38,253 nucleotides of DNA. Source: Streptosporangiaceae bacterium (GTDB lineage: Bacteria; Actinomycetota; Actinomycetes; Streptosporangiales; Streptosporangiaceae). Where the stretch lies: the NCBI GenBank assembly GCA_019246795.1, contig JAFAPY010000123.1, forward strand, positions 1 to 38,253, read 5' to 3'. Below are positions 1 through 38,253 of the stretch, piece by piece (within the stretch, counting starts at the first letter, position 1; the number at the start of each line of letters is the position of its first letter). The position numbers and the translations under genes are program-made. The notes under the pieces were generated by a model. The model searched no databases and was not told the DNA's origin. It saw only the letters and a program-made list of their open reading frames with translations.

Positions 1-143
1 CGGCGCTCCGGGACGACACCGCGGACTGGCATGAGACCCTTGGCAGGACCTGATATCTCCCCGAAAGGGACCGCCCAGTACCGGATAGCGAGCACGGGCC
101 CCGCAGGGCATCCCGGGCGACGCGAGCATCAGGAGGAGGCGCT

Positions 144-1307
144 GTGAGCACGGATTTCGTCCCCGCGCGCGAGGACCGCTTCTCGTTCGGCATCTGGACA
201 GTGGGCTGGCAGGGCGTCGACGTGTTCGGCGGCGCGGTGCGGCCGCCGATGCCCGCCGAGCGGGCCGTGTACAAGCTGGCCGAAATCGGCGCGTACGGGG
301 TCAACTTCCACGACAACGACGTGTTCGCCTCCGACGCCACGCCCGCCGACCGCGACGAGCGCATCGCCGCGTTCCGCAAGGCTCTGGACCAGACCGGCCT
401 GGTGGTGACCACCGCGACCACGAACCTGTTCGGCCACCCGATGTTCAAAGACGGCGCGTTCACCGCCAACGAGCGGGAGGTGCGACGGTTCGCACTGGCC
501 AAGGTGATGGCCAACCTGGACCTGGCCGCCGAGCTTGGCGCGCGGACCTACATCTTCTGGGGCGGGCGTGAGGGCGCGGAATCCGGGGCCGCCAAGGATG
601 TCAGGACCGCCCTGGACCGGTACGCGGAGGGGCTGGACCTGCTGTGCGGCTACGTCCGCGAGCGGGGCTATGACATCAGGTTCGCGATCGAGCCCAAGCC
701 GAACGAGCCGCGCGGCGACATCCTGCTGCCCACGGTGGGGCACGCGCTGGCGTTCATCAACCGGCTCACGCACGGCGAGATGGTCGGGGTGAACCCGGAG
801 GTCGGCCACGAGGAGATGGCCGGGCTGAACTACGCGCACGGGATCGCCCAGGCGCTGTGGCACGGCAAGCTGTTCCACATCGACCTCAACGGGCAGCACG
901 GGCCGCGGTATGACCAGGACCTGCGGTTCGGCGCCGGGAACGCGCGCGGGGCGTTCTGGCTGGTCGACACGCTGGAGGCCGGCGGATACGACGGGCCGGT
1001 GCATTTCGACTACAAGCCGCCGCGGACTGAAGACGACGACGGCGTCTGGGCGTCAGCGGCCGCGTGCATGCGCAACTACCTGATCCTGCGGGACAAGGTC
1101 CGGGCGTTCCGGGCCGACCCCGAGGTCGCCGAGGCGCTGCGCGCCTCGCGGGTGGCCGAGCTGGCCGAGCCGACCCTGGCCCCCGGCGAGACCTGGCGGG
1201 ACGTGCGCGAGCCCGCGGCCGACACCGACGCGCTGGCCAGGCGCGGCATGGGCTACGAGCGCCTCGACCAGCTGGCCCTGGAATACCTTTACGGCGTGCG
1301 GCCCTGA
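144..1307 (+). CDS. xylA: Xylose isomerase
   Basis: 387 aa ORF; motifs recognised by eye: [74 protein letters not shown]. Confidence 0.97.
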
Positions 1308-1381
1308 GCGTGAGTGTCGCAGGCGGGACCGAGAGTGCATGCTGTGATACCTGTGCTAGTTAAGTACCTGAGCGCCTGGTG

Positions 1382-1482
1382 ACGTGAAAGGCCGTTCCAT
1401 TATCACGTAGCATTTGTGCTTCGCGAAGGATTATGCGCCTGATACGGCCGCTTTTCCTACGTCTAGCACTAATCCTTCGCGA
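1382..1482. repeat. Inverted-repeat-rich AT-elevated intergenic element
   Basis: TCGCGAAGGATTA (1421-1433) and TAATCCTTCGCGA (1470-1482) form a perfect 13-bp inverted repeat with a 36-nt loop; also ACGTGA (1382-1387) / TCACGT (1403-1408). Confidence 0.75.
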
Positions 1483-1584
1483 TAAATCGAGCATGACTCG
1501 TACTGGTGAGCGAGTAACGCCGTGCCGGCGCGGGCATCCAGACGCGCACGGCGGCTCGAAACGGTCGCCGAACCGGGTACCGGA

Positions 1585-2343
1585 TCAGCCGGCGGCCTGG
1601 TCGCCGCCGAGCTCGCCGCGAGCGCGGGACAGGCGGGCCATCCGCCGCTGCGAGCGCACCTGGGCGATCACGACCGCGGCGACCAGCGCGAGAGAGAGCC
1701 ACAGGCCGTAATGCGAGACCGTCTGCGCCACCACCACGGCACGGTGGCCCAGCGCGTACCCGAGCCCGGCGAGCATGCCGGCCCACAGCAGGGAGCCGAT
1801 CAGGTCCAGGATGCAGAACGTGATCAGGCGCATCCCGGCCCAGCCCGCCGCGGCGTAGATGATCACGTTGGGGATCGGCAGGAACGGGCTGATCACCACG
1901 GCTGGCCAGGAGAACTTGCGGCCCCAGCGCCGCACCCGCGCCATGTACCGTGGCCCGCGCCTGCTGTTGCCGGACAGCAGCAAGACGATGCGCTCACCCC
2001 ACAGGCGGCCCGCCCACCAGTACAGCGGGTCGAATTTCATCAGCCCGGGAACGGCGGCGAGCAGCACCACGAGCAGTGTCCCGTGCCCGACGCGGGCGAA
2101 CGCCGCCGCGGCGACGATGGCCTCGGTGCTGCCGTTCAGCACCTCGAGCAGCACCGGATGCGTGCCCACCAGCGGCGCGCGGAACGGCAGCAGCGCCCAG
2201 TAGTAGATGCCGCTGAGCATGATGCCGGCCCAGCACGCGATGTCGGCCCTCCGCGGGCGGCCCTTCCACGGCAGCCGTGGGTCATCCCTGGCCGTCGGCC
2301 GGGGTGCTGCCTCCGGCTCCGCCGTCCCGGCCTGCTCGTCCAC
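1585..2343 (-). CDS. DedA/SNARE-associated family membrane protein
   Basis: 252 aa, several hydrophobic helices, [23 protein letters not shown] motif typical of the DedA family. Confidence 0.75.
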
Positions 2344-2396
2344 CAGGCCACAGTATCCGGATCGCCGGCCGCCTGCCTATGCGTCATGATGGCCAC

Positions 2397-3206
2397 GTGA
2401 CCGAAGACCCATTCGCCGCGGCGGCGGCCAGCGCCGCGCGGCTGACCGCCCTGGCCGGCCGGCACGACGTCGCGGTGGTCCTCGGCTCGGGCTGGACGCC
2501 GGCCGCCGACGCGATCGGGCCCGCGGACGCCGAGATCCCGCTCGCCGAACTCGGCGGTTTCCCCGAGCCCACCGTGGTCGGCCACGCGCCGACCGTGCGG
2601 TCGGTCGCTGCCGGGCCGCTGCGGGCCCTGGTGTTCCTGGGCAGAGTGCACCTGTACGAAGGGCTGCCGCCGACCGCTGTCGTGCATGGCGTGCGGACGG
2701 CGGTGTCCGCGGGCTGCCGGGCGGTGATCTTGACCAACGCGGCGGGAGGCATCCGCCGCGGCCTCGGCGTCGGGCAGCCGGTGCTGATCAGCGACCACCT
2801 GAACCTGACCGGCGCATCGCCGCTTGCCGGGCCGCCGCCGTCGGCCGGGTCACGGTTCGTGGACCTGACCGGCCTGTACTCGCCGCGGCTGCGGGCGCTG
2901 GCCCGCGACGCCGACCCCAGCCTCGCCGAGGGCGTCTACGCGATGCTGCCCGGCCCGCACTATGAGACCCCGGCGGAGATCACTATGCTGGCCCGGCTCG
3001 GTGCCGACCTGGTGGGAATGTCGACCGTGCTGGAGGCGATCGCCGCCCGGCAGATGGGCGCGGAGGTCCTCGGCGTCTCGCTGGTCACCAACCTGGCCGC
3101 CGGTCTGGCCGGGCACGGCCTGTCCCACGCCGAGGTGGTCGAGGCAGGCCGGGCCTCCGCCAGCCGGATGGGTGCCCTGCTCGCCGGCATCCTGCCCCGC
3201 GTGTAG
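2397..3206 (+). CDS. Purine nucleoside phosphorylase
   Basis: GTG start at 2397; [69 protein letters not shown]. Confidence 0.93.
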
Positions 3207-3297
3207 CCGGCGGCGCAGGCAGCGGAGCCCGCGGTGCGATGCGGATCACAGCCGGGCCGCGGTGCGGGACCCGCTGCGGTGCGCCATCCTGGCCTGG

Positions 3298-4059
3298 ATG
3301 AACGTGTCCGAGGCGCTGGTCTTGCTCGCGGCCGGGACGGTCGGCGGCATTTTCAGCACGGTGGTGAGCATCGCCTCGCTGGTGACCTACCCGGCGCTGC
3401 TCGCGCTCGGGGTGCCGCCGCTGAGCGCCAACATGACCAACACCGTCTCGCTCGTGCTCACCGGGGCCGGGTCGGTCGCCGGCTCGCGGCCGGAGCTCTC
3501 CGGACAGGGCCGCCGGGTACTCCGCCTCGGCACCATCACCGCGCTCGGCGGCGCGGCCGGGGCGGCGGTGCTGCTCGCGACCCCGGCCGGCACGTTCACG
3601 CTGGTGGTGCCGGTGCTCATCGGCGCCGCATCGCTCATGCTGCTCGCCCAGCCGAAGGTGAGCCACCTCAGGCCTCCCCCGGACGGGACCAGCGGGGGAC
3701 GCCGGCTGGGGCAAGGCGTCGCACTGTTCGGGGTTGCCATGTACGTGGGGTACTTCGGCGCCGCCGCGGGCGTGATGCTGCTCGTGATACTCGGCGCCAT
3801 GATTCCCGGGCCGCTGGTCAAGGTCAACGCGGTGAAGAACGCGCTGTCCGGGATGGCCAACGCCATGGCTGCGAGCTGCTTCGCCGCGTTCGGCGACGTG
3901 AGGTGGGCGCTGGTGGTCCCGCTGGCGGCGGGCTTCGGCGCCGGCGGCTGGATCGGCCCGAAGATCGCCAGGGCGGTGCCGCCCGGGGCGCTGCGCCTGC
4001 TGGTCAGCCTGGGCGGCCTCGGGCTGGCCGTAAGGCTCGGCATCAGTGCGTACGGCTGA
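3298..4059 (+). CDS. TauE/SafE family sulfite/organic-acid exporter-like permease
   Basis: ATG at 3298; hydrophobic, GTVGGIFSTVVSIASLVTYPALLALGVPPLSANMTNTV and GYFGAAAGVMLL motifs. Confidence 0.85.
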   Translation: MNVSEALVLLAAGTVGGIFSTVVSIASLVTYPALLALGVPPLSANMTNTVSLVLTGAGSVAGSRPELSGQGRRVLRLGTITALGGAAGAAVLLATPAGTFTLVVPVLIGAASLMLLAQPKVSHLRPPPDGTSGGRRLGQGVALFGVAMYVGYFGAAAGVMLLVILGAMIPGPLVKVNAVKNALSGMANAMAASCFAAFGDVRWALVVPLAAGFGAGGWIGPKIARAVPPGALRLLVSLGGLGLAVRLGISAYG

Positions 4060-4119
4060 CGCGGCGGCGACCTGACGCGGTGACGACCTGACGCGGCGGC
4101 GACCTGACGCGGCGACGAC
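4056..4119. repeat. Four tandem copies of a 16-bp repeat (CTGACGCGGYGRCGAC)
   Basis: CTGACGCGGCGGCGAC / CTGACGCGGTGACGAC / CTGACGCGGCGGCGAC / CTGACGCGGCGACGAC read directly; the first copy includes the tauE-like stop codon. Confidence 0.9.
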
Positions 4120-4129
4120 CCGGGCGGAA

Positions 4130-5108
4130 CCGCCGGGCGTAACGGGACGACGATGACCTTGCCGACGGCGCCGCCCTCTGCTGCCTCGTGCGCGGCCGCG
4201 ATGTCGGCAAGCGGGTACCTGTGCACCGGGAGGGGGGTCAGGTCGCCTGCGGCCAGCGCCGCGGCGATGTCGGCGACCGCCCGGTCAAGCGCGGACGGCG
4301 CGACGCCGTACAGGAGCACGAACCTGATCGTCACGTTGGCGGTCATGCACGCCCGTACCGGCAGCGCGGGATCGGCGGGTTCGGCCGCGTAGGTCACGAT
4401 CATGGTGTCCCGGTGGGCCAGCGCCAGGTCGAGCCGGAGGTTAGCGCCCAGGGCCAGCTCGATCACCCGGTCGACGGCGGGGGCGAACGCGCGCACCTGC
4501 TCGGCGGCATCCGGTGCGCGGTAGTCCACCACAAGGTCGGCACCTGCCTTTTCCGCGAGCTCGGCCTTCTCGGGCGTGCTGGCGGTGGCGATGACCCGTG
4601 CCCCGGCTCGTTTGGCCAGTTCGATGCCGAAATGCCCGACGGCGCCGGCTCCCCCGGCGACGAGCACGGCCTTCCCGGTCACCGGGCCATCCGCGAACAG
4701 GCAGTAGTGAGCGGTCATCGCCGGGACGCCGAGCGAGGCGCCCAGCTCGAACGAAACCCCATCCGGCAGCGGCACGGCCTGCCGTTGCGGCAGCACGGTC
4801 TGTTCGGCGGCGGTTCCCCACTGCCGCCCAGACGCCGCATACCACAGCCAGACCCGCTGCCCGACGCGGGCGGGGTCAACCCGGGCGCCGACAGCTTCGA
4901 TGACGCCTGCGCCGTCGTGGTGCGGCACCTGGAAGCCGTCGATGGGCCGCGGGACCGCGCCGGAGCGGGCTTTGTAGTCGGTGGGGTTGACGCCGGAGGC
5001 GTGCACCCGGACCAGGACCTCGCCGGGACCGGGCTCGGGCCGGTCGATCTCCTCCACGTGCAGCACCTCGGCCGCGGGGCCGGTGCTCCGGTACAAGGCT
5101 GCCTTCAT
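4130..5108 (-). CDS. NADPH:quinone oxidoreductase / zinc-independent MDR family; conserved protein ends near 4130 but the frame stays open to a stop at 3387
   Basis: MKAALYRSTGPAAEVLHVEEIDRPEPGPGEVLVRVHASGVNPTDYKARSG ... VLVAGGAGAVGHFGIELAKRAGARVIATAS ... AVGKVIVVPL; start at 5108. The formal ORF extends 3387-5108. Confidence 0.85.
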
Positions 5109-5222
5109 GGGTGCAGCGTAGCCCCGGCGGTCGCGGCCACGCGGAAGCCGGGACCCCGGCGGGCACGGCCGCGCGGAACCCGGGATCGCCGGGCTAGGAT
5201 CGCCGGTGATGGAGAAACCCCC

Positions 5223-5891
5223 GTGACCGTTAGCGAATGGAGCACGATTGCGAGCCTGGCCACGGCGCTGGGCACGCTGGTGCTCGCCGTGGCCACGTTC
5301 TCCGCGGTCAGGTCGTCGAACATGATGGCCAGGGTGGCCCAGGAGCAGTTTCTCACCGGGTTGCGGCCGGTGCTGATGCCTACCCGGTGGGAGGACCCGG
5401 TCCTCAAGGTCAATTTCGGTGACCAGAAGTGGGTCCGGGTTCCCGGCGGCGGCGCGGCAGCCGAGGTCGGCGGCGGCGACGGGACGATGGGCCCCGCAGA
5501 CGACGTCGTCTACCTCGCCGTGGCGGTGCGCAACGCGGGCAACGGCATCGCGGTCCTGCACGGGTGGCACTTCTACCCCGAATGGCGCCGCGAGCAGGAC
5601 CATGCTCCGCTGGAGGAGTTCCACCTGCAGGCCCGCGACCTGTACATACCCGCCGGCGATATCGGTTTCTGGCAGGGCGCGCTCCGCGATGTGACCGAAC
5701 CCGGGTATCCGGCGGCGCGCAAGGCCGCGGAAACCCGCGAGCCGTGGTCGGTCGAGATTCTGTACGGGGACCAAGAGGGCGGCCAGCGGGTCATCAGCAG
5801 GCTCAACGTGCTGCCGCGCCCGGGTCAGGACGACGGGTGGGTGGCGTCCATCGCCAGGCACTGGAACATCGACCGGCCCGACCCGCGGTGA
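5223..5891 (+). CDS. Hypothetical protein with one N-terminal TM helix
   Basis: GTG start at 5223; IASLATALGTLVLAVATFSAV TM segment, then a soluble domain; no family recognised. Confidence 0.75.
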   Translation: MTVSEWSTIASLATALGTLVLAVATFSAVRSSNMMARVAQEQFLTGLRPVLMPTRWEDPVLKVNFGDQKWVRVPGGGAAAEVGGGDGTMGPADDVVYLAVAVRNAGNGIAVLHGWHFYPEWRREQDHAPLEEFHLQARDLYIPAGDIGFWQGALRDVTEPGYPAARKAAETREPWSVEILYGDQEGGQRVISRLNVLPRPGQDDGWVASIARHWNIDRPDPR

Positions 5892-6074
5892 CCGCGGCTG
5901 ACCGAAGCCGGGAAGAACAGGCCCTCACAGGGAATTCCCAGCTTAGGCTAAGTGACTTCTGAGTAAGTTCGGAGCGTACGCCACTGGCGCAGCGGCCCGT
6001 CATCGATCACAATTGGGTATCAACTTTATCGAAACGCAACCTAACCACGGCGCGGTAAGGGGGGACGGCGGCAA

Positions 6075-6899
6075 GTGCTGACGCGGGCGGCCCGGCGCGG
6101 GCAGGCACGGAGGTTTCGCATAGCGGCGCTGATCGGCGGCCTCCTCTTGGGCGTAGCCGTTATCTTCATTCCGTCCACCGGCGCGGCCGGGGATATCACG
6201 GCCGACATGGCCGGGACGCTCCGCCACCTGGTATCGCCATCGCACAACAGCCGGGCCTTCGCCGGCACCCCGGCGGTCGGGGCCGTGTTCACCACGCAGG
6301 CGGGCACGCTGGCCGGCCACTTCTGCACCGCCAGCGTGGTCGACAGCCCGAACGGCGACCTGGCCGTCACCGCCGCGCACTGCGTGAGCGGCATCTCCGG
6401 CAGCGTCGTCTTCGTGCCCGGGTACCACGACGGCGTGGCCCCGTACGGGGTGTGGACGGTGACCAAGGTCTACGTGGACCGCTCCTGGCAGTCCTCGTCC
6501 AACCCGGACGACGACGTCGCCTTCCTGCGGCTCGGCCAGCCCGGGAGCTCGGTGCCGATCCAGGACGTGACCGGAGCGGACCAGCTCGCCACCGGCACCC
6601 CGGCCCGCCAGCTTGTCGAGGTCATCGGCTACCCTGACACCGGCAGCCGGCCGGTGACCTGCCAGAACTGGACACGGGAGCCCATGGCAGACCAGCTCGA
6701 GTTCGACTGCGGCGACTACACCAACGGGACAAGCGGCGGCCCGTTCCTCGCCGGGGTCAGCCCGGTCACCGGCCAGGGCACGGTGATCGGGGTGATCGGC
6801 GGCTACGAGCAAGGCGGAGAAATCCCCGACGTCTCCTACTCCGCCATGTTCGGCGCGAACGTGGCGGCCCTGTACCGCACGGCGGTGGCCGGCGGGTGA
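6075..6899 (+). CDS. Secreted/membrane-anchored trypsin-like serine protease
   Basis: N-terminal hydrophobic segment; catalytic triad motifs VTAAHC, DDDVAFLRL, NGTSGGPFL. Confidence 0.92.
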   Translation: MLTRAARRGQARRFRIAALIGGLLLGVAVIFIPSTGAAGDITADMAGTLRHLVSPSHNSRAFAGTPAVGAVFTTQAGTLAGHFCTASVVDSPNGDLAVTAAHCVSGISGSVVFVPGYHDGVAPYGVWTVTKVYVDRSWQSSSNPDDDVAFLRLGQPGSSVPIQDVTGADQLATGTPARQLVEVIGYPDTGSRPVTCQNWTREPMADQLEFDCGDYTNGTSGGPFLAGVSPVTGQGTVIGVIGGYEQGGEIPDVSYSAMFGANVAALYRTAVAGG

Positions 6900-6944
6900 T
6901 GCGAGGCGGGCCCGTCGCTGCGGCGATCACGCTGGCGGCCGCGG

Positions 6945-7244
6945 TCAGCCGCCGCTCTTGCGGCGGAACGAGCGGCGGCCGGCTGCGGGACCGTGGGAGC
7001 CGTGCACCTTGCCGGTGCCGGGCGCGGCGCCCTCGGCGTTCCCGGCGGCATGCGTGCCGCGCTTGCGCTCGAGCGCCTGGCGGAACTTGCGCTTCACCTC
7101 GGTGAGATCGGCCTGTGCCGGGCCGCCGGCATCCGCCGCCCTGTCGGCATCCGCCGCCTCGCCCGCTTTCGCGGCCCTGCCCGGCGTGGCAGGCCGCGCC
7201 GTCGCTCCCGGGGACGTCTCGCCTTCCGGCTGCTCCACGGCCAT
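6945..7244 (-). CDS. DUF5302-type small basic protein
   Basis: 99 aa; LTEVKRKFRQALERKRGTHA...HGPAAGRRSFRRKSGG resembles the conserved actinobacterial small family ending in FRRKSG. Confidence 0.75.
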   Translation of the reverse strand: MAVEQPEGETSPGATARPATPGRAAKAGEAADADRAADAGGPAQADLTEVKRKFRQALERKRGTHAAGNAEGAAPGTGKVHGSHGPAAGRRSFRRKSGG

Positions 7245-7323
7245 GCAGACCTCCTGGATGTCGGAACTCCCTACCACAGCCTCGCACACCCGCGGCGGCG
7301 CGGCAGCACCGATACTGACAGGC

Positions 7324-8180
7324 ATGACCGAGGCGACCAGGCCGCAGCCGGACATTGTTCCGGGGAAAGCCGTCGAGCTGTTGCGGGACGCCGACCGGAG
7401 CTCGGCGTGGCTGCTCCTCGTCGACGGGGTGCCGCAGTCGTATGTGGACCTCGACGATCCCCGGCACCTGGACTTCGAGTACGTCGCGCGGCTGGCGCAC
7501 CTGGTCGACCTCGCGGCGCCCGCCGGGCGGCCGCTGCGGGCGCTGCACCTGGGCGGCGGACTGTTCACCCTGGCCCGGTACGTGGCAGCGACCCGGCCGG
7601 GATCGCGGCAGCTCGCCGTGGAGGTCGACGCCGCTGTTGTAGACCTGGTCCGGCGTCGGGTGCCGCTGCGCCGGGACGCCAAGGGCGCGCGGGTCCGGAT
7701 CCGCGTCGGAGACGCCAGGGCGGTGCTCGCGCAGCTGCGGGCAGGCTCGTTCGACGTGGTAGTCATGGACGTGTTCGCGGGCAAGACCACGCCTGCCCAC
7801 CTGACCTCGGTGGAGTTCGCGGCGGCGGCCCGGCGGGCGCTCGCCGCCGACGGGATCTTCGCCGCCAACGTGGCAGACGGGCCGCCGCTTGCGCACGCGC
7901 GCGCGCAAGTCGCGACGGCGCGTACGGTTTTCGGGGACGTCGCCGTGATCGCGGACCCCGGCGTGCTGCGCGGCAGGAGGTTCGGCAACCTCGTGCTCGC
8001 CGCCAGCCCGGAACCGCTGCCGGCGGACACCCTCACCCGGCTCACGGCGTCGGATCCGGTGCCGGGACGGGTGCTGCACGGCGAGGACCTCGACCGCTTC
8101 GCGGGCGGCGCCAGGCCGGTCACCGACTCGACTGCCCGGCCCTCCCCGGACCCGCCGCCTGGCCTGTTCTCCTTACCCGA
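7324..8180 (+). CDS. Spermidine synthase-like SAM-dependent methyltransferase-fold protein; frame open to 8883
   Basis: ATG at 7324; LRALHLGGGLFTLARYVAATRPGSRQLAVEVDAAVVDLVR, VRIRVGDARAVL, FDVVVMDVFAG. The expected C-terminus (PSPDPPPGLFSLPEG) has no stop; the formal ORF ends at 8883. Confidence 0.8.
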
Positions 8181-8184
8181 GGGA

Positions 8185-9555
8185 TCAGCGGCTGCGACCT
8201 GCCCGGGCGGCCCGGGACCTCGTGTCGCGCTTCGCCCTGACCCGTACCGACAGCTTGACCGGGGTGCCGTCGAAGCCGAATTCCTCCCGGAGGCTCCGCT
8301 CGATGAACCGGCGGTACGCCGCCTCCAGGAAGCCCGACGCGAAGAACACGAAGTGCGGCGGACGGATCCCCGCCTGGGTGGCGAACAGGATCTTCGGCAG
8401 CCTGCCGCCCCGGGACGGCGGTGGCGTGGCGGCGACCAGGCTGGTGAGCCACGCGTTGAGCCTGCCGGTAGGCACCCGGGTCTCCCAGCCCTGCAGCGCC
8501 CTGGTCAGCGCGGGCGCCAGCCGGTCGACATGCCGGCCGGTAAGCGCGGAGATGTTGACCCGCGGTGCCCAGCGGGCCGCACGCAGCTGCCTGTCGATCT
8601 CGCGTTCCAGGTAGCGCTGCCGGTCGGCGTCGACCAGGTCCCATTTGTTGAAGGCGATGACCAGGGCACGTCCGGCCTCGATCACCATCGAGACGATCCG
8701 CAGGTCCTGCTCGGTCAGCGGCTCGCTCCCGTCGATGAGCACGACCGCGACCTCCGCGCGGTCCAGCGCGCCCGCGGTGCGCAGCGCCGCGTAGTAGTCC
8801 GCGCCCTGGTTCTCCCGGAACCGCCGCCTCATGCCGGCCGTGTCGACGAAACGCCAGGTGGTGCCGCCGAGCACCACGAGTGAGTCGACCGGGTCCCTGG
8901 TGGTGCCGGCCGCCGCGTCGACCAGGGCGCGCTCATGCCCGGCGAGCTTATTCAGCAGGCTGGACTTGCCGACGTTCGGGCGGCCGAGCAGGGCGACCCG
9001 GCGCGGGCCGCCGTGGGCTGCCTCGGCTTCGGCCGGCGCGTCGGGCAGCGCATCCAGAACCAGGTCAAGCAGGTCACCGCTGCCCCGGCCATGCAGCGCG
9101 CTGACCGGCGCCGGCTCGCCGAGCCCCAGCGACCACAAGGCGGTGGCATCGGCCTCGGCCTTGGCGTCGTCGACCTTGTTGGCCGCAACCACGACCGGCT
9201 TACCGGACCGGCGCAGCACGGCGGCCACCGCGGCGTCCGCGTCGGTCACCCCGACGGTGGCGTCGACCACGAACAGGACGGCATCGGCGGCGTCGACCGC
9301 GACCCTGGCCTGAGCGGCGACCCGGGCGGCGAGGGTTTCCGTGGCCTGTGCCGACGGCTCCCAGCCGCCGGTGTCCACCAGCGTGAACGCCCGGCCGCGC
9401 CAGATCGCGTCGTAGGCGACCCGGTCCCTGGTCACCCCCGGGGTGTCCTCCACCACCGCCTGCCTGCTGCCGAGGATCCTGTTAACCAGCGCGGACTTGC
9501 CCACGTTCGGCCGGCCGACCACGGCGACCACGGGGACCGCTGGCTCCTCAGCCAT
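8185..9555 (-). CDS. der: Ribosome biogenesis GTPase Der (EngA)
   Basis: 456 aa, two GTPase domains: [57 protein letters not shown]-terminal KH-like domain. Confidence 0.98.
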
Positions 9556-9558
9556 CGC

Positions 9559-10266
9559 TCATCTGTCCTTCCGGCTCCGGTACGGCAACGCCAGCCCGAC
9601 GATGATGTCGACGACCTCGTCCAGGCCGAGCCGGGTGGAGTCGATCTGCACCGCGTCGGCGGCCTTGGCGCTCTGCGGCGCGTCGAGCCGGTCGCGGCGC
9701 TCCTGGTCGGCACGGGTCCGTGCCATCGGCCTGCTGGTCTCGGCGGCCCGGCGGCCGGCACGGGCCGCGCCGTCGGCGGTCAGGAAAACCTTCACCGGTG
9801 CCTCGGGAGCCACCACGGTGCCGATGTCGCGGCCCTCGGCGACGATGCCGGGCACGCTGGCGATGATGTCCCGCTGACGGGCGATCAGGTGGGCACGTAC
9901 CTGCGGCACCCTGGCGACGGCGCTGACCGCCTCGGTGACATCCTGGCTCCTTATCGCCGATGTCACGTCAGTGCCGTTGACCCGGACCGAGGGCGCGCGG
10001 GGGTCGGTGCCGATCTCGATGACCGGCTCGGCGGCAAGCGGGGCGACCGCATCGGGGTCGCCGGTGTCAACGCCGCGGCTGAGCAGCCACCAGGTCAGTG
10101 CCCGGTACATGGCGCCGGTGTCGAGATAGCGCAGGCCGAGCGCGGCCGCCGCGCCGCGGGACGCGCTCGACTTGCCCGCGCCGGACGGCCCATCGACGGC
10201 GACGACAAGTCCGGATCCCCGGCCCGTTTCGCTCTCCCCCGAGTCCAGGCTCGCTGAGGTCCTCAC
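9559..10266 (-). CDS. cmk: Cytidylate kinase
   Basis: VVAVDGPSGAGKSSASRGAAAALGLRYLDTGAMYRALTW, VAEGRDIGTVVAPEAPVKVFLTA. Confidence 0.97.
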   Translation of the reverse strand: MRTSASLDSGESETGRGSGLVVAVDGPSGAGKSSASRGAAAALGLRYLDTGAMYRALTWWLLSRGVDTGDPDAVAPLAAEPVIEIGTDPRAPSVRVNGTDVTSAIRSQDVTEAVSAVARVPQVRAHLIARQRDIIASVPGIVAEGRDIGTVVAPEAPVKVFLTADGAARAGRRAAETSRPMARTRADQERRDRLDAPQSAKAADAVQIDSTRLGLDEVVDIIVGLALPYRSRKDR

Positions 10267-10275
10267 CCGTCGATG

Positions 10276-11343
10276 CTACCGGCGGACAGGCCAGCCGCCG
10301 GCCTGCAGGGCGTCCAGCAGCGGCCCTGCTGCGGCGGGGCGCACGGAAAGCTCCGCGACGCCGACGGGCAGCCCCGGTGAGTGCTCGATCCTGACATCCT
10401 CGATGTTCACCCCGGCCGCGCCCGCGGCATTGAACAGCCTGGCCAGCTCGCCTGGCTGGTCACGGATGACGACCTGCACGGCAGCGAACTCGCGCGGGGC
10501 GCCGCCGTGCTTGCCCGGGATCCTGGCAACGCCCGCCTGGCCGCGCTCGAGCAAAGCCGCGACCGATTTCTCCCCGGCATCCTCTCCGGCCTCCAGCGTG
10601 CGGGCGGCCTCGGCCAGGTCGGCGGCGACCGCGGCCAGCACCTCCGCGACCGGGGCGGCGTTGGCGGTCAGGATCTGCGTCCACAACCCGGTCTCCCCGG
10701 CCGCCACCCTGGTCACGTCGCGCAGCCCCTGTCCGGCCAGGCCCAGCGCCGCGGCGGGAGCGGCCTCGAGCCGGGCCGCCATGGCCGCAGCCACCAGGTG
10801 CGGGGCGTGCGAGACGAGCGCCACCCAGCGGTCGTGGCTGGCTGCGTCGGTCGGCACCGGGGTCGCGCCGCAGGCCCGGGCCAGGGCGGTGACCACCTCG
10901 GTGGCCCGCTCGGATGTCTCGGGCGCCGGGCACAGCGCCCAGGGCCGGCCCAGGAACAGGTCGGCGCGGGCTGCGGCGGGACCGTGCTTTTCCCGCCCGG
11001 CCAGCGGATGGCCCGGCACGTAGCAGGCCAGGTCGCAGCGGAGCTCACGGGCGCGGGCGAGCGGGAGCTGCTTCACGCTCGCCACGTCGGTGTAGTAGCG
11101 GGCGAGGCCGCGTGCCTGCGCGCCGGCCAGCGCGGCGGCGACCGCGGCGGGCGGCACCGCGAGCACCGCCACGTCGGCCGGTTCCGGCTGCGGGGGCAGC
11201 AGCTCCCCGGCGCCGAGGTCGGCCGCGAGCCTGGCCGCGGCCGGGTCCGCGTCGAGCAGCCAGACCCGCCAGCCGCGCTCGCGCAGCGCCAGCGCCACCG
11301 ACGTTCCGATAAGGCCGGTGCCGAGGACAAGCGCTCTCACCAT
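10276..11343 (-). CDS. tyrA: Prephenate dehydrogenase with C-terminal ACT-like domain
   Basis: MVRALVLGTGLIGTSVALALRERGWRVWLLD; YVPGHPLAGREKHGPAAARADLFLGRPW; C-terminal VQVVIRDQPGELARLFNAAGAAGVNIEDVRIEH. Confidence 0.93.
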   Translation of the reverse strand: MVRALVLGTGLIGTSVALALRERGWRVWLLDADPAAARLAADLGAGELLPPQPEPADVAVLAVPPAAVAAALAGAQARGLARYYTDVASVKQLPLARARELRCDLACYVPGHPLAGREKHGPAAARADLFLGRPWALCPAPETSERATEVVTALARACGATPVPTDAASHDRWVALVSHAPHLVAAAMAARLEAAPAAALGLAGQGLRDVTRVAAGETGLWTQILTANAAPVAEVLAAVAADLAEAARTLEAGEDAGEKSVAALLERGQAGVARIPGKHGGAPREFAAVQVVIRDQPGELARLFNAAGAAGVNIEDVRIEHSPGLPVGVAELSVRPAAAGPLLDALQAGGWPVRR

Positions 11344-11443
11344 GTCTCCACAGATGTTCGAGCCATCCGGAAAGCCCTTCGGGCCACCGGCCGCTCGCAC
11401 GGGCTCAAAAGGCCCGTGCTCGCTAGCCGGTACCGGATGGCCC

Positions 11444-11806
11444 TCACTGGGCGATGTCCAGGCGGAGGGCGGCGGCGCCGCGCAGGTACACGTGCTGGAT
11501 AGCCGAACGCGGACGACAGGTCTCCACGTGCGCCATCAACCGCACCACACGCGGCATGGCCCCGGGCACGGCGATCTCGGTGGCGCAGATCAGCGGCACC
11601 TCGTGGAAGCCGATCTTGCGTGCAGCCAGCGCGGGAAACTCCGCGGTCAGGTCCGGCGTCATGGTGAACAGCACGCTGATCACGTCGTCGGGGGTGAGAT
11701 CGTTGCGCGCCATCACCTCGGTCACCAGCTCGGCCGCGGCCGCCAGGATCGCGTCCCGCTCGTCCGCTTCGACCTGCACCGCTCCGCGGACAGCCCTGAC
11801 CGTCAT
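11444..11806 (-). CDS. aroH: Monofunctional chorismate mutase, AroH class
   Basis: MTVRAVRGAVQVEADERDAILAAAAELVTEVMARNDLTPDDVISVLFTMTPDLTAEFPALAAR, AHVETCRPRSAIQHVYLRGAAALR. Confidence 0.95.
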   Translation of the reverse strand: MTVRAVRGAVQVEADERDAILAAAAELVTEVMARNDLTPDDVISVLFTMTPDLTAEFPALAARKIGFHEVPLICATEIAVPGAMPRVVRLMAHVETCRPRSAIQHVYLRGAAALRLDIAQ

Positions 11807-11833
11807 CTGCCAGCTCCTCCCGTCCGCCTTACG

Positions 11834-12607
11834 TTATAGCCCTACCGCGGCGTAGAGCTCGCCGATTTCCCTGGTGGTCAGCTCGCGGGTCGTCCCCGGC
11901 TTGAGCGTGCCGAGCCGGATGGGGCCCACGTCGGTGCGCACCAGCCGGCTGACCGGATGCCCGGCCGCTGCCAGCATCCGGCGCACCACGTGCTTGCGGC
12001 CCTCGTGCAGGGTGATCTCGACCAGGGCGCGGGCGCCTGACCTGTCGATCACCCGGAACCTGTCCGCGGTGGCCACCCCGTCGTCAAGCTCCACCCCGGT
12101 GGCCAGGCGGCGGCCCAGGTCCTTGGGCAGCGGGCCGGTCACCTCGGCCAGGTAGGTCTTGGCCACCTCGAAGCTCGGGTGCGCGAGCCGGTGCGCGAGC
12201 TCGCCGTCGTTGGTGAGCAGCATCAGGCCTTCGGTGTCGTAGTCGAGCCTGCCGATATGGAACAGCCGCTCGCTCCGGTCGCCGAGGTAATCCGCGACGG
12301 TACGCCTGCCGCGCGGGTCGGACATGGCCGTCAGCACCTCGGCCGGCTTGTTGAACGCCAGGTAGACCAGGCCAGGACGGGCCGGGATGCGCTTGCCGTC
12401 CACCTTGATCACCTGGCGTTGGGGGTCCACCCTGGCACCGAACCTGCGGACCGTCTCGCCATCGACCTCGACCCGGCCGGCGCCGATGAGCTCCTCGCAG
12501 TGCCTGCGGCTGCCCAGCCCGGCCTCGGCCAGCACCTTCTGCAGCCGGACCCCGCCGGGGACGTCGGTCAGCGTGTCCCTGTCGTCCGCGCGATCACGGT
12601 CGGGCAT
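11834..12607 (-). CDS. rluB: 23S rRNA pseudouridine synthase, RluB/RsuA family
   Basis: GVRLQKVLAEAGLGSRRHCEELIGAGRVEVDG (S4 domain), LFHIGRLDYDTEGLMLLTNDGELAHRLAHP, EGRKHVVRRMLAAAGHPVSRLVR. Confidence 0.95.
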   Translation of the reverse strand: MPDRDRADDRDTLTDVPGGVRLQKVLAEAGLGSRRHCEELIGAGRVEVDGETVRRFGARVDPQRQVIKVDGKRIPARPGLVYLAFNKPAEVLTAMSDPRGRRTVADYLGDRSERLFHIGRLDYDTEGLMLLTNDGELAHRLAHPSFEVAKTYLAEVTGPLPKDLGRRLATGVELDDGVATADRFRVIDRSGARALVEITLHEGRKHVVRRMLAAAGHPVSRLVRTDVGPIRLGTLKPGTTRELTTREIGELYAAVGL

Positions 12608-13247
12608 TCTCATCGGCGATGTCCTCGATGTCTGCTGGCAGGAACGGCGCGAGGTCCGGCAGGTCATCCAGGCTGGGCAGGCCGAGCCGCTCCAGGAAGT
12701 AGCTGGTGGTCCGGTACAGGATGGCGCCGGTCTCGGCGTCGGTGCCCGCGTCGGCGACCAGCCCGCGCAGCACGAGCGTGCGCAGCACGCCGTCGCAGTT
12801 GACGCCGCGCACCGCCGACACCCGGGCCCTGCTGACCGGCTGCCGGTACGCGACGACCGCCAGGGTCTCCAGCGCCGCCTGGGTGAGCCGTACCTCCTGT
12901 CCGTCAGTGACAAAACGCTCCACCACCGGCGCGCAATCCTCGCGGGTGTAGAAGCGCCAGCCGCCGGCCACCTCGCGCAGGTCGAACCCGCGACCCTCGG
13001 CGGCGTAGCCCGCTGCCATGCCGGCCAGTTCGGCGGCCACCTCGCTGCTCGGCCGCTCCAGGACCTGCGCCAGCACCACGGTCGGCACCGGTTCGTCGGC
13101 GACCAGCAGGATCGCCTCCAGGCTGGCCCGAAGGCCCGGCGCCTCCGCTTCGGTTCCGGCGTCCGCGCCCGCCCCGGCCCCGGTTCCCGCTGCGCTTGCG
13201 GCTCCGGATCCGGTTCTGGCGTCGGCGGAGCCTGACTCGCTGTCCAT
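12594..13247 (-). CDS. scpB: SMC-Scp complex subunit ScpB
   Basis: LRASLEAILLVADEPVPTVVLAQVLE, LTQAALETLAVVAYRQPVSRARVSAVRGVNCDGVLRTLVLRGLVAD, YRTTSYFLERLGL. Confidence 0.95.
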   Translation of the reverse strand: MDSESGSADARTGSGAASAAGTGAGAGADAGTEAEAPGLRASLEAILLVADEPVPTVVLAQVLERPSSEVAAELAGMAAGYAAEGRGFDLREVAGGWRFYTREDCAPVVERFVTDGQEVRLTQAALETLAVVAYRQPVSRARVSAVRGVNCDGVLRTLVLRGLVADAGTDAETGAILYRTTSYFLERLGLPSLDDLPDLAPFLPADIEDIADENARP

Positions 13248-13250
13248 CGT

Positions 13251-14069
13251 TCAGTCGTCGCTTTCGGTCGGCCGTTCGACGTTACCAGTTTGCCCGGTCC
13301 ACGTTACGTAGAGCTCGCCGAGCGCAGTGACCTGGTCGAAGGACACCGCGTCGTCGGCGTAGAGATCGAGCAGCGCCAGGAACGAGGCCACGATCTCGTA
13401 GCTGCCCGCCGCGTCCGCGGTGAGCTGACGGAAGGAGGCACGGCCGCATTCGCGGAGCATGCCGACCAGCTTCCTGGCCTGCTCGCTGACGCTGATCGCC
13501 GGGGTGTGGATGTGCTCGGTCGACACCTTCGGCGGCGCCTTGGGCATGAGCGTCAGCGCCGCGAGCCTGGCGAACTCGGCCGGGCCGAGGCCGAGCAGCA
13601 CCTCCGGCAGCAGTTGCGCGAAGCACGGCTCGAGCGGAACCCGGCGGGGGAAGCGCCGGGCGGCCGCGGCCATCCTGGCGGCGAAGATCGCGGCCACCTC
13701 CTTGTACGCCCGGTACTGCAGCAAACGGGCGAACAGCAGGTCCCTGGCCTCGAGCAGTGCCAGGTCCTCCTCGTCCTCCACCTCGCCGGAGGGCAGCAGC
13801 CTGGCCGCCTTCAGGTCCAGCAGGGTGGCCGCCACGACCAGGAAGTAGCTGACCTGGTCCAGGTCCCAGCCGTCGGCGCGCTCAGAGATATAGCCGATGA
13901 ACTCGTCGGTGACCTGGGACAGCGCGACTTCGGTGATATCCAGCTTGTGCTTGGAGATCAGCGCGAGCAGCAGGTCGAACGGACCCTCGAACACGTCAAG
14001 GTGCACCTGGAAGCCGGCGCAGCCGGCGGTCTTGTCGGCCCCCTGGCTGGCGTCGGTGCTGGCGATCAT
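13251..14069 (-). CDS. scpA: Segregation and condensation protein A
   Basis: FQVHLDVFEGPFDLLLALISKHKLDITEVALSQVTDEFIGYI, YFLVVAATLLDLKAARLLP. Confidence 0.95.
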   Translation of the reverse strand: MIASTDASQGADKTAGCAGFQVHLDVFEGPFDLLLALISKHKLDITEVALSQVTDEFIGYISERADGWDLDQVSYFLVVAATLLDLKAARLLPSGEVEDEEDLALLEARDLLFARLLQYRAYKEVAAIFAARMAAAARRFPRRVPLEPCFAQLLPEVLLGLGPAEFARLAALTLMPKAPPKVSTEHIHTPAISVSEQARKLVGMLRECGRASFRQLTADAAGSYEIVASFLALLDLYADDAVSFDQVTALGELYVTWTGQTGNVERPTESDD

Positions 14070-14108
14070 GACCGTAGCCGCATCATGGAGCTGGCCTCCG
14101 CCGGGCTG

Positions 14109-14456
14109 TCAGCGGATTCCGCCGCCGGCGGCGGGCCCGCCGGTGATCCGTCGCGCCAGCATGCTGTCTTTGCCGCGCGCGTCCAGGTCGGCGAGCAGCA
14201 CGGCGATCGCCTCCCGGACGATCCTGCCCCGGTCGGACGCGGCGCCGTAGCGGAGCAGGGCGAGGCGGGCGCGTTCCAGGTCCAGGAGTTCCTCGGCGGA
14301 CAGGTAGACGGTGATCTTCTGGGTGTGCTTCTCGCGTCCGCTGGCCCGGCGCTCATCTGACCCGTCCGGCCTGGGCGTTTGCGGTGCGGTGCTCCGCAGG
14401 AGTTCCGCGACCCCCGGCAGGCTTACCCGCCGTGACCGACTCCTGGCTGCCGCCAC
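14109..14456 (-). CDS. Small ribbon-helix-helix-like conserved protein adjacent to ParA
   Basis: 115 aa; KITVYLSAEELLDLERARLALLRYGAASDRGRIVREAIAVLLADLDARG resembles an RHH DNA-binding domain; overlaps the 3' end of parA by 34 bp. Confidence 0.7.
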   Translation of the reverse strand: MAAARSRSRRVSLPGVAELLRSTAPQTPRPDGSDERRASGREKHTQKITVYLSAEELLDLERARLALLRYGAASDRGRIVREAIAVLLADLDARGKDSMLARRITGGPAAGGGIR

Positions 14457-15316
14457 CGCTGCAGTACCTCCTTGGCAAGCTCCCGGTAGGAGCCGGCCCC
14501 CGCGGACCCCGAATCGAAGCTGGTAATGGGCTCTCCAGCCACGGTAGCGTCAGGGAACCGCACCGTGCGGCTGATTACCGTATGAAAAACCTTGTCGCCG
14601 AAGCCGCGCACGAGGCTGGCCAGGACCTCGCGGGTATGCAGCGTCCTGGAGTCGTACATGGTGGCCAGCAGGCCGTCGATGGCCAGCTTCGGGTTCAGCC
14701 GGCGGGACACCTTGTCAATGGTCTCCATCAGCAGCGCCACGCCGCGCATCGCGAAGTACTCGCACTCCAGCGGGATGATCACCCCGTCCGCGCAGGCCAG
14801 CGCGTTGATGGTCAGCAGGCCGAGCGACGGCTGGCAGTCGATCATGATCACGTCATAGTCGGGGGCCATCGGCTGCAGCACCCCGCCGAGCACGTACTCG
14901 CGGCCGACCTCGTGCACGAGCTGGACCTCGGCTCCGGACAGGTCGATGTTGCTCGGGAGCAGGTCCATGCCGTTGATGCTGGTCTTGTGCAGCACGTCCT
15001 GCGGCGTGACGTCGCGCTCCATGAGCAGGTTGTACACGGTGGCGTCGATGTCGTGCGGCTGCAGGCCCAGCCCCACCGACAGCGCCCCTTGCGGGTCGAA
15101 GTCGACGAGCAGGACGCGACGGCCGTACTCGGCCAGGGCCGCGCCGAGGTTGATCGTCGTCGTCGTCTTGCCGACGCCGCCCTTCTGGTTGCAGATGGCC
15201 ACGATACGGGCCGGGCCGTGCTCCAGAAGCGGCTCCGGCTCGGGGAGGCCGGGCAACGGCCGGCCTGTCGGACCCAGGTCTTTCGCCTGGGGCTGTGCGG
15301 TACGGGATGCTGCCAC
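14423..15316 (-). CDS. ParA family ATPase (orphan, Soj-like)
   Basis: RIVAICNQKGGVGKTTTTINLGAALAEYGRRVLLVDFDPQGALSVGLG, YDVIMIDCQPSLGLLTINAL, MYDSRTLHTREVLA. Confidence 0.96.
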   Translation of the reverse strand: MAASRTAQPQAKDLGPTGRPLPGLPEPEPLLEHGPARIVAICNQKGGVGKTTTTINLGAALAEYGRRVLLVDFDPQGALSVGLGLQPHDIDATVYNLLMERDVTPQDVLHKTSINGMDLLPSNIDLSGAEVQLVHEVGREYVLGGVLQPMAPDYDVIMIDCQPSLGLLTINALACADGVIIPLECEYFAMRGVALLMETIDKVSRRLNPKLAIDGLLATMYDSRTLHTREVLASLVRGFGDKVFHTVISRTVRFPDATVAGEPITSFDSGSAGAGSYRELAKEVLQRWRQPGVGHGG

Positions 15317-15488
15317 CAGCGCTGAACCTCCCGGGGTATGGCCGCGACGCGACGCCCACGGAACCAGACATGGACTTTAGGGCCTCGCTCGGGCACCGGC
15401 AAGCAGGCGCGCCGTTCGCGCCCGATATCGGCCTGCGATGTCCGTCACCGGCGGCGCGCGGCGGCGGTCGCCATGAGAAGCTGGGACG

Positions 15489-16361
15489 GTGAAAATCGGC
15501 CTGCAGATCCCAGACTTCACCACCCCGGGCGGCCCGGGGCGTCTCGGCGCGGACCTGGCCACCGTGGCCCGGACCGCGGATGAGGGCGGCTTTTCCTTCC
15601 TCGCGGTCATGGACCACTTCTTCCAGATCGGCGCGATCGGAGCGCCGGAGCGCGAGATGCTCGAGGGCTATACCGCACTGGGCTATCTCGCGGCCTGCAC
15701 CTCGCGCGCTGAGCTGCTCACCTTGGTCACCGGCACCGTCTACCGGTACCCGGGCGTCCTGGCGAAGATCGTGACCACCCTGGACGTGCTGTCGGGCGGC
15801 CGCGCCTGGCTCGGCATCGGCGCCGCGTGGAACTCCGAGGAATCGCACGGCCTGGGCATCGGCTTCCCGCCGGTCGCCGAGCGTTTCGAGCGGCTGGAGG
15901 AAACGCTGCAGATCTGCCTGCAGATGTGGCGCGGCGACGAGAGCCCGTACCGGGGCGAACATTACCAGCTGGAAAGGCCGCTGAACTCGCCGCAGTCGCT
16001 GACCCGTCCGCATCCGCCGATCATGATCGGCGGCGGCGGGGAGAAGAAGACGCTGCGCCTGGTAGCCAGGTACGCCGACGCGTGCAACCTGTTCCCCGGC
16101 CCGGACCTGGCCCGCAAGCTCGACGTGCTGCGCGCCCACTGCGAGGCCGAGGGCCGCGACTACGACGCGATCGTCAAGACCTGCTATTTCGTGTTCGACG
16201 TCGGGGAGAACGGCGAGAAGGCCGCCGAGGTCGTCGATCAGCTCGGCCAGCTCGCCGACCTCGGCTTCCAGGCCGCGATCGGCGCGGTGGCCGGCGTATG
16301 GCGGATCAGGCCGCTGGAAGTGATCGCCGCTGATGTCATCCCCGCCGTAGCCAATGTGTGA
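15489..16361 (+). CDS. LLM class F420-dependent oxidoreductase
   Basis: VKIGLQIPDFTTPGGPGRLGADLATVARTADEGGFSFLAVMDHFFQIG..., LLTLVTGTVYRYPGVLAKIVTTLDVLSGGRAWLGIGAAWNSEESHGLGIGFPP, RPHPPIMIGGGGEKKTLRLVA. Confidence 0.94.
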   Translation: MKIGLQIPDFTTPGGPGRLGADLATVARTADEGGFSFLAVMDHFFQIGAIGAPEREMLEGYTALGYLAACTSRAELLTLVTGTVYRYPGVLAKIVTTLDVLSGGRAWLGIGAAWNSEESHGLGIGFPPVAERFERLEETLQICLQMWRGDESPYRGEHYQLERPLNSPQSLTRPHPPIMIGGGGEKKTLRLVARYADACNLFPGPDLARKLDVLRAHCEAEGRDYDAIVKTCYFVFDVGENGEKAAEVVDQLGQLADLGFQAAIGAVAGVWRIRPLEVIAADVIPAVANV

Positions 16362-16434
16362 AATTTAGGCAGAACGAGCGATGGTGCCTGGCCCCGGTCC
16401 CGTGTCGTGCTGCCGGCGCAGGCCGGGCACATGA

Positions 16435-17094
16435 CTAGCGGTGAGGAGCTGGACGGCGGGCGTTGGCGCGGGCGACGGCGGCGGCGCTGGCGTGGTCGCC
16501 GCGCGCGGCCAGGCCGGCGATGACGCCGGGGATGTCGGCGGCCGGGCGGTTCTGGCTCAGCTTGGCCTTGGCCTCGATGCGGGTGATCTGCAGCTCGACG
16601 CCGACGATGGCGCGGAGCTGGCCCTCGACGAACCGGCGCGGCGCGTCGTCCACCGACCACGGGTGCTGCTGGCCGGGCGAGGCGAGCCTGGCGGCCTCAT
16701 GCTTGGCGGTCAGCCGCCGGACGAGGTCCTCGACCCAGGCCGGGTCGTCGTGCACGACCAGGGTGCCGTAGACGTGCGCGGTGATGTAGTTCCAGGTGGG
16801 AACCACCCGGCCGTGCTCGGCCTTGGCCGCGTACCACGACGGTGACACGTAGGCGTCCGGGCCGCGGACGATCGCCAGCGACTCGCCCAGGACCGGCGTG
16901 CGCCACTGGTCGTTGTTGCGGGCCACGTGCCCGTACAGCGCGCCGCGGGTGCCCGCCGCGGGCTCGTAGGCCAGCGGCAGCATGGTGGCGAGCAGGCCGT
17001 CCGCGGTCACCGTGATCAGGTCGGCCGCAACCGGGGCGGCCAGCAGCTCGGTCAGGGTCGCCTCGTCGGCGGCGAAATGGGCGGGAACGTACAT
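16435..17094 (-). CDS. FMN-binding negative transcriptional regulator, PaiB family
   Basis: MYVPAHFAADEATLTELL, YVSPSWYAAKAEHGRVVPTWNYITAHVYG, GVELQITRIEAKAKLSQNRP. Confidence 0.93.
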   Translation of the reverse strand: MYVPAHFAADEATLTELLAAPVAADLITVTADGLLATMLPLAYEPAAGTRGALYGHVARNNDQWRTPVLGESLAIVRGPDAYVSPSWYAAKAEHGRVVPTWNYITAHVYGTLVVHDDPAWVEDLVRRLTAKHEAARLASPGQQHPWSVDDAPRRFVEGQLRAIVGVELQITRIEAKAKLSQNRPAADIPGVIAGLAARGDHASAAAVARANARRPAPHR

Positions 17095-17136
17095 GATGCC
17101 TCCGTCCCGCCAGGGTATCCGGTGCGGTGGAGGGGG

Positions 17137-18477
17137 TCAGCCGGTGAAGTGGCGGGTCAGGCCGGCCCAGACGGCGTCGTAGTCGGCCTGCCGGTGCGCT
17201 GCCTGCATCGCCTGCCGGGTCGGGATGATCATCCAGCGGCTCTCGAACATGAACGCCAGCGTGCCGTCGATCTTCTGCGGCCGCAGCTCAGCGCTGCTCG
17301 CGCGGGCGAAGGTCTCCGCGTCGGGGCCGTGTGCGGCGAAGGTGCTGTGCAGGCTGCCCCCGCCGGGTGAGAACCCCCCGGCCTTCGCGTCGTAGACGCC
17401 GCGGACCAGCCCCATGAACTCAGACATCACGTTGCGGTGGAACCACGGCGGCCGGAACGTGTCCTCGCCAACCAGCCAGCGCGGCGGGAAGATCACGAAG
17501 TCCACGTTGGCCAGGCCGGGCAGCTCGCTGGGCGAGGTGAGCACGGTGAAGATGGACGGGTCGGGATGGTCGAAGCTGATCGTGCCGATCACCATGAAGT
17601 TCGCGGTGTCGTACTTGTACGGCACGTAGCTCCCGTGCCAGCCCACCACGTCCAGCGGCGAGTGATCGTAGTCGGCGCCCCACAGGTTGCCGCCGAACTT
17701 CTGCACCACCTGCACGGCGTCGGTCCGGTCCTCGTAGGCGGCGACCGGCGCCAGGAAGTCGCGCTCGTTCGCCAGCCCGTTCGCGCCGATCGGGCCGCGC
17801 TCGGGCACGGTGAACGCGGCGCCGAAGTTCTCGCACACATACCCGCGCGCGGGCCCGGGCAGGTCCACGCGGAACCTGATGCCGCGCGGGATCACCGCGA
17901 TCTCGCCGGGCGCGACCGCCAGCGGTCCCAGCTCGGTGTGCAGCAGCACCGCTCCGTGCTCGGGCACGACCAGCAGCTCGCCGTCGGCGTCGACGAAGTA
18001 CCTGCCGGCCATGGACGTGTTCGCCGCGTACATATGCACGGCCATGCCGTTGCGCGTCGGTATGTCGCCGTTGCCCCCGACCGTGTACAGCCCGTCGATG
18101 AAGTCGGTGTCCCCGTGCGGCAGCGGGAACGGGTCCCAGCGGAGCCGGTTGGGCTCCGGCTCGACCTCGTCGAACGGCGTGCCGCGCATCGTCCCGTTGC
18201 CGGTGCGGCGGAACCTCGGGTGGGCGGCGGACGGCATGATCCGGTACACCCAGGTGCGCCTGTTCACCGCACGCGGCTGGGTGAACGCGGTCCCGCTGAT
18301 CTGCTCGGCGTACAGGCCGAGCGGGGCGCGCTGCGGCGAGTTCCGGCCCCCGGGCAGCGCTCCCGGCACCGCCTCGGTGACGAACTCGTTGCCGAACCCC
18401 CGCTGGTAGTCGTACTCTCCGGTGCCGGTCGCTGCCGCCGGCTGCCGGACCGTCACAGGATTGACGTCGACCATCAC
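17137..18477 (-). CDS. hmgA: Homogentisate 1,2-dioxygenase
   Basis: [118 protein letters not shown]. Confidence 0.97.
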
Positions 18478-18495
18478 TGCCTCCTCGTCCCTGCC

Positions 18496-18548
18496 CAGTG
18501 CTTTCTGGAGCGCGCGTCGGCAAGCCCGCCGCGCGGCCGCTCAGGCAC
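18496..18548. repeat. Diverged single copy of the dispersed hairpin repeat also found at 35791-35893
   Basis: CAGTGCTTTCTGGAGCGCGCGTCGGCAAGCCCGCCGCGCGGCCGCTCAGGCAC aligns with the 48-bp repeat unit; the same hairpin arms CGCGCGTCGG / CCGCCGCGCG are kept. Confidence 0.8.
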
Positions 18549-18615
18549 ATGTAACCACGTGCCGGGGCTGCGGGCGCAGCGGCGCAGGTGGGATGCTGGT
18601 GGCGGCAAGCGGGAG

Positions 18616-19299
18616 GTGAGCGTGGCGGATCGGTGGCTGACGTTCGACTGCTACGGGACGATCGCCGACTGGGACACCGGGATGCGCCGGGCGCTCGAGC
18701 CGGTGGCGGGGGCGCAGCAGGCACCGCGGCTGCTCGCCGCCTACCACCGGGCAGAGCTCGAGCTGGAGGCGGGCCCGGGCTGGATGCCGTACCGGGAGGT
18801 ACTCACCTCCGGGCTGGCGTGGGCGGCCGAGCGCGAGGGCATCAGGCTGCCGGCGGACGCCGGGGAAACGTTCGTGCGGGCCTGGCCGGACATGCCGGTC
18901 TTCGACGACGCCGGGTCGGCGCTCACCGCGCTGAAGGAGCAGGGCTGGAAGCTGGCCATCTTGACCAACTGCGACGACGACCTGTTCGCCGCCACCAGGC
19001 CGCGGCTGCCGGTGCCGTTCGACGAGGTGGTGACGGCGCAGCAGGTGGGCAGCTACAAGCCGGACCTGGCGCACTTCCGGGCGTTCGCCGACAAGGCCGG
19101 CGTGACCAGGTCGAGCTGGATCCACGTGGCCAACAGCTGGGTGCACGACATCCTGCCCGCGGCCAGGATGGGACTGCGGTCGATCTGGGTGGACCGGGAC
19201 CTGACCGGGCACCCGGCCAGGCTGGCGGAACGGCGCATCACCGCGATGCGCAGGCTCCCCGAAACGGTCGACGCCGTCGGCGCCATCATGCCCCGCTGA
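18616..19299 (+). CDS. HAD family hydrolase (haloacid dehalogenase type II-like)
   Basis: VADRWLTFDCYGTIADWDTGMR, LAILTNCDDDLFAATRPRL, SYKPDLAHFRAF, SWIHVANSWVHDILPAARMGLRSIWVDR; start 18616 or 18622. Confidence 0.9.
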   Translation: MSVADRWLTFDCYGTIADWDTGMRRALEPVAGAQQAPRLLAAYHRAELELEAGPGWMPYREVLTSGLAWAAEREGIRLPADAGETFVRAWPDMPVFDDAGSALTALKEQGWKLAILTNCDDDLFAATRPRLPVPFDEVVTAQQVGSYKPDLAHFRAFADKAGVTRSSWIHVANSWVHDILPAARMGLRSIWVDRDLTGHPARLAERRITAMRRLPETVDAVGAIMPR

Positions 19300-19327
19300 G
19301 CAACACCGACCGGCGCTCAGGGCGGGG
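19296..19327. terminator. Convergent hairpin between the HAD gene and dinG
   Basis: CTGAGC (19296-19301) / GCTCAG (19315-19320); outer CCCCG / CGGGG can pair across a GG bulge; both stop codons lie in the stem. Confidence 0.5.
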
Positions 19328-21422
19328 CGGCACCTGCCCGCAGCCGGCGCAGCGCCGCGCGGACCAGTGCCGGGTCGGTGGTCGTCCAGAACGGCGGCAG
19401 CGACCTGAGCAGGAACTGGCCGTAGCGGGCCGTTGCCAGCCGGGGATCGAGCACCGCGACCACGCCGCGGTCGGTCATGGTGCGCAGCAGCCGCCCGGCG
19501 CCCTGCGCCAGCAGCAGCGCCGCGTGCGGAGCCGCGACCGTCATGAAGCCGTTGCCGCCGCCCGCCGACACCGCGCGCTGCCTGGCCGATGCCAGCGGGT
19601 CATCCGGCCGGGGGAACGGGATCCTGTCGATGACGACGAGCTGCAGCGAGCTGCCGGGAACGTCCACCCCCTGCCACAGCGACAGCGTGCCGAACAGGCA
19701 GGTCGGCTCGTCCTCGGCGAACTGGCGGACCAGCTGGGCGGTGGCATCGTCGCCCTGGCAGAGCAGCGGATAGGCGATGCGCTCGCGCAGCCATGCGGCC
19801 GCCTGCCTCGCCGCGCGCATCGAGGAGAACAGGCCGAGCGTGCGGCCGCCCGCGGCGTCGATCAGCTCCTGTAGTTCGGTCAGGTACTCCCCGGGCAGCC
19901 CCTCCCGGCCGGGCGGCGGGAGGTGCCTGGCCAGGTACAAGATGGCGCTGCGCCTGTGGTCGAACGGCGAGCCGACATCGATGCCGCTCCAGGCCAGGCG
20001 GTCGTCGGAGTCCGCGGTGGGCAGGCCCCACTGATGGGCGAGCGGCGCGAACGACCCGCCGAGGGCCAGCGTCGCCGAGGTCAGCGCGACCGTCCGCTCG
20101 CCGAACAGCCGGGACCGCAGCACCGGCCCGACCTCGAGCGGCGCTACCCGCAGCGTCGGTGCAGTGCCTGCCCGGGGGGACGTCCCCCCCTGTCCCCCCC
20201 GCGCAGCGCTTGCCCGGCTCGCGTCCTCGGCAGCCGGCCGGTCAAGCCAGATGACCTCCTCGCGCACGGCGATGTCCGCGTCGAACGTGCCGAGGATCCG
20301 GGCGGCCGTGTGCTGCACCGCATCCAGCGAGGCAAGCGCAGCCCGGCATGCCGCGAGCTTGTCGGCGTCCGGCCAGGCCGTGTCCGCGATGTCCCACACG
20401 GCCTCCGCGCACGCGGCGGCCGCCTCGCCCGCAAAAGTCAGGGCCGCGGCCAGCGTGCCCGGTAGCGCGTCCATCCGGCCGGGCGGCTCGTCGCCGAGTT
20501 CGGCGGCGAGCGCGCCGGCCGCCTGCTGCAACCGGCCGGCCGCGGCTGCGGGGCCTTTACCGGCGGGCTCCAGCAGCCGTGAGCAGCGGCGCGCGGCCAC
20601 CTCGATCCCCGGTCCGGAAAGCTCCCCTGTCATGACGGAGGTGACCCGGTCCACCAGGTCGTGCGCCTCGTCGATGATGACCACGTCGTGTTCGGGCAGC
20701 GCGCCGCCCGACATCGCGTGGATGGCGAGCAGCGCGTGGTTGGTGACGACGATCTGTGCCTTGGCGGCGGCCTCGCGAGCACGCTCGGCGTAGCACCGCT
20801 TGATGAACGGGCAGCGCGGGCCGATGCACTCCTCCGGGCTGACCGACACCCGGCGCCAGGCCGGCTCCGGCACGCCGGGGACCAGTTCGTCCCGGTCCCC
20901 GGTGCTTGTCCGGGCCGCCCACTCGTGCAGCCGCTGCACATGCCGGTCCAGGCCCGAGGACAGGCCGTCATCGGCCGCGTCGAACAGCACGTCGGCCGGG
21001 TCCTCGGTCTTCGGGTCCGCGGCGGCGGCCTCCCGGTGCAGGCACAGGTAGTTCCGGCGTCCCTTCAGGATCGCGAAGACCGGCTCGTCGCGAAGCAGCG
21101 GCTTGAGCGAGGCGGCCAGCCGCGGCAGGTCACGGTCGATCAGCTGGCGCTGCAGCGCGATCGTGGCCGTGGCCACCACCACCATGTTCCCCGTGGCAAG
21201 CGCGTGCCGTACCGCCGGGACCAGGTAGGCCAGCGACTTGCCCGTCCCGGTGCCCGCCTGGACGGCGAGGTGCTCGCCGGAGGTGATGGCATGGTGCACC
21301 GCCTCGGCCATCGCGACCTGGCCGGGCCGTTCCGCGCCGCCGATGGCGGCCACGGCCGCCGCGAGCAGTTCGGTTACCGAGGGGGATTCCCGGGGTGACT
21401 TCCGGTCACGGCCTGGGGGCAC
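19317..21422 (-). CDS. dinG: DinG-family ATP-dependent DNA helicase
   Basis: HLAVQAGTGTGKSLAYLVPAVRHAL, HDVVIIDEAHDLVDRV, TLGLFSSMRAARQAAAWLRE, GTLSLWQGVDVPGSSLQLVVIDRIPFPRPDDPL, QGAGRLLRTMTDRGVVAVLDPRL; four conserved-type Cys in the Fe-S region. Confidence 0.95.
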   Translation of the reverse strand: MPPGRDRKSPRESPSVTELLAAAVAAIGGAERPGQVAMAEAVHHAITSGEHLAVQAGTGTGKSLAYLVPAVRHALATGNMVVVATATIALQRQLIDRDLPRLAASLKPLLRDEPVFAILKGRRNYLCLHREAAAADPKTEDPADVLFDAADDGLSSGLDRHVQRLHEWAARTSTGDRDELVPGVPEPAWRRVSVSPEECIGPRCPFIKRCYAERAREAAAKAQIVVTNHALLAIHAMSGGALPEHDVVIIDEAHDLVDRVTSVMTGELSGPGIEVAARRCSRLLEPAGKGPAAAAGRLQQAAGALAAELGDEPPGRMDALPGTLAAALTFAGEAAAACAEAVWDIADTAWPDADKLAACRAALASLDAVQHTAARILGTFDADIAVREEVIWLDRPAAEDASRASAARGGQGGTSPRAGTAPTLRVAPLEVGPVLRSRLFGERTVALTSATLALGGSFAPLAHQWGLPTADSDDRLAWSGIDVGSPFDHRRSAILYLARHLPPPGREGLPGEYLTELQELIDAAGGRTLGLFSSMRAARQAAAWLRERIAYPLLCQGDDATAQLVRQFAEDEPTCLFGTLSLWQGVDVPGSSLQLVVIDRIPFPRPDDPLASARQRAVSAGGGNGFMTVAAPHAALLLAQGAGRLLRTMTDRGVVAVLDPRLATARYGQFLLRSLPPFWTTTDPALVRAALRRLRAGAAPP

Positions 21423-21517
21423 GTGGTAACGGTATCGCGCGCGGCCGGCGCGGCCACGCAGCCGGGCCGGGTCGCAGGGCCGGGCAGCATGGATCGTTCA
21501 GGTAAATTCTGCTCGTT

Positions 21518-22042
21518 ATGACGAGTGCTGAGCTGCTGACAGATGCGTTCGGGCGGGTGCGGGACGCCGTGCACCAGGCGGTCGCGGGGCTGACCGCCGA
21601 GCAGCTGGCGGCCCGGCTGGACCCGGATGGGAACTCCATCGCCTGGACAACCTGGCACCTGGCCAGGATCGAAGACGATCACGTGGCCGGCGCGTTCGGC
21701 GTGCCCCAGGTCTGGCCGCGGTTCCGTGACCGGTTCGGGCTGCCGTTCGGGGCGACGGACACCGGGTACGGGCATGGCTCGGGTGAGGTGGCCATGGTGC
21801 GGGTGCCCTCGGGCGAGCTGCTCACCGGCTACCACGACGCGGTGCACGCGCAGACCGTCCGGCTGGTGTCCGGCGTCACCGACGCCGACCTGTCCCGGGT
21901 GGTGGACGAGGCCTGGGACCCGCCGGTGACGCTGGGCGTCCGGATGGTCAGCGTGATCTCCGACGGCCTGCAGCACGCCGGGCAGGCCGCGTTCATCCGC
22001 GGGGTCCTGCTGCGTAATCCGGGGGGGACGACCCCCCGGTAA
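21518..22042 (+). CDS. DinB-like / DUF664 mycothiol-transferase family protein
   Basis: LTDAFGRVRDAVHQAVAGLTAEQLAARLDPDGNSIAWTTWHLARIEDDHVAG; HAGQAAFIRGVL at the C-terminus. Confidence 0.87.
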   Translation: MTSAELLTDAFGRVRDAVHQAVAGLTAEQLAARLDPDGNSIAWTTWHLARIEDDHVAGAFGVPQVWPRFRDRFGLPFGATDTGYGHGSGEVAMVRVPSGELLTGYHDAVHAQTVRLVSGVTDADLSRVVDEAWDPPVTLGVRMVSVISDGLQHAGQAAFIRGVLLRNPGGTTPR

Positions 22043-22080
22043 CCCCCCGGTCACCCCCCGCCCACCTCCCCAACCCCCTA
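22019..22080. terminator. GC hairpin overlapping the end of the dinB-like gene, followed by a C-rich (G-rich on minus) tract
   Basis: CCGGGGGG-gacga-CCCCCCGG (22019-22039) directly before TAA; the minus strand then reads GGGGGTTGGGGAGGTGGGCGGGGGG. Confidence 0.55.
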
Positions 22081-22135
22081 CATCTCGCCGTAGTCTCGCG
22101 TGGCTGGGAGGCTCTGCCTTTCCCGCGAGCCCACC

Positions 22136-23077
22136 CTAGCTCCCCGCAGGCCACGCGAGCTCATGCCGCCACGGCGGCTCGGCGCCTGCCTTGCCGACGG
22201 TGAGCGAGGCCACCCTGGCGGCGACGGCGAGGGCTTCCTGCACGGCGGAGAGATCCGCCAGGCTGGCCCGGCCCAGCCCGCGCCCCACCCACCAGGCCAG
22301 GAAGCCGCCGCCGAAGGCGTCGCCGGCGCCGATGGAGTCCGCCACCGCGACCGGCGGCACCGGCACGGTCAGGTGGTAGCTCCCGGTCAGGGCCTCGGCC
22401 GGATCCGGGCCGCGGGTCACCAGCACGCAGCCGGCCCCCCAGTCGAGCAGGCAGCGTGCGGCGTCGGCGGCGCTCGCCTGGGGCACCAGGCACTCGAGAT
22501 CCTCCGCGGACGCCTTGACGACATCGGCGCGCGGCAGGATCCGCTTGATCCTGGCGCGGTAGCCGTCGGGGTCGGGCATGGCGGCGGGCCGGCAGTTGGG
22601 ATCGAGCAGCAGCAGGGCGGCATCGGGCAGTTCGGCGACGAGCTGCTCGATCTCGGCGGCCATCGGCTCCACCACCAAGCCGAGCGACCCGATATGCAGC
22701 GCGCGGACCTCGCCCGCCACCGCCTGCCGCGCGGCGGGCAGGTCCAGCTCGAACCCGGCCGTGCCGACCACGTGGAACCAGTACTGCGCCACGCCGTCCC
22801 GGCGCAGCGCCACGACCGCCAGCGCGGTGGGCTCCGGGACCGGGCCCGGCGACGCGACCTCGACCTGGTCCGCGCGCAGCCGGGCGACCAGCCGCGCCCC
22901 GAACGGGTCGGCGGAGAACCGGCCGAGGAAGCGGGTGCGCTGGCCCAGGCGGCCCATCGTCCGGGCGGCGTTGAACGGGCCGCCGCCCAGGCTGGGGCGG
23001 ACGCTGCCGTCGTCGTTGACGATGAGATCGACCAGGCTCTCACCGGCCACCAGGATCACGGTTGCGAGCTTACGCAT
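22136..23077 (-). CDS. PfkB-family carbohydrate kinase (fructokinase-like)
   Basis: VILVAGESLVDLIVND, RPSLGGGPFNAARTMGRLGQRTRFLGRFSADPFG, ADSIGAGDAFGGGFLAWW. Confidence 0.92.
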   Translation of the reverse strand: MRKLATVILVAGESLVDLIVNDDGSVRPSLGGGPFNAARTMGRLGQRTRFLGRFSADPFGARLVARLRADQVEVASPGPVPEPTALAVVALRRDGVAQYWFHVVGTAGFELDLPAARQAVAGEVRALHIGSLGLVVEPMAAEIEQLVAELPDAALLLLDPNCRPAAMPDPDGYRARIKRILPRADVVKASAEDLECLVPQASAADAARCLLDWGAGCVLVTRGPDPAEALTGSYHLTVPVPPVAVADSIGAGDAFGGGFLAWWVGRGLGRASLADLSAVQEALAVAARVASLTVGKAGAEPPWRHELAWPAGS

Positions 23078-23238
23078 GCTCCGATCCTGGCGACAGGCGT
23101 GCCCGGCGGCAGGTTGCGCTGCGCCATGCCGGTGTGAATAATGTTCCTCCACGGCGGTCAGCCGCCGTCATGGTCCGGAGATGCGGCCTTCCTCTTGTTC
23201 CCTTCTTCCCTGTCGCAACGGACGGATGGTGGTCCCCT

Positions 23239-23667
23239 GTGCCCGCCGAACGCTATCCGGTTGTGTGGATCGGTCGCGCCGCTGTGGTCACCTTGCCCGC
23301 AGAGGTAGACCTGACCAACGCCGACAGCGTCCGGGAAGAGCTGGCATCCGTCGTCAGCCAGGGCCCGGTGATGCTGGTCGCGGACATGAGCACGACGACG
23401 TTCTGCGATTCGGCCGCGGTCAGCGCGCTGGTGCGCACCTTCCGGCAGGCCGCGGCAGGCGGCTGCGACATGCGGCTGGTCGCGAGCGCGCTGGCCGTGC
23501 GGCGCGTGCTGGCCATCACCGGGGTGGACCGGCTGATCCCGATCTACCCGAGCCTGGCCGCGTCGGTGGGCGGCCCGCACGACACCCCGGTCCGAGGCCG
23601 CCATGCTCCCCCCGGCGACGACAAGGCCACGGCGGATGCCGACAGTGACATCATCGAGCCCGGATAG
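23239..23667 (+). CDS. STAS-domain protein (anti-sigma-factor antagonist-like)
   Basis: AAVVTLPAEVDLTNADSVREELASVV, VADMSTTTFCDSAAVSALVRTFRQA; the start could instead be ATG at 23170. Confidence 0.85.
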   Translation: MPAERYPVVWIGRAAVVTLPAEVDLTNADSVREELASVVSQGPVMLVADMSTTTFCDSAAVSALVRTFRQAAAGGCDMRLVASALAVRRVLAITGVDRLIPIYPSLAASVGGPHDTPVRGRHAPPGDDKATADADSDIIEPG

Positions 23668-23679
23668 CGCAACCGGCCG

Positions 23680-24471
23680 TTAGTCTTCCTCGAACGCGGG
23701 CGGCGGCTGAGGGGGCTCGCCGCTCACGCTGGTGATGACGGCGCTGGCAATGTCGCGGAGCTTGGTATTGCTGTTCTGGGACGCCGAGCGCAAGATCTCG
23801 AAGGCGCGGCCCTGGTTACAGCGTTCCCTGGCCATGACGATGCCGAGGGCCTGATCTATGACCGTCCGTGAGGTCAGCGACGACCGCAGCTGCTCGATCA
23901 GGGCGGCGTGCGATGCCATCCGCATGGCCAGCAGCACCGCTCCTGAGGCATTGGCCGCGAACTTCTCCGCGCGTTCTGCTTCCTTCGCCCCGAAGGCCGA
24001 CACGGTCCGCGCATACAGGTTCAGCGCACCGGCCGGCCGGCCAGCCGCGTTCAGCGGCACGGCGAGGCACGACCGGATGCCATGGGAAAAGGCCCGCATC
24101 CCGAATTCCGGCCACCGGCTCATATCGGCGGTATCGTCGATGCCCACCGTGCCGCCGTGGCGCATGGCATGCAGGCAGGGGCCGTCGTCGAGCTGGTACT
24201 GCACCTCATCGACCTGGGCCGCTACCGGGTCGCTGCACGCCACGGTCACCAGCCGCCCGTTGGACCGCATCGTTATGCCGCAGGATATTCCGCCGTTCAC
24301 GATACGTGCCGCCAGCACGGCCAATCCGTGCAGGAACTGCTCAATTCCCTCGGTATTAACCAGAACGTCTTGCAGATCTTTAATATCGTCTGCGGCGCTT
24401 TCCCCTGCGGGATCTGCCAGCACAGCACCTGCCATCGCCCTACCTATTCGACGTGCATCGGGCGTATCCAT
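23680..24471 (-). CDS. GAF and ANTAR domain-containing regulator
   Basis: GAF-like central region (LDDGPCLHAMRHGG...RSCLAVPLNAAGRPAGALNLYA) and C-terminal ANTAR LRSSLTSRTVIDQALGIVMARERCNQGRAFEILRSASQNSNTKLRDIA. Confidence 0.93.
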   Translation of the reverse strand: MDTPDARRIGRAMAGAVLADPAGESAADDIKDLQDVLVNTEGIEQFLHGLAVLAARIVNGGISCGITMRSNGRLVTVACSDPVAAQVDEVQYQLDDGPCLHAMRHGGTVGIDDTADMSRWPEFGMRAFSHGIRSCLAVPLNAAGRPAGALNLYARTVSAFGAKEAERAEKFAANASGAVLLAMRMASHAALIEQLRSSLTSRTVIDQALGIVMARERCNQGRAFEILRSASQNSNTKLRDIASAVITSVSGEPPQPPPAFEED

Positions 24472-24494
24472 GCCCGGGCAGCTGCCTACCCTCG

Positions 24495-24515
24495 GCCAGC
24501 GAATTAAACGCTGGC
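24495..24515 (-). terminator. Intergenic hairpin between the secreted-repeat gene and the GAF-ANTAR gene
   Basis: Forward GCCAGCG-AATTAAA-CGCTGGC; perfect 7-bp stem with 7-nt AT loop, starting at the upstream gene's stop codon. Confidence 0.5.
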
Positions 24516-25432
24516 TAGCCCGACACCCGTACCTCGTACCACACGCCGCCGTTGAGGTTGAGGTTGTTGCCGCGCGCCTGGCCCGGGCCGCTGTCGCCGA
24601 CATAGGTGTAGAGGGGATGGCCGTCGTAGGTCGCCTGCAGGGCGCCGCCGGGCCGCCTGATGGTGCCGAGCGTGCCGGGGACGCCGGGCCCGGCCTTGGG
24701 CTCCCCGGTGACCGGCGGCCAGTAGACGGCGCACGACCCGGTGCATCGGGAGGTCGTAGGCGTGTCCGGGGCGAACCAGTACAGCGTGAGGCCCGCGGCG
24801 TTGGTGAGCACGGTGACACCGCCGATGTTCGCGGTCCTCAGCGTGACCGCTCCGCCCGCGGCCGCGGCGGGCGTACCGCCCGCACCGGCTTCGGCGGCGC
24901 CGAGCAGGGCCAGGGCGAGCAAAGACACGGCGCCGACCGCGGCGATCAGCTTCGGGCCGGCTTCCTGCGCCCGGGCCAGCATCCGGGCAGCCGGGGTGAC
25001 CGGCCGGTCGGCCCGCCGCGACGGATCTGCGGTCAGCGCGGCCAGCCCCAGCGTCGCGAAGGCGGCCACCTCGATGACCCCGGCGGCGATCCCGGCCGTG
25101 GTGCGGACCTCCTTAAACCCGAACAACCCGACCCACACCGACAGCAGGTAGCCGCCCAGCGTAGCCAGGGCGAACACCGCCCCGGCCGCTGCCACCAGCC
25201 GGCTCCGCGTCACCAGCACCGCTGCCGCCAGGATGAACCCCGCGATGACCTGGAGCAGGAACAGCCAGCCGATCGTGGGGATCGACCGGTACCCGGTCAG
25301 GTACAGATCCAGGTGAATGCCCGCGGACACCGCCAGCAGCAACGCTCCCGCGGCCAGAAGCCCGAGCTGCAGCCAGCCGCGCGCCGTGCCGGCATGCTGG
25401 CGGCTGTCCAGGACCACCATGCTCCTTCCCAT
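24515..25432 (-). CDS. Multi-TM protein with C-terminal secreted-repeat (PF03640 / COG4315-type) domain
   Basis: N-terminal hydrophobic helices; C-terminal GLTLYWFAPDTPTTSRCTGSCAVYWPPVTG ... YDGHPLYTYVGDSGPGQARGNNLNLNGGVWYEV. Confidence 0.87.
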   Translation of the reverse strand: MGRSMVVLDSRQHAGTARGWLQLGLLAAGALLLAVSAGIHLDLYLTGYRSIPTIGWLFLLQVIAGFILAAAVLVTRSRLVAAAGAVFALATLGGYLLSVWVGLFGFKEVRTTAGIAAGVIEVAAFATLGLAALTADPSRRADRPVTPAARMLARAQEAGPKLIAAVGAVSLLALALLGAAEAGAGGTPAAAAGGAVTLRTANIGGVTVLTNAAGLTLYWFAPDTPTTSRCTGSCAVYWPPVTGEPKAGPGVPGTLGTIRRPGGALQATYDGHPLYTYVGDSGPGQARGNNLNLNGGVWYEVRVSG

Positions 25433-25532
25433 AACCGGTACACGTCCGCTGCGGCCGGCTGGTTCAAAGGGGCTACCAATCACCGCGATGATGGTAGTAC
25501 GGCGGTCACCAGTGCCTGGTACCCATGACAGG

Positions 25533-25880
25533 GTGACGGAGCAGCAAAGCGCAGCGGAATCGCTCGCAGCCGACCGGGCCGACACCCTTGACCGGCTGGC
25601 TGGGCTGGAGCGGGAACGTGCTGCCATCATCGAGTCGTCCGCGGCCGGCACCGATGACGAGCACGATCCCGAAGGCGCCACGCTCGCGTTCGAGCGGCAG
25701 CATTTGGCAGCCCTGGTCAGTCAGGCCCGCCGGCATCTGGCCCAGATCGACGCGGCGATGCTCCGGCTGGCAGAGGGCACCTATGGCGAGTGCGAAAACT
25801 GCGGTCGGCCGATCAGCGCGGCACGCCTGGCCGCCCGGCCGGTGACCACCTCGTGCATAAACTGTGCCTCCTCGCGCTGA
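25533..25880 (+). CDS. TraR/DksA-type C4 zinc finger protein
   Basis: GTG at 25533; LAQIDAAMLRLAEGTYGECENCGRPISAARLAARPVTTSCINCA (C-X2-C-X17-C-X2-C). Confidence 0.92.
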   Translation: MTEQQSAAESLAADRADTLDRLAGLERERAAIIESSAAGTDDEHDPEGATLAFERQHLAALVSQARRHLAQIDAAMLRLAEGTYGECENCGRPISAARLAARPVTTSCINCASSR

Positions 25881-25911
25881 GCCACCGTCGGCATGAGCCG
25901 ACGGTGGCTCA
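25878..25911. terminator. Perfect 15-bp bidirectional hairpin shared by convergent genes
   Basis: TGAGCCACCGTCGGC-ATGA-GCCGACGGTGGCTCA; the first three nt of each arm are the TGA stops of the dksA-like (+) and decarboxylase (-) genes. Confidence 0.85.
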
Positions 25912-27240
25912 TACCCGTGGCGCGGCCTCGCGTAGCACGTCCCAGGCCTGCCGCACGTCCGCTTCGGTTGTCCGGGCGTTGCCGGCCGCGAGGCGCAGCA
26001 CGTAGCGGCCGGCGAGCCGGGTGTGCGAGATGAAGATCTTCCCGGTCGCGTTCACCCGCCCGAGCAGCGCCTCGTTAGCCGCGTCGCTGCCGTTGCGGCG
26101 GAAGCACACCACCGAGAACGGGCGCGGCGCGCACAGTTCCCAGCCCGGGTCGTCGCGCACCCACTGCTCGAACAGCGCCGCCTGCCGCACGCTTTCGCGG
26201 ATGCGCGCCTGCAACCCCGCCCGGCCGCAGCAGCGCAGCACCGCCCACAGTTTCAGCGCCCGGAACGTACGCCCGAGCTCTGGCCCGTACTCGCTGTGGC
26301 TCACCACCGCGTCCGGGGCGCGCAGGTATTCCGGCACCAGGCTGAACGCGGCGCGCAGCTCATCGGGGCGGCGGGTCCACAATGCCGAGCAGCCCTGCGG
26401 CGTGGACAGCCACTTGTGCGGGTTGACCACCAGCGAGTCGGCGCGCTCGACACCGTCGAATGCCCAGCGGAATTCCGGGCAGACCATCGCCGAGCCCGCA
26501 TAGGCGGCATCCACGTGCAGCCACACGCCTTTCTCGGCGCAGGCGTCCGCAACCGCCGGCACCGGATCGACCGACGTGGAGGAGGTCGTGCCGACGGTGG
26601 CCACCACAGCGCAGCAGCCGTCGAGATCAAGCGCATCCGGCCGCAGCCGGAACCGGCCGTCCGCCGGCGTCTTGCGCACCTCCAGGCCGAGCAGCCGGCA
26701 GGCCTTGTCAACCGACGAGTGCGCATGCTCTGAGCAGGCGACGACACGGTGGCCGGGCCGCGCCTCACGCGCCGCCGCCAGCGCTGCCAGTGTCGCGATC
26801 GAGGCGCCCTGCTCCAGCTGGCCGTGCCATCCCTGCGGCAGGCCGAGCAGATCGGCGAGCCACGCCGTTGTCACCTCCTCCAGCTCCTGCAACGCCGGGG
26901 ACGTGCGCCACAAAATGCCGACGTTGTTCAGAGCCGCCGTCAAAAGCTCCGCAAGGATCCCCGGCTCGGAGCCGGTCGTGGCGAAGTAGGCGAAAAAGCG
27001 GGGATGCTGCCAGTGCGTCACCGCCGGCAGCACCAGCTCCTCCAAGTCGCGCAGCAGGTCGGCGAACGGCTCGGCCTGCTCCGGCGCACGCGCCGGAAGC
27101 GCCGCCCGCAACCCTCCCGGCTTCACCCGCGCCAGCACCGGCCGCTCCCGCACCGACTCCAGATAGCGCTCCACCCATGCCAGCGCCGCCAGCCCGTCCT
27201 CGTGAAAGCCCACGTGCGACACCTCCTCGCAGGAAGCCAT
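25909..27240 (-). CDS. PLP-dependent aromatic-L-amino-acid decarboxylase family
   Basis: HWQHPRFFAYFATTGSEPGILAELLTAALNNVGILWRTSPALQELE, VWLHVDAAYAGSAMVCPEFR, ADSLVVNPHKWL, GRTFRALKLWAVLR. Confidence 0.95.
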   Translation of the reverse strand: MASCEEVSHVGFHEDGLAALAWVERYLESVRERPVLARVKPGGLRAALPARAPEQAEPFADLLRDLEELVLPAVTHWQHPRFFAYFATTGSEPGILAELLTAALNNVGILWRTSPALQELEEVTTAWLADLLGLPQGWHGQLEQGASIATLAALAAAREARPGHRVVACSEHAHSSVDKACRLLGLEVRKTPADGRFRLRPDALDLDGCCAVVATVGTTSSTSVDPVPAVADACAEKGVWLHVDAAYAGSAMVCPEFRWAFDGVERADSLVVNPHKWLSTPQGCSALWTRRPDELRAAFSLVPEYLRAPDAVVSHSEYGPELGRTFRALKLWAVLRCCGRAGLQARIRESVRQAALFEQWVRDDPGWELCAPRPFSVVCFRRNGSDAANEALLGRVNATGKIFISHTRLAGRYVLRLAAGNARTTEADVRQAWDVLREAAPRV

Positions 27241-27317
27241 CGAGATCCCGAGCGCCTTGCGCCGGGCCGAGCGGCGCCGGGCGGATTACTACTGTGCGGC
27301 AGGATAGGCTGCCTACC

Positions 27318-27755
27318 GTGGCCGGTGACGACCGGGACGGCGAGGCAATCGACCGGGCGCGGCGCAGCGCCGCCCGGATGCATGCCGGCGACCAGGCGGT
27401 CAAGGCCCTGCAGATCAGCATCGATGAAGTCGGGCCCGGACGTGCCACGGCCCGGATGCGGGTGACGGCTGACATGACCAACGGTCACGGCATCGCCCAC
27501 GGCGGTTATGTCTTCCTGCTCGCCGACACCGCCTTCGCCTACGCCTGCAACAGCTACGGTCCGGTGACGGTTGCCCAGGCATGCGAGATCACCTTTCTGC
27601 GGCCGGCGCGCGAGGGGGACGAGTTGACTGCGTCGGCCGCGGAGCGGGTACGGATGGAACGCACCGGCATCTATGACGTCAGCGTCCGCGACGCCGGCGG
27701 TCACGTTATCGCTGAGCTGCGCGGGCACAGCAGGACGCTGCAGCCGCGGACGTGA
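27318..27755 (+). CDS. paaI: PaaI-type hotdog thioesterase
   Basis: GTG at 27318; MTNGHGIAHGGYVFLLADTAFAYACNSYG, VAQACEITFLRPAREGDELTASA, GIYDVSVRDAGGHVIAELRGHSRTL. Confidence 0.93.
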   Translation: MAGDDRDGEAIDRARRSAARMHAGDQAVKALQISIDEVGPGRATARMRVTADMTNGHGIAHGGYVFLLADTAFAYACNSYGPVTVAQACEITFLRPAREGDELTASAAERVRMERTGIYDVSVRDAGGHVIAELRGHSRTLQPRT

Positions 27756-27764
27756 GGCTGGGGG

Positions 27765-28814
27765 TCACGCGGCGCGGCGGCGGACCAGCCAGACGGCCGC
27801 GGCGATGAGCAGCACGGAGAGCGCGAGCAGCCAGCCGCCCTCGATCCACTGGAACGGCCAGAACCGGCTGCCGGGCTGGTAGGTGGTCCACAGCGTGTAT
27901 CCGTGCTGGTTGAGGTACTGCGTCACGCTGGGGGACTGCGGCACCCCGCCTTTCCCGGCGAGCTGTGGTGCCTCCTGCTGGAGGACCTGGCTGAGCGCGG
28001 ACTGGCTGACCGGCTTTCCGCCCTTGGTCCACCACTGGCTGATGATCCACTGGCCCTGGCTGATGATCCACGGGGAGCCGGCCAGGTTCGGGTTGCTGGT
28101 GAGCAGCGGCGTCATGTAGTGCTGGCGCAGGTACAGCCCGGCCGCGAGGGCGAGCCCGGTGTAGGCGGCCAGGGTGGCGGCGATCGCGGGGACGACCCGG
28201 CGGATGAGCATGCCGGCCAGCGCGCCTATCGCGAAGGCGGCCAGCGTCCACGCGGCGAACGCGACCCCGCGCAGGCCGAACACCGCGGGAGCCAGCGGGA
28301 TCTGCTGTCCCGCGGCGAAGAACGGCTGGAAGTACCAGGAAAACAGCACGCTGAACGCCCCGGCGGCGGCCGCCACCGTGACCGCGAGCGGCACCAGCTT
28401 GGCGAGCGTCCAGCGCCACCGGCCGAAGCCCTGGGTCCAGGCGAACCGGAAGGTGCCGGTCTCCAGCTCCCGGGCCAGCACCGGCGCGCCGACAAACGCC
28501 CCGATCAGCGCGGGCACCGCCAGCAGCAGGGTCGCGATGATCTGCGCCGTCGGCCAGTAGGTGGCGAGGAAGTCGCCGATCAGATTCCCGCAGGCATCTG
28601 AGCTTGCCGGGCGGCAGGCGGCCGCGGCGGCCCAGGCGTGGTGCATCTGAAGGGCGGCGAGCCACAGGTACACCGCCAGCGCGCCCAGCAGCGCGGCCAC
28701 CCCGGCCAGCGCGAAGCGGTGCTGCCGCCAGGTGACCCAGGCCATCCGCCGCCACGGCACCGGCCGCAGGCTCGCGTCCGGCTCCGGACGGGCGGACACC
28801 CTCAGCGCGGTCAT
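27765..28814 (-). CDS. ABC transporter permease
   Basis: 349 aa, multiple TM helices, WVTWRQHRFALAG N-terminus; overlaps the upstream ATPase gene by 4 bp. Confidence 0.85.
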   Translation of the reverse strand: MTALRVSARPEPDASLRPVPWRRMAWVTWRQHRFALAGVAALLGALAVYLWLAALQMHHAWAAAAACRPASSDACGNLIGDFLATYWPTAQIIATLLLAVPALIGAFVGAPVLARELETGTFRFAWTQGFGRWRWTLAKLVPLAVTVAAAAGAFSVLFSWYFQPFFAAGQQIPLAPAVFGLRGVAFAAWTLAAFAIGALAGMLIRRVVPAIAATLAAYTGLALAAGLYLRQHYMTPLLTSNPNLAGSPWIISQGQWIISQWWTKGGKPVSQSALSQVLQQEAPQLAGKGGVPQSPSVTQYLNQHGYTLWTTYQPGSRFWPFQWIEGGWLLALSVLLIAAAVWLVRRRAA

Positions 28815-29746
28815 TGCGTCACCTCCGACGGTTCGCCAGTTTCAAGCGGCAGAGCCCGGCCGCGGGCCGGGCCGGGCAGCGCCGCAGCGCCGGGCTCGCG
28901 CAGGTAGGCCAGGGTGAGTTCTTCCAGGCCGACCGGATGTGCCTCCCAGCCCGGCGGGACCGGATCGTCCGCGCCGGCCCGGACCAGCAGGTGGGCCTGC
29001 GCCTCGCCGCGCCGCGCATGTACCACGCGCAGCCGTTCGGCATACCGGCCGACCTCGGCGGCCGGGCCGGTCAGCACGAGGTGGCTGGCGAGCAGGTCGT
29101 CCACCTCGCCGGCCAGCTGCACCCGGCCCCGCGACAAAAGGACGAGGTAGTCGGCCACCCGCTCCAGCTCGGCCAGCACGTGCGAGGACAGCACGACCGA
29201 CACGCCGTCCGCGGCCATCGCCGTCATCACCAAGGCCATGAAGTCGTGCCGGGCAACCGGGTCGAGCATCGCCACCGGCTCATCCAGCACCAGCAGCCGC
29301 GGCCGCCGGGCCAGCGCCAGGGTCAGCGCGAGCTGCGCCTGCTGCCCGCCGGACAGCCTGCCCGCCTTCCGCTTCAGCGAGATGCCCAGCTCGGCCAGCC
29401 GGGCCTGCGCGTAGTCCTGGTCGAAGCGCCGGTTCAGGTTGGCCGTCAGGTGCAGCATGTCCGCGGCGGACAAGTTCTTGTACATCGGCGTGTCCTGGGC
29501 GACGAACGCGATGCCGTCCAGCGCGGCCGGGGACCCGGCGGGCCGGCCGCCGAGCACCCCGATCGTGCCTGCCGTCGGCGTCAGCATCCCGACGGCCAGG
29601 TTCAGCAGGGTGGTCTTGCCCGCGCCGTTCGGGCCGACAAGCGCGGCCACGTGCCCGGCGGGGATCGCCAGCGTGCACTCGCGCAGCGCCCAGGTGCTGC
29701 CGTACCGCTTGCTCAGGCCGCTGGTCTCGATCACGTTCGTGGTCAT
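28811..29746 (-). CDS. ABC transporter ATP-binding protein
   Basis: VAALVGPNGAGKTTLLNLAVGML, GRLSGGQQAQLALTLALARRPRLLVLDEPVAMLDP. Confidence 0.96.
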   Translation of the reverse strand: MTTNVIETSGLSKRYGSTWALRECTLAIPAGHVAALVGPNGAGKTTLLNLAVGMLTPTAGTIGVLGGRPAGSPAALDGIAFVAQDTPMYKNLSAADMLHLTANLNRRFDQDYAQARLAELGISLKRKAGRLSGGQQAQLALTLALARRPRLLVLDEPVAMLDPVARHDFMALVMTAMAADGVSVVLSSHVLAELERVADYLVLLSRGRVQLAGEVDDLLASHLVLTGPAAEVGRYAERLRVVHARRGEAQAHLLVRAGADDPVPPGWEAHPVGLEELTLAYLREPGAAALPGPARGRALPLETGEPSEVTQ

Positions 29747-30279
29747 GCGACGCCCTCCGTTTCGCCGCTTGCCTCGCCACGGCGCTCCCCCGTGCCGCCG
29801 CGACGCTTATAGAAATCCCGCAGCGCGCTGGCGAACAGCGCCACGATGCCGTCTTCGTCCAGGCCCGCCGCGTCGGCGCTGGCCAGCCAGCCGAGCAGGG
29901 ACTTGTGCAGCCCGGTGAGTTCCGGCAGCGCGACCTGGGTCAAGGTGGCCTCCACGAACGTGCCCTGGCCCGGCCGGCCGGCCGCCAGCCCCTTGGTCTC
30001 CAGCTCCTTGTATGCCTTGAGCACCGTGTTCGGGTTGATCGCCAGCGCGGCCACCACGTCCCTGACCTTGGGCAGCTGGTCACCGGGCTTGAGATAACCC
30101 AGCCGCAGCGCGTGCTCGACCTGCTGGACCAGCTGCAGGTAGGTCGGCACCCCCGAGGCCGCATCCAGCCGGAACTCGATCGGCGATGCCGATCGGCGCG
30201 GCATCGGCCCGTCGCCCGCGCCTGGCGGCGACGCCTCGGCTGCGCCCTCCGGCCGGTTGTCCTTATTACCTATAGTCAT
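29743..30279 (-). CDS. YtrA-type GntR family transcriptional regulator
   Basis: IEFRLDAASGVPTYLQLVQQVEHALRLGYLKPGDQLPKVRDVVAALAINPNTVLKAYKELETKGLAAGRPGQGTFV. Confidence 0.93.
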   Translation of the reverse strand: MTIGNKDNRPEGAAEASPPGAGDGPMPRRSASPIEFRLDAASGVPTYLQLVQQVEHALRLGYLKPGDQLPKVRDVVAALAINPNTVLKAYKELETKGLAAGRPGQGTFVEATLTQVALPELTGLHKSLLGWLASADAAGLDEDGIVALFASALRDFYKRRGGTGERRGEASGETEGVA

Positions 30280-30313
30280 AGGACAAACATACAGACTATG
30301 CTGCCCCTGTCAA
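30269..30313 (-). promoter_or_regulatory. Candidate leaderless sigma70-type promoter with operator-like inverted repeats
   Basis: Minus strand: TTGACA (30313-30308), 16 bp, TATGTT (30291-30286), 6 bp, ATG start (30279). Inverted repeats ATAGTC/GACTAT (30299-30294 / 30277-30272) and CCTAT-AGTC-ATAGG (30269-30282). Confidence 0.7.
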
Positions 30314-30557
30314 GGAGCGCGGCCTGCGGCACAGGAGGGCACGCCGGAACCAGGCAGCCATAACTCGTTGGTCGTTATGACTTCCGGAGCTTTATGGTCT
30401 TTCGTTCGTGGGCGCTACGTTGCGCGCTGCCGGAACGATGGCCTCGCCGCGGGTGCAGCTCACGCCCCCGATCCTGCCACGTCTGCGGGCGCCGGGCAGG
30501 CCGCCAAGAAGCCAGGCCCCCGCCGCGGGGCCGGACCTCACGCCTGGCCGCCGGGTG

Positions 30558-30944
30558 TCACGGCCAGCGATGAGCGTTGCCCTCATGGAGGGTGCCCGGC
30601 AGGTCGGGCAGGACGCAAAATAGCAGCCCGGCCGGGTCCCGCATCACCTGCCAGGGATGCACCCGCGCCACGCGCTCGGCGCCCAGGTGCTCGAGCCGCG
30701 CCACCTCGGCGTCCAGGTCATCGGTGTGGATGTCCAGGTGCACCCGGGCGGTACCTTCGCCCAGGCGCTGGGTCAGCAGCCAGAGGTCATGGCCGCGCAG
30801 CGCGGCGCCGTGGTACTCGGGATAGCCGTCAAACGGCGGCGTCAGCGGCTGGCCGAGGGCCGCTTCCCAGAACGACACCTCGCGCTCGTGGTCACCGGCG
30901 GGCACGTCGATGACGATCTTGAACAGCCGGCTGAAGTGCGCCAC
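30558..30944 (-). CDS. VOC (glyoxalase/bleomycin resistance) family protein
   Basis: HFSRLFKIVIDVPAGDHEREVSFWEAALGQPL, VHLDIHTDDLDAEVARLEHLGAERV, VMRDPAGLLFCVL. Confidence 0.9.
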   Translation of the reverse strand: MAHFSRLFKIVIDVPAGDHEREVSFWEAALGQPLTPPFDGYPEYHGAALRGHDLWLLTQRLGEGTARVHLDIHTDDLDAEVARLEHLGAERVARVHPWQVMRDPAGLLFCVLPDLPGTLHEGNAHRWP

Positions 30945-31030
30945 GGCACCAACCTACGCGGCGGCGATGGTACAGCCGGCCGTGGTCAGCCGGCGGCGCA
31001 GGGCCGGACGTGGCGGCAACGATGGTACAA

Positions 31031-31483
31031 ATGGCCATGACCTTGCTGACACACCGCGGCGAAGGACCGGCGTTCTCCTACGCTGGCCAGCCGATGCACA
31101 TCCTTGCGGGCCATGACGGCCAGCCGCAGGGATTCGCCGCGATGGAGATCACCGTCCCGCCTCACTTCGCCGGGCCCATCCCGCATGCGCACGACGAATT
31201 CGACGAGGCCATCTACCTACTCAGCGGACGGCTGCTGGCCGTCGGTGACGGCGAGCCGCAGGAGGCCGTGCCAGGCTCGATGTTCGTGGCGCCGCGCGGG
31301 CACCGGCACGGCTTCAGCAACCCGGGCGACGAGCAGGCCCGGGTGCAGGGACTATGGGCCCCGGCAGCGGCCGCCCTTGCCTTCATGCGGGACATCGGCG
31401 CCGCGCTCAGGCCGGACACCCCGCCGGACCCGGAGCGCATGCGCGAGATCTATGCCCGCCACGCCAGCCGCCTGCTGCCCTGA
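31031..31483 (+). CDS. Cupin domain protein
   Basis: ITVPPHFAGPIPHAHDEFDEAIYLLSGRLLAVGDGEPQEAVPGSMFVAPRGHRHGFSNPGDEQARVQGLWAP; ORF open from 31010. Confidence 0.9.
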   Translation: MAMTLLTHRGEGPAFSYAGQPMHILAGHDGQPQGFAAMEITVPPHFAGPIPHAHDEFDEAIYLLSGRLLAVGDGEPQEAVPGSMFVAPRGHRHGFSNPGDEQARVQGLWAPAAAALAFMRDIGAALRPDTPPDPERMREIYARHASRLLP

Positions 31484-31574
31484 CACGACGGTAGCGTGTT
31501 ATGTCTGTATCCCGTCTGTAACCCGGCAGCCATGGGCTCGCGCGGGCATTCCAGGCACGTGGGAGGGACCGATC

Positions 31575-32186
31575 ATGTCCAGCGACAGCCAGTACCTGGT
31601 CACCGCATCGGACCGGATGACCCTGCTGCAGGGCCCGCTGGGCGCGGTCTTGATGCTGAGCGGTAACCAGACGGCCGGACGGCTGTCCGTGCTGGAGCAC
31701 CCGCTTGCACCGCGGGCGCTCGGCTCCCCCGTCCACACCCACCGCAATGAGGACGAATACTCCGTGGTGCTGGAAGGCGTCGTCGGTGCGCAGATCGCAG
31801 AACAGGTCATCGAGGCCGGGCCCGGCGCGGTGCTGGTCAAGCCCCGCGGCGTGCCACACGCATTCTGGAATCCGAGCGATCAGCCAGCCCGCCTGCTGGA
31901 GCTCATCTCGCCCGCGGGCTTCGAACAGTACTTCACCGGCCTGGCGGATATCCTGTCCGGTCCCGGGGCTCCCGATGCCGGACAGCTGGCGGCCCTTGCA
32001 GACCGCTACGGCCTCGACCTCGATCTCGCATCAATACCGCGCCTGGCTGCCGCCTACGGGCTCAGGATCGCATTACCGGAGCGCATGCCTTTAGAAAGGA
32101 CTAGGCGATGGCTGATGATGAGCAAGGCGCATCGGGCGTGGTCTCCGGCCTGGTTCAGGACTTCATCGCCCAGCTCCGCGCCGTGA
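31575..32186 (+). CDS. Second cupin domain protein
   Basis: ATG at 31575; GSPVHTHRNEDEYSVVLEGVVGAQIAEQVIEAGPGAVLVKPRGVPHAFWNPSDQPARLLELISPAGFEQYF; extends 79 bp into the next gene. Confidence 0.9.
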   Translation: MSSDSQYLVTASDRMTLLQGPLGAVLMLSGNQTAGRLSVLEHPLAPRALGSPVHTHRNEDEYSVVLEGVVGAQIAEQVIEAGPGAVLVKPRGVPHAFWNPSDQPARLLELISPAGFEQYFTGLADILSGPGAPDAGQLAALADRYGLDLDLASIPRLAAAYGLRIALPERMPLERTRRWLMMSKAHRAWSPAWFRTSSPSSAP

Positions 32187-32485
32187 CCGGAGGGCTGCAG
32201 GACCTGGCCGGATTCAGTGAGCGCCGTCCGCTGGCACCCGGCGCGTTCCCGCTGCCCGGCGCGCTTTCCGCGGCCCAGCTGGCCGCGATCTCCAGCAGCG
32301 TCGCTGCGCAGCGACGCAGCATCGAGGCGCTGAAGACTCAGCTGTCCTCCTTCGACGAGCAGCTTGCGGTACTGGAACAGATCCTCAGCCCGCTCACAGA
32401 GTGGAGCAGGACGTGGGCCGAGGTGGAACAGCGGCTGCTGGATATGAGCCGCGGGCCAGCGGCCGAGGACCCGGACAGCTCATGA
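32108..32485 (+). CDS. Conserved-looking small helical (coiled-coil/phasin-like) hypothetical protein
   Basis: 125 aa; SAAQLAAISSSVAAQRRSIEALKTQLSSFDEQLAVLEQILSPLTEWSRTWAEVEQRLLDM; gaaagga RBS upstream of ATG 32108. Confidence 0.8.
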   Translation: MADDEQGASGVVSGLVQDFIAQLRAVTGGLQDLAGFSERRPLAPGAFPLPGALSAAQLAAISSSVAAQRRSIEALKTQLSSFDEQLAVLEQILSPLTEWSRTWAEVEQRLLDMSRGPAAEDPDSS

Positions 32486-32496
32486 CCGCCGTGATG

Positions 32497-32513
32497 GCCT
32501 GCCCCCGGCAGGC
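32497..32513. terminator. Convergent hairpin between the small helical gene and the DUF1801 gene
   Basis: GCCTGCC-CCC-GGCAGGC, perfect 7-bp stem. Confidence 0.6.
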
Positions 32514-32515
32514 GC

Positions 32516-32992
32516 TCAGCTCACCGCCTTTTTCACCAGCGCGGCGATCCTCGCCTCGTCGGCGGCGGTCAGTTCGGTTACCGCGTACTCGGTCGGCCAC
32601 ATGGCGCCGTCGTCGAGTGTCGCCTGGTCACTGAAGCCCAGCGCCGCGTACCTGGTCTTGAACTTGGCCGCGGGCTTGAAGAAGCAGACAACCTTGCCGT
32701 CCCAGGCGTAGGCGGGCATCCCGTACCAGGTTCGCGGGGCGAGGCCCGGCGCGGCGGCCTTGATGAGGGCATGAAGCCGCTCGGCCAGGACGCGATCCGG
32801 TTCCGGCATCTCGGCGATCTTGGCGAGCACGTCGCTTTCCCCGTCCGCCTTGGCCGCGCGCGGGCTACGGCGCGCACCCGCCTTCAGCTCCCGGGCGTGC
32901 TCCTTCATCGCGGCTCGTTCCTCGTCGGTGAATCCCTCGAATGTCTTGCCGCCCGCGGTGGCGCTCGCAGCGGGCTTCCTGGTGTCTTTCAT
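32516..32992 (-). CDS. DUF1801 / YdhG-like (frataxin-like fold) protein
   Basis: [73 protein letters not shown]. Confidence 0.85.
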
Positions 32993-33017
32993 GGCAGGTC
33001 TCCTCCCCACGAGGGTC

Positions 33018-34316
33018 TCATTGAATCGACCCGGTGTACGGTCGTGGCACAACGAACGGTGAGCTGTCAGCTCCTTCTGGTGCTCCCTTCAGCGTGCCGG
33101 CTTCTCCCTGCCGTGGCTCACGGTGGCGGGGCTGCGGAGCCTCCGGCGGGCGCCGGTCGCGGCGGGCGGGAACCAGCGCCGGAACGATCAGCGCGGCAGT
33201 TATGCCGAACGCGGCCCGGTACCCGGTATAACCGGCAACCAGCCCGATGCCGATGGCTCCGGCGCTCATGCCCGCGTCGTAGGCGGCATTCCATATCGCG
33301 CTGACCGCGCTGTAGCCGCCCGCCGCGCCACGGGCGTACATCGTGGCAAGGGTCGCGTTCTGCAAGACACCGAACCCGATCCCGAAGCACCCAGCTGCGC
33401 AGGCCGCCAGGGCCTCGGATCGGGCGGCGGCAAAAGCTGCCATCCCGGCCGCGCACAACAGCAGACCTGGGGGCAGCAGCCGGGTCTGGCCGTACCGGTC
33501 GCCGATCCGCCCGGCCGCCCACCGGCCTGCCGTGGCGGCCGCGGACTGGGTAAGCAGGGCGATCGCTGTGGTGGCGGCGGTGGCCGACAGCGGCAGGAAG
33601 GTGACCAGCACCCCGGCCGCCATGGCCGATGCGAAGAAGACCCCGGCCGGGCGGACCAGCCCTGGGTCGCGCAGCCCGGCCAGCACGCCTGCCCTTGCTG
33701 GGTCGCCGTGTTCGTGGCGGCGGGGCAGCCCGCGCACCGAGCCGAGGGCCAGCATGGCTGCGGCAGCAGTCGCCGCGAACACCGGCGCGTAGCCCCAGCG
33801 GGTGGCGATCCACACGCCCGCGGGCAGGCACAGTACCGCCGGGACGCCGCCCACAATGCCGACCAGGCCCAGGCCCTCGCCGCGGCGCTGCGCGGGGATC
33901 AGCGAGGCGGTCAGCGCGCCCCCGGCGACGGTGGTGATCGCGAACCCGACGCCGCGGGCAATGTTCACGGCGATCACCACGGCAATGCCGACGGGCTTGA
34001 GCAGGACCAGTGCCGGGGCGCCGAGCAGGAACAGGCCCGCGGCCAGCGACACCCGGTAACCGGCCAGGTGAACCAGCCGCGGGGTGGCCAGTTCCGCCGC
34101 GACAGTGGCCGCCAGCAGCACACCGGTCGCCGCGCCAGCGCCGGCCGCCGAGCCGGACGACTTCACGTACAGCGGCACCACCGACAGCGGCAGGTAGAAG
34201 CTCACCTCAGCGCCGATGATCGAGATGAACCGCACCAGCAGCGGCCGGGTCACCAGCGGTGGCCGCTGCGCCGAAACCGCCGCGGCGCGCTGGACGTTCC
34301 CGGTTGCTGCGCTCAT
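33018..34316 (-). CDS. MFS transporter
   Basis: Multi-[71 protein letters not shown]; start 34316 or 34334. Confidence 0.9.
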
Positions 34317-34363
34317 GTACCCGACGTTAGGCACCGACTGGACTTGCGGTAAGGTCCGGTTGC

Positions 34364-35824
34364 ATGCCTGTGGAGTGGTCCGGTTTGGCCCCGGAGGTCC
34401 TGCTGACGATCGACCGCCGGGCCACGGTCCCGTTGCGGTCCCAGCTGGAGGACCAGTTCCGGCAGGCTATCCGGTCTGGCCGTCTGGGCGCCGGGGAGCG
34501 CGTGCCGTCCTCACGCGCGCTGGCCGGGGCGCTGAGCCTGTCCCGTGGCCTGGTGCAGGAGTGCTACGCGCAACTGCAAGCCGAGGGCTACCTGGTCACC
34601 CGCGGCGGCTCAGCCACCCGGGTGGCCGCGGCGGCAACCCGGGCCGAACCGGCGCAGGATGTGCCGCCGTCCCGGCCTGCCCCGATGGTCGCCGACTTCC
34701 GGTCCGGCGTACCCGACCTCGGCTCATTCCCCCGCCAGGCCTGGGCATGGGCGATCCGGGAGGCATGCCGGGCCGCGCCGAACACCGACCTTGATTACGG
34801 TGACCCGGCGGGAAGCCCGCGGCTGCGCGAGGTGCTCGCCGCCTACCTGAGGCGGGTCCGGGCGATGGACACGACGGCCGACCGCCTCATCATCTGCTCC
34901 GGGATGGCCCAGGGCCTTGGCCTTGTCCTCCGCGTCCTGGCCGGCCACGGGCTGCGGCGGGTCGCCTGCGAAGACCCTGGCGGGACCGCCGACATCACCG
35001 CCGCCGCACACCACGCCGGGGTGCAGGCCGTCCCGGTGCCCGTCGATGACCGCGGCATCGACGTGGCCGCGCTGGACGCCAGCGGGGCCGGGGCGGTCGT
35101 GCTCACCCCGGCACACCAGTGGCCCACCGGCGTGGTCCTCGCCCCCGAACGCCGCCTGGACCTCATCGACTGGGCCGCCCGCCGGGACACCTGGATCATC
35201 GAGGACGACTACGACGCCGAATTCCGCTACGACCGCGAGCCGGTCGGCGCCATCCAGGGCCTGGCACCGGGCCGGGTGATAACCCTGGGCACGGTCAGCA
35301 AATCCCTCGCGCCGGTGCTGCGGCTGGGCTGGATCGCCAGCCCGGCCATCCTCACCGCGCACCTCACCGAGGCCAAGCGGCTGACCGACCGCGGATCCCC
35401 CGGGCTTGACCAGCTCGCCCTCGCCGTCCTCATCGAAACCGGCCGGTACGACCGGCAGCTCAGAAAGATGCGCGCCTCGTACGCAGCCCGCCGGGAAACC
35501 CTCGTCCAGGCCCTCGCCCAGGCTGCCCCCGCCGTGACACTGACCGGGCTGGCCGCCGGCTTTCACGCCGTCGCGCACCTGCCCCCGCCGGCAGCCGAGC
35601 ACGCCGTCATCACCGCGGCCACAAACCGGCGAGTCGGGCTCTACGGCATGAGCGCCTACCGGTCCAGCCACTCCCCGCAGCCGCCGCAACTGGTCCTCGG
35701 CTTCGGCAACACCAGCCACCACGCCATCCGCGCAGGCGTCGCCGTGCTCGCCGACATCCTGGACAACCCCGGGATCACCGGCGGGCGGCCGCTCAGTGCC
35801 TCCCGGAGCGCGCGCGTCGGGTAA
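34364..35824 (+). CDS. MocR/PdxR-type GntR-aminotransferase fusion regulator
   Basis: PLRSQLEDQFRQAIRSGRLGAGERVPSSRALAGALSLSRGLVQECYAQLQAEGYLVTRGGSAT then aminotransferase-I-like domain with IIEDDYDAEFRYDREPVGAIQGL and TVSKSLAPVLRLGW. Confidence 0.95.
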   Translation: MPVEWSGLAPEVLLTIDRRATVPLRSQLEDQFRQAIRSGRLGAGERVPSSRALAGALSLSRGLVQECYAQLQAEGYLVTRGGSATRVAAAATRAEPAQDVPPSRPAPMVADFRSGVPDLGSFPRQAWAWAIREACRAAPNTDLDYGDPAGSPRLREVLAAYLRRVRAMDTTADRLIICSGMAQGLGLVLRVLAGHGLRRVACEDPGGTADITAAAHHAGVQAVPVPVDDRGIDVAALDASGAGAVVLTPAHQWPTGVVLAPERRLDLIDWAARRDTWIIEDDYDAEFRYDREPVGAIQGLAPGRVITLGTVSKSLAPVLRLGWIASPAILTAHLTEAKRLTDRGSPGLDQLALAVLIETGRYDRQLRKMRASYAARRETLVQALAQAAPAVTLTGLAAGFHAVAHLPPPAAEHAVITAATNRRVGLYGMSAYRSSHSPQPPQLVLGFGNTSHHAIRAGVAVLADILDNPGITGGRPLSASRSARVG

Positions 35825-35893
35825 GCCGCCGCGCGGCCGCTCAGTGCCTCCCGGAGCGCGCGCGTCGGGCAAGCCGCCGCGCGGCCGCTCAGT
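35791..35893. repeat. 48-bp tandem duplication plus 7-bp partial third copy of a hairpin-forming repeat
   Basis: GCTCAGTGCCTCCCGGAGCGCGCGCGTCGGGTAAGCCGCCGCGCGGCC (35791-35838) and the same with CAA for TAA (35839-35886), then GCTCAGT. Confidence 0.95.
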
Positions 35894-37490
35894 CCCAGAT
35901 CGGCTGCGTGGCCTCCCGGACGTTCCCGTCCGGCGTGAAGATCAGGAACCGCTCGAACGACCGCGCGAACCAGCGGTCGTGCGTGACGGCGAGCACCGTG
36001 CCCTGGTAGGACTCCAGGCCCTGCTGCAGCGCCTCGGCGCTTGGCAGGTCGAGGTTGTCGGTGGGCTCGTCGAGCAGGAGCAGCGTGGCGCCGGCCAGCT
36101 CGAGCAGGAGGATCTGCACCCTGGCCTGCTGGCCGCCGGACAGCGTGCCGAACGGCTGGCGGGCGCAGGCTTGCAGTTCATACCGGGCCAGGGCGGCCAT
36201 GGCCTCGTTGATGAGCAGCGCGTGCTCGGTCATCAGGATCTCGGCCAGGGTCCTGCCCTCGAGGTCGGGCCGGGCGTGAGTCTGCGCGAAGAAACCGGGC
36301 ACGACCCGTGCGCCAAGCCGCGCCTCGCCATCATGCGGCACCTGCTCCCCCGCGAGCAGCCGCAGGAAACTCGACTTCCCCGACCCGTTCGCGCCGAGCA
36401 CCGCCACCCGGTCGCCGAACCAGATCTCTGTGCCGAAGCAGCCCGTGGTACCGGTCAGCGTCAGCTTCTCGCAGATCACCGCGCGCTTGCCGGTCCGGCC
36501 GCCGCGCAGTCGCATCCTGACGTTCTGCTCCCGCGGCGCCTGCTGCGGCGGGCCCTGTTCCTCGAACCTGCGCAGCCTGGTCACCGCGGCCTGCAGCCGG
36601 GATGCCATGTCCGAGTTGTAGGAGGCCTTCTGCCGGTAGGTCCGGACCAGCTCCTTCAGCTTGTCGTGCTCCTCGTCCCAGCGGCGGCGCAGCTCCTCCA
36701 GCCGGCTGATCCGGTCGGCGCGCGCCTGCGCATAACCGGCGAAACCGCCGCCGTGCACCCACACGTGCCGGTCCTCGACGGTGACGATGCGCTGCGCGCA
36801 CGCCGCGAGCAGTTCCCGGTCGTGGCTGACCAGCAGCACGGTCTTCGGCGTCACCGCCAGCTGCTGTTCCAGCCAGCGCTTGCCGGGCACGTCCAGGTAG
36901 TTGTCGGGCTCGTCCAGCAGCAGCACGCCATCCGGCCCGCGCAGCAGCGACTCGAGCACTAGCCGCTTCTGCTCCCCGCCAGACAGCGTGCTCACATCGC
37001 GCCACCGGCACTGGTCGTACGGGATGCCGAGGGCCGCGACGCAGCAAGCATCCCAGTGCACCTCGGCCGCGTACCCGCCTGCCTCGCCCCATCCGGCCAG
37101 CGCCGCCGCGTAGCGCAGCTGGGTGCGTTCATCGTCTCGCTCCATCATCGCCAGCTCGGCGGCGTCCAGCCGCCCCGCGGCCTCCCGCACCCGAGGCGCA
37201 GACACCGACAGCAGCAGGTCGCGCACCTGCCGGGTATCGTCGCCGGCCCGGCCCCCGCCGATGAACTGACGCATCACCCCCAAGCCGCCGGTCGCAGCGA
37301 CCGTGCCTGACTGCGGCTGGATGTCCCCGGCGACCAGCCGCAGCAGCGTGGTCTTGCCCGCGCCGTTCGGCCCGACCAGAGCCGCCGTGACTCCTTCGCC
37401 GACCCGGAAGCTCACGTCATCGAGCAGCGTCCGCCCATCAGGCAACACGTGGCAGACGTGGGCGACCTCGACATACCCCGAGGAACTCAC
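35889..37490 (-). CDS. ABC-F family ATPase (two ABC domains, no TM)
   Basis: ALVGPNGAGKTTLLRLVAGDI, STLSGGEQKRLVLESLLRGPDGVLLLDEPDNYLD; second VLGANGSGKSSFLRLLAGE, GTLSGGQQARVQILLLELAGATLLLLDEPTDNLD; GTG start inferred at 37490. Confidence 0.95.
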   Translation of the reverse strand: MSSSGYVEVAHVCHVLPDGRTLLDDVSFRVGEGVTAALVGPNGAGKTTLLRLVAGDIQPQSGTVAATGGLGVMRQFIGGGRAGDDTRQVRDLLLSVSAPRVREAAGRLDAAELAMMERDDERTQLRYAAALAGWGEAGGYAAEVHWDACCVAALGIPYDQCRWRDVSTLSGGEQKRLVLESLLRGPDGVLLLDEPDNYLDVPGKRWLEQQLAVTPKTVLLVSHDRELLAACAQRIVTVEDRHVWVHGGGFAGYAQARADRISRLEELRRRWDEEHDKLKELVRTYRQKASYNSDMASRLQAAVTRLRRFEEQGPPQQAPREQNVRMRLRGGRTGKRAVICEKLTLTGTTGCFGTEIWFGDRVAVLGANGSGKSSFLRLLAGEQVPHDGEARLGARVVPGFFAQTHARPDLEGRTLAEILMTEHALLINEAMAALARYELQACARQPFGTLSGGQQARVQILLLELAGATLLLLDEPTDNLDLPSAEALQQGLESYQGTVLAVTHDRWFARSFERFLIFTPDGNVREATQPIWD

Positions 37491-37703
37491 GGAGGGACAG
37501 TATCCATCAGGCCGCCGCGCACACAACGCGATTTCCCTCCGGGTCCACCGAGGAAGTCGCCCACGCCTCGTCATACTCCAGGCGGGCGCTTGCTGACCGC
37601 GGACGCGGTGGCGCCCCAGCCAGCTGCAGCCCTGCCGCTGGCGTGCGCTGCGGCTCGGTCGCTTCAGCGTCTCGTGCCGCGGTCGCCATGCGCTGACGGG
37701 CAG

Positions 37704-38165
37704 TCAGATCGATTCAGCCAGGGCCGCAAGCCGGTCGAGGGAGGCCCGCAGCTTGTCGGCCGTGGTAGCCCGGGCGCGCGGCAAGCGCTTGCGATCCGTC
37801 AGCTGGGTCCAGTCGTAGGTGTGGGTGACCCGGGTCCGCGAGACGCCGACCGGTTCGAGTTCCCAACGCCACAGGTGCCCGGGCGGCCGCTTCCCCGGCT
37901 CGGCGGGCATCCAGGCTATGCGGCGGCCCTCGTGGAACTCGACCACGTGGTTCTCCCGGATGGCGGCGTCGTGGGTGAGCGTCATCGTGAACACCTCACC
38001 CGAGCGGTGGATGCGCTGTCCGGAGGGCGCTTCGGCCAGGTTGTCGTTGCCATCCCAGCGCGGCTGCTCGGCCGGATCGGCGATCAGGCCGAATATCCGC
38101 TCTGGTGGTGCCGCGATCTCGCGACTGGCGCTGACCACCCGCGGCTCCTGGCGTGCCGTTGTCAT
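37704..38165 (-). CDS. SRPBCC family (polyketide cyclase/dehydrase-like) protein
   Basis: VVSASREIAAPPERIFGLIADPAEQPRWDGNDNLAEAP, VVEFHEGRRIAWMPAEPGKRPPGHLWRWELEP, RVTHTYDWTQL. Confidence 0.9.
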   Translation of the reverse strand: MTTARQEPRVVSASREIAAPPERIFGLIADPAEQPRWDGNDNLAEAPSGQRIHRSGEVFTMTLTHDAAIRENHVVEFHEGRRIAWMPAEPGKRPPGHLWRWELEPVGVSRTRVTHTYDWTQLTDRKRLPRARATTADKLRASLDRLAALAESI

Positions 38166-38253
38166 GAGCGCATTCAAGCACCCGCCCAAACGGCGGCACC
38201 AGGAGGCAGGCCAGCCCGGCCAGCTAACCTGGGGGCGCCGCAGGCCTGTCTGC

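What the first reader, a model, noticed from the sequence alone, without database searches (positions are those of the whole stretch)
18496..18548. Diverged copy of the same repeat 17 kb away suggests a dispersed hairpin element
CAGTGCTTTCTGGAGCGCGCGTCGGCAAGCCCGCCGCGCGGCCGCTCAGGCAC, in the divergent hmgA/HAD intergenic region, aligns over about 50 bp with the 35.8 kb repeat. The hairpin arms CGCGCGTCGG / CCGCCGCGCG, including the same T:C mismatch, are identical, while the 5-nt loop differs (CAAGC versus GCAAG). Conserved arms with a changed loop in two unrelated contexts (divergent promoter region; convergent 3' ends) fit a REP/MITE-like family better than coincidence, although GC-rich low complexity makes some similarity cheap.
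Basis: partly seen in the sequence, partly recalled or inferred. Interest (0 to 1): 0.6.

Follow-up and report, generated by a model that had tools for sequence, protein, structure and literature searches.

The report
Stop-codon-hugging 48-bp mobile hairpin repeat
The 50-bp hairpin is a decayed copy of a repeat present more than 150 times in this uncultured soil actinobacterium, a tiny mobile element that inserts as exact 48-bp units, most often immediately after the stop codons of genes; the repeat kind is familiar, but its stop-codon preference and missing transposase are unusual.

Summary
Window 18494-18544 is a decayed copy (55.7 bits, E 2e-10, not in the model's training set) of a 48-bp repeat that also forms a two-unit array at 35792-35887. 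The genome (a MAG, family Streptosporangiaceae) holds at least 153 matches; I recovered 103 arrays with 168 units. Six other genomes of the family carry a few copies. Nine units from seven genomes share an irregular stem-loop with variable loop and variable fixed-length linker. Same-genus orthologs show empty sites at ftsX, an asnC-like gene, hemK, an epimerase gene and hmgA/HAD, so units inserted precisely. About half of the arrays abut a gene's stop codon exactly: 40 of 67 non-coding sites against 13-17% expected from the target motif alone (p<1e-13). Seven more sit in frame inside genes. Distinct units also insert at unit junctions, giving mixed tandem arrays. The REP/MITE-like reading is supported in kind, but RAYT mobilisation is not: no Y1 transposase found, no GTAG/CGTC tag, head-to-tail arrays. 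Best explanation: a recently active, non-autonomous palindromic element targeting (C)TGA|G, mobilised in trans by an unidentified enzyme and tolerated mainly at 3' gene ends. Enzyme and function are unproven.

The parts
18494..18544 (+). Decayed single unit of the 48-bp repeat (2-nt stem deletion, 1-nt deletion and 1-nt insertion near the loop) in the divergent hmgA/HAD intergenic region
   Evidence: CM hit 55.7 bits E=2e-10; Smith-Waterman 41.5 vs shuffle maximum 24; orthologous region of G001 and G014 lacks it
35785..35791 (+). Partial unit end GCGGCCG at the ragged left edge of the array
35792..35839 (+). Unit 1 of the tandem array; its C31->T change makes TAA at 35822-35824, the stop of the plus-strand GntR/aminotransferase ORF 34364-35824
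35840..35887 (+). Unit 2 of the tandem array (same CCTCCC box as unit 1, i.e. a local duplication)
   Evidence: 83.9 bits; box identity
35888..35892 (-). Terminal CTCAG; 35889-35891 is the TGA stop codon of the ABC-F type gene 35889-37574 (minus strand)
   Evidence: the G001 ortholog ends at the same codon...WD TGAG, without repeat
35854..35890 (+). Hairpin GGAGCGCGCGCG-T-CGG/loop/CCG-C-CGCGCG-GC-CGCTC of unit 2; two bases of the stop codon lie in the base of the stem

Best explanation
It is a lineage-specific family of very short, non-autonomous, palindromic mobile elements. Gene-sense unit: (TGA)|GCGGCCGCGCGGCGG-loop-CCGACGCGCGCGCTCC-RGNNNR-CACTGA|G, 48 bp. Shown: units inserted precisely at a pre-existing (C)TGAG-like site and leave TGAG on both sides, so each copy carries a new target, and arrays are head-to-tail, built by further insertions as well as by local duplication; insertions concentrate exactly at native stop codons, in one orientation, and the unit is open in five of six frames, so it can also sit in frame inside genes. 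Inferred: an enzyme acting in trans recognises the irregular hairpin (T:C mismatch, GC bulge) and cuts at TGA|G a fixed distance away; copies survive where they do least harm, i.e. after stop codons. Inferred consequence: a strong hairpin whose base includes the stop codon should affect translation termination or mRNA 3' ends of the host gene, as described for REPs within 15 nt of a stop codon.
For: Copy number and family. Empty sites in the same-genus genome G001: ftsX (ATC TGAG TGCCGG.. vs ATC TGAG[48 bp]GTTGC..), an asnC-like gene, and 11 of 17 aligned orthologs ending at the same codon; hemK and epimerase; hmgA/HAD. Exact stop overlap in 46 of 90 assessable arrays; 40 of 67 non-coding sites vs 13-17% expected from TGAG/CTGA/CTGAG occurrence. 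TGAG at 11 of 17 orthologous stops vs 23% of stops in the host's gene set. In-frame insertions in seven genes in four frames. Mixed arrays: adjacent boxes identical 32, different 29, chance identity 0.056. Stem constant, loop and linker variable across 7 genomes. Low divergence of the hairpin part, 1.1%, fits recent spread.
Against: No mobilising enzyme was found: no Y1/RAYT, only group II intron maturase-type RTs, and no longer element with these ends near the arrays. Hairpin energy is not better than shuffles of the same composition, and compensatory change is limited to one pair, so recognition of the fold is inferred from the conservation pattern. Left edges are ragged, which a clean cut-and-paste does not predict. 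Gene calls are home-made.
Confidence: 0.72

Rival explanations
1. A host-selected 3'-end signal: the hairpin is kept after stop codons because it ends transcripts, protects mRNA 3' ends or tunes translation termination, and spread by recombination; mobility is incidental.
For: Half of the arrays sit exactly at stop codons in one orientation, more than target motif occurrence predicts. At co-directional sites arrays avoid tight gene spacings (10% under 20 bp vs 38% background). The stop codon lies in the stem base.
Against: In-frame copies inside hemK, epimerase, GNAT, glycosyltransferase, rsmI and others, copies in promoter regions such as 18494, near absence from close relatives, no U-tract, and no significant excess at convergent gene ends (p=0.22).
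Confidence: 0.15
2. A REP family mobilised by a RAYT (Y1) transposase; the enzyme is lost or in the unassembled part of the genome.
For: Architecture (short linker, conserved GGAG at the 5' foot, irregular hairpin) resembles IS200/IS605 ends and REPs (from memory); the genome is only about 92% complete.
Against: No PF01797 in the genome; no GTAG or CGTC tag outside the stem; head-to-tail arrays instead of HH/TT dimers (PMC3733652).
Confidence: 0.08
3. MIRU/VNTR-like minisatellites that only expand and contract in place by slippage.
For: 32 of 61 adjacent unit pairs share the same variable box, so local duplication occurs.
Against: About 100 unrelated loci, empty sites in relatives, and mixed arrays with distinct boxes need dispersal.
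Confidence: 0.03
4. Chance similarity of GC-rich low-complexity DNA.
For: High GC makes short matches cheap; the hairpin is not more stable than shuffles.
Against: Score 41.5 vs shuffle maximum 24, at least 153 matches vs none or a few in 342 relatives.
Confidence: 0.005

Closest known systems
REP sequences / GTAG and CGTC super-families (RAYT-associated)
   Same: Short irregular hairpins in high copy, mostly extragenic, some intragenic; some E. coli REPs lie within 15 nt of stop codons and are reported to stall ribosomes (PMC12306157, PMC3733652)
   Different: 48-bp head-to-tail arrays, no GTAG/CGTC tag, no Y1/RAYT found, and exact overlap with the stop codon at half the loci versus about 11% within 15 nt for E. 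coli REPs (PMC12306157)
MIRU (mycobacterial interspersed repetitive units)
   Same: Actinobacterial 40-100 bp units in small tandem arrays dispersed over dozens of loci (PMC2734929); from memory, MIRUs overlap stop/start codons of flanking genes
   Different: No sequence comparison was made; here a strong hairpin, insertion after stops of convergent genes as well as in co-directional gaps, empty sites, and in-frame copies inside genes
Rickettsia palindromic elements (RPE)
   Same: Palindromic repeats found both between genes and fused in frame inside conserved protein genes (PMC2229807)
   Different: RPEs are 105-146 bp; here 48 bp, tandem, several reading frames used, stop-codon target
IS200/IS605 single-strand transposon ends
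   Same: Target tetranucleotide - fixed linker - foot motif - irregular hairpin layout (resemblance from memory)
   Different: No Y1 transposase found; not demonstrated

Membership tests
REP (GTAG/CGTC super-families) | Unpaired GTAG or CGTC tetranucleotide at one end of the hairpin | tested here: not met
   Consensus has GGAG at the 5' foot, partly inside the stem; CGTC occurs only inside the hairpin (definition from PMC3733652)
REP (GTAG/CGTC super-families) | Associated RAYT (Y1 tyrosine transposase), for GTAG type | tested here: not met
   PF01797: no match in own genome; controls rang. Genome about 92% complete
REP (GTAG/CGTC super-families) | High-copy short hairpin, mostly extragenic | tested here: met
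   At least 153 matches; irregular 14-bp stem; 67 of 80 classified arrays outside coding sequence
REP (GTAG/CGTC super-families) | Dimers predominantly head-to-head or tail-to-tail | tested here: not met
   Arrays are head-to-tail with a 48-bp period
MIRU-like dispersed minisatellites | 40-100 bp units, tandem, at dozens of dispersed loci | tested here: met
   48 bp, 103 arrays with 1-4 units recovered; strain-level copy-number variation not testable here
MIRU-like dispersed minisatellites | Sequence homology to mycobacterial MIRU | not tested
   No MIRU sequence was compared
RPE-like palindromic elements | In-frame insertion inside otherwise conserved protein genes | tested here: met
   Seven genes, Pfam domains recognised in the five tested, two with empty orthologs
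MITE | Non-autonomous element with terminal inverted repeats and target-site duplication, related to a full transposon | tested here: inconclusive
   Hairpin arms act like inverted repeats and TGAG flanks both sides, but deviating right edges (TTA) mostly keep TCAG on the left, so it is not a simple duplication; no parent transposon found near arrays
Known structured RNA | Match to an Rfam family | tested here: not met
   No match at 18.5 kb; at 35.8 kb only a chance hit far below threshold

The most novel reading that the evidence does not exclude
A new class of mobile DNA that uses stop codons as its landing site: an unidentified, non-RAYT machinery inserts 48-bp hairpin units directly after TGA, in gene orientation, re-forming the target each time so that arrays grow at 3' gene ends, with a fixed-length hypervariable linker between hairpin and cut site.
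Probability: 0.3. Interest if true: 0.75.

Novelty: new variant of a known kind. Interest (0 to 1): 0.55.

Why it matters
Short palindromic repeats are common but their movement and site choice are rarely visible. Here same-genus empty sites, mixed arrays and about 100 loci in one genome show precise insertion with a target, (C)TGA|G, that coincides with translation stops well beyond motif frequency. If mobility is confirmed, it gives a testable case of how a sub-50-bp element without a RAYT spreads, of how stop codons become safe havens, and of how a hairpin rooted in the stop codon affects expression of core genes such as ftsX, gyrB-like, prs-like and sucD-like genes. It also warns that MAG contigs of this lineage often break at these arrays.

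Tried and rejected
A fuzzy-regex scan timed out. Exact-pattern scan of viral contigs: nothing. RAYT/Y1 search: nothing. Reverse transcriptase as mobiliser: two RT matches on one contig that holds none of the listed arrays; the one read in full is a group II intron maturase, no link shown. Search for a longer element with split ends near arrays: only truncated or internally deleted units. Hairpin free energy as evidence: not informative at this GC. Terminator reading: no U-tract and no significant convergent excess. Polarity of subfamilies within mixed arrays: CTGTCT rightmost 6, leftmost 2, too few to conclude, and no divergence gradient. Papers on stop-codon-inserting repeats in actinobacteria: none found in the held library.

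Full report
What was checked. A covariance model of 22 units from elsewhere in the genome, not including the 18.5 kb copy, finds 18494-18544 at 55.7 bits, E=2e-10, as the second-best hit of the window. A local alignment score of 41.5 compares with a best of 24 in 100 dinucleotide shuffles. The copy is decayed: two stem bases and one loop base are missing and one C is extra, which explains the apparently different loop.

How many copies. The window is contig 322 of a 4.28 Mb, 424-contig genome. A DNA query gave 47 matches, the covariance model 153, with output limits reached. Fetching about 5 kb around every listed site gave 103 arrays with 168 units: 61 arrays of one unit, 24 of two, 13 of three and 5 of four. 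Several contigs end in an array, so longer arrays may exist. In 343 genomes of the family only seven, this one included, match at E<=1e-7; the model finds one copy in G001 (same genus), six in G014, two in G036 and one in G035.

Anatomy. In plus orientation a unit reads CTCAGTGYNNNCYGGAGCGCGCGCGTCGGGCAAGCCGCCGCGCGGCCG, followed by CTCAG. Positions 15-51 form a stem with a T:C mismatch and a two-base GC bulge. Within the genome the stem, mismatch and bulge are almost invariant, whereas positions 8-11 and 13 are hypervariable with an invariant C at 12. Among nine units from seven genomes the stem is kept, and both the loop and the 5-6 nt linker vary; 99.2% of pair cells are standard pairs, with one compensatory pair. 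Energy alone does not support the hairpin because sequence of this composition folds anyway.

Where it sits. A three-periodic coding model classified the flanks. In 46 of 90 arrays with enough flank, the neighbouring gene reads towards the array and its stop codon is the terminal CT(C/T)A of the array; the orientation is the same in all of them by construction of this test. With a separate gene caller, 40 of 67 non-coding arrays are at stops, while TGAG, CTGA or CTGAG motifs outside coding sequence are at stops in 13-17% of cases (binomial p<1e-13). At co-directional sites arrays avoid tight gene spacings. In relatives, OsmC-like (G035) and PyrH-like (G118) genes also end at the element (gene names by eye).

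Empty sites. Orthologs in G001 of 17 genes with abutting arrays lack the repeat; 11 end at exactly the same codon and 11 have TGAG as stop context (23% of stops in the own genome). At ftsX and at an asnC-like gene the intergenic DNA beyond the array aligns directly to the bases after TGAG in G001, so the gain is one precise 48-bp unit with TGAG on both sides. Some genes (e.g. the one at L118) have a shorter C-terminus than the ortholog, so a minority of stops may come from the element. The divergent hmgA/HAD region is present without element in G001, and in G014 the same flank (CTGCCTCCTC ... CATGTAACCAC) is present without it.

Inside genes. Units lie in frame in a GNAT acetyltransferase, a HemK-like methyltransferase (two units), an NAD epimerase, a glycosyltransferase, an RsmI-like methylase, an FUSC-like membrane protein and a cyclase/ATPase regulator (Pfam for the first five; the last two named by eye). 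G001 orthologs of hemK and the epimerase lack the insert. Frames +0, +1, +2 and -2 are used; frame -1 contains the TGA.

How arrays grow. Of 61 adjacent unit pairs, 32 share the same box and 29 differ, against 5.6% identity for random pairs. So both local duplication and insertion of distinct family members at unit junctions are indicated. Left edges carry partial units of 0-32 nt; right edges are mostly sharp at TCAG. When right edges deviate (TTA) the left edge mostly keeps TCAG, so the left TCAG seems to be part of the element.

Interpretation. The simplest account is a non-autonomous mobile palindromic element that inserts at (C)TGA|G and re-creates this motif. Stop-codon bias beyond motif frequency may be target preference, selection against other intergenic positions, or selection for an effect; these are not separated here. 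The 1.1% divergence of the hairpin part suggests recent spread. The mobilising enzyme is unknown: no Y1 transposase, only group II intron-type RTs.

Comparison. The element works like REPs in being a high-copy hairpin near 3' ends (PMC12306157 cites that REPs within 15 nt of a stop stall ribosomes), like MIRUs in forming small dispersed tandem arrays (PMC2734929), and like RPEs in being tolerated in frame (PMC2229807). It fails the REP definitions of tag, dimer orientation and RAYT (PMC3733652), so it is not filed as a REP. No Rfam family matches.

Limits. The genome is a fragmented MAG, copy counts are lower bounds, gene calls are home-made, ortholog comparison is with one same-genus genome, and no strain-level data were available.

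Noticed in passing
window 35822-35824: A C-to-T change in unit 1 creates TAA, which is the stop codon of the plus-strand GntR/aminotransferase ORF 34364-35824, so both convergent genes appear to end inside the same repeat array.
   Followed up: partly
G000 contig 162 (L221 1114-2919, L222): Two reverse transcriptase matches on one contig; the one read in full is a group II intron maturase (RVT_N, RVT_1, GIIM). No link to the repeat shown.
   Followed up: partly
Unit positions 8-11 and 13, all arrays: A 5-6 nt linker is hypervariable (40 types in 157 units) with an invariant C at position 12, in an element whose hairpin part is about 1% diverged; types are inherited in subfamilies (CTGTCT in 20 arrays). 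The cause is unexplained.
   Followed up: partly
L048 (G014 contig 443): A three-unit array with CTCTCTG instead of CTCAGTG boundaries, i.e. without the TGA stop, in another genus.
   Followed up: no
L039 (G048 contig 173, about 1450-1700): An apparently different GC-rich dispersed repeat (GCTCGCTGTTCGCGGCCGCTTGGACGCGGCGGCTTCCTTCGTC, twice in about 200 bp) in a relative.
   Followed up: no
L171 '-' strand 4611, L172 + 4977, L096 left edge: Units with the hairpin precisely or nearly deleted (TCAGTGCTGTCTGGAGCG^CGGCCG), as expected from replication slippage across a hairpin.
   Followed up: no
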